Shown here piece after piece: positions 1-40,212 of a DNA stretch of 40,212 bases. This DNA comes from Gammaproteobacteria bacterium (GTDB lineage: Bacteria > Pseudomonadota > Gammaproteobacteria > Pseudomonadales > Azotimanducaceae). The first letter of the stretch is position 1. Each line of letters begins with the position of its first letter. The notes under the pieces are model-generated. The model saw only the letters and a list, made by a program, of their open reading frames with translations, had not been told where the DNA came from and made no database searches. Position numbers and translations under genes: made by a program. The stretch spans positions 1 to 40,212 of the forward strand of contig VXPO01000022.1 of NCBI GenBank assembly GCA_009839505.1. Direction: 5' to 3'.

Positions 1-12
1 TTTGTTTTGCTC

Positions 13-50
13 CTGATCAAGCCCATGGACGGGCTTGATCAGAGGTTTCC
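13..50. repeat. Perfect hairpin, copy 1 of a dispersed palindromic element
   Basis: A 12-bp perfect stem (CTGATCAAGCCC at 13-24, GGGCTTGATCAG at 31-42) encloses a 6-nt loop (ATGGAC), followed by AGGTTTCC. It lies 3' of the amidinohydrolase gene on the minus strand. No U-run follows it on either strand, so it is not a classic intrinsic terminator. The loop, right arm and downstream flank recur at 16602-16632, which marks it as a dispersed element rather than a one-off hairpin. Confidence 0.75.
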
Positions 51-77
51 TAGCGGCGACACAAACAAGCGTTCGCT

Positions 78-728
78 TCACCAGCGCAATGACATGCACG
101 ACAATCCCCCGTCCAGCTTCGCTGCCTCGGCCGTGGGAACGGTCTCCACCTTGAAGCCCTCGGATTCCAACCGCTTGGCGGTGAGTGGATACCCCTCGCT
201 GAGCAGGACAACATCGTTGACGCGGATCAGGTTGGCCGCGGGCTCCTCGCCTAAGGGGCACTCGATGATGCGGTACCCCGCAAAACAACCGGTGGTGGCC
301 AATGCGGTAGTGCTGAAGACACTACCGGCGTCCAGCAGTGCACAACCGGTCTTGAGGTGAAGTACCGCCGTCGGCGTGTGGACTCGTCGGAGCGGAATCC
401 CGAGACCCGCGAGTAGTCTCTCCAGTGCGTCGACGCCGCGCTCGTCCGTACGGCTGGACAGGCCGGCCAACACCTCGCGGTCGGTGACCAGGAGGTCGCC
501 GCCGTCCACGAACCCGTCGCTGTCGAGATCGACGACGGTTTCGAAGTGACCCGCCAGTGCCGCGCGGGCCGGCGCACGTTCCCCGAAACGGCTGCGCGCA
601 CCCGGCCGCAGGACAATCGCAACACCCGCGATGCACAAGGCGACATCCTCAATGAAGACCGAGTCCGGGAAGGCTTCGAGCGGCTCCATGATCGTCACGT
701 TCACGCCGGCGCCGCGCAAGGCGTCCAT
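78..728 (-). CDS. DDAH/arginine deiminase-family amidinohydrolase (5' end uncertain)
   Basis: This guanidino-modifying enzyme resembles N(omega),N(omega)-dimethylarginine dimethylaminohydrolase, which releases citrulline and an amine from methylated arginine. Visible are the substrate-binding block PDSVFIEDVA, the catalytic His in TAVLHLKTGC, and the nucleophile Cys near the C-terminus in GGLSCMSLRW, the usual family ending. From the Met at 728 it is 216 residues, shorter than the usual 250-280. The missing N-terminal part is encoded in the same frame upstream: SHALCRRPGAS lies near 825 and AEHAAYM just before the Met. That extension runs to a stop near 905 with no ATG, GTG or TTG. The true start may therefore be non-canonical, or a frameshift may join it to the ATG at 910 in another frame. 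Family assignment is firm; exact substrate is inferred. Confidence 0.82.
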   Translation of the reverse strand: MDALRGAGVNVTIMEPLEAFPDSVFIEDVALCIAGVAIVLRPGARSRFGERAPARAALAGHFETVVDLDSDGFVDGGDLLVTDREVLAGLSSRTDERGVDALERLLAGLGIPLRRVHTPTAVLHLKTGCALLDAGSVFSTTALATTGCFAGYRIIECPLGEEPAANLIRVNDVVLLSEGYPLTAKRLESEGFKVETVPTAEAAKLDGGLSCMSLRW

Positions 729-951
729 GTATGCGGCGTGCTCGGCCGAGAAGGCCTCCGGGTCGGGGTCGCCGGAGTTCGATGTGCGCAGGCCCCGCGC
801 GACGCTGGCCCCCGGTCTACGGCAGAGCGCGTGGCTGAATTGATAGCCTGCTTCGGGTTCGAGGCCGATGGGATCGCTCGTACCAAAAGTCCGGAGGCGA
901 CGTTAGCATGGCTCCCGGAGCTGTCCGGGACGGACGGAAGGAGGACTCGCG

Positions 952-1755
952 GTGATGATCGACCTCGCCACCGAACGCATGCTCGCGGAGATCGACGAAC
1001 ACGGAGTCGGCCGCCTGGTGTTCAACAATCCCGCCAAGCACAACGCGCTGTCGCTCGACATGTGGCAGGGGGTGGCCGACGCCCTCGAGTGTTTCGAGGC
1101 GAACGACGACGTCCGCGTTGTGGTGATGTCGGGGGCGGGCGGCAAGTCGTTCGTTTCCGGAGCCGACATCAGCGAGTTCGACTCCAAGCGGTCCAATGCC
1201 GAGCAACGGCGGGAGTACGGGCGCATCTCGGCCCGGGGCGGCCGCGCGCTTGCCACCTTCAGCAAACCCCTCATCGGCGAGATCGTCGGCTACTGTATCG
1301 GCGGCGGACTCGCCACGGCGTTGAACGCGGACGTCCGCTTCGCAACGCCGGACTCCACTTTCGGCATTCCCGCCGCGAAGCTCGGGCTGGGCTACGGCTA
1401 CGAGGGTCTCGCCAAGCTCGCGCGGACGGTGGGGCCGGCGCGGGCGAGGGACATCATGTTCTCGGCGCGCTTCCTCGATGCCGATGAAGCGCTGCGTATT
1501 GGACTCGTCAACTTCGTCGAATCGCGCGAGACGATCGCCGATGCGGTGACCGAGTACGCCCGCCGGGTCGCCGTCAACGCGCCGATGACGGTGCGTGCCG
1601 CGAAGGCGGCGGTGGAAGCCTGGGAGGCAGGTGAGCGGCCGGACGATCTCGCCAAGGTCGGCAGGCTGGTGAACGCCTGCTTCGACTCCGAGGACTACCG
1701 CGAAGGCCGGCGGGCGTTCGCGGAGAAGCGCACGCCGGTGTTTAGAGGGGAGTGA
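952..1755 (+). CDS. Enoyl-CoA hydratase/isomerase (crotonase) family protein, atypical active site
   Basis: A 267-residue crotonase-fold protein acting on acyl-CoA thioesters. Oxyanion-hole blocks are present: SGADISEF (residues 69-76) and GYCIGGGLATAL (113-124). By alignment to rat mitochondrial hydratase from memory, the two catalytic glutamates are replaced by Ala141 (in FGIPAAKLGLG) and Asp167 (in ARARDIMF). It may therefore not be a standard hydratase, and an isomerase, hydrolase or other crotonase reaction is possible. GTG at 952 is followed at once by ATG at 955; GGAAGGAGG lies just upstream and serves either. It is divergent from the amidinohydrolase and stands alone. A degraded copy of its residue 61-82 region lies at 2412-2484. 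Confidence 0.88.
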   Translation: MMIDLATERMLAEIDEHGVGRLVFNNPAKHNALSLDMWQGVADALECFEANDDVRVVVMSGAGGKSFVSGADISEFDSKRSNAEQRREYGRISARGGRALATFSKPLIGEIVGYCIGGGLATALNADVRFATPDSTFGIPAAKLGLGYGYEGLAKLARTVGPARARDIMFSARFLDADEALRIGLVNFVESRETIADAVTEYARRVAVNAPMTVRAAKAAVEAWEAGERPDDLAKVGRLVNACFDSEDYREGRRAFAEKRTPVFRGE

Positions 1756-1840
1756 TCGTCGGCGGGCCCACGTTTGGACGAGGGCGGCTGAACGTGTCGC
1801 GCTTGTTGCCAAAACGCACACATTAGGTGAATAATGGCGC

Positions 1841-2122
1841 GTGGCCGCGTCGTTCGATTGGAATCCCGATAAGAACCGTCAACTGGCTGAGGAAAGGGGA
1901 GTCACCTTCGAGAGGGTTGTCTCATCGATCGAGCGTGGCGGCATCGTGGACGTGTTGGAACATCCCGATCAGGAGCGTTGTCCAGGGCAGATGATCTACG
2001 TGGTCGACATCGGGCAGTACCTTCACCTCGTGCCTTTCGTCACCACGCCGGATGGTACGAGGTTCCTTAAGACCATCATCCCCAGCCGCAAGGCAATGCG
2101 CGATTACCGGAGGAGGCCGTGA
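1841..2122 (+). CDS. BrnT-like toxin of a type II toxin-antitoxin module
   Basis: A 93-residue basic protein that opens with FDWNPDKNRQLAEERGVTFERV, the hallmark start of the BrnT family (small RelE-fold ribonucleases that block translation). The C-terminus TIIPSRKAMRDYRRRP matches the Arg/Tyr-rich tail of that family, although the usual RxIS(A/P)R block is only partly recognisable. GTG at 1841 is the plausible start; an ATG at 1834 is out of frame. The stop overlaps the next gene's GTG at 2119. Toxin first and antitoxin second is the known brnTA order. The central part is divergent, so activity cannot be assumed. Confidence 0.72.
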   Translation: MAASFDWNPDKNRQLAEERGVTFERVVSSIERGGIVDVLEHPDQERCPGQMIYVVDIGQYLHLVPFVTTPDGTRFLKTIIPSRKAMRDYRRRP

Positions 2123-2124
2123 CC

Positions 2125-2400
2125 ATGAGTGGAACAATGGACGCCGAGGAGCGTGACATCCTCGCGCGATTCGAGCGCGGCGAGCTGGTTGCTCGTCCGG
2201 ACGCGGAACGGGAGATGGCGGCGGCGCGGGAAGCGGCCCGCCACACGTTCAACAAGACTCGACGGGTGAACCTGCGTGTCACCGAACGCGACTTCGACCT
2301 TGCCCATGCGCGGGCGCGGGAGGAAGGCCTGCCGTACCAGACGCTCCTGTCGAGCGTTATTCACAAGTACTTGTCCGGCAGGCTCATAGAGAGGCCATAG
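2125..2400 (+). CDS. BrnA-like antitoxin / ribbon-helix-helix DNA-binding protein
   Basis: A small protein of 91 residues from ATG 2125, or 93 from GTG 2119. ATG is preferred because AGGAGG at 2111-2116 is eight bases upstream, while the GTG sits only two bases from it. The C-terminal half (KTRRVNLRVTERDFDLAHARAREEGLPYQTLLSSVIHKYLSG) has the strand-helix-helix pattern of CopG/BrnA antitoxins. These bind their toxin through the flexible N-terminal half and repress their own operon through the RHH domain. It overlaps or abuts the toxin gene, so translational coupling is likely. Confidence 0.72.
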   Translation: MSGTMDAEERDILARFERGELVARPDAEREMAAAREAARHTFNKTRRVNLRVTERDFDLAHARAREEGLPYQTLLSSVIHKYLSGRLIERP

Positions 2401-2411
2401 CACACTCGTTA

Positions 2412-2484
2412 GACGCAGGCGGCAAATCCTTCGATTTCCCAGCGCCGACATCAGCGAGTTCGGACTCCAATAGTCCAAATGCTC
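2412..2484 (+). pseudogene. Remnant of a crotonase gene (fragment similar to 1132-1206)
   Basis: About 70 bases align to the crotonase gene around 1135-1205. GGCGGCAA, TTCG, a shared TTTCC, the 18-base run CCGACATCAGCGAGTTCG and ACTCCAA occur in the same order and spacing, with several substitutions and single-base indels that break the frame. It follows the antitoxin stop by 12 bases. It is either a partial tandem duplication or the debris of a second crotonase gene. No open frame survives. Confidence 0.6.
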
Positions 2485-2486
2485 CA

Positions 2487-3977
2487 TCAGGGGCGTGCGG
2501 ACTCCTTCGGGATCCGGTGGGTCAGCCGGTCGCCGTCCGCGACGAGGATGCGGCTGTCCGAGAGAACGGGGTGGGCGCAGGGCGCCTCGGAATCGACGTC
2601 GTGCCTGTTGTACCTGAACTCCGCCTTGCCGTACTCGGCGTCCCAATGGGTGAAGCCTGCAAACCGTACGTGCGGCACTGAGTCGATGGCGGTACGAACG
2701 CTCGGACCGCCTTGGGCATCGGGTTCGTGGAGCTCGTAGATCTCTACGAAACGCTGGTCGCGAGATTCCTCGTTGTGCTTGTAGCGATACAGGGCGAGCC
2801 GGTCGCCTAGGAAGTGCACGCCCGTGGGATAGCCGTGTCGCGCCAGCGCCCGCCCTTTGAACGGTACGGAGATGACCGTGTCTCCGGACGTGGCGTCCAG
2901 TACGACGCCAAAGGTCTCGGTGCCGAGTACGACCCAGGCGCCGTCTTCGGAAACCTGCGGTTGCGTCCACAGGTCTTGAGGGGGGAACTCCCGGGACCAG
3001 ACCACGGTTGATCGGCGAGCCTGGCCGTTTGCGTGGAAACGGTGTTCGGCCCGATGCAGTCTGATGGGGCCACTGTCCCAGCGTGTGAATTCGACGTGAT
3101 AGCTCAGTTCGCTGGAGCGAAAGACGTCTACCCGCAGGTCGTTCGGATCGTCGTTGGCGGTCCGTACCTCGCGGGGGCGGCCACCATCCACTGGATAGAA
3201 GCGATACGTCCCGCCTCCCACACCGTTGGGGTTGATGATCACTTCGGTGTGGTTCGCCGAGTACCAGGCGTACTGAACGAAGCCTCGCCAGCCCATCGAC
3301 TCACCCTGATCGGAAACGCTGTCGTCCAGGTCGTGGTGGTGCTCGGAGCCGGCGTCCAGGTTGCGGATGACGAGCCGCGACCCTCCCGCTAGGGGCTCGA
3401 CGGAAACGAATGACGATCCGTCCGGTGCGAGGTCGAAGTCCCAGGTCTCGCTGCCCTGGTAGATCGTCTGGCCGTCGTGAACGACCTCCACCGTGCCGTC
3501 GCGAAACGAACGCAGTGCCGCGATGGTCGACCCGTCCGGACGTTTGCCCACCGCTACGTACACGTCGCGCAAGGTTCCGTAGGAAAACGGAAGATCTCCG
3601 CCGAAGAGAACGCCGTTCTCGTCGACGACGGCGTACCAGGTCTCCTGTTCCGACCGGGGAACCAGGACCACCGCGGTTCGTTGTGCGTCGCCTCTCCCGG
3701 GCACGAGATCGCAGTCCCGTCGGGCGACGATTGCCTGCGGCGGCAGTTCGAACCAAGGCTCATCCAACCTGGGAGGCGGCGCTGCCGGCCCGACCGCGGT
3801 CGCCACACTCGCATCGGTCGGGTCAACATCCAACGCGGGTGAACTGGTCGCAGCCACCGGAACTTCGTACCCGGCATCGATGCCTGCGGCGAACCACCAG
3901 GCCCCAATGGCGGCCACCAGCGACGATACGGCCAATGCGACCAGCAGCGATGTTTGCCGCCTTGTCACCCTTGTCAC
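2487..3977 (-). CDS. Membrane-anchored beta-propeller-like protein of unknown function
   Basis: I do not recognise a named family. GTG at 3977 gives 496 residues beginning MTRVTRRQTSLL; an in-frame Met at 4094 would add a tail that looks non-coding. Residues about 6-32 are a single hydrophobic segment after a basic start, so the rest is probably periplasmic. The body is rich in short beta-strand repeats ending in DG, such as LAPDGSSFVSVEP and VSEDGAWVVLGTE, as in WD40/PD40-like propellers. Two cysteines, in RRDCDLV and APCAHPV near the two ends of the body, could form a disulfide. It is divergent from the MerR gene at 4139, which could be its regulator; this is inference from position only. 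Confidence 0.6.
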   Translation of the reverse strand: MTRVTRRQTSLLVALAVSSLVAAIGAWWFAAGIDAGYEVPVAATSSPALDVDPTDASVATAVGPAAPPPRLDEPWFELPPQAIVARRDCDLVPGRGDAQRTAVVLVPRSEQETWYAVVDENGVLFGGDLPFSYGTLRDVYVAVGKRPDGSTIAALRSFRDGTVEVVHDGQTIYQGSETWDFDLAPDGSSFVSVEPLAGGSRLVIRNLDAGSEHHHDLDDSVSDQGESMGWRGFVQYAWYSANHTEVIINPNGVGGGTYRFYPVDGGRPREVRTANDDPNDLRVDVFRSSELSYHVEFTRWDSGPIRLHRAEHRFHANGQARRSTVVWSREFPPQDLWTQPQVSEDGAWVVLGTETFGVVLDATSGDTVISVPFKGRALARHGYPTGVHFLGDRLALYRYKHNEESRDQRFVEIYELHEPDAQGGPSVRTAIDSVPHVRFAGFTHWDAEYGKAEFRYNRHDVDSEAPCAHPVLSDSRILVADGDRLTHRIPKESARP

Positions 3978-4066
3978 CCACCAGTGCCCGACGGATTCAC
4001 GGTGGGAGACACTACCCCATGATTGTGGTGTATTTATGGACACTTCATGGAAGGCAAAAGAAGGGC

Positions 4067-4095
4067 TTGACCCTCTCGCCGCGTCAGGTCCCACA
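4067..4095 (+). promoter_or_regulatory. Candidate MerR-type promoter/operator
   Basis: TTGACC at 4067-4072 begins a stretch with outer inverted arms GACC (4069-4072) and GGTC (4085-4088). MerR-family promoters carry the operator inside an over-long 19-bp spacer, and this layout fits that pattern. The -10 at the matching distance (CACAGT) is poor. It lies about 45 bases upstream of the MerR start and so suggests autoregulation. Weak call. Confidence 0.3.
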
Positions 4096-4138
4096 GTCGG
4101 CTCATCGGCCCGTGGCGGGCCTTGATGAGGAGCGAAGC

Positions 4139-5539
4139 ATGTACAAGGTAAGCGAGGCTGCAGCGTTGTCGGGGGTCACCGTCCGTGCGCTGCATCACTA
4201 CGACGCGATCGGTCTGTTGCAGCCGTCCGCCCGTTCCGACGCCGACTATCGGCTATACGGCAACGACGACATCGCCGCCCTGCGTCGCATCCGCCGCTAC
4301 CAGGCGCTGGGATTCTCCCTGGACGAGATTCGGGAACTCTTGACCGCGTCGGCGAAGGATCGCCTGGCCGCAATGCGCAACCAACGGGACGCGGTCCGCC
4401 ATCGAGCCGCGGAGACGGCGGCGATCGTCCACGCCATCAACCGCGAGATCACCATGGAGAACGGCGGCGGAACACAACCGCCTGATCGCCTGGAGCGTGC
4501 CCAAGGGTTGGTCAGCGAGTACCGGGAGCGGTCGAGGACCGAAAGCGTCCCGCAGCAGTCCGCGCTGCTTGCGGAGGCGCTCGACGTGCTGCGTCCGCTG
4601 ACAACGGGTGCCGCCATGGACGCCGCCGCGGTGCGGTTGGCCGTTTGGATCCACCACCTGCGCCATGACTATGCCAATCTGGCCGATTTGTGCCGACGGT
4701 TCCTGGACCAGGAACCCGACTGGGAGGACGGCGCGTTCGCCACCCTCGAACTGGTCAACGCGCTGACGTTCCTGGAGCGCCACCAGGACGGCGTCGACGT
4801 GCACCGTGCTCACATCGAGGCGGTGATGGCGCACCGCCCACCCACCGAGTGGGCCGACGCGATGTGGAACTCGTCGCACAGCCATTGCTGGCACGCGGCC
4901 GGGCAGCGCGAGGCGTGGGTGGATCTGTTCAGGGTCCTCGATGCCGGCGTCGAGGCCACGGCGGAGAACCGGCAGAACCGCTACGAGTTGCTGCACACCG
5001 CGGCGATGGCGATGGGCAGCGACTACGAGACCTACGCGACCGACATCGAAACCCTGACCGAACGCATGGCCGCGATCATCGGCGAGGATCCGGACTGGTC
5101 GGAGCGGCTGTGGGCCGAACTGAGGTTCGAGCAGCAGAAGGTCGGCAACGCGGTCCGGTGCGGCGATCCGGAGGGCGTGACGCAGGCCGTCGACGCCTAC
5201 CGGACCTTCCTCGACCGCTGTGATTGGCCTCGCAAGCAGATCGGCATCGCCTACAGCAACCTAGGCGCGATCATGCTGTGGGAGAACCGCCCCGAAGACG
5301 CGGTCGGTTCGTTTGTGCGGGCACAGCAGGATCTTGAACTCGATGGCTACGGCTATGCCTGGTTCGCCTCGGCGTCGCTCGCCTCGGGTGCCCCCCGGGA
5401 ACGGGTGCGAGAGTTGCTGGCCGAAGCGGGGCGGCGTCTCGAGTCGGCGGACGCGATGAGGATCTTCAACGAGGATGCGGTGCTGTCGTCCGCCGCGGAC
5501 AAGGACGATCTATTGAACGCGCTACTGCAGACCGCTTGA
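4139..5539 (+). CDS. MerR-family regulator with long TPR-like C-terminal domain
   Basis: A transcription regulator of 466 residues. Residues 1-70 are a textbook MerR winged helix: YKVSEAAALSGVTVRALHHYDAIGLLQPS, then YRLYGNDDIAALRRIRRYQALGFSLDEIRELL, followed by a dimerisation helix to about 105. The remaining roughly 350 residues are unlike the short effector domains of ordinary MerR proteins. They are almost entirely helical, with paired-helix spacing reminiscent of TPR repeats (for example QIGIAYSNLGAIMLWENRPEDAVGSFVRA). ATG at 4139 has GAGGAGC upstream. The open frame extends about 730 bases further 5', but that part is antisense to the propeller gene. The ligand is unknown; a peptide or protein signal is plausible given the helical repeat domain. 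Confidence 0.88.
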   Translation: MYKVSEAAALSGVTVRALHHYDAIGLLQPSARSDADYRLYGNDDIAALRRIRRYQALGFSLDEIRELLTASAKDRLAAMRNQRDAVRHRAAETAAIVHAINREITMENGGGTQPPDRLERAQGLVSEYRERSRTESVPQQSALLAEALDVLRPLTTGAAMDAAAVRLAVWIHHLRHDYANLADLCRRFLDQEPDWEDGAFATLELVNALTFLERHQDGVDVHRAHIEAVMAHRPPTEWADAMWNSSHSHCWHAAGQREAWVDLFRVLDAGVEATAENRQNRYELLHTAAMAMGSDYETYATDIETLTERMAAIIGEDPDWSERLWAELRFEQQKVGNAVRCGDPEGVTQAVDAYRTFLDRCDWPRKQIGIAYSNLGAIMLWENRPEDAVGSFVRAQQDLELDGYGYAWFASASLASGAPRERVRELLAEAGRRLESADAMRIFNEDAVLSSAADKDDLLNALLQTA

Positions 5540-5584
5540 ACGTGGCCCGTGTCGACCATCCGCAGCCGGCGTGGCACGAAGACG

Positions 5585-5628
5585 GGCGACCACAACGCGC
5601 CCGTAGGGGCGCGCGGTCGCCCCTACGG
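5585..5628. repeat. Dispersed GGGCGACCACAA-type intergenic repeat, copy 1
   Basis: GGGCGACCACAA at 5585-5596 is followed by the GTAGGGGCG / CGCCCCTAC inverted arms. The same leader followed by a C-rich CCCCCTACG occurs at 8100-8124. Both copies lie in intergenic DNA at the 3' ends of genes. Confidence 0.55.
5601..5628. terminator. Hairpin after the MerR gene (possible terminator)
   Basis: An 11-bp perfect stem (CCGTAGGGGCG at 5601-5611, CGCCCCTACGG at 5618-5628) has a 6-nt loop. There is no U-tract. It overlaps a dispersed element that begins GGGCGACCACAA at 5585 and recurs at 8100. Confidence 0.5.
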
Positions 5629-5718
5629 TCGGCCGCGACACTAGCCCCAAGGCGTCCGCGTCCCCGCGTCGGACATGAACTGATAGCATGAAGGCGCATC
5701 GAGACGATCACGGAGACC

Positions 5719-6468
5719 ATGCCAGAACGCGTCGTTACCGCCTGCGTATTGATCATCGGCAACGAAATCCTGTCAGGCCGCACCCAGGACACGAACCTCA
5801 ACCACATCGCCAATGTACTCGGCGAGAACGGTGTGCGGGTGCGCGAGGCGCGGGTGATCCCGGACACCGAGGCCGCCATCGTCGACGCCGTCAACGAGGT
5901 TCGTGCCAAGTACGACTACGTGTTCACCACCGGCGGCATCGGCCCGACCCACGACGACATCACCGCCGACTGCATCGCCAAGGCGTTCGGCGTGCCGTTG
6001 GTGATCAACGAGACCATCGCACAGCGCATCCGGGCACGGCCATCGCCGCCGGAGGTCATGGCATCGCGGATGCGCATGGCACGCGTGCCGGAGGGGGCCG
6101 AACTGGTGGACAACGCCACGGGTGGTCCGCAGGGATTCAGCATCGGCAACGTCTACGTCATGGCGGGCATTCCCTCGGTAATGCGCGCGATGATCTCCAC
6201 GGTCCGGCTCGAAGGTGGCGCCGTCGTGCAGTCGCGTTCGGTGACCGCGTATCTCGGAGAGAGCGAGGTGGCGACCGGGCTCGAGGCGATCCAGGATCGC
6301 TATGCGGATATCGACATCGGCAGCTATCCGTTCATGGACGACGACGGCTACGGCACCACGCTGGTGATTCGCGGTATCGATCCCGTGGCGCTCGGCAAGG
6401 TGCTCGATGAGATCAAGCAGTTGATCGTCGACGCCGGCGAGACTCCGCGCAACGTCGTCGCCGAATAA
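5719..6468 (+). CDS. CinA-like competence/damage-inducible protein (MoCF-binding domain only)
   Basis: A 249-residue protein of the MoaB/Mog/CinA fold. N-terminal LIIGNEILSGRTQDTN and VFTTGGIGPTHDDIT are the diagnostic CinA/MoeA-like blocks that bind nucleotide or pterin. Full-length CinA proteins (about 400 residues) carry a C-terminal nicotinamide-nucleotide amidase; this one stops before it, as do many stand-alone proteobacterial forms. It may process ADP-ribose or pterin-type compounds, but the stand-alone type is poorly defined. ATG at 5719 follows GGAGACC. The SDR gene starts 22 bases after the stop, so the two are probably co-transcribed. Confidence 0.9.
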   Translation: MPERVVTACVLIIGNEILSGRTQDTNLNHIANVLGENGVRVREARVIPDTEAAIVDAVNEVRAKYDYVFTTGGIGPTHDDITADCIAKAFGVPLVINETIAQRIRARPSPPEVMASRMRMARVPEGAELVDNATGGPQGFSIGNVYVMAGIPSVMRAMISTVRLEGGAVVQSRSVTAYLGESEVATGLEAIQDRYADIDIGSYPFMDDDGYGTTLVIRGIDPVALGKVLDEIKQLIVDAGETPRNVVAE

Positions 6469-6490
6469 CGACACTCGAAGAGGCATCCCC

Positions 6491-7207
6491 ATGGATCTGC
6501 AAGGCAAACGGGCCATCGTCCTCGGTGGCACATCGGGCATCGGCCTCGCGGTGACGCGTCAACTGGAGGCGGCGGGCGTCGCCGTCACTGCCGGTAGCCG
6601 GTCGGAGTCCAACGTGGCCCAGGCCAGGTCCGTGACCGGTGATGGCGTCGGCTTTCGGACAATCGACGTCCTTGATCGCGCGGCACTCACGGCGCTGTTC
6701 GAAGAGCACGATGGATTCGACATTCTGGTCAACGCCGCGACGGGCGGGGAACGCGCGTCGGGTCCGTTCCTGCAGATGGATCTCGACGGCTTCCAGGGCT
6801 CGTTCCGCAAGCTTTGGGGCTACACCAACAGCGTGCGCTTGGGAACGGCCCACATGGCGCCCGAAGGCGCGATCACGCTGGTGAGCGGCTATCCGGCCCG
6901 CAAGGCCAATCCGGGATCCTCGGCGATATCCACGGTGGGCAACGCGGTGGAAGGTTTCGTGCGCGCCATCGCCCCGGAAATCGCGCCGCGCCGCATCAAC
7001 GTGGTTTCCCCGGGCATCATCGACACGCCGATGTTCGCCGCCGAAGGCGAGGCGCGGGAGCAGTTTCTCACCAACGCCACGCGCAACATGCTGATCAAGC
7101 GGGCGGGCACGGCGGACGAGGTGGCGTCGGCGATCCTGCTGACGCTCGAGAACGACTACATGACGGGTACCACCATCGGCGTGGACGGCGGCGCGCTGCT
7201 GCCGTAG
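6491..7207 (+). CDS. SDR-family oxidoreductase lacking the canonical Tyr-Lys pair
   Basis: A 238-residue short-chain dehydrogenase. The cofactor loop GGTSGIG (residues 12-18) is intact, and NAAT (81-84) stands for the usual NNAG. Ser132 is in place, but the expected YxxxK thirteen residues downstream reads as an Ala/Ile-Ser-Thr-Val-Gly stretch (SSAISTVGNAVEGF). A YPARK motif at 134-138 is too close to Ser132 to be the standard dyad. The C-terminal RINVVSPGIIDTPMF and GTTIGVDGGALLP are normal. It may use relocated residues, or bind NAD(P) without ordinary alcohol oxidation. It sits between the CinA-like gene and the CPBP gene in the same direction. Confidence 0.88.
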   Translation: MDLQGKRAIVLGGTSGIGLAVTRQLEAAGVAVTAGSRSESNVAQARSVTGDGVGFRTIDVLDRAALTALFEEHDGFDILVNAATGGERASGPFLQMDLDGFQGSFRKLWGYTNSVRLGTAHMAPEGAITLVSGYPARKANPGSSAISTVGNAVEGFVRAIAPEIAPRRINVVSPGIIDTPMFAAEGEAREQFLTNATRNMLIKRAGTADEVASAILLTLENDYMTGTTIGVDGGALLP

Positions 7208-7246
7208 GCCGACACCTCGACGGCTCGGCGCCGGATCGACGCATAG

Positions 7247-8056
7247 ATGGTCATCGCGCTCTCGATCGTCCACGGGCTCGTCCTGTTCGGGTTCTTCATC
7301 GCCATGGCCGTCTCGTGGTTCGGCAGTTCGGCGGACATCAAGGACTGCTCTCGGTTTGCCGGGATCGTCGTCGGTGCGCTCGTGTTGGCCACATTGCCGA
7401 TCCTCGTTCTGTCCGGCGCGCTCGCCGTGGTGCTGGCGGCATTCGGGCTGGTGATAGGACTGGCGCGGACGTTCCTGTTCACCGCGGTGGGCGCATCCTG
7501 CTGTGCCGGTGCAGGATTCGCCGCGTTTCCGCTGATCAAGCCGGGCCTTGGTGGCCTCGATGGACACGCCGCCCGCGTGCCCCTCGGCCCCACGTTGGTC
7601 GTCGCGTTGGTGGTCGCTGGCGCATGGTGTGCGTACACGTTCGTACTGTTCAGCGTGTTCACACCGGAGCTGTCCGACATCGCGCAGCGGTTGATCGGCG
7701 AGGCGGAAAACCTCGATGGTAGCGAGAGCGCGGCAATCGCGGCGATTGGGGTTTGTGTCATCGCCTTCGAGGAGGAGCTGGTCTACCGTCTGGGCATCCA
7801 GAACCTCGTGGCACGCTATTTCGGATGGTGGGATCGCCGTTACTGGCTGGCGATCTTGATTTCGGCAACCATCTGGACGATTGGACACGTCGGCACGCTC
7901 GAACCAGGTTGGGTAAAGCTCGCGCAGATCTTTCCCGCGGGAATCGCCCTAGGCTGGCTCGCCCGCAAGCACGGCATCGAGGCGTGCATCGTGGCGCACG
8001 CGGTGTTCAATATCGCCGCCTACTGGATGGGCGAGAACGGCGTGCTTCCGGTGTAG
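7247..8056 (+). CDS. CPBP-family intramembrane metalloprotease
   Basis: A 269-residue polytopic membrane protein with hydrophobic segments covering most of residues 1-135 and 160-260. It carries the Abi/CAAX protease motifs: EEELVYR at 175-181, His214 in ATIWTIGHVG, and HAVFN at 251-255. These residues form the glutamate/histidine active site of Rce1-like proteases. In bacteria CPBP proteins process peptides or confer self-immunity, and no partner peptide gene is visible here. The start at 7247 lacks a strong ribosome site and lies 39 bases after the SDR stop. Confidence 0.88.
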   Translation: MVIALSIVHGLVLFGFFIAMAVSWFGSSADIKDCSRFAGIVVGALVLATLPILVLSGALAVVLAAFGLVIGLARTFLFTAVGASCCAGAGFAAFPLIKPGLGGLDGHAARVPLGPTLVVALVVAGAWCAYTFVLFSVFTPELSDIAQRLIGEAENLDGSESAAIAAIGVCVIAFEEELVYRLGIQNLVARYFGWWDRRYWLAILISATIWTIGHVGTLEPGWVKLAQIFPAGIALGWLARKHGIEACIVAHAVFNIAAYWMGENGVLPV

Positions 8057-8092
8057 CCGTAGAGCTCCTAAGCCGTCCTCGACGCTTCGCTG
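8057..8092. repeat. 3'-end dispersed element, copy 1
   Basis: Directly after the CPBP stop, the sequence CCGTAGAGCTCCTAAGCCGT followed by CCTCGACGCTTCGCT matches the elements at 21539 and 31725. The shared core is CGTAG-(6-8)-AAGCCGTCC. It lies in the convergent gap between the CPBP and dioxygenase genes. Confidence 0.55.
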
Positions 8093-8099
8093 TATCCGC

Positions 8100-8125
8100 G
8101 GGCGACCACAAGGGTCCCCCTACGA
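8100..8125. repeat. Dispersed GGGCGACCACAA-type intergenic repeat, copy 2
   Basis: GGGCGACCACAAGGGT at 8100-8115 followed by CCCCCTACG shares its first 12 bases exactly with 5585-5596, and the CCCCTACG part with 5621-5627. It lies between the convergent CPBP and dioxygenase genes. Confidence 0.5.
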
Positions 8126-8131
8126 CGTGCG

Positions 8132-8944
8132 TTATCTCGACGGTCTCTGATCACACAAGACGGCCACCCGGTGCATTTCCCGTACCTCGCCGCCGTAGTC
8201 CAGCACCGGTGAGTGCAGCACGCAGCGGTTGTCCCACATGGCCAAGGTGCCCGGCTCGTAGTGGACCCGCGCCTGGTAGCGTTCGCGGGTGCAGTGGTTG
8301 TAGAGAAAGTTGAGGATCGCATCGCTTTCTCCGGGCGGTAGCGCCGGGATGCGCCGGGTGAACCCTCGATTGACGTAGAGCGCCTTGCGTCCGGTCTCCG
8401 GGTGCCGCAGCACGACGGGATGCGTGGCCGGGCGGCGGATCAGGTCGATGTCGAAGTTGCGCCCGTCGTGCTCCGCGTCGAGCGGCTCGAGGAACGCCTT
8501 CATGGGCTCCGATAGATCGTCGTAGGCCGCGTACTGCGAGGCGTAGAACGTATCGCCGCCGGCCGAGGGGACTTGGCGGGCATGCAGCATCGAGATCTTC
8601 GGCGGGATGGCCTTCCAGCTCACGTCGGAGTGCCACCCTTCGGCGACCGAACGTCGCTTCGCGTCCGAGTAGATCAGCAGGACGTCGTCGTACCCGGGCA
8701 CCGTGGTCGAGTAGCCGTGGACGTCGAGTTGTCCCCACCGCATGCCGAACTCGCGCAGACCGTCGTCGGTCAGGTCTTCCTGCCCGTGCAGGGCGATGGC
8801 GCTGTACCGCATGAGCAGCGCATGTACCGCGGCGAGGCCGTCGTCGTCGAGATTCACCACATCGACGCCGCGGACTTCCGCCCCGAGTGCGCCACTCAAG
8901 GGTCGTACATCGTATCGGTCAAGATCTATTGCAGCTTCAGCCAT
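8132..8944 (-). CDS. TauD/TfdA-family Fe(II)/2-oxoglutarate dioxygenase
   Basis: A 270-residue non-heme iron dioxygenase that couples 2-oxoglutarate decarboxylation to substrate hydroxylation. Iron ligands are His105 and Asp107 (GWHSDVSW) and distal His244 in WDNRCVLHSP; Arg259 in MHRVAV is the 2-oxoglutarate anchor, as in TauD (WDNR...H...MHR). ATG at 8944 follows AGGAGAG; the frame stays open further upstream but is antisense or shadow there. It starts 20 bases after the stop of the exported VOC gene, so both are probably one transcript. The substrate is unknown; taurine is not implied by the fold alone. Confidence 0.9.
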   Translation of the reverse strand: MAEAAIDLDRYDVRPLSGALGAEVRGVDVVNLDDDGLAAVHALLMRYSAIALHGQEDLTDDGLREFGMRWGQLDVHGYSTTVPGYDDVLLIYSDAKRRSVAEGWHSDVSWKAIPPKISMLHARQVPSAGGDTFYASQYAAYDDLSEPMKAFLEPLDAEHDGRNFDIDLIRRPATHPVVLRHPETGRKALYVNRGFTRRIPALPPGESDAILNFLYNHCTRERYQARVHYEPGTLAMWDNRCVLHSPVLDYGGEVREMHRVAVLCDQRPSR

Positions 8945-8964
8945 GGCGGTCCTCTCCTGTATCT

Positions 8965-9438
8965 CTAGCTTGACGCCGCTTCGTGGGGTAGCGGAGATGC
9001 GATTCGCAGCACGTTGCCATCCAGGTCCACGGCCTGGAACTCGCGCGACCCCCACGGCTTGTCGTTCGGGGCTTCGCGGATGGTGACGCCGGCCTCGACG
9101 TAGGCCGCATGGACATTGTCGGCGTTGTTCACGTCGTAGAAGACCCAGGTCGGCTTGATCGTACCCGGCGTCTCGGCCAGGAAGATGGACACTTCGCCGT
9201 TCGTGACGGAACCGAAGGTCTTGTCGTCGGACTCGTCGGGCCAGTCCCAGTTCTTGGTGAACCCGAGTTCCGAGGTGTAGTAGTCGATGCTCTCTTCGAC
9301 ACTCTTGACGTCGAGAATGGGCGTCGCGTGCTTGAACGACAAGTCGTTCGGATCCGCATCCTCGTCCGAATGGGCACGGATCAGCAAGGCGGTTCCAAGG
9401 GCGAGGGCAAGGAGGCATAGGGATGTCAGAAGCTTCAT
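8965..9438 (-). CDS. Exported VOC (glyoxalase/bleomycin-resistance) superfamily protein
   Basis: A 157-residue protein. Residues 1-22 (MKLLTSLCLLALALGTALLI) are a signal peptide or anchor, which is unusual because most VOC proteins are cytosolic. The VOC module follows: HATPILDVKSVEESIDYYTSELGF, then SIFLAETP, then the C-terminal half VTIREAPNDKPWGSREFQAVDLDGNVLRI. The start His and the Glu in SREFQ are at metal-ligand positions of the family. ATG at 9438 is preceded by a GGATGA-like site. It is the first gene of a pair with the TauD-like dioxygenase. A single VOC module of this size would be expected to work as a dimer. Confidence 0.85.
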   Translation of the reverse strand: MKLLTSLCLLALALGTALLIRAHSDEDADPNDLSFKHATPILDVKSVEESIDYYTSELGFTKNWDWPDESDDKTFGSVTNGEVSIFLAETPGTIKPTWVFYDVNNADNVHAAYVEAGVTIREAPNDKPWGSREFQAVDLDGNVLRIASPLPHEAASS

Positions 9439-9554
9439 GGGGTCATCCTGCAGCGGGACAGAGACAATAGCCGAAACGGACGTCGTTCGGTTGACCGGAA
9501 TGCCGATGGTCGATTTCAATGCGTCGTTTCGTCTCGAGGGAATCGGGGAAGGGG

Positions 9555-9971
9555 ATGAAGCAGGGCGTTGATCCAGACGACTTGACGCGTCCGTTCTGGG
9601 AGGCCGCCAACGAGGGTCGGCTGGTGATCCAGTACTGCGCCGACTGCGACCGGTTGCAGCACCCGCCGGGGCGCACATGCCACGCGTGCGGGTCCGGCGA
9701 TACGTTGCAATGGCGGCAGGTGAGCGGCCGGGGCCGCATCTACAACTATGGCGTCGTCCACGACTGTCCTATTCGGCTGCTCCAGGAAGACCAGCCGTTC
9801 AATGCCGCGGTGGTGACCTTGGAGGAGGATCCCGGCATCCAGATGTACTCGCACTTGCCGGGCACGCCCGTGGATGAGGTGCCGGTGGGGGAAGCAGTTG
9901 AGGTCGTGTTCGAAGCAACCGCAAATGGCCAGAAGGTCCCCGAATGGCGCGTGGCGGGCGCGCAGCGATGA
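9555..9971 (+). CDS. DUF35 OB-fold / zinc-ribbon acyl-CoA-associated protein
   Basis: A 138-residue protein. An N-terminal helix (RPFWEAANEGRL) is followed by a zinc ribbon with Cys28, Cys31, Cys42 and Cys45 (CADC...CHAC), then an OB-fold ending near VEVVFEATANG. DUF35 proteins partner thiolase-fold enzymes: ChsH2 binds the Ltp2 retro-aldolase in steroid side-chain breakdown, and others partner SCP2-type thiolases or HMG-CoA synthase. ATG at 9555 follows GGGAAGGGG; an upstream in-frame ATG at 9519 has no such site. Its stop overlaps the thiolase start (ATGA). Confidence 0.9.
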   Translation: MKQGVDPDDLTRPFWEAANEGRLVIQYCADCDRLQHPPGRTCHACGSGDTLQWRQVSGRGRIYNYGVVHDCPIRLLQEDQPFNAAVVTLEEDPGIQMYSHLPGTPVDEVPVGEAVEVVFEATANGQKVPEWRVAGAQR

Positions 9972-11287
9972 GTACGCCCGCGCCGGCCTCCGTGTATCGG
10001 TCTGGAGAGGGCCTAGGTTTGTGGGAGCATCGAGGCAAGGTCGCCGCAGTGGGCATCGGCCATTCCCCGACGGCACGTCGGTGGGACGGCAAGCCCGCAA
10101 ACTCGGTGGGAGGCATCAGCCTGGCCGCCCTTCGAGGTGCGATCGAGGACTCGGGCGTCGATCCGGCGGACGTGGATGGCTTGGTCATGGATCCGACCAC
10201 GACCACCGGTGCCTTCTGGCCCCAAGGCAAACCGCTCCCGTGGGATGCGATCAACGCCTACGAACGCACGGATGACCCGCTAGATGGCATCACGCGTCTC
10301 AGTGCCGAGTGGATGCTCAAGAACATGCCGGAATTGACCGGGGTGCAGTTCACCCGCTACGGCATGGGTTGCATGTCGAGCGCCATCTGCGTTGCCGCCC
10401 AGGCCGTGGGCGACGGGCGCACGCATACCTGCCTGGTGCTGAAGAGCTGGCACAACCTCGAGGGGCGGTACTACCAGGGCGGTGCCAACGCGGGCAATGC
10501 GATTCCGGGATCGAGCGCCATCCGCTCGCTTTGGGGGACACCGGCATGCTTCGGTACGGCGGTTCAGTTCGCCGAGTACTGCCGCAAGTACGGCAAAAGC
10601 CACGACATGATGGCGCCGTTCATCGAGAACTCCCGAAACAACGGGTTGAAGTTCCCGGAGGGCTATTGGGCGCAGCACCGGCCCGAGGAGATCACCCCGG
10701 AGGACTACAAGGCGGCGCGCTGGATCGCCAAGCCCGCCAACCTGTTCGACAACGACATGCCGATCATGGTTTCCGCTGCGTACCTGTTCACCACCGCCGA
10801 ACGTGCGCGCCAGCTCAAGCAGAAACCTGTCTACATTCTCAACCACGCATCGAGCCGAACGCGGCCACGCAGCTTGACGCCTACTCTGGACGAGGTGGAG
10901 GAGGACACTGCGCGAACGGCCCGGAAGATCTACGAAGGTGCCGGCATCACCGCCGCCGACCTGTCGTTCGAAAACATGTACGACGGCTTTGCGTTGTTCC
11001 ACCAGTTCCACATCGAGGGCTTGGGCTACCGGGGCATCAAGTTCGGCGAAGCGCTCGACTTCTACCAGACGGATATCAGCATCGGCGGACCGAACCCCGT
11101 GTCGCCGAGCGGCGGCAACATCGGCTGTGGCCGCAGTCGGTTCTGGATGCACACCGACTGCATCCAGCAGATACAGCGACGGGCGAGCTCACGCCAGGTC
11201 ACGGGCGTCAAGCCGGAAGTCGCGGTGTCGGGTGGGCCGATGCCCCTCGGTGGCAACTTCACCGTCTGGAGTTCGACGCCGGGATGA
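9968..11287 (+). CDS. Thiolase-fold (SCP2/Ltp2-like) acyl-CoA enzyme
   Basis: A 439-residue thiolase-superfamily protein. The nucleophile-loop equivalent is YGMGCMSSAICVA with Cys135. The C-terminal part has EDTARTARKIYEGAGITAADL, ENMYDGFALFHQF and NPVSPSGGNIGCGRSRF, so the classical GHPxGATG motif is replaced. That pattern is typical of SCP2-type or aldolase-type members rather than biosynthetic or degradative thiolases. It begins in an ATGA overlap with the DUF35 gene and ends in an ATGA overlap with the HAD gene, so stoichiometric production with DUF35 is likely. Retro-aldolase, thiolase and simple acyl-CoA binding are all possible. Confidence 0.87.
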   Translation: MSTPAPASVYRSGEGLGLWEHRGKVAAVGIGHSPTARRWDGKPANSVGGISLAALRGAIEDSGVDPADVDGLVMDPTTTTGAFWPQGKPLPWDAINAYERTDDPLDGITRLSAEWMLKNMPELTGVQFTRYGMGCMSSAICVAAQAVGDGRTHTCLVLKSWHNLEGRYYQGGANAGNAIPGSSAIRSLWGTPACFGTAVQFAEYCRKYGKSHDMMAPFIENSRNNGLKFPEGYWAQHRPEEITPEDYKAARWIAKPANLFDNDMPIMVSAAYLFTTAERARQLKQKPVYILNHASSRTRPRSLTPTLDEVEEDTARTARKIYEGAGITAADLSFENMYDGFALFHQFHIEGLGYRGIKFGEALDFYQTDISIGGPNPVSPSGGNIGCGRSRFWMHTDCIQQIQRRASSRQVTGVKPEVAVSGGPMPLGGNFTVWSSTPG

Positions 11288-11643
11288 TCCTCGTCAGCTT
11301 CGACATCGACGGGACCTTGGAGGAGGGCGACCCGCCGGGAATACTCACCATGGACTTCGTCCGCCAGGTCAAGGGTGAGGGGCTCTTGGTTGGCAGTTGC
11401 TCCGACCGCCCGATCAGTGCGCAACGCGCCCTTTGGGCGCGCCACGGTATCGATGTCGACTTCGCCGTCTCGAAACACATGCTGGGCGAAGTCAAGGCGA
11501 GCTTCGACGCCGAGGTGTACTACCACATCGGTGACCGAGAAGATCTGGACAAGCGGCCAGCGGAGCAGGCCGGCTTCCGGTTTCTCTGGCCTCACGAGGC
11601 CGTAGCGATGCCGTGGACTAAGACGGGATCCGTTAGACCCTGA
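11284..11643 (+). CDS. Small HAD-like hydrolase
   Basis: A 119-residue protein starting MILVSFDIDGTLEEGDPPG. The DxDGT motif (Asp7, Asp9) is the phosphorylated-aspartate site of the HAD superfamily; SCSDRP is a motif-II region, and YYHIGDREDLDKRPAEQAGF is the motif-IV acidic region. It has no cap domain. It overlaps the thiolase stop by 4 bases and its own 3' end overlaps the convergent molybdenum hydroxylase gene by 11 bases. A phosphatase is the default guess; the substrate is unknown. Confidence 0.82.
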   Translation: MILVSFDIDGTLEEGDPPGILTMDFVRQVKGEGLLVGSCSDRPISAQRALWARHGIDVDFAVSKHMLGEVKASFDAEVYYHIGDREDLDKRPAEQAGFRFLWPHEAVAMPWTKTGSVRP

Positions 11644-13876
11644 GGTTGTTCTTCGAGACCGGCAACTCCCGGACTCGGATACCGGTCGCCGCGTGGATCG
11701 CGTTCACCAGGGCCGGGGCGGCGGGTGGCGTGCCGGGCTCGCCAGCACCGCCGAGCGGGCCACCACTGCTCACGATCACGGTCTCGACCACGGGCATCTC
11801 GTCCATGCGGAGCATCGGATAATCGTGGAAATTGCTCTGCTTGACGCGTCCGTGCTCGATGCTGATCTCGCCGTGCAGGGCGGCGGTCAGGCCGTAGACG
11901 ATGCCACTTTCCATCTGTGCGGTTAGGCCGTCGGGGTTGACCGCGTAGCCGGCGTCGACGGCACAGACCACGCGTTCGACGCGTAGCGCACCGTCCGAGA
12001 TGGCGACCTCGGCGACCTCGGCGACGATGCTGCCGAAAGACTCGTGCAGAGCGATGCCCCGTCCTCGGCCTTCGCCGAGCGGATGCGTCCAACCGGCCTT
12101 CTCGGCGGCGGCGTCGAGCACCTTGCGGTGCCGCGGCGCATGGTTGAGGAGGCGGCGTCGAAATGCATACGGGTCTTCGTGGGCAAGGTTGGCCAACTCG
12201 TCCACGAACGATTCAGTGAAGAAGGCGTGTTGCGAGTGGTCGACGGCGCGCCATACGCCGAACGGGACGTGGGTGGGGCTCGCCACCGAGGCGATGCGTT
12301 GGTTGTCAATGGCGTACGGGATCCGGGGTGCTTCGGCCGGTTCGTGCTTGTCGACGTAGAGGTTCATCCACACGGTGGGCCGGCCGCTCTGGTCTAGGGC
12401 ACCCCGGAAGCGGCTGGTCACGGCTGGCCGGTAGCGGTCCTGGGCGATGTCCTCCTCGCGGGACCAGACGAGTTTCGTCGGCGCGCCGACCGCTTGCGCA
12501 ATGCGCGCGGCCTGCACCACGTAGTCCTGGACCGATCGCCGTCCAAACGCACCGCCGAGGTAGGCGTTGTGCACGATCACGGCGTCCGGTTCCATGCCGA
12601 GCGCATCGGCCGCGGCGGCGCGTGCGCCCAAGGGATTCTGGGTACCGGTCCAGACTTCGCAGATGCCGTCGTGCAGCCAAACCGTGCAGTTCAAAGGCTC
12701 CATCGGAGCGTGGGCCAGGTACGGAACCCGGTACTCGGCCTCGATCCGGCGGGCGGCGGTGGCGAGCGCCGCGTCGACGTCGCCCCGGTCCACCTCGACG
12801 TCACCGTTCGATTCGATCTCGGCTTGCGCGAGGTCGCGTTCGAACTGCGCGAAGATTGCCGCTTGATCCACCTTGTCTCGACCAACGTTGTCCCACTCGA
12901 TGTCCAGCACCGCCAGCCCTCGGTCGGCATGCCAGTAGCCGTCGGCGACCACGGCCACGAGATCACCGAGATTGACGACCTGTTGGACGCCCGGCTGGCG
13001 CATCGTCTCCGCGTCGTCTATCACGGCGACCTTGCCGCCGAAGACGGGCGCCGAGCGGACCGTGGCGACCTTCATGCCGGGTAGTTGGGCGTCGATGCCG
13101 AACATCGCGCTGCCGTCGGTCTTGCCGGGGATGTCGTTGCGCGGGACGGACTTGCCGATCAGGTTGAACGCCTCTGCGTTCTTGAGCTTGGGTTTCGAGG
13201 ACGGGGCGAACTGGGCTGCGGCCGCCGCGAATGATGCGTAGGTGTCACTGCGCCCACTGGGCGCGTGGGAGATGCGGCTCTGGGCGAGCACCAGTTCCCG
13301 CACCGGGACGTTCCAGGCCGCCGATGCCGCCTTCGCGAGCATCTCTCGCGCCGCTGCGCCTGCCACACGCATGCCATGTGCCCCGGTCGCGCGTACGCTC
13401 AAGCTGCCACCGGTGATCTGCAAGTCCATCGCCTGGGTGAGCTTGAGAAGGATCCCGTCCACCGTGCCCACCAAGGCCCTGGGAATCTGGGCGTCGCCGA
13501 ACAGGAACCCGCGGGGCAGGGCGTAGTTGGCGTATTCGTCGTGCGCCGGTGCCTCCATGACGTCGACGAGATTCCAGTCGGCGTCCAGTTCGTCGGCGAG
13601 CATCTGCGCCAGCGCCGTGTGCACGCCCTGGCCCATCTCGGCATGGGGAACGATGGCGACGACCCGGTTGTCGGGCGCGATCTTGACCCAGATGTTGAGC
13701 AGTGACTCGCCTTGGTTGGCGACCAACTCCTTGACGCGCGGGGCACGATGGCCGGGCCGGATGGCGACGCCGACGATGAGGGCGCCCCCGGTGACTACGC
13801 CTGCGGTGATCAGGCCGCGGCGCGTCCACTTGCCGAGGCGCGATTTTTTAGCCCGTGGTGCCGGATCGTCAGCCAT
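11633..13876 (-). CDS. Molybdenum hydroxylase large subunit, IorB type, with Tat signal
   Basis: A 747-residue molybdopterin-binding subunit of the xanthine dehydrogenase/isoquinoline 1-oxidoreductase family, which hydroxylates N-heterocycles or aldehydes. The N-terminus has [21 protein letters not shown], a twin-arginine signal with a hydrophobic core, so the enzyme is exported. Cofactor-domain blocks include [42 protein letters not shown] and the C-terminal [24 protein letters not shown]. That last block contains the GEPG sequence with the catalytic glutamate. ATG at 13876 overlaps the small-subunit stop by 8 bases. A separate FAD subunit is absent, as expected for the IorAB type. Confidence 0.92.
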
Positions 13877-14336
13877 TGGTGTCGAGTTCCGCGGCTGCCC
13901 GCTTGATCGCCTGCCGGATGCGGCCATAGGTGCCGCAGCGACAGATGTTGCCGCGCATGGCGACATCGATGTCGGCGTCGGTGGGAGCAGTGTTGTGCGC
14001 GAGTAGAGCAGCGGCGGACATGATCTGGCCGGATTGGCAGTACCCGCATTGGGGAACCTGCTGGTCGATCCACGCCTGCTGTACGGGGTGACGCGCACCG
14101 TTCGTTGCGAGCCCTTCGATGGTCGTCACGGATCGTCCTTCGGCGGCGCGCAGCGGGGTCGTACAGGAGCGAACCGGCGCACCGTCCAAGTGCACGGTGC
14201 ATGCGCCGCACTGGGCGATGCCGCAGCCGAACTTGGTTCCGGTGAGCCCGAGTTGCTCGCGAATCACCCAGAGCAAGGGCATGTCCGGGTCGGCACTGAC
14301 GCGGTGTCTGGTGCCGTTTACCTCGAGTTCCGTCAC
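13869..14336 (-). CDS. Molybdenum hydroxylase [2Fe-2S] small subunit, IorA type
   Basis: A 155-residue electron-transfer subunit with two [2Fe-2S] clusters. The plant-type cluster is bound by Cys38, Cys43, Cys46 and Cys58 ([15 protein letters not shown]...RSC). The second helical cluster is bound by Cys97, Cys100, Cys132 and Cys134 ([10 protein letters not shown]...NICRCGTY). It carries electrons from the molybdenum site of the large subunit encoded immediately downstream. It has no signal of its own and would ride out with the Tat-signalled partner. Confidence 0.95.
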
Positions 14337-14374
14337 GGTCGACTCCCGGTGGCAAGGAACTGCATTCTAGGCGC

Positions 14375-15199
14375 TCAGGATCGCATGATCGTGCGGAGTA
14401 CGGTATCGATATCCGCACCGCCTTCGCTGTCCTTCAGTGCGGCCATGCGTGCGTAGAGATCCGCCGCCGCTTGGTGGAATCCGTCCGGCAGATCGGCCGC
14501 TCGGAAGGTTGCCGCGATCTCCCGCATCTCGCCGGCAAAGCGCCAGGCCTTGGGCGACGTGGACTTGGCGGTGTTGGCGGAGCGCGATGCCAGGCCGGGC
14601 TGCGAGATATCCCATTCCCCGAGCAGTTCCCCGGTCACGCCATTGCTCTCGGCGAGCGCACGCACGGCGAGCAGCAGCGCCGACGAACCCTTGGTGAAGG
14701 CTGCATAGCACATCTTGAGGGCGGATGCGGCACCGATCCCGCCGTCGATGGCGCGGGCATCGACCAGCGTGCCGTCGAACAGCGCGGCTATGCGGCCTGC
14801 CTGCGCTCCCGACAGGTACAAGCGCGTGGCCCCCTCGCGCCATGCGGGGGGACCTATGATCCCGCCGTCGACGGTGCGCTCGCCGAACCGTTCGCCGATG
14901 CGGGCAGCCGTGGCCGGCGACACCGCGTTGGCGTCCACGTAGATGCCGCCAAAGCCCGTTTCGGCAACCGCAGCGGCGACCTCGGCTGCTGCTTCCGGCG
15001 GACAGACCGAGATCACGACCTCGGCTTCGGTGGTTGCTTCGCTGAACGTCGCGACGGCGTGGAGTCCGGCGCGTTCGGCCCGTACCCGGGTCGCTTCGCT
15101 ACGACCGGCAGAGAGCCAGGTTACGTCGTGGCCGTTGCCGCGAAGTGCCGCACCGATCGATGCGCCCATGGCGCCCGGATGGAGCAGCAGAACCGTCAT
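14375..15199 (-). CDS. NAD(P)-dependent dehydrogenase, 6PGDH-like with DUF1932 C-terminus
   Basis: A 274-residue beta-hydroxyacid dehydrogenase-type protein. The N-terminal Rossmann motif is a variant, LLLHPGAMGASIGAAL. Next come VVISVCPPEAA and a mid-chain VDGGIIGPPAW. The helical C-terminus begins at ALKMCYAAFTKGSSALL, where the Lys fits the family's catalytic lysine. The DUF1932-type end is typical of small dehydrogenases acting on hydroxy acids. It starts within the stop of the M20 gene (ATGA), so the two products probably act in one pathway, with the hydrolase first. Confidence 0.85.
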   Translation of the reverse strand: MTVLLLHPGAMGASIGAALRGNGHDVTWLSAGRSEATRVRAERAGLHAVATFSEATTEAEVVISVCPPEAAAEVAAAVAETGFGGIYVDANAVSPATAARIGERFGERTVDGGIIGPPAWREGATRLYLSGAQAGRIAALFDGTLVDARAIDGGIGAASALKMCYAAFTKGSSALLLAVRALAESNGVTGELLGEWDISQPGLASRSANTAKSTSPKAWRFAGEMREIAATFRAADLPDGFHQAAADLYARMAALKDSEGGADIDTVLRTIMRS

Positions 15200-16623
15200 T
15201 GGCGATAGTCCAGCGGCGGCTCGCGGTCACCGAGCAGCGGTCGGTATTCGAAGCCCTCGCCGCGGCGTTCATGGAACTCCTTCGTAGCCGCGGCGATGAG
15301 CCGTGGGTTGTCGATCAACTCGCGCGCAGTCTCGGCGAGGATGTTGGCGGCCAGCATCATTCCCTTGTGGCCAATACTCATGCCGCCCGCGGCGACCGCC
15401 TGCCAGCTATGGGCGGTGGTTCCCGGGACCCAGGTGGCGGTGCCGAACCCGGCGGTGGGAACGGTCCAACTCACGTCGCCGACATCCGTGGATCCCGTCT
15501 TCTGACGGAATTCGAAGGGCTGGGTCTCCCGAGCCGACGACAGCGGTCGGATTCTGCCGAACAGCGACTTCTGGATGGCTTGCGCGAAAGCTGTCTCGCC
15601 CTCGTCGTAGGCGACTCCACCTGCCGCCTTCAGATGCTCGTGGATGACCTTGGCGAGGGTCTCGTTGGGCAGCAAGGGAAAGTTGCCGTGCATGACCTCG
15701 TAGCTCATGTGCGTCCCAGTGCCTAGGGCGGCCCCTTGCGCAGCGGCGACCACCCGCTCGAACAGTTCCTCGACGGTCTCCGGACGCGGATGGCGCACGT
15801 AGTAGTAGACCTGGGCGCGTTCCGGCACGATGTTGGGCGCCCGGCCACCGTCGGTGATGATGTAGTGCATGCGGGCCGTGCTTGGCATGTGCTCGCGCAT
15901 CAGGTTGGTCATGTGGTTCATGGCCTCGACGCCATCCAGCGCGGAGCGGCCCCGATGCGGGGCGGCGGCGGCGTGCGCGGCGATGCCGCGGAAGGTGAAC
16001 CGTGCCGACTTGTTGGCATTGCTGCTCTCGGGGACGGCGACGTTGCGATCATTGGGATGCCAATGCAGGGCGACGTCGACATCGTCGAACAGTCCCGCAC
16101 GGGTCAGGTAGACCTTTCCCGAACCGCCTTCCTCGGCGGGAGTGCCGTAGACACGCACCGTGCCCGACTTGCCGGTGGCCGCCAGCCAGTCGGCGACGGC
16201 GATCCCGGCGGTGGCCGAGGCACTGCCGAAGAGGTGGTGACCGCAGGCGTGACCGGCACCATCCTCGACCACGGGTTCGCGACGCGTGACGGGCGCCTGG
16301 GAGAGTCCGGGCAGTGCGTCGTACTCCGCGAGCAGCGCGACCACCGGCCTGCCGCTGCCGCGTGTGGCAATGAAAGAGGTCGGCATGCCGGCAACGCCGG
16401 CTTCCACGGCGAAACCGTTGTCGGCGAGGTACTTGGCCAGCCTCGCTGAGCTCCGCTTCTCCAGGTAGCCGAGTTCGGCGTAGTCGAAGATGTCGGAGGC
16501 GATTGCGATGGCCTGGTCTCGTCGCGCGTCGACGAGGTCGCCGATGTCGGCCGCGCATGCCGGCCACGCGGCGGTCGCGACAACCACTAGGGAAGCTCTG
16601 AGCCCATGGACGGGCTTGATCAG
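15196..16623 (-). CDS. Exported M20 amidohydrolase, AbgB-like
   Basis: A metallo-amidohydrolase resembling p-aminobenzoyl-glutamate hydrolase subunit B. Visible are GHACGHHLFG (about residue 125), TPAEEGGSGK with the general-base Glu (about 164), DVALHWHPND, the dimer domain FRGIAAHAAAAPHRG and the AbgB block GSTDVGDVSWTVPTAGFG. The frame opens far upstream without family similarity. The plausible signal peptide is IKPVHGLRASLVVVATAAWPACA-AD. It has no ATG in frame. The only codon that keeps the whole signal is CTG at 16623, with GAGGAG six bases upstream; GTG at 16587 would cut the signal to 14 residues. The start region coincides with hairpin-element copy 2. The length given (475 residues) uses CTG and is uncertain at the 5' end. 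Confidence 0.8.
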   Translation of the reverse strand: MIKPVHGLRASLVVVATAAWPACAADIGDLVDARRDQAIAIASDIFDYAELGYLEKRSSARLAKYLADNGFAVEAGVAGMPTSFIATRGSGRPVVALLAEYDALPGLSQAPVTRREPVVEDGAGHACGHHLFGSASATAGIAVADWLAATGKSGTVRVYGTPAEEGGSGKVYLTRAGLFDDVDVALHWHPNDRNVAVPESSNANKSARFTFRGIAAHAAAAPHRGRSALDGVEAMNHMTNLMREHMPSTARMHYIITDGGRAPNIVPERAQVYYYVRHPRPETVEELFERVVAAAQGAALGTGTHMSYEVMHGNFPLLPNETLAKVIHEHLKAAGGVAYDEGETAFAQAIQKSLFGRIRPLSSARETQPFEFRQKTGSTDVGDVSWTVPTAGFGTATWVPGTTAHSWQAVAAGGMSIGHKGMMLAANILAETARELIDNPRLIAAATKEFHERRGEGFEYRPLLGDREPPLDYRQ

Positions 16624-16632
16624 AGGTCTCCT
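16598..16632. repeat. Copy 2 of the dispersed palindromic element
   Basis: CTGAGCCCATGGACGGGCTT at 16598-16617, continuing GATCAGAGGTCTCCT, matches 13-50. The left arm lacks the four bases TCAA, while the loop, right arm and flank are intact. It sits exactly across the proposed start and signal-peptide codons of the M20 gene. Confidence 0.7.
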
Positions 16633-16904
16633 CGTGTCGTTCGAAGGAACACAGGTCGATCTCCCCGTCTCAAGCCGGACACCCCCTCCCGCGCGACTGC
16701 GGCGTGGCACCGAGTCGTCTGCTGCAACATACGAAACGTCCGGGGTCAATTCAACGAGTGAGCGGGACCGAGGCTGCCGACTGCATTTCGCGTTGGAGGT
16801 TGCCCGTCCTTCGCGACGGCGTCTTGATCCCGCTCTATCTGCTTTGACCACCGGCTTTCCTGCTCGTTCGTTCGAACGGAACCGGATGCGACGTTTTCGT
16901 TCCC
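16624..16904. other. 281-bp intergenic region without a gene
   Basis: It separates the stop of the beta-lactamase-fold hydrolase (16905) from the proposed start of the M20 gene, both on the minus strand. It holds a perfect CGTTCGAACG palindrome at 16869-16878 and a partial copy (CGTTCGAA) at 16638-16645. The same palindrome lies at the promoter of the neighbouring hydrolase. No convincing open frame is present. Confidence 0.5.
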
Positions 16905-18068
16905 CTACGCGACGGTCACATCCGCCACGCGGTTGGAGATGCTCACACCACGGCGACCGAGTCGCATGGGATTCCTGTCGTGGCCGTTGGTACAGTAGCC
17001 GACCGAAATGCCGGTCGCGGGATCGGCCCACGCGATCTGTCCGCCGGCACCGCCGTGGCCGAATGCCTCGGCGGAGTTGCCGTGGGCGAAGCCGCGCATG
17101 TTGCGCCAGCTGTCGCCGGCAATCACGACGCCCAGGGCACGGTTCACGGGCACACCGGTCACAGGATCGCGAAGATCACCGGATCGAACCGCGCGGGCCA
17201 TGCGCAGTGTCTCGTCCTTCCAAACCCGCCGCCCAACGACGCTGCCGCCGTGGAGCAGACCCTGGTAGAACAGCGCCAGGTCGGCGGCGGACATGATGCC
17301 GCCGCCACCGGCGACGGGGACGGCCCGGATCTCGGGCCGGTTGAAACTCAGGATCGCATCCTCCGTCACCTCGGTCACGGGCGGTTCCGGCAGGCCGAGG
17401 CGTGCGTAGTCCTCGCTGGTCATTGGTTCGCCGCAGTGGACGATCTCGGCGACCCGCGGGTGTTCGCCAGCAGGCAGCCCCAGGTGCAGGTCGCTCAAGC
17501 CCAGGGGATCGGCGATTTCCGTCCGCACGAACTCGGTGAAGTCGCGACCGCTACGGCGTTCGACAATCTCGGCGACGACCCACATGCTCGACGATGGGTG
17601 GTATTCGAATTGCGACCCGGGTTCCCAGTTGAGCCGCCACTGGGCGAAGCGTGCATAGCGCCGGTCGCGGTCGGGCCAGTCGGTGGGGTGGAACGGAGCG
17701 TGGGGAAAGCCCGAGGAGTGGAGGAACAGTTGCTCCACGGTGATCACGTCCTTGCCGTTGGTGCCGAACTCGGGAACGATGGCTGCGACGACCTCGTCCG
17801 TGGAAAGCTCCCCGGCTTCGATCAACAGCCACGCGGCGGCGGAGGTGATCGCCTTGGTGGACGAGAACACGCAATACAGCGAGTCGTTGGTGGCGTCGCC
17901 GAAGGTCTCGAACAGCACGAGTCGACCCTCCCGGGCGATGGCGATCTGCGCCGAAGGCAACAGCCCCTCGTCCACTTCACGACGTGCGCGATCGACGACT
18001 TGGGCGAGCTTGTCGCTATCGACGTTCGCAGACTCAGGGGATGACGTAACGGAATAGGGGTTCGACAA
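16905..18068 (-). CDS. Serine hydrolase, beta-lactamase/esterase (class C) family
   Basis: A 387-residue protein of the penicillin-binding-protein fold. The SxxK motif is Ser69-Ser-Thr-Lys72 (CVFSSTKAIT). The second motif Tyr is Tyr156 (FEYHPSSSMW), and the third-motif region is FGHGGAGGQIAWADP. Such proteins are typically esterases or D-aminopeptidases, not antibiotic lactamases. There is no signal peptide. The start is TTG at 18068 with GGGAG about six bases upstream; no ATG or GTG is better placed. It is divergent from cysteine synthase. Confidence 0.9.
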   Translation of the reverse strand: MSNPYSVTSSPESANVDSDKLAQVVDRARREVDEGLLPSAQIAIAREGRLVLFETFGDATNDSLYCVFSSTKAITSAAAWLLIEAGELSTDEVVAAIVPEFGTNGKDVITVEQLFLHSSGFPHAPFHPTDWPDRDRRYARFAQWRLNWEPGSQFEYHPSSSMWVVAEIVERRSGRDFTEFVRTEIADPLGLSDLHLGLPAGEHPRVAEIVHCGEPMTSEDYARLGLPEPPVTEVTEDAILSFNRPEIRAVPVAGGGGIMSAADLALFYQGLLHGGSVVGRRVWKDETLRMARAVRSGDLRDPVTGVPVNRALGVVIAGDSWRNMRGFAHGNSAEAFGHGGAGGQIAWADPATGISVGYCTNGHDRNPMRLGRRGVSISNRVADVTVA

Positions 18069-18102
18069 GGGGATCTCCCGGCGTGGCGTGTCCGGCGGTG
18101 CG

Positions 18103-18121
18103 CGTTCGAACGAGCAGTATA
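18103..18121 (-). promoter_or_regulatory. Candidate -10 box with adjacent palindromic operator for the serine hydrolase
   Basis: Read on the minus strand, TATACT (18121-18116) is a near-consensus -10 box. Four bases after it comes the perfect 10-bp palindrome CGTTCGAACG (18112-18103), about 35 bases upstream of the TTG start. A repressor site at the transcription start is the simple reading. The -35 is weak. The palindrome recurs at 16869-16878. Confidence 0.4.
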
Positions 18122-18221
18122 GTCGTGTCTAGTCGTCGAACACGTCTCCTAGCGCCGCCAAGAAGCCTCGCGGGCTCGGCGTCCAGCCTTGACGCCACCG
18201 ACCCATCACCCTGTCGAGGCA

Positions 18222-18241
18222 CTTGCCGCGGTCGCGGCAAG
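18222..18241. promoter_or_regulatory. 20-bp inverted repeat upstream of cysteine synthase
   Basis: Perfect 9-bp arms CTTGCCGCG and CGCGGCAAG are separated by only GT, ending 37 bases before the ATG at 18279. The near-absent loop favours a dimeric protein-binding site over an RNA hairpin. It lies in the 5' leader if ATG 18279 is the start. Confidence 0.5.
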
Positions 18242-18278
18242 CCTACAAACTCCCAATGTCACCGGCCCGGTACCGACG

Positions 18279-19256
18279 ATGCAGATCGCCACCGACTTCG
18301 CCGACGCGGTAGGCAACACGCCGCTGATCCGCCTGAACCGACTCTCGGAGGAGACGGGTTGCGAGATTCTCGGCAAGGCGGAGTTCATGAACCCCGGCGG
18401 CTCGGTCAAGGACCGCGCTGCACTGTGGATCATCCGCGAACACGAGAAGAGCGGCGACCTCGGGCCGGGCGGCACGGTGGTGGAAGGCACGGCCGGGAAT
18501 ACCGGCATTGGCCTCGCCCACATCTGCAACGCACGCGGGTATCCCTGCGTCATCTACATTCCCGACAACCAGTCGCCGGAGAAGATCGACATCCTGAGGA
18601 CCATCGGTGCCGAGGTGCGACCGGTGCCCCCGGCACCCTACATCGACGAGATGAACTACCAGAAGCAGGCCGGGCGCTATGCCGCGAGCATTCCCAACGG
18701 CGTCTGGGCGAACCAGTTCGACAACACCGCCAACCGCCTGGCGCACTACGAGTCCACGGGCCCCGAGATCTGGGGCCAGACAAACGGCAAGGTGGATGCG
18801 TTCGTGTCATCCGTCGGCACCGGCGGGACGCTCGGCGGTGTCGCCATGTTCCTGAAGGAACGCAACCCGGAAGTGCGGACGGTTCTCGCCGACTGCATGG
18901 GCAGTGCGCTCTACAGCTACATCACCACGGGCGAGGCCGTGATGAGCGAGGGTCCATCCATCACCGAGGGGATCGGCAGCAGCCGTGCGACCGACAACCT
19001 CGCGGGGACACCGGTAGACGATGCGGTGCAGGTGACGGACCAGGAAATGGTCGTCATGGTCTACCGGCTATTGCGCGAGGAGGGCTGGTTCTTCGGATCG
19101 AGCACGGGCATCAACCTGTGCGGCACCGCGAAGGTCGCGCGCGATCTCGGCCCCGGCCATGTCATCGTGACGATGCTGTGCGACAGTGGTGCAAAGTACC
19201 AGTCGCGTCTGTTCGACCGGGCCTGGCTGGCCGAACGCGGGCTGTCACCGGATTGA
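18279..19256 (+). CDS. Cysteine synthase (PLP-dependent, CysK/CBS-like)
   Basis: A 325-residue fold-type II PLP enzyme that would make cysteine from O-acetylserine and sulfide. Lys44 in NPGGSVKDRAA binds PLP, EGTAGNTGIGLA is the substrate loop, and GTGGTLGG binds the phosphate. ATG at 18279 gives a normal N-terminus (MQIATDFADAVGNTPLIRL). An in-frame TTG at 18189 would add 30 residues without family similarity and would run through the inverted repeat. The C-terminal DSGAKYQSRLF is typical. The NfeD gene begins 10 bases after the stop. Confidence 0.93.
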   Translation: MQIATDFADAVGNTPLIRLNRLSEETGCEILGKAEFMNPGGSVKDRAALWIIREHEKSGDLGPGGTVVEGTAGNTGIGLAHICNARGYPCVIYIPDNQSPEKIDILRTIGAEVRPVPPAPYIDEMNYQKQAGRYAASIPNGVWANQFDNTANRLAHYESTGPEIWGQTNGKVDAFVSSVGTGGTLGGVAMFLKERNPEVRTVLADCMGSALYSYITTGEAVMSEGPSITEGIGSSRATDNLAGTPVDDAVQVTDQEMVVMVYRLLREEGWFFGSSTGINLCGTAKVARDLGPGHVIVTMLCDSGAKYQSRLFDRAWLAERGLSPD

Positions 19257-19266
19257 AGGAGAAGAC

Positions 19267-20754
19267 GTGCCTGCTCGACCGATATTGAGTTTCCTCTTCG
19301 CGACGCTGCTCGTTTTCGGCGCGGTCTCGTTCGCGGAAGAGGCCGGGGAAGAGGCCGGGGAAGAGGCCGGCGAAGAGGCCGGGGAAGAGGCCGGGGCAGA
19401 GGCCGGGGAAGGCAACGAGGTCGCCGGTTCCCGGATCTGGGTGGTGGAACTGGAGGGCGTCATCGGACCCGCTTCCGCCGACTACTTCATCCGCGCTCTC
19501 AATCGCGCCGACGAAGAGGGCGTCAACCTGTTGGTGATTCGCCTGGACACGCCGGGCGGACTCGACAAGTCCATGCGCGACATGATCAAGGCCATACTCG
19601 CGTCCCGCGTTCCGGTCGCCACCTACGTCGCGCCCAACGGCTCGCGCGCCGCCAGTGCAGGTACCTACATCATGTATGCGAGCCATGTCGCCGCCATGGC
19701 GCCCGCCACTAACATCGGCTCGTCGACGCCGGTCAGCATCGGCGGCGAGGGTTCACCGTTGCCGTTGCCGACCGCGCCCGATCCATTGGGAGACCCCGGC
19801 GATGGTGAGGGCGAGACGGACGAGTCGGGTGACGATCCCGGGGCAACCGGCGAACAACCGCCGCGGACGGCTATGGACCGCAAGGTGTTGAACGACGCGG
19901 TTTCGTACATCAAGGGGTTGGCGGAACTGCGCGGACGCAACGTCGAGTGGGCCGAGGCCACGGTTCGCGATGCGGCCAATCTCACCGCTGCCGAGGCGTT
20001 GGAGATGAACGTCATCGATCATGTCGCCGAGAACCTGCCCGAACTCCTCGCGATGGTGGACGGCCGCACGGTGAATGCGGGCGGTATGGATGTCGTCATT
20101 CGAACGAGCGGCGCGGACGTGGAGTTCATCGAGCCCGATTGGCGCTACGAGCTGCTCGGCGTCATCACCGATCCCAACGTCGCCCTGTTTCTGCTCATGC
20201 TCGGTTTCTACGGGTTGCTATTCGAGTTCTACAGTCCTGGCGTGGGGTTCGGCGCCGTCACTGGGATCATCTGCCTGCTCCTCGGTGCCTTTGCATTGCA
20301 GATGCTGCCGATCAACTACGCGGGCCTCGCACTCATCGTCGTCGGCATCGGGTTGCTCGCCACCGAAGCCTTCACGCCGAGCTTCGGCGTCTTCGGCGTG
20401 GGCGGTGTGATCGCCTTCGTCGTGGGGGCGATCATGCTGATGGATACCGATCTGCCCGCCTATCAGATCTCCAAGCCGGTCATCGCGGCGTTCGCGGCGC
20501 TGTCCGTGGGCCTCGTCGTCTTTGTACTCGGCGCTGCGGTCCGGGCGCGTCGAGCGCGAGCCGCTTCCGGCAAGGAAAGCATGGTTGGCGGGCGCGCCGA
20601 GGTGGTCGAGGACTTCAAGGGCAAGGGCCGTGTGCGTGCCTTCGGCGAAGTCTGGCAGGCCGAAGGCGATACCGACGAGGTGTTCGAGAAAGGCACACGC
20701 GTGACCATCGCGTCGTTCGACGGCGTGACGGCAATCGTCGAGAAACCACAGTAG
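19267..20754 (+). CDS. nfeD: NfeD-family membrane serine protease (ClpP-class, long form)
   Basis: A 495-residue protein. Its GTG start at 19267 has AAGGAG upstream. A signal peptide (residues 1-23) is followed by six four-residue repeats of the EEAG type (24-47). The SppA/ClpP-like protease domain has RLDTPGGLDKSMRDM, then SRAASAGTY with Ser130, and Lys206 in AMDRKVLND. These fit the Ser-Lys dyad of the 1510-N proteases. An acidic Gly/Asp/Pro insert lies at about 160-200. Several transmembrane helices (about 300-430) precede a C-terminal NfeD OB-fold (GRAEVVEDFKGKGRV). Its known partner, a stomatin-like slipin, follows 14 bases downstream. Confidence 0.93.
   Translation: MPARPILSFLFATLLVFGAVSFAEEAGEEAGEEAGEEAGEEAGAEAGEGNEVAGSRIWVVELEGVIGPASADYFIRALNRADEEGVNLLVIRLDTPGGLDKSMRDMIKAILASRVPVATYVAPNGSRAASAGTYIMYASHVAAMAPATNIGSSTPVSIGGEGSPLPLPTAPDPLGDPGDGEGETDESGDDPGATGEQPPRTAMDRKVLNDAVSYIKGLAELRGRNVEWAEATVRDAANLTAAEALEMNVIDHVAENLPELLAMVDGRTVNAGGMDVVIRTSGADVEFIEPDWRYELLGVITDPNVALFLLMLGFYGLLFEFYSPGVGFGAVTGIICLLLGAFALQMLPINYAGLALIVVGIGLLATEAFTPSFGVFGVGGVIAFVVGAIMLMDTDLPAYQISKPVIAAFAALSVGLVVFVLGAAVRARRARAASGKESMVGGRAEVVEDFKGKGRVRAFGEVWQAEGDTDEVFEKGTRVTIASFDGVTAIVEKPQ
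19336..19407 (+). repeat. 12-bp tandem repeat inside nfeD (6 units)
   Basis: Six head-to-tail 12-bp units of GAAGAGGCCGGG, with single changes in units 3 and 6, encode (EEAG)5-AEAG directly after the signal peptide. The unit length is a multiple of three, so copy-number changes would stay in frame. Confidence 0.95.
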
Positions 20755-20768
20755 AGAAGGATTGACCA

Positions 20769-21542
20769 ATGACTCAGATCTTCTTCGGAATCGTCATCGC
20801 GGCCGTCTTGGCGGTCCTTGCGAGCGCGTTTCGCGTCCTGCGCGAGTACGAGCGGGCCGTGGTGTTCCTGCTCGGCCGCTTTCAGCGCGTCAAGGGACCG
20901 GGACTGATCATCATCATCCCCATCCTGCAGTCGATGGTGCGCGTGGATCTTCGGACCATCGTCATGGACGTGCCGTCCCAGGATCTCATCACCCGGGACA
21001 ACGTGTCCGTCAAGGTGAACGCAGTGCTCTACTTCAAGGTGCTGGACCCCGACCATGCGGTGCTGAACGTGGAGAACTACATCGAAGCGGTCGGCCAACT
21101 GGCGCAGACGACGTTGCGCTCGGTACTCGGCCAGCACGAGCTCGACGAGCTGCTCGCGGAGCGGGAGCGGTTGAACAACAACATCCAGACCATCCTCGAC
21201 CAGCAGACCGACCAGTGGGGCATCAAGGTGGCGAGCGTCGAGATCAAGCACGTCGACATCGACGAGAGCATGATTCGCGCCATCGCCAAGCAGGCCGAGG
21301 CAGAGCGCGAGCGGCGCGCCAAGGTCATCCATGCCGATGGCGAGTTCGAAGCCGCCGAGCGGCTGACGGACGCGGCGGCGCGGCTGTCCAGCGAGGCCGG
21401 CTCGATGCAGCTGCGCTACCTGCAGACGCTGACCGAGATCGCTGGCGAAAAGTCGTCGACCATCGTGTTCCCGCTGCCGGTTAACCTGATGGAGTCCATG
21501 AACCGACTCCTCGGCGAGCCCACCACGGACGACGACTCGTAG
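20769..21542 (+). CDS. Slipin / stomatin-like SPFH-domain membrane protein
   Basis: A 257-residue band-7 protein. One N-terminal membrane segment (about 4-22) is followed by [20 protein letters not shown], then [28 protein letters not shown]. The coiled-coil region is [26 protein letters not shown], followed by a short conserved tail. Slipins form membrane-microdomain scaffolds and are cleaved by the NfeD protease encoded just upstream (14-bp gap, GAGAAGG site). The pair is a known conserved operon. Confidence 0.95.
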
Positions 21543-21563
21543 CGCCCCGAAGCCGTCCCCGGC
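21539..21563. repeat. 3'-end dispersed element, copy 2
   Basis: CGTAGCGCCCCGAAGCCGTC followed by CCCGG overlaps the slipin stop codon (the TAG is part of the element). Nearly identical sequence lies at 31726-31750, and a looser copy at 8057-8092. Confidence 0.6.
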
Positions 21564-21580
21564 CGCGTCGGTAACGATGC

Positions 21581-21769
21581 GTTGCCGTTCGGGAATCTCT
21601 TGTGCATTGACAGCCGGCGACCTTGAACGGGCGGTGGCGACCCGAACCGCGTGTTTGGGTGAACCCCGATTTCGACCCGTGGCCCCCACGCTCTATCATG
21701 TGCGCTTGCTGGAAGTCCCGAATGCCGGGCTGGACCGCGTTCGACGCGGCGGTTGCGGTTCGGGAATCT
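21581..21769. repeat. 18-bp direct repeat upstream of the dikinase gene
   Basis: GTTGCCGTTCGGGAATCT at 21581-21598 recurs with one mismatch at 21752-21769, 171 bp apart. Between them is a weak promoter-like pair (TTCGAC at 21671, 17 bp, TATCAT at 21694). The roughly 290-bp gap between slipin and the dikinase has no other gene. Confidence 0.5.
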
Positions 21770-21831
21770 TCGGCCCATTGCTTATCTCAACCACGAATGC
21801 GAACTGAAAGAGAGTCGAGGACCGTAGCTAC

Positions 21832-24729
21832 ATGACCAACACGAACATCCTGCCCATCGATACCCGCGAGGCCACCCTGGAAGTGGCCGGCGGCAAGGGC
21901 CGCTCGCTCGCGGAGATGGCGAATGCGGGACTCGCCGTCCCCGGCGGCTTCTACGTGACGACCGCAGCGTATCGGCGCTTCGTTGCCGACCACGATCTGC
22001 AGGCGAGGATCATCGAACTGGCCAAACCGACGATCGGCGAGTTCACGCTGTCCTTCGACAACGCCTCCGAGGCGATCCAAGCGCTGTTCCGGTCTGACGC
22101 CATGTCCGAAACGATGGCGGCGGAGATCACTGCCGCCTACGAAGGTATCGAGGGCGACAACCCGCCGGTGGCCGTGCGCTCGTCGGCCAACGCCGAGGAC
22201 CTCCCCGACATGTCCTTCGCCGGCCAGCAGGACACGTACCTCAACGTACGCGGTGCCGAGGAAGTCGTCGCAGCCGTGCGCAACTGTTGGGCATCCCTGT
22301 GGACGCCCAGGGCCATGGCCTACCGTCACGAGATGGGCATCGAGCACGATGCGGTCGCCATGGCGGTCGTTGTCCAATTGATGGTCGAGTCGGATGTGTC
22401 CGGCATTCTCTTCACCGCCAACCCGGCCACCGGTGAGCGCTCGGAGATGATCATCAACGCCAGCTTCGGCCTCGGTGAAGCCGTCGTCGGCGGCCAGGTG
22501 ACGCCCGACACGTACACGGTCGATCGCGAAACCATGCAAGCCACGGACACGATCATCGGCGCCAAGGAACAGAAGATCGTCTCCGACGGCGACCAGGGCA
22601 CGAAGCTCGAAGACATCGCCGAAGATGAACGCGGCGAGTCCTCTCTGACCGACGAAGCCATCAAGGAACTGGTCACCCTCGCGCTCAAGGCCGAGGCGCA
22701 TTTCGACGGGGTTCCCCAGGACATCGAGTGGGCCTACGCCGGCGGCCGGCTCTACATGCTGCAGTCGCGGCCCATCACCAACCTGCCCCCGCAGCCCATC
22801 GAGGTCGAGTGGGAGCCGCCGCCGCCCGCGCAGATCCTCGCGCGCCGGCAGATCGTCGAGAACATCCCGGACCCCTGCACGCCGTTGTTCGACGAGATGT
22901 ATCTCTGGGTGGGTCTGGAGACCGGCAAGGACGGCGAGCCCCGAAAGAGCATCATGGAAGGCGGCGGCCCGATGTTCATCTCCATGAACGGCTATGCCTA
23001 TCAGCGTTTCGACTGGCCCTTCATCATCCAGGCGCGCAAGGAACGGCTCACCGAAGCGATGACCGAGGCGGAAATGGATGCGGCCGAGATCAAGGCTGAT
23101 GCGGAAGAGGCCCAGGCCGAGGGATACGCGGATCGCGCCACTCGAGCCGGGAAGAAACTCAGCGAGCGAATGAAGCGCGGCGCGATACCGTCACATCGGC
23201 CTGGTGCAGCTCAACAGGTCGAAATGGCCGAACACGACATCGGCCTGTTCCTTGATTCGCTCTCCGACGAGGACCGCTCGGCCTACGAGGACTGGGCGGC
23301 TTCCTCGGGACTCAACGACGTCACTGCCCTCGTCACCAAGCCGGAGAGCCAGAACCCAACCTTCGGTGCGTTCAACCGGACCCAGGTCAACGAGAACCAG
23401 ATCAAGGATTTCTACGACTGGGCGAAACCCATGATCCTCGCGACCCGGGAAAAGTGGGAGCAGGTGGACGTCGCAGAAGCGTCCGACGAGCAACTGCTCA
23501 CCGGAATCCGCGAACTGTCCATCGCCGGCGGCAGTTTCTGGAGTGGCAACGGCGGCCACACGTTCGGTGTGGCCAAGTCGACCGACGATCAACTGCAGGC
23601 GTTCCTACGCGAAACCCTGCCCGACCACCATTTCACCAGCGGTCAGTTCCTGTCCGGATTCGGTGGTAAGACCATGGAGGCCAACGAGCACCTGTTCAAA
23701 ATCGCGAGCCAGATCCGCGAGGATGAAGCCCTGGCGGAACTGGTCATCACGACCCCGGCCAAACGGTTGATGCAGACCCTCGAGGCCAACCCCGCAGCCA
23801 CACCGATTGTCGAGGCGATCAACGGCTATCTCGACATCTACGGTCACCTGGGCTACAGCCTGGATTTCGCTGAACCGTTGCCACTCGAGGATCCTTCCGG
23901 GCTCCTGGCAACGTTGAAGACGATGGTCTCGGACAAGGACTACAACCCCAGGAACCACGAGACCGAGGCGACTAGAAAGCGCGAGAAGGCGATGGCGGAC
24001 ATCCTCGAGCTACTCGACGGCCTGCAATACTGGCAGTTCCGCTTCCGTCACTGGTTCACTCACCGCTTCTACTTCATTCGTGAAGAGGTGATGTTCTACC
24101 TGTACCAGGCCTGGCCCGCGTTGCGGCCCCTGGCCTTGGAACTGGGCCAGCGGCTGACGGATGTCGGCACCCTCCCGGATCGAGACCACGTCTTCTATCT
24201 CGAGTTCGCCGAACTCAAGCAAGCGGCCGCCGCCCGCAAGCAAAACAAGACTGTTGCCGAACTTCGCCAGCGTGCCGAGGAGAGGTTTGAGCTCCGCGAG
24301 GCGCGCAAGCGCTTGCATCCTCCGGGCACGGTGCCCTTCGATGCGAGCGACGATCCGGGCGTCAGGTTCAAGGAGACCCAGTTCGTCCAAGACCCGAACT
24401 CGGATACGATGGTCGGCGTGCCTGTCAGTCCCGGGTCGATCACCGCGCCTGCGAGCCTCATCAACTCGCCGGCCGAGTTTGATCAGATGCGGCCTGGTTC
24501 CATCCTGGTCTGCCCGATGACCAATCCCGCCTGGACGCCGCTCTTCGCGCACGCATCCGGGCTGGTCACGGACATGGGCGGCATTCTGGGCCATGGTTCC
24601 ATCGTTGCCCGGGAGTACGGTATCCCGGCGGTGGTGGGGACAGGGACCAGCACCCAGCGAATCAAGCACGGCCAAGAGATCACCGTGGACGGCGACGTTG
24701 GTACGGTGAAGCTGCTGGACGACGAGTAG
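21832..24729 (+). CDS. PEP-synthase-related dikinase, rifampin-phosphotransferase-like architecture
   Basis: A 965-residue enzyme. The N-terminal ATP-grasp (PPDK_N) domain has GGKGRSLAEM (about 20), VAVRSSANAEDLPDMSFAGQ (113-132), SGILFTANPATGERSE and ASFGLGEAVVGG. A long central domain of roughly 450 residues follows. At the C-terminus is the mobile phosphohistidine domain GGILGHGSIVAREYGIPAVVGT with His921. There is no C-terminal PEP-binding TIM barrel, so it is not an ordinary PEP synthase. ATP-binding, acceptor and His domains in that order match rifampin phosphotransferases and related dikinases that phosphorylate small hydroxylated or phenolic acceptors. The acceptor is unknown. It appears monocistronic. 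Confidence 0.87.
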   Translation: MTNTNILPIDTREATLEVAGGKGRSLAEMANAGLAVPGGFYVTTAAYRRFVADHDLQARIIELAKPTIGEFTLSFDNASEAIQALFRSDAMSETMAAEITAAYEGIEGDNPPVAVRSSANAEDLPDMSFAGQQDTYLNVRGAEEVVAAVRNCWASLWTPRAMAYRHEMGIEHDAVAMAVVVQLMVESDVSGILFTANPATGERSEMIINASFGLGEAVVGGQVTPDTYTVDRETMQATDTIIGAKEQKIVSDGDQGTKLEDIAEDERGESSLTDEAIKELVTLALKAEAHFDGVPQDIEWAYAGGRLYMLQSRPITNLPPQPIEVEWEPPPPAQILARRQIVENIPDPCTPLFDEMYLWVGLETGKDGEPRKSIMEGGGPMFISMNGYAYQRFDWPFIIQARKERLTEAMTEAEMDAAEIKADAEEAQAEGYADRATRAGKKLSERMKRGAIPSHRPGAAQQVEMAEHDIGLFLDSLSDEDRSAYEDWAASSGLNDVTALVTKPESQNPTFGAFNRTQVNENQIKDFYDWAKPMILATREKWEQVDVAEASDEQLLTGIRELSIAGGSFWSGNGGHTFGVAKSTDDQLQAFLRETLPDHHFTSGQFLSGFGGKTMEANEHLFKIASQIREDEALAELVITTPAKRLMQTLEANPAATPIVEAINGYLDIYGHLGYSLDFAEPLPLEDPSGLLATLKTMVSDKDYNPRNHETEATRKREKAMADILELLDGLQYWQFRFRHWFTHRFYFIREEVMFYLYQAWPALRPLALELGQRLTDVGTLPDRDHVFYLEFAELKQAAAARKQNKTVAELRQRAEERFELREARKRLHPPGTVPFDASDDPGVRFKETQFVQDPNSDTMVGVPVSPGSITAPASLINSPAEFDQMRPGSILVCPMTNPAWTPLFAHASGLVTDMGGILGHGSIVAREYGIPAVVGTGTSTQRIKHGQEITVDGDVGTVKLLDDE

Positions 24730-24804
24730 GCGTGTTCTGGGCAGTGGCGTGTAGGGGTCGTTCGCCCTTCGCCCGTCACGTTGAGGAGCCGTTCGCGCTC
24801 GCGG

Positions 24805-25689
24805 TCATGGAACCCTGATCCGGGCGACGGGAACCGGTAGGCCGGCGACGGCGACTCGTATCCTGTACACCGATCCCTCGCGGTCGCCCTCGACGCCGTC
24901 GGACCCGGTGACGATGTAGAGGTCCTGGAGGTCGGTGCCGCCGAAGCAGACACTGGTGCACATCGGCATCGGAACGGCGATGCGATCGCGTAGGGTGCCG
25001 TCGTGCGCGTACACCGCAACGCATCCGCCACCGGCCACGGCAACCCACACCGCGCCGTCGGACGAGACCGCCAGGCCGTCCGGCGCGCCGTCGTCAAGCT
25101 CCGCGAACGTGCGTTTTTCTCCGAGGTCGCCGTCTTGGTGGACGTCGTAGCAATGCACGGTCTGCCGCCTCGAGTCGGAGTGGTAGAGCGTCAGGCCGTC
25201 CGGTGAGAGTCCCAGACCATTGGTAAGGAGCACATCCCGGGCGACGACACGTGCCGTGCCGTCGAGGTCGATCACATGCAGGCTGCCGGGAAGCTGCTCG
25301 CCCGCCTCGAACACCGGGCTGCCGAGGGAACCGGCATAGATGCGGCCGGCAGGGTCGGTGGTCAGATCGTTGTAGCCGACGTTGCCGTGCTCGGGGTCGC
25401 GGTCGAGGAGTACCACGGTGTCGCCCCCGGCAAAGCTCTTGAAGGCGATGTTGCGCCCGCCCACCACGAGGCCGCTGTCGGCATGTACGGCCATGCCGCC
25501 GATGCCGCGGCGATGCGGGAACACGGTCGCGACGGTGCCGTCGCCGCCGAGACAGTGGACACCTCCGCCGTGAACGTCACTGAACACCAGTCCCCGGCCG
25601 GGAATCCAAACCGGGCCTTCGATGAGGCCGAAGCCGTGTGCCAGTCTTTCCATTGGCGTGAGTTGCATCCCGTTCGTACCCGCGGGCAT
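24805..25689 (-). CDS. SMP-30/gluconolactonase-like beta-propeller hydrolase
   Basis: A 294-residue six-bladed propeller that hydrolyses lactones or similar esters. Likely metal ligands are Glu24 (LIEGPVW), Asn107 (YNDLTTD), Asn157 (LTNGLGLSPDG) and Asp204 (APDGLAVSSDG), the standard set. ATG at 25689 or an internal ATG at 25668 could start it; the core begins near LTPMERLAHGFGLIEGP. There is no signal peptide. Only 39 bases separate its start from the divergent PNPOx-like gene, so their promoters must overlap the coding ends. Confidence 0.9.
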   Translation of the reverse strand: MPAGTNGMQLTPMERLAHGFGLIEGPVWIPGRGLVFSDVHGGGVHCLGGDGTVATVFPHRRGIGGMAVHADSGLVVGGRNIAFKSFAGGDTVVLLDRDPEHGNVGYNDLTTDPAGRIYAGSLGSPVFEAGEQLPGSLHVIDLDGTARVVARDVLLTNGLGLSPDGLTLYHSDSRRQTVHCYDVHQDGDLGEKRTFAELDDGAPDGLAVSSDGAVWVAVAGGGCVAVYAHDGTLRDRIAVPMPMCTSVCFGGTDLQDLYIVTGSDGVEGDREGSVYRIRVAVAGLPVPVARIRVP

Positions 25690-25728
25690 ATTGAACCTCA
25701 CCACACTTCCGGGACAAGGACACTTGCC

Positions 25729-26268
25729 ATGACGACACGCAGAGATTGGGTTCTCGGCATGACCATCGCGTCGGCGATGCGGCTGCTGGCTCGCAGCGCA
25801 TTCGCCAGCGAGGGCGCCGACACCTCGGCGGCCGACACCTCGGCGGACTCCTCGACATCGGACGATCCGCTCGAGACCTCGCCACTCGTCTACATCACGC
25901 CGATCAAGAGCGACGGCGGGGAGAGCCGATGCAAGGCGGAGATCTGGTTTTCGCATCACGACGGCGATGTCTTCGTGGTGACGCCGCCGGATGCCTGGCG
26001 GGCCGAGGCGGTCGGCAAGGGTCTGAACAGGGCGCGGATGTGGGTCGGCGACTTCGGCTTGTGGCAGCGAGCGGACGGCGCTTTCCGCCAAGCCCCGGAA
26101 CTCATGGCGACGGCCTCGATCGAATCGGATCCCGAGGTGCATGCCGTGGTGTTGTCGGCGATGGGCGAAAAGTACGCCGCGAGCGGCTGGTCCCGGTGGG
26201 GACAGGCGTTCAAGGACGGCCTGGTGGATGGTTCGCGGGTGATGATCCGCTACGTCATCGACGCATGA
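25729..26268 (+). CDS. Exported PNPOx-like (split-barrel) protein of unknown function
   Basis: A 179-residue protein. The N-terminus MTTRRDWVLGMTIASAMRLL with ARSAFA resembles a twin-arginine signal. A low-complexity Ala/Asp/Ser/Thr linker (about 30-48) follows, then a single domain with KAEIWFSHHDGDVFVVT, AWRAEAVGKGLNRARMWVGDFG and a C-terminal helix. The strand pattern suggests a flavin-type split barrel. The export signal would fit a protein that folds with a cofactor before transport, but I cannot assign a cofactor. Its stop overlaps the next gene's ATG (ATGA). Confidence 0.68.
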   Translation: MTTRRDWVLGMTIASAMRLLARSAFASEGADTSAADTSADSSTSDDPLETSPLVYITPIKSDGGESRCKAEIWFSHHDGDVFVVTPPDAWRAEAVGKGLNRARMWVGDFGLWQRADGAFRQAPELMATASIESDPEVHAVVLSAMGEKYAASGWSRWGQAFKDGLVDGSRVMIRYVIDA

Positions 26269-27188
26269 GCAACCGCGCCATCGTGGCGCTCTTGGTGTCG
26301 GGCGTTGCCTATGGGGGCTCGGGGGGTGCCGCGGAGCCGGTCGAGTACATCGGTCGTCTCACGCACGAAGCGCTCGACGAGGTTAGCGGCATCGTCAAGT
26401 CCGAACGGGGCGACTTCTACTGGGTGCACAACGACAGCGGCGACGAGGCCCGCCTGTTCGCGATCGACGCCGATGCCAACGTCTTGCGACCGCCCTACAT
26501 GCGTGTTTCCGAGTCCGACTGGCCTGGCCACAGCATCGACAATGCCTGGAACTTCGACTGGGAGGACATCGCGCTCGCCGACGGTGTTCTCTACATCGCT
26601 GACGTGGGCAACAATGGCAATGCCCGGCGGGATCTTGGCGTCTACGTGGTCAACGAACCGGATCCCTTGGCGATCCCGCGGATGCGCGCCTTGAACTTTC
26701 TGCCGGTTCGCTACCCGGACCAGCAGAACCATCCGGCCGAACGCTGGCACTTCGACTGCGAAGCGGTGTTCGTCGCCGACCGCAAGCTCTACTTCATCAC
26801 CAAGCACCGCCGCCCCGGACAGGTCGGCAGTCGGGAACCCGGGGCGAAGCTCTACCGCCTAGACACGGCGTTCACGGACCGGGAGAACGTGCTGACCTTG
26901 GTGGGTTTGCGGGACGACATCGACCAGGCGACGGGTGCCGACCTGTCGCCCGACGGTTCAAGGCTCGCGGTCTCGGCCTACGAGGCGCTTTGGGTATTCG
27001 AAAAGCCCCGCGTCGGCGACGACTGGTTCTCTTCCCGGGCATGGAAGCTGGACCTGGATCCGCGCATGGTCAAGCAGTTGGAAGCCGTGACCTGGGACGA
27101 TGCCGAGACGCTTCTGCTCGTCAACGAGAATCGGGACGTGATGGTGGCCGATGTGGGGGCGTTTGCGCGGGTAGGCGAGCGGAACTAG
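26265..27188 (+). CDS. Exported beta-propeller protein of unknown function
   Basis: A 307-residue protein. A signal peptide (about 1-23, MSNRAIVALLVSGVAYGGSGGAA) precedes repeated strands with acidic turns: VSGIVKSERGDFYWVHNDSGDEARLFAID, WEDIALADGVLYIADVGNNGNAR, FDCEAVFVADRKLYFITKHR, TGADLSPDGSRLAVSAY. The HNDSGD, DVGNNG and CEAVF patterns recur in periplasmic propellers of uncertain role. It is translationally coupled to the PNPOx-like gene and ends 16 bases from the convergent MAPEG gene. Confidence 0.75.
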   Translation: MSNRAIVALLVSGVAYGGSGGAAEPVEYIGRLTHEALDEVSGIVKSERGDFYWVHNDSGDEARLFAIDADANVLRPPYMRVSESDWPGHSIDNAWNFDWEDIALADGVLYIADVGNNGNARRDLGVYVVNEPDPLAIPRMRALNFLPVRYPDQQNHPAERWHFDCEAVFVADRKLYFITKHRRPGQVGSREPGAKLYRLDTAFTDRENVLTLVGLRDDIDQATGADLSPDGSRLAVSAYEALWVFEKPRVGDDWFSSRAWKLDLDPRMVKQLEAVTWDDAETLLLVNENRDVMVADVGAFARVGERN

Positions 27189-27204
27189 AGCTTCCCTGTC
27201 GACA

Positions 27205-27600
27205 CTAGATCGCCGCGATTCCTTGCAGGAGTGCCATGAGGCCAAGCGCGATTGTGCTCAGCGATGTCCCAACAGCGCCGACTAGGCGCAGCGGCGTCTG
27301 AACTCGGTCAGGGTGCAGTCCCAGCGGGTGTGCGATACGGCAGATGACCAGCACGAGACCGACCACATGCAGGAAAAGGGGATTGCCTCCGTTGACCTCG
27401 ACGATGGCCATCAGGACGATCAGCAGTGGCACATGCTCCGCGAAGTTGCCATGTCGGCGCATCTCCACCGCGACCTGCTTGCTCCCGCCGTCGAGGATAG
27501 AAATGCCGGTCTTGGCCCGCAGCAATCCGATCCGGGTCGTCAGACAGACAAGAACCGCAACCAGTAACGCGGCATACAAGGCTGTGATGGGGATGGTCAT
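27205..27600 (-). CDS. MAPEG-family membrane protein
   Basis: A 131-residue protein with four predicted membrane helices, of the membrane-associated eicosanoid/glutathione-metabolism family. MRRHGNFAEHVPLLIVLMAIVE and CRIAHPLGL match its conserved loop and helix motifs. Bacterial members are glutathione transferases or peroxidases of unclear substrate. ATG at 27600 has GGGAG eight bases upstream; TTG at 27606 is too close to that site. It is divergent from the Rieske gene. Confidence 0.87.
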   Translation of the reverse strand: MTIPITALYAALLVAVLVCLTTRIGLLRAKTGISILDGGSKQVAVEMRRHGNFAEHVPLLIVLMAIVEVNGGNPLFLHVVGLVLVICRIAHPLGLHPDRVQTPLRLVGAVGTSLSTIALGLMALLQGIAAI

Positions 27601-27800
27601 GGTCAATGCTCCCGTAGCGCAACAATTGTTGAAATTCCGCCGCTATTCGTGTGGTGCGGATCGCCCGCAACATGATAGCGGGGCAGCCGCGTGACGGGAT
27701 TGTAGGATCGACTGGTGTTTCATGTCGGTCGCTCTCGCCTGGTCGGCCCGCCCGCCCGGTTTGTGCGGCTCAATGGGCTCTCTGTTACAGTCGCGGTGTT

Positions 27801-28880
27801 ATGTGCACAAGGGCATCTGCCTTGACCAGCGCAGAGTCGAGAGGTGTTCCTACCTCGCCGTTTCCCGACGGCTGGTATTTCGTTGCAAGCCGGGATGCCA
27901 TACGCAAGCAGACCCTGATTGAGCGGAAATGGCTCGGGCAAGAAATCGTGGCGTGGTGCGACGACAAGGGTGCGGTATGCGTGGCCGATGCCTACTGTCC
28001 GCATCTGGGGTCGCACCTCGGCCCGAAGACAGGTGGCTGTGTGCGCAATGGGCGGCTGGTCTGCCCGTTCCACGGCTTCGAGTACGACGCCACGGGCCAG
28101 TGCGTCGCCACGCCAAATGCCCCGCCGCCGCGCAATGCAAAGTTGAGGCGGTTTGAGACCCAGGACATCAATGGTTTGGTCTTCGGCTGGTGGAGTTCCG
28201 TTGGCCAGCCGCCGTATTTCAGACTACCCCTCGATAGGCGTGACGAGAAAGGCTGGACCGCCGTGGGTCTCCGGAAATTCCGCCTAACCACCCACCCGGA
28301 GCACACGGCCGAGAACTCCGTCGATCTTGCCCACTTTTCGCACATCCACGGGTACTTCGACGTTCATCAGGTCGGTTCCGTGACGGTCGATGGTGCGCAT
28401 CTGATGAGCGCGTTCGCCTTCAAGCGCGAACGCTCCGTTCTGGGCATGAAGTTCCTATTCGACGTGTCTGTCGTTACGAACGTGTACGGTATGGGCTACT
28501 CGTCCGTGGACATAGCGGAGCACACGATTCCGTTCAAGTCCCGGTTCTGGGTTCTTGCAACGCCATTGGACGGTACCTACATGGATCTGGTTTTGGCGAA
28601 TCAGACGGAGGAGACCGATCATGTGCGACGGGCTGTCCTCGGTCTTAGCTTTGTCCCTAAGCGTACGAGGGCGAAGTTGATGAACTACATGCTGCTCGAA
28701 GGCCAGGTGAAGGACGTTGAACAGGACGTTCCCATTTGGAATAGACGGATCTTCCGTCCGAAGCCCGTACTGAATCGCGAGGACGGAAAAATCATGCTGT
28801 ACCGGCGCTACTGCAGCCAGTTCTATCCGGAGAACGCGAATATCGCGGGGCGGACGCGCAGAGTACTCGCCTCGTTGTAG
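27801..28880 (+). CDS. Rieske non-heme iron oxygenase, terminal oxygenase component (KshA/DAF-36-like)
   Basis: A 359-residue oxygenase. The Rieske [2Fe-2S] site is Cys66-Pro-His68 and Cys88-Pro-Phe-His91. The catalytic iron and bridging site reads ENSVDLAHFSHIHGY with Asn172, Asp175, His178 and His183, all intact. The ENxxDxxHF..(I)H form is shared with steroid-acting members (3-ketosteroid 9-alpha-hydroxylase A, DAF-36/Neverland, and the bacterial C-4 sterol demethylase SdmA). It also occurs in other single-component-type oxygenases, so substrate is inference. ATG at 27801 has no clear ribosome site. No reductase or ferredoxin gene is adjacent. The TolC gene follows after 14 bases. Confidence 0.88.
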   Translation: MCTRASALTSAESRGVPTSPFPDGWYFVASRDAIRKQTLIERKWLGQEIVAWCDDKGAVCVADAYCPHLGSHLGPKTGGCVRNGRLVCPFHGFEYDATGQCVATPNAPPPRNAKLRRFETQDINGLVFGWWSSVGQPPYFRLPLDRRDEKGWTAVGLRKFRLTTHPEHTAENSVDLAHFSHIHGYFDVHQVGSVTVDGAHLMSAFAFKRERSVLGMKFLFDVSVVTNVYGMGYSSVDIAEHTIPFKSRFWVLATPLDGTYMDLVLANQTEETDHVRRAVLGLSFVPKRTRAKLMNYMLLEGQVKDVEQDVPIWNRRIFRPKPVLNREDGKIMLYRRYCSQFYPENANIAGRTRRVLASL

Positions 28881-28894
28881 GTGGTTTCCTGCCG

Positions 28895-30499
28895 ATGTCC
28901 GTTCAACCGATCTTGAGAGCCGCAGGGGGGCTCGTGCTTCGGTCGAAGGGTGCTATCGGCGTTGTCGTCTTGGCGACGGGTGCGGGCGCGATCGGAATGT
29001 CCGCGGGATGCTCCGTGCTGTCCTCCCTGACGACCGGCTGGCTAGGGCAAGATCGGGATGACTCGGGGATACGCGAGTCGGTTGGATTGGACAAGCCCTT
29101 CCCGTGGTGGGAGTCGTTCGACGACCCCGTGCTGAACCGTGTCGTCGAGGCGACACTGGAGTCCAACTTCGATCTCGCGACGGCTGTTGCGAGGGTGGAA
29201 CAGGCTCGCGCCAGGGCGCGGGTCGCCACTGCTGCGCGCTTACCGATGATTCGGGCGTCCCTCGGTGCCGTCGGGTTTGACGTGCCGACCAACGCGGGCC
29301 TCGGGGCCCAGTTGGAGCAGCTTGGGTTGGGCCCCGACGCGTTCGCGGCGTTCGGCGTTTCGCTGCCGGATCGACTTGACCAGACCACCTATTCGGCAGG
29401 GGTCGACGTCGCCTATGAAGTCGACTTCTGGGGCCGCGACCGGAACGCGGCGCTTTCAGCGGGCGCGCAGCGCGAAGCCTCCGAAGCGGACTATCGCGCG
29501 GCCCGGATGGGGGTTGTCACCGAGACGGTGGCGACGTACGTCGAGATTGTCGATCTGCGACGTCAGCGCGGCTTCGCCGGGGAGACGGTCGAGATTCTCA
29601 GCGAGTGGACAACGCTTGCGGAGGAACGCTACGACCGCGGCGTTGGGGACATTCAGGATGTCTACGCGCTCCGGCGGAATCTCGCGGATGCCGAGGCGTC
29701 GTTGCCCGGGGTGAATGAGCGCCTGGCCGACGCCGAGGGAAGGCTCAAGGTCCTGTTGGGAGGACGGGAACAACCGGGCCTCCTTGGTACGCTACCCGAC
29801 ACGATGCCAATTTCGACGATGGCGCACGCCCCGACCGGTGTGCCGGCCGAAGCGCTGGCGCAGCGCCCCGATGTCGCCGCGGCACGGCAACGATTGGCAG
29901 GTGCCCGGTTCGCCTTGGGTGCTCGTCGGGCCGCGTTGCTGCCCTCGTTGTCGCTTTCCGGAACAATCGGGTTGCAGAGTCCGGACACCGCCGACTGGTT
30001 CGACCCGGACCAGTGGTTCCAGAACCTGAGTTCGAATCTGCTCGCCCCCGTGTTCCAGGGCGGCCGGTTGCGCGGCGATGTGGCGCTTGCTGAAGCCCAG
30101 CTGGACGAAGCCACGGCAACCTACGGCCACGCCGTGGCGAGGGCCGCCGTGGAGGTCGAAGCGGCTTTGGCCCGGTTGGAATCCAACCGGCACCGCATGG
30201 CTCTGGTGACCTCTTTCGCGGAAGAAGCGCGAGCGGAGGCAACGCTGCAGGAGCAGCGCTACGCCTCCGGCATTGGCGACTATATGACGTTTCTCGCCGC
30301 ATCGCAGATGAACGTTGGCGCCAAGGCTGCGCATGCCGCCGCGGAGCGCGATTTGGCGTATGCGCGGCTTGCGCTGCACCGTGCCTTGGGCGGTGCTTGG
30401 TCGTCAAACGCAGAAGGACTGGACGCCGCCGCCAACAGCGACGTTGACGAGCCTCCGGTGTTCGCAGGTGAACGCGCAGAAGGAGACCGGGGTGCGTAA
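28895..30499 (+). CDS. TolC/NodT-family outer-membrane efflux lipoprotein
   Basis: A 534-residue outer-membrane factor. A hydrophobic leader ends in the lipobox MSAGC with Cys39 as the lipidation site. Two OEP repeats follow: the first has NFDLATAVARVEQARARARVA, YSAGVDVAYEVDFWGR and VEILSEWTTLAEERYDRGVG; the second begins near LAQRPDVAAARQRLAGARFALG. It forms the trimeric exit duct of a tripartite efflux system. It overlaps the adaptor gene by 8 bases. No inner-membrane pump lies next to it. Confidence 0.93.
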   Translation: MSVQPILRAAGGLVLRSKGAIGVVVLATGAGAIGMSAGCSVLSSLTTGWLGQDRDDSGIRESVGLDKPFPWWESFDDPVLNRVVEATLESNFDLATAVARVEQARARARVATAARLPMIRASLGAVGFDVPTNAGLGAQLEQLGLGPDAFAAFGVSLPDRLDQTTYSAGVDVAYEVDFWGRDRNAALSAGAQREASEADYRAARMGVVTETVATYVEIVDLRRQRGFAGETVEILSEWTTLAEERYDRGVGDIQDVYALRRNLADAEASLPGVNERLADAEGRLKVLLGGREQPGLLGTLPDTMPISTMAHAPTGVPAEALAQRPDVAAARQRLAGARFALGARRAALLPSLSLSGTIGLQSPDTADWFDPDQWFQNLSSNLLAPVFQGGRLRGDVALAEAQLDEATATYGHAVARAAVEVEAALARLESNRHRMALVTSFAEEARAEATLQEQRYASGIGDYMTFLAASQMNVGAKAAHAAAERDLAYARLALHRALGGAWSSNAEGLDAAANSDVDEPPVFAGERAEGDRGA

Positions 30500-31697
30500 G
30501 AGGACGGGCTATCTGGTCGCCATCGCCGTGATTGCCGGTGCCGTGGGTGTGGCCACGCTGATGGTGTCGCTTGCCCCGGAGCCGGAGACGCACGAGCCGC
30601 CCTCGCAGGTTCCCTACGTCAACACCGCGCGTATCGTCGCCGGCACCGGGCCGATCCCAGTGCGAGGCGCGGGGACGGTGCGTCCGAGCGCGGAGGTCGA
30701 CATCGCGCCGCAGGTGGGTGGTCGGGTGGCTTGGGTGGACAAGGATTTCGTCAGCGGTCGTCGCGTCGAGGCCGGGCAGACCCTGTTCCGTCTCGAAGAG
30801 ACGGACTACGAGTTCGGCGTACGCGAGGCCGAAGCCTCCCTGGCCGTCCGGGAGGTAGCACTCCTCGAAGCTCGCGAGGACGCGGCGATCGCGCAGGCCC
30901 AGTACAAGCGCTACGCCGAGAGGCAAGGCGAGGACGCGTCGACCAAGCCGAATCCGCTAACGCTGCACGTCCCCCAGTTGAAGGCGGCGGAGGCCGCCTT
31001 GGCTCGGGAGGAAGCCGCCTTGGCGCAGGCCAAACTGGCATTGTCGCGCACCTCGGTCATGGCGCCGTTCGACGGCGTCGTACACGACGAGTCGGTGGAC
31101 GTCGGACAGCTGCTGGCGCCGGGCCAGTCGGTGGGCAGGTTGTTCTCCTCGGATGCGGTGGAGGTGGTGGTACCTCTTTCCGATGCGGACGCGGCGTTGA
31201 TTCCCCGGCTTTGGCAGTACGAAGCGGAAAGCCAGCGCGTCGTCGCCGTCGTGTTCGCCGAGTACGGCGGTGTCGCCTATGCTTGGCGGGGATACGTTGA
31301 CCGGGCGGACGCATCCCTCGATGCCGAGACCCGCACCATCGACGTGATTGTCCATGTGCCGGACCCCTTTGCGCCGGGTGCTTCCACGGTGTCGGCAGCG
31401 ACTCTGGACACGACCCCGCCGCTCCTCGTGGGCAAATTCGTGGAGGTGGCCATCGAGGGGTTGGCGCCGGCCGACTACTTCAAGGTGCGCCGTGCCGCGT
31501 TGCAGGCGGACGATGAGATCTGGATGGTTCGCGACGACGGCACGGTGCGGATAGTGCCGGTTCGAGTCCTGCAACGTATCGACGACGAGGTCTTTGTGAC
31601 GGGCGAGCTCGAAGACGGCCAGTTGGCCGTCACGGGCGGCATCCGGTTCGCGACAGACGGCATGTCGGTCCGTGTCGGAGAAGCCCGAAGACGGTAG
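30492..31697 (+). CDS. RND-type periplasmic adaptor (HlyD/AcrA family)
   Basis: A 401-residue membrane-fusion protein. GTG at 30492 has AAGGAG upstream. A signal or anchor segment (about 6-25) is followed by the lipoyl half-motifs VRPSAEVDIAPQVGGRVAWV and TSVMAPFDGVVHDESVDVGQLLAPG. Between these is a helical hairpin (EASLAVREVALLEAREDAAIA ... QLKAAEAALAREEAALAQAK). A beta-barrel and a membrane-proximal domain follow. It bridges an RND pump to the TolC-type channel encoded by the overlapping upstream gene. Confidence 0.93.
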   Translation: MRKRTGYLVAIAVIAGAVGVATLMVSLAPEPETHEPPSQVPYVNTARIVAGTGPIPVRGAGTVRPSAEVDIAPQVGGRVAWVDKDFVSGRRVEAGQTLFRLEETDYEFGVREAEASLAVREVALLEAREDAAIAQAQYKRYAERQGEDASTKPNPLTLHVPQLKAAEAALAREEAALAQAKLALSRTSVMAPFDGVVHDESVDVGQLLAPGQSVGRLFSSDAVEVVVPLSDADAALIPRLWQYEAESQRVVAVVFAEYGGVAYAWRGYVDRADASLDAETRTIDVIVHVPDPFAPGASTVSAATLDTTPPLLVGKFVEVAIEGLAPADYFKVRRAALQADDEIWMVRDDGTVRIVPVRVLQRIDDEVFVTGELEDGQLAVTGGIRFATDGMSVRVGEARRR

Positions 31698-31725
31698 TCG
31701 GATCGCGGACGCGCAAGAAACAACC

Positions 31726-31776
31726 CGTAGCGCCCCAAAGCCGTCCCCGGCGCTTCGCTATCGCTGTGCGCCGGGG
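31726..31776. repeat. 3'-end dispersed element, copy 3, with hairpin
   Basis: CGTAGCGCCCCAAAGCCGTC at 31726-31745 followed by CCCGGCGCTTCGCT matches 21539-21563 and 8057-8092. It contains a perfect 9-bp stem, CCCCGGCGC (31745-31753) and GCGCCGGGG (31768-31776), with a 14-nt loop. It may end the TolC-adaptor transcript, although no U-tract follows. Confidence 0.6.
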
Positions 31777-31968
31777 TTCGCCTCCGGCCCAGCCACGTCT
31801 TCCTACCGAAACGCTTGCCGCCGCAGGCCCGGAGGCCGATTTTGCGCATCCGCGACCAACTCTACGTACCGCGTCTGTCACTCAACGGGCGCGAGGATCA
31901 CCCGCAGCCTTTTTGAGCTTCGGCTTGCGAGATGTGCTTCGCGCTGATGCCACTGGCTTTCCCTCTGA

Positions 31969-34900
31969 TCACATCTCGGATCGTCGAACTCTAGAGGAGG
32001 CCGTGGTTGGGGACTGGCTTGGCAAACCACGCGCAGATGTGGATGGGAGGTAGTCCGCTACCGTGATAGTGACGGCAGTGGAGCAATTGTTCTCGACTTC
32101 GCCCTCATTCGCCACATCGTCCGCGCAAGCGCCGTAGTGGTAGGTCCCGGCGTCACTCGGGGCGGTGAGATCGATCGACTGGTTGCTGGACGCCGAAGCG
32201 GCGATCTCATCTACGGCGTCCGTACCCACTTCCTCGTCGCGGCCGGTGATCGTGGTGTTGGACGAGCGGTAATATCGCAGCGTGGTGTCTGATGCGGCAC
32301 CGTCTCCCTGGTTGCGGACCACGACGCTCAGCGTGAACGTGCCTCCCGGCGCTGGAGTCTCGTCGCTGACCGAGGGCGATTCAGCCACCAGATCCGGCTC
32401 GTCGCCGCCGGCCACCGTGATTGCCACCGCGGCGGAGCAGTTGTTTCCGACATTGCTCTCGTCGGTCACGCTGTCAACGCAGGCTCCGTAATGGTAAGTG
32501 CCTGCATCTTCAGACGCTGTCAACCCGATCGAGTGATCGCTTGTCCGAGACGCCGCAATGGCGGCTATCGCAGTCGATCCAACCTCCGCATCGTTGCTGA
32601 CAATCAAGGAATCTACAGAACGGTAGAACCGCAGCGTTGTGACCCCGGATTCGTCGTCGCCCCTGTTGTGGACCGTTGCGCTCAGCGTGAATGTTGCGCC
32701 GGACTCTGGATTCGCGTTGTCGACTGATGCATCTACCACCAGGTCAGGACCGGCGGTCGCGTCATCGGGAGGGGCACCGCGTTCAAAGGTCAGGATGCCG
32801 TCGCCGGGCGTGGCGAGATACACGTATCGATCGTCGGAGCTCACCGCGAAACCCGTGGGAGAATCGAATTCGGGTATCGGCACGCCATTGAAGCGGTCCG
32901 ACTGAACTGGGCTCAGGTGATCCGTTCCGCCAAGCTCGCCGACTTCAGGATCCCAATGCGCGGTGTATGCCACACCCGGACATAAGACGTCGACAACGGG
33001 ATCTTCGCCCCGGGTGTCAGCGAACCGGCACCGGTTCGTTCGTGCCACGGTAGTCCCCGACCAGATCTGCCAGAACTGCGGCAACTCTGACAGCCGCTCA
33101 GGGTTCAATGGGTCCTCAAGCGAAAAGAGGATCGCCCGGGCGCCGTATCTGTCGAATACGAACAGGTACGCGTCGTCATCGGTAATCGCCAGGGGCCGCC
33201 GTGGTGGGCCCGAGGCAACCCCGTAGTGGATTAGTGTCGATTCAAAGTCCGTTTGGGTGAGTTCGCCGGATTCCGCGTTTCTCTCGAATACCAGCAGTCG
33301 ATTGGACACTACGTACAGATGCTCTCCGTCGCCGGAGAGTACTGCCGCGTGGACTCGATTGCCAACATCGGTTTCTTCCACAAACCGCAGTCCCCCACTT
33401 TCCTCGAAATCGAAGTGCTCCAGGTGATTCGAGCTGACCCGGTACAGGCTCGAACCATCGGCAGCCATCAGCAAATGGATGGCACACCTGGCCGGATCCG
33501 CCGTCGCCGACAGCTCACCGAGATCCTCGAGTTCCGTGTCGTTTCCGTCCGGGGCGAACGAGCGCCATGTTCCGCAGTTGTCGGCGAGCAGCCTATCTCG
33601 TGATGAGTCCCACAACAGCGAACTGGGCGCAAGATCGAAGTCGGTCTCGACCAACTGTAGGTAGTTGAGCTCGCCGGTCGCTGGGTCTGGCTCGAAAATC
33701 TGCAGGCCGATACCTGAGGCCAGGTAAAGCGCATCGCCACTGTCGGGACTCGCCAGGTCGCCGGGGGAGCGTATCGCGACCGGATTGCCGTTCCCGTCCC
33801 GATCGCCGTCTGCCAGACGGCCCACGTAGCGCAGCCAGCGCGGATCGTCAGCTTCGTCCCAGCGCAGTGTGAACTCGCCGCCGCGTTTACCACTGCTGAC
33901 CCCTAGCGAGATCGTGTAGCGGACACCCTCCCGGGCCTTGAAAAGGACTTCGCGCTCGTTTCGTTGCCACCGGTTGGACGCCACGGTTTCCAGACCACCG
34001 AACCCGTCGGCAGCGTCGCGATGCACGCCCAGCACCCACGAACCAACCCCATCCACCGCAAAGCGGACCCAGCCGGTCGCAGGGGCTTCGTAGGTCCACC
34101 ACAGGGTCGACCGGCCGAGAATGTCGCTTCGCTCTCCCCTGGCCCCCGTGGCGAACGCGTTCGAGCCTGAGACTGACCCGGACGCACCCGAGATCATCGC
34201 GGCGTTGGCAACCTCGTCATTGTCGGGTGTGGCGCCCCAGACCAGCATTCCGGAGGCCCGAAACAGTTCGTACGCTGCCGGATGCCCGTTTCCGAGCCCT
34301 GCCGCAATCCAATACCGCTCTCCGTCCGTAGCGTCCAACAGGAACTCGAAAGGTGCCCCGGGTCCGGTCTGCGCAGCCAGTTCGAGATCCGAACCCCTGA
34401 ACATGGTGATGCGCAGCTTGGGATAGATTGGCACCGCCTCGCCCAAACCCTCAATGCGCCACGTGTAGAGATTGTCCTCCGGGGCTTCCCACAACCACCA
34501 CTTGGTCCTCACGCCAGTCTCAGAAGGTTCATCCGGTTCGACGGTGGAATGAGCGTCGACGTGAACACGGTGCTCTGATGAAGTCGCGCTCGTCATTGGC
34601 TCCGCATCTTCGAACCGGTCGTTCCCGCGCCAGGCACCTTCGCTTTGGGTATACCAAGAGAGCCTGTACGAGCCCCGGGGAGCATCGAGGTCGGTTTCGG
34701 CAACAGCGATGCGGTACTCGCGCCCGCCACGGGCCACGAGACGGGCGCTCGATCCTGGCCAGTTGGAGACTAGGCGCAAAGCCGAAACGTCGTCCCCTTC
34801 GAAGACGAGGACCTTTTTCGGATTTGGGACCCCGAATAGCCAGAGCCCGTCGCGGGGAGCCGTCCATCGGAACCACGTCGTCGCCGTCAGTCCACCCAGC

Positions 34901-37900
34901 GATTCGCCCGGTTGCAGGGTCGCGCCGGCACTGCTGCCATCGGTGCCACCCGATTCGCCATCCAGTGCGACGGCGTCCGCGAAATCGTCGTTCGCGGCGC
35001 GGCCACCCGGTGACCAACTGAGGTCCACAACGGCTCCGCGGGAGGAACCGCTTACGCGTATGTGGTACTTCTGTCCCTCTTCGGCGAAAAACGAAACCTG
35101 CCATAGCGAGGAGGCCACCACCTCAAGACTGACCAATTCATCGCCTTGGAACACCTGGACAAGGTCGTAGCGCGCGATGTCGTCACGTGCGCGATAGTCC
35201 CGTGCAAGAACGGGGACCTTGAAGCGGTACGGTCCGTCGCCAGGGGCCGTCCACGTGTACCAGACGGAACGCATGGGACGGCCTCGCGACGAGTCGATAT
35301 CCGGTTCCCCCGGCTCCGGAGTGGCGTGCAGCAGATCCAGCGCTTCAGAGCCTTCTTCGCCTTCTATAGCCTTCGCCGCAGCGAAGTCGTCGTTGGCGGG
35401 TCTCTCGATTACCGGAACATCCGCGGACCCGACGCCTACCGACACCGATCCCGCACGGCCGTTCCAGGCACTCGCGGTGAAATGCAGCGCGGTAGCCTCG
35501 CTGCCTGGATCCGAATCAATGGAAACGCCAAGATTGACCTTCCGCTCCTCTCCCGCAGCAATTTCGCCGATCGAGATCCACGTCCCAAGACTGATCGGTT
35601 TGGCTTCCCGGGCATATCCCCCCGGAACCGGGGTCAGGGATTCATCCTCCGGGCTCGACTCCAGACCATCTTCGCGCACTACCGTCGCGCGTTTTACCGT
35701 GACAAGCTCATTGCAGGTCGACTGTCCCTTGGTCCGGCAGTCGAGCTGCAATCTAGCTCCTGCCGCGACATACGCATCCGCCGTTACCGTAAGGCGAAGT
35801 TCGTGCTCGCCGTCACCCTCGATCCGTTCCTTGTCCGCTTCAACCGACAACGTGGGCGTGGACGTTCCTCGTATCATGGTCCATGCAACAGCAGCCCGCG
35901 GGGCGGCGGTGTACACGCGATGGGCGAGCACTTTCGTACGGTAGGTGCCGGCCTCCGGGTCCCTGACGATGATCCACTCGGCGCTATCCACGCGCGAACG
36001 GGACGAGTGCTCGCCGCACGCCTCGATCTCGCAGTCAGAATCCTGGTCGAGCCAAAGATCAAGATCGTTCAGGACGGTACTTGCCACGGCATCCGCAGGC
36101 GGTTCGTCCCACGTCATCACCACGTCCAGTCGACTCGTCCCCTCCGGCACCTCTATGTCGTGGTAGGCGTACTCGCCGTCTTCCAGCTCTGTTGTCGCAC
36201 TTCCACTCCCCCACCCTTCCGACCCCTCACGGCTAAGCGCAGCGGTACGGGCAGAAACCTTGCCCATCCCGTACAGCGCCTGTAGTGATCCCGGCCCGGA
36301 AGTGTTGTCCGATGGGAACGCGGCATCGTCGGCAAGCCACGGATCGGGCCTGATGGCACTTGCCATCAGCCGGGCCCTGGTGAGCGCGGGCTGTTCCTTG
36401 TGCGCAGGTACGGCATCCATGAGCAGAGCCGCGATGCCTGCAACTGCAGGCGAGGACATGCTCGTCCCACTGAGGCTGCGGTAACCTCCGCGGCTTCCTC
36501 CGCCCCGTGCGGAGTACACGCGCACGCCGGTGCCGACAACATTCGGGGCCAGCCTGCCGTCCGCGGTAGGCCCATGGCTGCTGAACGAAGCGATTCCACC
36601 ATCATCTTTGGCAGCACCGACCGACAGCGAGTTTTTCGCCGCACCGAAGTCAGAAAACGAGACCGGGCCGAAGTTCGACTGCGCTACGACGTAGAGCTGC
36701 CTATGGTTCCAGACCGTAGAGTCGAGTTTACGGGCACTCAGGTCGCGCCCCTCGAAAAACGGTGAGGATTCGGAGAGGCTCATGTTGACGATCAGGGGCT
36801 TGACCTGCTCGGACATTCGGCCCGCCTCGCTGCAGCCGGACGCGGTGGCGAGATAGTCCATTCCCAGCTGCACGCTATCCCCGAGACCCACACCGAAAGA
36901 ATCCAGCACCTTGGCGAAGCGAATGTGGCGCACGCCGGGTGCCATGCCCGCAAAGCGCGGCTCGGCAAACCCGTTGCCGACGGCCGTGCCGGTGACATGT
37001 GTTCCGTGGCCGGCGGCGTCGATCCACAGGTCATCGGCCTGGTTCTGCGGCCCCTCGCCGCCCAAGCGAGAGTTGTCCGCGAAGTTGGCGCCGCAAATGC
37101 TGGCGCGATGAGTCCCGATGTCCAGATGGTTGATGTTGAGCCCCGTGTCCATCACGGCGATTGGCACCGAGGTGCCGGAGAAACCAGAAAAGACTCCCGG
37201 CTCGCCACCAACCGCCCGAACGGCATCCGCGCCCATGGCAGGAACCGCAGTGTCATGGCTGGCTCTAATCAGGGGAATGGGCTCAACCGCGAGCACGAAA
37301 TCGGCTGCCGCCAGCGCTTCGATCACAGCGGGACTCGCATTCGCCCGATAAACCCGCAGTACTGGGTCATAGCCGCCGACAACCGCGCCTAGATTCTCCA
37401 TGCTACGGCGCCAGCGACCGTCTGGATCGTCCGGCAACAACGTCACGTAGACAGGTGTCTGGCCGGAGGGATCGCTGATCGAATCGTCGACGAACGCCGC
37501 AAGCTTCGCTTCCCGTGGGGTCGTGCCGATGCCGTCGACCACATTAAGGGAGGCAATCATCTCCAGTTGGGCTGCATCGCGAGGGAGGCGTGCTCGGATC
37601 ATGCGTCCCGAGGACCCGAGAATCTCCGCTCTGGTGCCTTCGAGAGCTTGGGCGAGTTCGGCGCGCGTCGAATCCGCTGCGAGGCGGATCCAACCGAAAG
37701 ACCAGTCGCGCCCTGCGGACTCCGCCTGCCGCGTCAGGTCGTGAACGGAATTGATCGGATCCAGCCAAGCCGGACGCGCCGCCTCCACAGGGTCTTCCAC
37801 GCTCTGTTGTCTGATTGGGGCCTTGAGCATGTCGCCGAAGTGATCGACGAACGAATAGCCATCCGGCGGCGTGGGAGCCGGGTCGGCGCCCGTGTCCACG

Positions 37901-38139
37901 CTGATTGCTGCGATCTGGTTACTTCGTGCGCCTTGCACGACCGGAGGCGGCAATACGCCCTGGCTCTCACCGACGATTCGTGCTGCTCCGGCAGCGAAGA
38001 TTCGCTCCGGCGACGCTGCTGCGGATGGGGGCGTGTCGCCTCCAGAGGGCAACATTGCAATCCAGACTAGAGAACTCAACGCGACCAGCGAGGCGATCAA
38101 GATTCCCAGCCGCGCCCAATGACATCTGTTGGAGCTCAC
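31969..38139 (-). CDS. Giant secreted subtilisin-like (S8) protease with PPC-like, propeller and CARDB domains
   Basis: About 2056 residues. GTG at 38139 has GGAGGG five bases upstream, and a signal or anchor follows at about 7-30. After a pro-region comes the S8 domain: Asp331 (AVMDTGLN), His378 (GHGTHVTG), oxyanion Asn489 (AQSNFGP) and Ser560 (GTSMSSPAVAG), all intact. A jelly-roll-like domain follows to about 730. Four repeats with the pattern NDDF...(W)xxW.AP (near 913, 1046, 1170, 1303) resemble pre-peptidase C-terminal-like modules. A propeller-like stretch runs from about 1430 to 1790. Two tandem CARDB-like domains (about 1798-1905 and 1915-2030) each end in NNCS.AV.ITVA. The final 27 residues are unlike any of these. 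There is no known C-terminal sorting tag. Confidence 0.92.
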   Translation of the reverse strand: MSSNRCHWARLGILIASLVALSSLVWIAMLPSGGDTPPSAAASPERIFAAGAARIVGESQGVLPPPVVQGARSNQIAAISVDTGADPAPTPPDGYSFVDHFGDMLKAPIRQQSVEDPVEAARPAWLDPINSVHDLTRQAESAGRDWSFGWIRLAADSTRAELAQALEGTRAEILGSSGRMIRARLPRDAAQLEMIASLNVVDGIGTTPREAKLAAFVDDSISDPSGQTPVYVTLLPDDPDGRWRRSMENLGAVVGGYDPVLRVYRANASPAVIEALAAADFVLAVEPIPLIRASHDTAVPAMGADAVRAVGGEPGVFSGFSGTSVPIAVMDTGLNINHLDIGTHRASICGANFADNSRLGGEGPQNQADDLWIDAAGHGTHVTGTAVGNGFAEPRFAGMAPGVRHIRFAKVLDSFGVGLGDSVQLGMDYLATASGCSEAGRMSEQVKPLIVNMSLSESSPFFEGRDLSARKLDSTVWNHRQLYVVAQSNFGPVSFSDFGAAKNSLSVGAAKDDGGIASFSSHGPTADGRLAPNVVGTGVRVYSARGGGSRGGYRSLSGTSMSSPAVAGIAALLMDAVPAHKEQPALTRARLMASAIRPDPWLADDAAFPSDNTSGPGSLQALYGMGKVSARTAALSREGSEGWGSGSATTELEDGEYAYHDIEVPEGTSRLDVVMTWDEPPADAVASTVLNDLDLWLDQDSDCEIEACGEHSSRSRVDSAEWIIVRDPEAGTYRTKVLAHRVYTAAPRAAVAWTMIRGTSTPTLSVEADKERIEGDGEHELRLTVTADAYVAAGARLQLDCRTKGQSTCNELVTVKRATVVREDGLESSPEDESLTPVPGGYAREAKPISLGTWISIGEIAAGEERKVNLGVSIDSDPGSEATALHFTASAWNGRAGSVSVGVGSADVPVIERPANDDFAAAKAIEGEEGSEALDLLHATPEPGEPDIDSSRGRPMRSVWYTWTAPGDGPYRFKVPVLARDYRARDDIARYDLVQVFQGDELVSLEVVASSLWQVSFFAEEGQKYHIRVSGSSRGAVVDLSWSPGGRAANDDFADAVALDGESGGTDGSSAGATLQPGESLGGLTATTWFRWTAPRDGLWLFGVPNPKKVLVFEGDDVSALRLVSNWPGSSARLVARGGREYRIAVAETDLDAPRGSYRLSWYTQSEGAWRGNDRFEDAEPMTSATSSEHRVHVDAHSTVEPDEPSETGVRTKWWLWEAPEDNLYTWRIEGLGEAVPIYPKLRITMFRGSDLELAAQTGPGAPFEFLLDATDGERYWIAAGLGNGHPAAYELFRASGMLVWGATPDNDEVANAAMISGASGSVSGSNAFATGARGERSDILGRSTLWWTYEAPATGWVRFAVDGVGSWVLGVHRDAADGFGGLETVASNRWQRNEREVLFKAREGVRYTISLGVSSGKRGGEFTLRWDEADDPRWLRYVGRLADGDRDGNGNPVAIRSPGDLASPDSGDALYLASGIGLQIFEPDPATGELNYLQLVETDFDLAPSSLLWDSSRDRLLADNCGTWRSFAPDGNDTELEDLGELSATADPARCAIHLLMAADGSSLYRVSSNHLEHFDFEESGGLRFVEETDVGNRVHAAVLSGDGEHLYVVSNRLLVFERNAESGELTQTDFESTLIHYGVASGPPRRPLAITDDDAYLFVFDRYGARAILFSLEDPLNPERLSELPQFWQIWSGTTVARTNRCRFADTRGEDPVVDVLCPGVAYTAHWDPEVGELGGTDHLSPVQSDRFNGVPIPEFDSPTGFAVSSDDRYVYLATPGDGILTFERGAPPDDATAGPDLVVDASVDNANPESGATFTLSATVHNRGDDESGVTTLRFYRSVDSLIVSNDAEVGSTAIAAIAASRTSDHSIGLTASEDAGTYHYGACVDSVTDESNVGNNCSAAVAITVAGGDEPDLVAESPSVSDETPAPGGTFTLSVVVRNQGDGAASDTTLRYYRSSNTTITGRDEEVGTDAVDEIAASASSNQSIDLTAPSDAGTYHYGACADDVANEGEVENNCSTAVTITVADYLPSTSARGLPSQSPTTASSRVRRSEM

Positions 38140-38259
38140 GATCACCCTCCACGTCCTTCGTCCCCGAATGCACCGACGACCGAGACATGGACCACCGTGT
38201 CGCGGACCATCCGTGTCGCGACCTTTCAGAACTGTAGGGACGCGCACGCGGTTTCGCGA

Positions 38260-38273
38260 CCCCAATATTGGGG
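38260..38273. promoter_or_regulatory. Perfect 14-bp palindrome upstream of the protease
   Basis: CCCCAATATTGGGG is a perfect palindrome with an AT-rich centre, about 121 bases upstream of the protease start. It is a candidate operator for a dimeric regulator. Confidence 0.4.
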
Positions 38274-38318
38274 ATATCTGCAACCGGCAGCGGCGCCGCC
38301 GTCTGGCCTTTCCGCGTT

Positions 38319-38451
38319 CAGAAGAGCGTCGCGTGGACCACGTAGGCGGCCGCCAGCGCGGTCAAGATCACCATCCCGAGCTTGGTGGCGTACTACCAGT
38401 TCCGGTCGACCTTGCGCCGCTACGCAGGGCTTCATGTCGTTGCAACATGTC
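38319..38451 (-). pseudogene. Possible remnant of a small membrane protein
   Basis: On the minus strand a strong ribosome site (TAGGAGG) precedes ATG at 38446. Its own frame closes after 26 codons. Another frame reads RRKVDRNW-(TAG)-YATKLGMVILTALAAAYVVHATLF to a stop at 38319. That is a basic stretch plus a convincing membrane helix, interrupted by in-frame stops. This looks like a decayed small gene but could be chance in GC-rich DNA. Confidence 0.25.
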
Positions 38452-38693
38452 TGCCTCCTATAGCCCGCCTACACTGTCGGCGAATTTTGGCGCAGCGAGG
38501 CCCGCCGCGAAACCGAAGCCCCGTCGGGATTCGGTTCCCGACGGGGGTGATGGGCCCGAGCACGGCCCGAACTTTTCGCGCCGCACGAGGCGGCCACGCC
38601 GGAGATTCCGGCTAGTAGGCAGCGGCAGTGGCTACCGATGGCACGTTGCACCGCCCCAGACGAGCGACGGCGCGTGGCTGGGTAGGGACGCTC

Positions 38694-39710
38694 CTACGCC
38701 GGTTTGCGGGCTAGAAAACAGTAGAGCGGCGTGAATACTCCCGACTTGCCGCCAGCGACGTATGCATCGGCCGTTCGATCCATCAACTGAACGACTGCGG
38801 TCGAACCTTTCGGGAAGTAGCGGAACGCCTCGGCCAGCCTAAGTGCGCCGATCATCGCCTTGCGCCCCAAGGGCGTTCGGCGAAACGCGCTGCGCAATGT
38901 CCCGCGCCGTCCCTGCATCGGCTGGTACCACGGTGTGCTCGGGCCATCCTGGACATCCCGATCAGCTGCCTCGACGACCTCGAATCCGACCGCTTCAAGC
39001 GCACGGTTCACTTCGGCAAACGTGGCGATGTCGCGCAGCGCGATCCCTAGCATGAGATCTTTCTTGATGGCTTCGTGACGACTGTCGTGGGGATCGAAGT
39101 TGTCGGTCATGCACATTTCCTGGCCCCAGAACAATGCTCCCGGCTTGAGTACGCGGTAGATTTCCGCGAACGCTTGTCGCTTGTCTGGCGCATGGCATGT
39201 TGACTCGATCGCGTACCCAGCATCGAAAGTGCAGGCGTCGATGGCGCTCATGTCCATGAAGTTGCACTTCATGTATTCGGCCATGTGGTCGAGCCCCGCT
39301 TCGACGTTCTTCCGCCTGGCATTGTCGAGTTGCTGTGCGTTGTTGTTGAGACAGAAGACCTTCGCACCGGACTCGCGCGCCACCCGGCGCATCGGCCCCC
39401 CGACGCCGCAGCCGATGTCGACGATCGTCATGCCCTCGCGCAGTTCCAAGCGGTCGATCATCAGCCGCTGGTGGCGGATGATCGAGTCCTCCAGGCTCTC
39501 TCCGGGCTTCAACGGCGCGAAATGCAGCGACTCGGTCCATCCGAACTGCATGAACTCGCTGCACAGGTCGTAGTAGTCGTTGACCGTCTCCGTGTGGTCG
39601 TAGTCGCCACTTTTGTTTCTGTCGAACCACGTGCCGTAGCGGGCCACGCGGCCCTTCACGTTCGAGCCGCGGTGCGCGCGCCAAAGGTTTCTGGACAGGT
39701 TAGTCAGCAT
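38694..39710 (-). CDS. Sterol C-24 methyltransferase homologue (Erg6/SMT family)
   Basis: A 338-residue SAM-dependent methyltransferase. SAM motif I is VDIGCGVGGP (97-106). SMT-specific blocks are all present: YYDLCSEFMQFGWTESLHFA (46-65), matching the sterol-binding Region I of Erg6; GESLEDSIIRH (70-80); LNNNAQQ (121-127); YAIESTCHAP (166-175); EIYRVLKPG (183-191); PWYQPM (260-265); and the C-terminal VAGGKSGVFTPLYCFLARKP. In eukaryotes these enzymes methylate C-24 of the sterol side chain. It is somewhat shorter than yeast Erg6 (about 383 residues). ATG at 39710 lies 19 bases after the stop of the RND gene, so co-transcription is likely. Confidence 0.9.
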   Translation of the reverse strand: MLTNLSRNLWRAHRGSNVKGRVARYGTWFDRNKSGDYDHTETVNDYYDLCSEFMQFGWTESLHFAPLKPGESLEDSIIRHQRLMIDRLELREGMTIVDIGCGVGGPMRRVARESGAKVFCLNNNAQQLDNARRKNVEAGLDHMAEYMKCNFMDMSAIDACTFDAGYAIESTCHAPDKRQAFAEIYRVLKPGALFWGQEMCMTDNFDPHDSRHEAIKKDLMLGIALRDIATFAEVNRALEAVGFEVVEAADRDVQDGPSTPWYQPMQGRRGTLRSAFRRTPLGRKAMIGALRLAEAFRYFPKGSTAVVQLMDRTADAYVAGGKSGVFTPLYCFLARKPA

Positions 39711-39729
39711 GCGATGTTTCCGAAGCGGT

Positions 39730-40212
39730 CTATGCGGAGGTCGTTGCCGCAGGCTCCGGAGTCTGATCAGGAGCGCGAATCAACCCTAGGCGTATCGAGT
39801 ACAGCGCCGGGATGAGCACCATCAGGATGGCTGTCGTGATCATGATGCCGAAACCCAGGGACGCGGCAAAGGGGCGCAGGTACTGTGCCTGAATGGCCGT
39901 TTCGAGGATGAGAGGCATGAAGCCCAGGAATGTCGTCACGGAGGTCAGCATGATCGGTCTGAAACGGCCTTTGGCGCCCTCAATGATTGCGGTCCGTACG
40001 GGTGTACCGTCGCGAACCCGCCGATCGATGGAATCGATCATGACCAGCGAATCGTTCACCACGACGCCGCTTAGGCCCAGGATGCCCAGGATGGCCGTGG
40101 TCGTGAAGGTAATTCCCAATATGAGGTGGCCCAGAATCACGCCGACGATGCCGAACGGGATCGCCGCCATGACGATGAACGGCTTGGTGTAGGACCGAAG
40201 CGGAATCGCCAA
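39730..40212 (-). CDS. RND (AcrB/HAE-type) transporter, C-terminal part only
   Basis: The last 160 residues of a larger gene whose 5' end lies beyond the window. They include GLSGVVVNDSLVMIDSIDRR, the loop EGAKGRFRPIMLTSVTTFLGFMPLI, and the final helices FAASLGFGIMITTAILMVLIPALYS. This is the conserved C-terminal half of the RND pump membrane domain. The pump would work with an adaptor and a TolC-type channel; a pair is encoded at 28895-31697 on the other strand. It is directly upstream of the sterol methyltransferase homologue. Confidence 0.93.
   Translation of the reverse strand: MAIPLRSYTKPFIVMAAIPFGIVGVILGHLILGITFTTTAILGILGLSGVVVNDSLVMIDSIDRRVRDGTPVRTAIIEGAKGRFRPIMLTSVTTFLGFMPLILETAIQAQYLRPFAASLGFGIMITTAILMVLIPALYSIRLGLIRAPDQTPEPAATTSA

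Follow-up and report, generated by a model that had tools for sequence, protein, structure and literature searches.

The window, the whole stretch of DNA that was analysed (40212 bases), is an entire contig, and therefore, the RND pump gene upstream of the methyltransferase gene is truncated at its end. The methyltransferase gene has an ATG start, and its open reading frame has exactly the coordinates given in the initial annotation. The following features were found in the window, on a further contig of the same genome and in the close relative L002:

Window 9555-11287, plus strand: ChsH2-type OB-fold protein and a thiolase-like, lipid-transfer-protein-like gene, recalling steroid side-chain breakdown
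Window 27822..28880, plus strand: Rieske oxygenase with a KshA_C domain (3-ketosteroid 9alpha-hydroxylase type)
Window 28895..30499, plus strand: TolC-type outer membrane efflux protein (OEP 148 bits), which close relatives also have in this neighbourhood
Window 30393..31697, plus strand: HlyD-type membrane fusion protein, start codon uncertain
Window 31969-38145, minus strand: subtilase of 2058 aa with CARDB repeats, between the membrane fusion gene and the methyltransferase gene
Window 38694..39710, minus strand: methyltransferase of the sterol methyltransferase (SMT) superfamily, Met81 subfamily, 338 aa
Window 39730..40212, minus strand: last 160 aa of an AcrB-type RND pump that is truncated at the contig end, with its stop 19 bases before the SMT start
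Contig G000:C102 (L126), 11230-13242, plus strand: GPP34-P450 fusion
End of contig G000:C102, directly after the GPP34-P450 gene: matching N-terminal part (aa 1-447) of an RND pump
L002, 2751-4766, plus strand: GPP34-P450 fusion
L002, 4781-8011: whole RND homologue (ACR_tran 510.6 bits)

Because the order P450-RND-SMT is unbroken in L002 and L004, the corresponding operon was probably split here by the contig break; G000:C102 and the window were kept as separate pieces. The genes for the Rieske, outer membrane and membrane fusion proteins (27822-31697, plus strand) also adjoin the SMT gene in L002 and L004. In close relatives, the membrane fusion protein probably works together with the RND pump. 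At the place that matches the subtilase, no such gene was called in L002 and L004.

The methyltransferase matched the Pfam families Methyltransf_11 (62.4 bits, cut-off 21.2) and, behind this class I SAM methyltransferase domain, the C-terminal domain Sterol_MT_C (61.4 bits, cut-off 21.7), the two domains that define the SMT superfamily. It was 36% identical over 306 aa to a yeast Erg6 sequence. The pairwise dN/dS values were 0.08-0.15 between the window gene and five close relatives and 0.12-0.17 among these five. The Pfam scores, the identity to Erg6 and the dN/dS values therefore indicate that the gene is real and maintained, and that its product, judged from its sequence, is a member of the SMT superfamily. 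The proposal of the initial annotation that the protein is a homologue of Erg6/SMT was thus upheld as regards the superfamily, by the Sterol_MT_C domain as well as by the joining of 83 subfamily sequences to the canonical SMTs in the tree described below. The C-terminal block VAGGKS-FTP, which it had also named, was recovered as well. Placement among the cyclopropane-type methyltransferases, an outcome that it had regarded as contrary to its proposal, was rejected: although the Pfam family CMAS passed its cut-off (54.6 bits, cut-off 27), Sterol_MT_C was present, and the NCBIfam models for cyclopropane synthases fell far short (45.9 versus a cut-off of 650, and 36.5 versus 400). The Pfam family UbiE also scored above its cut-off (34.2 bits, cut-off 20.1). 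The structure model had a mean pLDDT of 79.8. Sequence and fold searches of the PDB led to class I methyltransferases such as RebM, MitM, TleD and geranyl diphosphate methyltransferase, and the solved structures compared included no true SMT; the sole entry named '24-sterol C-methyltransferase', 6f5z, gave 36 bits, over the SAM domain.

Homologues were collected by a pattern scan of one genome per species in 84,980 species. This yielded 112 relatives, 80 of which were listed (61-94% identical, most of them near full length). For the analysis of single positions, 84 sequences were aligned, namely the window protein, the 80 listed loci (of 112) and three from genomes of the same order. Among the signatures of C-24 SMTs, the SAM motif DVGCGVGGP (VDIGCGVGGP in the window protein) and the Region III motif YAIEATCHAP (YAIESTCHAP, as the initial annotation had stated) were both present. 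In contrast, the sterol-binding Region I, which had been described as present, was altered. Y81EYGWG86, in the yeast Erg6 numbering printed in PMC6997595, is replaced by MQFGWT (residues 54-59 of the window protein), and the SFHF of Erg6 by SLHF. The aromatic residues of Region I are described as required for C-24 methylation in PMC6997595, which refers to the carbocation chemistry, and also in PMC5711494.

Position 81 was Met and position 89 was Leu in all 84 sequences, replacing Tyr81 and Phe89, and Glu82 was retained in only five and lost in 79. Five of five canonical bacterial SMTs, which came from the same loci or from the same genus, kept Tyr81, Glu82 and Phe89. The aromatic character of Region I was just partly lost, because position 83 was Phe, Tyr or Trp in 81 of 84 sequences and Trp85 was invariant, as were His90, Phe91 and Glu195 (84/84 each). 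Since the part of Region I that is held to drive C-24 chemistry is replaced, the C-24 site becomes doubtful, and the protein was filed under the SMT superfamily and not as a C-24 SMT. The initial annotation had thus recognised a real SMT relative but put its motif match too high: the other signature blocks stand, but the methylation site does not stand unqualified. The enzyme may still act like a C-24 SMT.

A quick maximum-likelihood tree placed the 83 distinct subfamily sequences in one group (SH-aLRT 100) on a long stem that joined the canonical SMTs, which were represented by five bacterial sequences and one eukaryotic sequence; the tree carries a warning of long branches meeting. The phylogeny suggested at the outset supports the Met81 subfamily, but not its deeper position. 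The alignment excluded seven loci as duplicates of the window and of its nearest relatives, and the tree excluded L019, which was nevertheless counted among the 80 loci and 84 sequences. The SMT proteins of L019 and L011 are identical, and the respective bins are called Chloroflexota and Rhodospirillales, probably a binning error. At two loci, a second, canonical SMT with an unaltered YEYGWG was observed less than 8 kb from the Met81-type SMT (L026, 15223-16245, minus strand; L022, 847-1851, minus strand), and therefore, both types can co-occur.

According to the record titles, the Met81 subfamily spans six phyla among the 80 listed loci (of 112): Pseudomonadota (28), Chloroflexota (27), Actinomycetota (7), Gemmatimonadota (6), Acidobacteriota (5) and Thermodesulfobacteriota (2, the NCBI rank for Dadabacteria), and five further loci belong to unranked bins. 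When the tips of the tree were labelled by group (phylum, window, same order or unranked), the labels required 19 changes versus a minimum of nine, which fits some horizontal transfer, misbinning adding to the count. Among 274 sampled Gammaproteobacteria, including the genome of the window, a Sterol_MT_C match occurred in this genome only. Twenty of the listed loci come from bins with SB06xx names and eight from MPM/MPN bins, all of which we take to be from sponges, the latter presumably from A. aerophoba metagenomes. No source was assigned to 26 of the 80. The remaining bin names, RHO, IRC, COS or APA (26 of 80), correspond, as judged from the names, to Rhopaloeides, Ircinia, Coscinoderma and Aplysina, which are sponges in PMC8163846. 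The subfamily genomes thus seem to be mostly sponge-associated, and from its nearest relatives, the window bacterium is probably a sponge symbiont. The view that bacterial SMTs are known only from scattered lineages is outdated, as SMTs of sponge symbionts were expressed and active (PMC10070321) and are enriched in Ircinia MAGs (PMC9531527).

Next to a host or dietary sterol, the initial annotation had considered a self-made sterol and proposed a search for squalene epoxidase and oxidosqualene cyclase, the two enzymes that characterise de novo sterol producers. Neither was detected: the genome (4.70 Mb, 181 contigs, 96% complete) had no match to PF08491 (squalene epoxidase) and none to PF13243 (squalene-hopene/oxidosqualene cyclase). 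Strong cyclase matches in the subfamily genomes fell into two classes, which we assigned from scores and frame lengths, leaving the weak or cut-off matches of G097, G384, G398, G401 and G404 unclassed. The first was of the squalene-hopene-cyclase type (about 377-498 bits), the second of the oxidosqualene-cyclase type (about 176-198 bits), with frames of more than 1100 aa that are probably fused to an epoxidase part, as is described for some cyclases in PMC10070321. DCTAE was found in 3/3 fetched sequences of the oxidosqualene-cyclase type, and DxDDTA, by a pattern of our own, in 10/17 of the squalene-hopene-cyclase type. An oxidosqualene-cyclase-type match was present in 14/50 plus 4/30, i.e. 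18 of the 80 listed subfamily genomes (of 112), and was lacking in 62, incomplete MAGs included. As the genome of the window shows neither enzyme and these 62 show no match of this cyclase type, a self-made sterol is unlikely here, and de novo synthesis was rejected as the main reading.

The seven genomes nearest by SMT identity among the listed relatives (L002-L007 and L013) also gave no cyclase match, including L007/G063, which is a single chromosome (SMT 83% identical). The next nearest, L009 (G065, 81%) and L008 (G064, 77%), contain an oxidosqualene-cyclase-type gene, and therefore, the cyclase was lost or gained recently, and sterol synthesis does not preclude the presence of the enzyme. 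Five loci are on records with chromosome titles: L007 and L051 had no cyclase, L042 and L059 had only the hopene type, and L021 had the oxidosqualene type. Neither the window nor any of the 80 listed loci had the cyclase part of an oxidosqualene cyclase near the SMT gene (up to 8 kb on each side, less at contig ends). One match of the cyclase search near an SMT gene, in L012, covers just residues 1-208 of the fetched frame, which precede the cyclase, and looks epoxidase-like by eye.

The gene neighbourhoods were quantified by tblastn with bit thresholds that we set, and not from codon-scored gene calls, because the latter gave no genes for a few AT-richer loci (e.g. L010, L077 and L080). Of the 80 listed loci, 51 extended 7.9 kb or more to each side of the SMT gene. 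Near this gene, 36 of the 51 had a GPP34-P450 fusion, 36 had an RND pump (15 of the AcrB type, 21 of the MMPL type), 30 had a Rieske oxygenase (a Rieske homologue in 38 of all 80 listed relatives) and 17 had an amine-oxidase-like flavoprotein. At 12 of the 51 loci, including all four such loci of Actinomycetota, no member of the five module families was detected. As a weak background, 20 cyclase loci of 3.7-4.0 kb gave no P450, RND or Rieske match and two flavoprotein matches. The distance to the SMT gene was less than 500 bases for the RND gene in 42 of 50 locus-pump pairs and for the P450 gene in 26 of 50 loci. The pump type differed between groups: among the well-flanked loci, it was MMPL in 17 of 20 Chloroflexota and AcrB in none, AcrB in three of three Gemmatimonadota, and in 17 Pseudomonadota AcrB in 11 and MMPL in three. 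Since two different pump families occupy the same place, transport is suggested to be part of the function. In summary, the SMT gene belongs to a recurrent module whose other members are a GPP34-P450 fusion, a KshA-like Rieske oxygenase, an RND pump and, in some loci, a flavoprotein.

The fusion protein of 671 aa combines GPP34 (120 bits) and p450 (110 bits), the oxygenase Rieske and KshA_C domains, and the MMPL-type pump matched MMPL, Patched and the sterol-sensing domain (all Pfam). By sequence, the solved structures nearest to the P450 were CYP51 and cholesterol 24-hydroxylase (best E 9e-19), and the one nearest to the oxygenase was 3-ketosteroid 9alpha-hydroxylase (best E 3e-23). These resemblances to steroid enzymes are weak, which counts against the assignment of the module to sterols. 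No NCBIfam equivalog reached its cut-off with the module proteins (SdmA, a Rieske-type enzyme, 32.5 of 600; BstA 45.3 of 1400). The structure model of the GPP34-P450 fusion had a mean pLDDT of only 66.1. The fusion was detected in 46 of 50 subfamily genomes, in one of them split over two contigs; the search alignment holds sequences from seven of the 50, which match by construction, and three full-length matches contain a stop codon. The other four genomes had one GPP34 part only, one P450 part only and, in two cases, nothing. Matches to GPP34 only, of about 210 residues, were also observed in several of the same genomes. In 58 relatives, the fusion was present in 12/12 genomes with an SMT of either kind versus 4/46 without (p 2e-9, Fisher test); when only the nine subfamily genomes were counted, p was 1e-6, and within the own genus, the fusion was present in 10/10 genomes with an SMT versus 3/6 without (p 0.04). 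All three tests ignore kinship and shared lifestyle. In the open-access literature searched, no fitting report of a pairing of GPP34 with a cytochrome P450 was found.

We propose, with confidence that is evenly balanced, that the enzyme is a SAM-dependent C-methyltransferase, most likely acting on a sterol, in a tailoring and transport module that uses sterols from the surroundings. A substrate sterol from the host, from food or from neighbouring symbionts with a cyclase would reach the cell envelope, and the SMT would move one or more methyl groups from SAM onto it. The methylated product would then be oxidised by the GPP34-P450 fusion, perhaps tethered to the membrane via GPP34, and by the KshA-like Rieske oxygenase, and the RND pump would carry the substrate or the product across the envelope. 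Observed are the family membership, the altered Region I, the gene neighbourhood and co-occurrence, and the lack of cyclase and epoxidase matches in this genome. That the substrate is a sterol, that it comes from outside, in which order the steps follow, which way the pump transports and which carbon is methylated (C-24, C-28, C-26 or C-4) are inferred.

Two alternatives concern only the site of methylation and are compatible with a role in the module. An ordinary C-24 (or C-24/C-28) SMT that tolerates Met81 and receives delta-24 or delta-24(28) sterols (desmosterol, 24-methylenecholesterol) from the sponge is a credible, although minority, possibility. It is favoured by the intact signature blocks and the four invariant residues listed above, and by the activities described in PMC10070321: desmosterol was methylated by eight of 10 SMTs from sponge symbionts, and the side chain was alkylated by 12 of 14 SMTs from the environment. 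The A. aerophoba metagenomes used in PMC10070321 are the likely source of eight of the 80 listed loci (MPM/MPN bins). The loss of Tyr81 from all sequences and of Glu82 from nearly all argues against it, as an aromatic Region I is described as required (PMC6997595). Methylation at another site, either at C-26 (aplysterol or 26-methylstigmastane type) or at C-4 of a 3-oxo sterol, is likewise a minority possibility. The nematode 4-SMT, which uses 3-oxo sterols, is also devoid of the aromatic Region I signature (PMC6997595), the best solved relatives of the KshA-type oxygenase act on 3-ketosteroids, and the enzymes of C-26 methylation are called undiscovered in PMC10070321. However, aromatic residues are kept at position 83 in 81 of 84 sequences and at position 85 in all.

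The other alternatives change the substrate or its origin. SMT-like triterpene methyltransferases occur in the alga Botryococcus, and the enzyme could likewise act on squalene or another linear isoprenoid, which we consider improbable. Squalene is a possible internal substrate because the genome encodes one squalene/phytoene-synthase-family protein (TIGR01559 119 bits, cut-off 287), in the absence of a cyclase. PF00494 was matched in 45 of 50 subfamily genomes, and the predicted fold also matches prenyl diphosphate C-methyltransferases. Yet this fold match is generic for the methyltransferase class, five of the 50 genomes lack PF00494, including the 4.3 Mb genome G096, and the module partners resemble steroid enzymes. 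In the genome of the window, a squalene-synthase-like gene adjoins a cytochrome P450 gene (L127, 1384-3870), yet no squalene cyclase accompanies it. Degradation of host or algal sterols, started by the Rieske oxygenase and the P450 with the methyltransferase as an accessory, is very unlikely. The KshA-type oxygenase and the gene pair at 9555-11287, which resembles steroid side-chain enzymes, would fit, but the NCBIfam thiolase models stayed far below their cut-offs at that pair, methylation is not known to be a step of sterol catabolism, and the extradiol dioxygenase model TIGR03213, which we take to be HsaC-like, gave at best 31 bits in the own genome (cut-off 366). This candidate was therefore set aside as weak. 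One close relative, G062, contains a strong extradiol dioxygenase match (L128, G062:C34:27913-28755) with 308 bits to the same model. Least probable of all is that the bacterium makes its own sterols and that both genes were lost from the assembly. The genome is incomplete and fragmented, and L009 and L008 are among the 18 listed genomes with an oxidosqualene-cyclase-type gene, but both enzymes would have to be missing, and the seven nearest genomes, one of them a single chromosome, are free of any cyclase match as well.

The tailoring of sterols from the surroundings, if true, would mean that bacteria edit host sterols, beyond just making their own. Side-chain-alkylated steranes are among the fossil evidence used for early animals and algae, and it is debated where unusual sponge sterols come from. 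The Met81 subfamily and its partners are a concrete enzyme set in which to seek missing reactions, e.g. C-26 methylation. In a bolder form, which is improbable and speculative, the Met81 SMT would have a new regiochemistry (e.g. C-26) and would have spread horizontally among sponge symbionts of several phyla with the GPP34-P450 fusion, the Rieske oxygenase and the RND pump, so that symbionts without the pathway turn host sterol into unusual sponge sterols and return them. Neither the altered Region I motif nor the P450-Rieske-RND module was found in the open-access literature searched or in the consulted passages of PMC10070321 and PMC9531527.

Bacterial SMTs of sponge symbionts as such are already published. 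Brown et al. 2023 (PMC10070321) demonstrated sterol methylation in vitro for bacterial SMTs of sponge symbionts and of environmental MAGs, and three of these enzymes went as far as 24-isopropyl sterols; a Chlamydiae MAG with an SMT had no other sterol synthesis genes. Like the window protein, the enzymes are of the SMT superfamily and come from uncultured bacteria, including demosponge symbionts. Unlike in the window, 13 of the 24 SMTs share a cluster or a MAG with an oxidosqualene cyclase. The main text mentions neither P450 nor Rieske, although the clusters hold sdmA. Kelly et al. 2022 (PMC9531527) described ERG6 annotations (SMT1/ERG6) and ERG24-CYP51-ERG7 clusters in Ircinia symbionts. The enrichment of SMT1/ERG6 in sponge-symbiont MAGs and the presence of steroid genes in many phyla with signs of horizontal transfer resemble the present case; the clusters differ, with SMT or FDFT1 at the flank of ERG24-CYP51-ERG7, whereas the cyclase part of an oxidosqualene cyclase lies near the SMT gene in 0 of the 80 listed loci here. 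With yeast Erg6 and other eukaryotic C-24 SMTs, the window protein shares the domain layout, the SAM motif, YAIE-TCHAP and the C-terminal blocks, and it differs from Erg6 by the change of Y81EYGWG86 to MQFGWT, F89 to L, A196 to S and G250 to A, the last two of which also occur in some canonical bacterial sequences. The nematode sterol C4-methyltransferase (PMC6997595) is likewise an SMT relative without the aromatic Region I signature; it is given there as 21% identical to Erg6, versus 36% for the window protein, and of the aromatic loss that marks the nematode type, the window subfamily shows that of Tyr81, with residue 83 (81/84) and Trp85 (84/84) kept.
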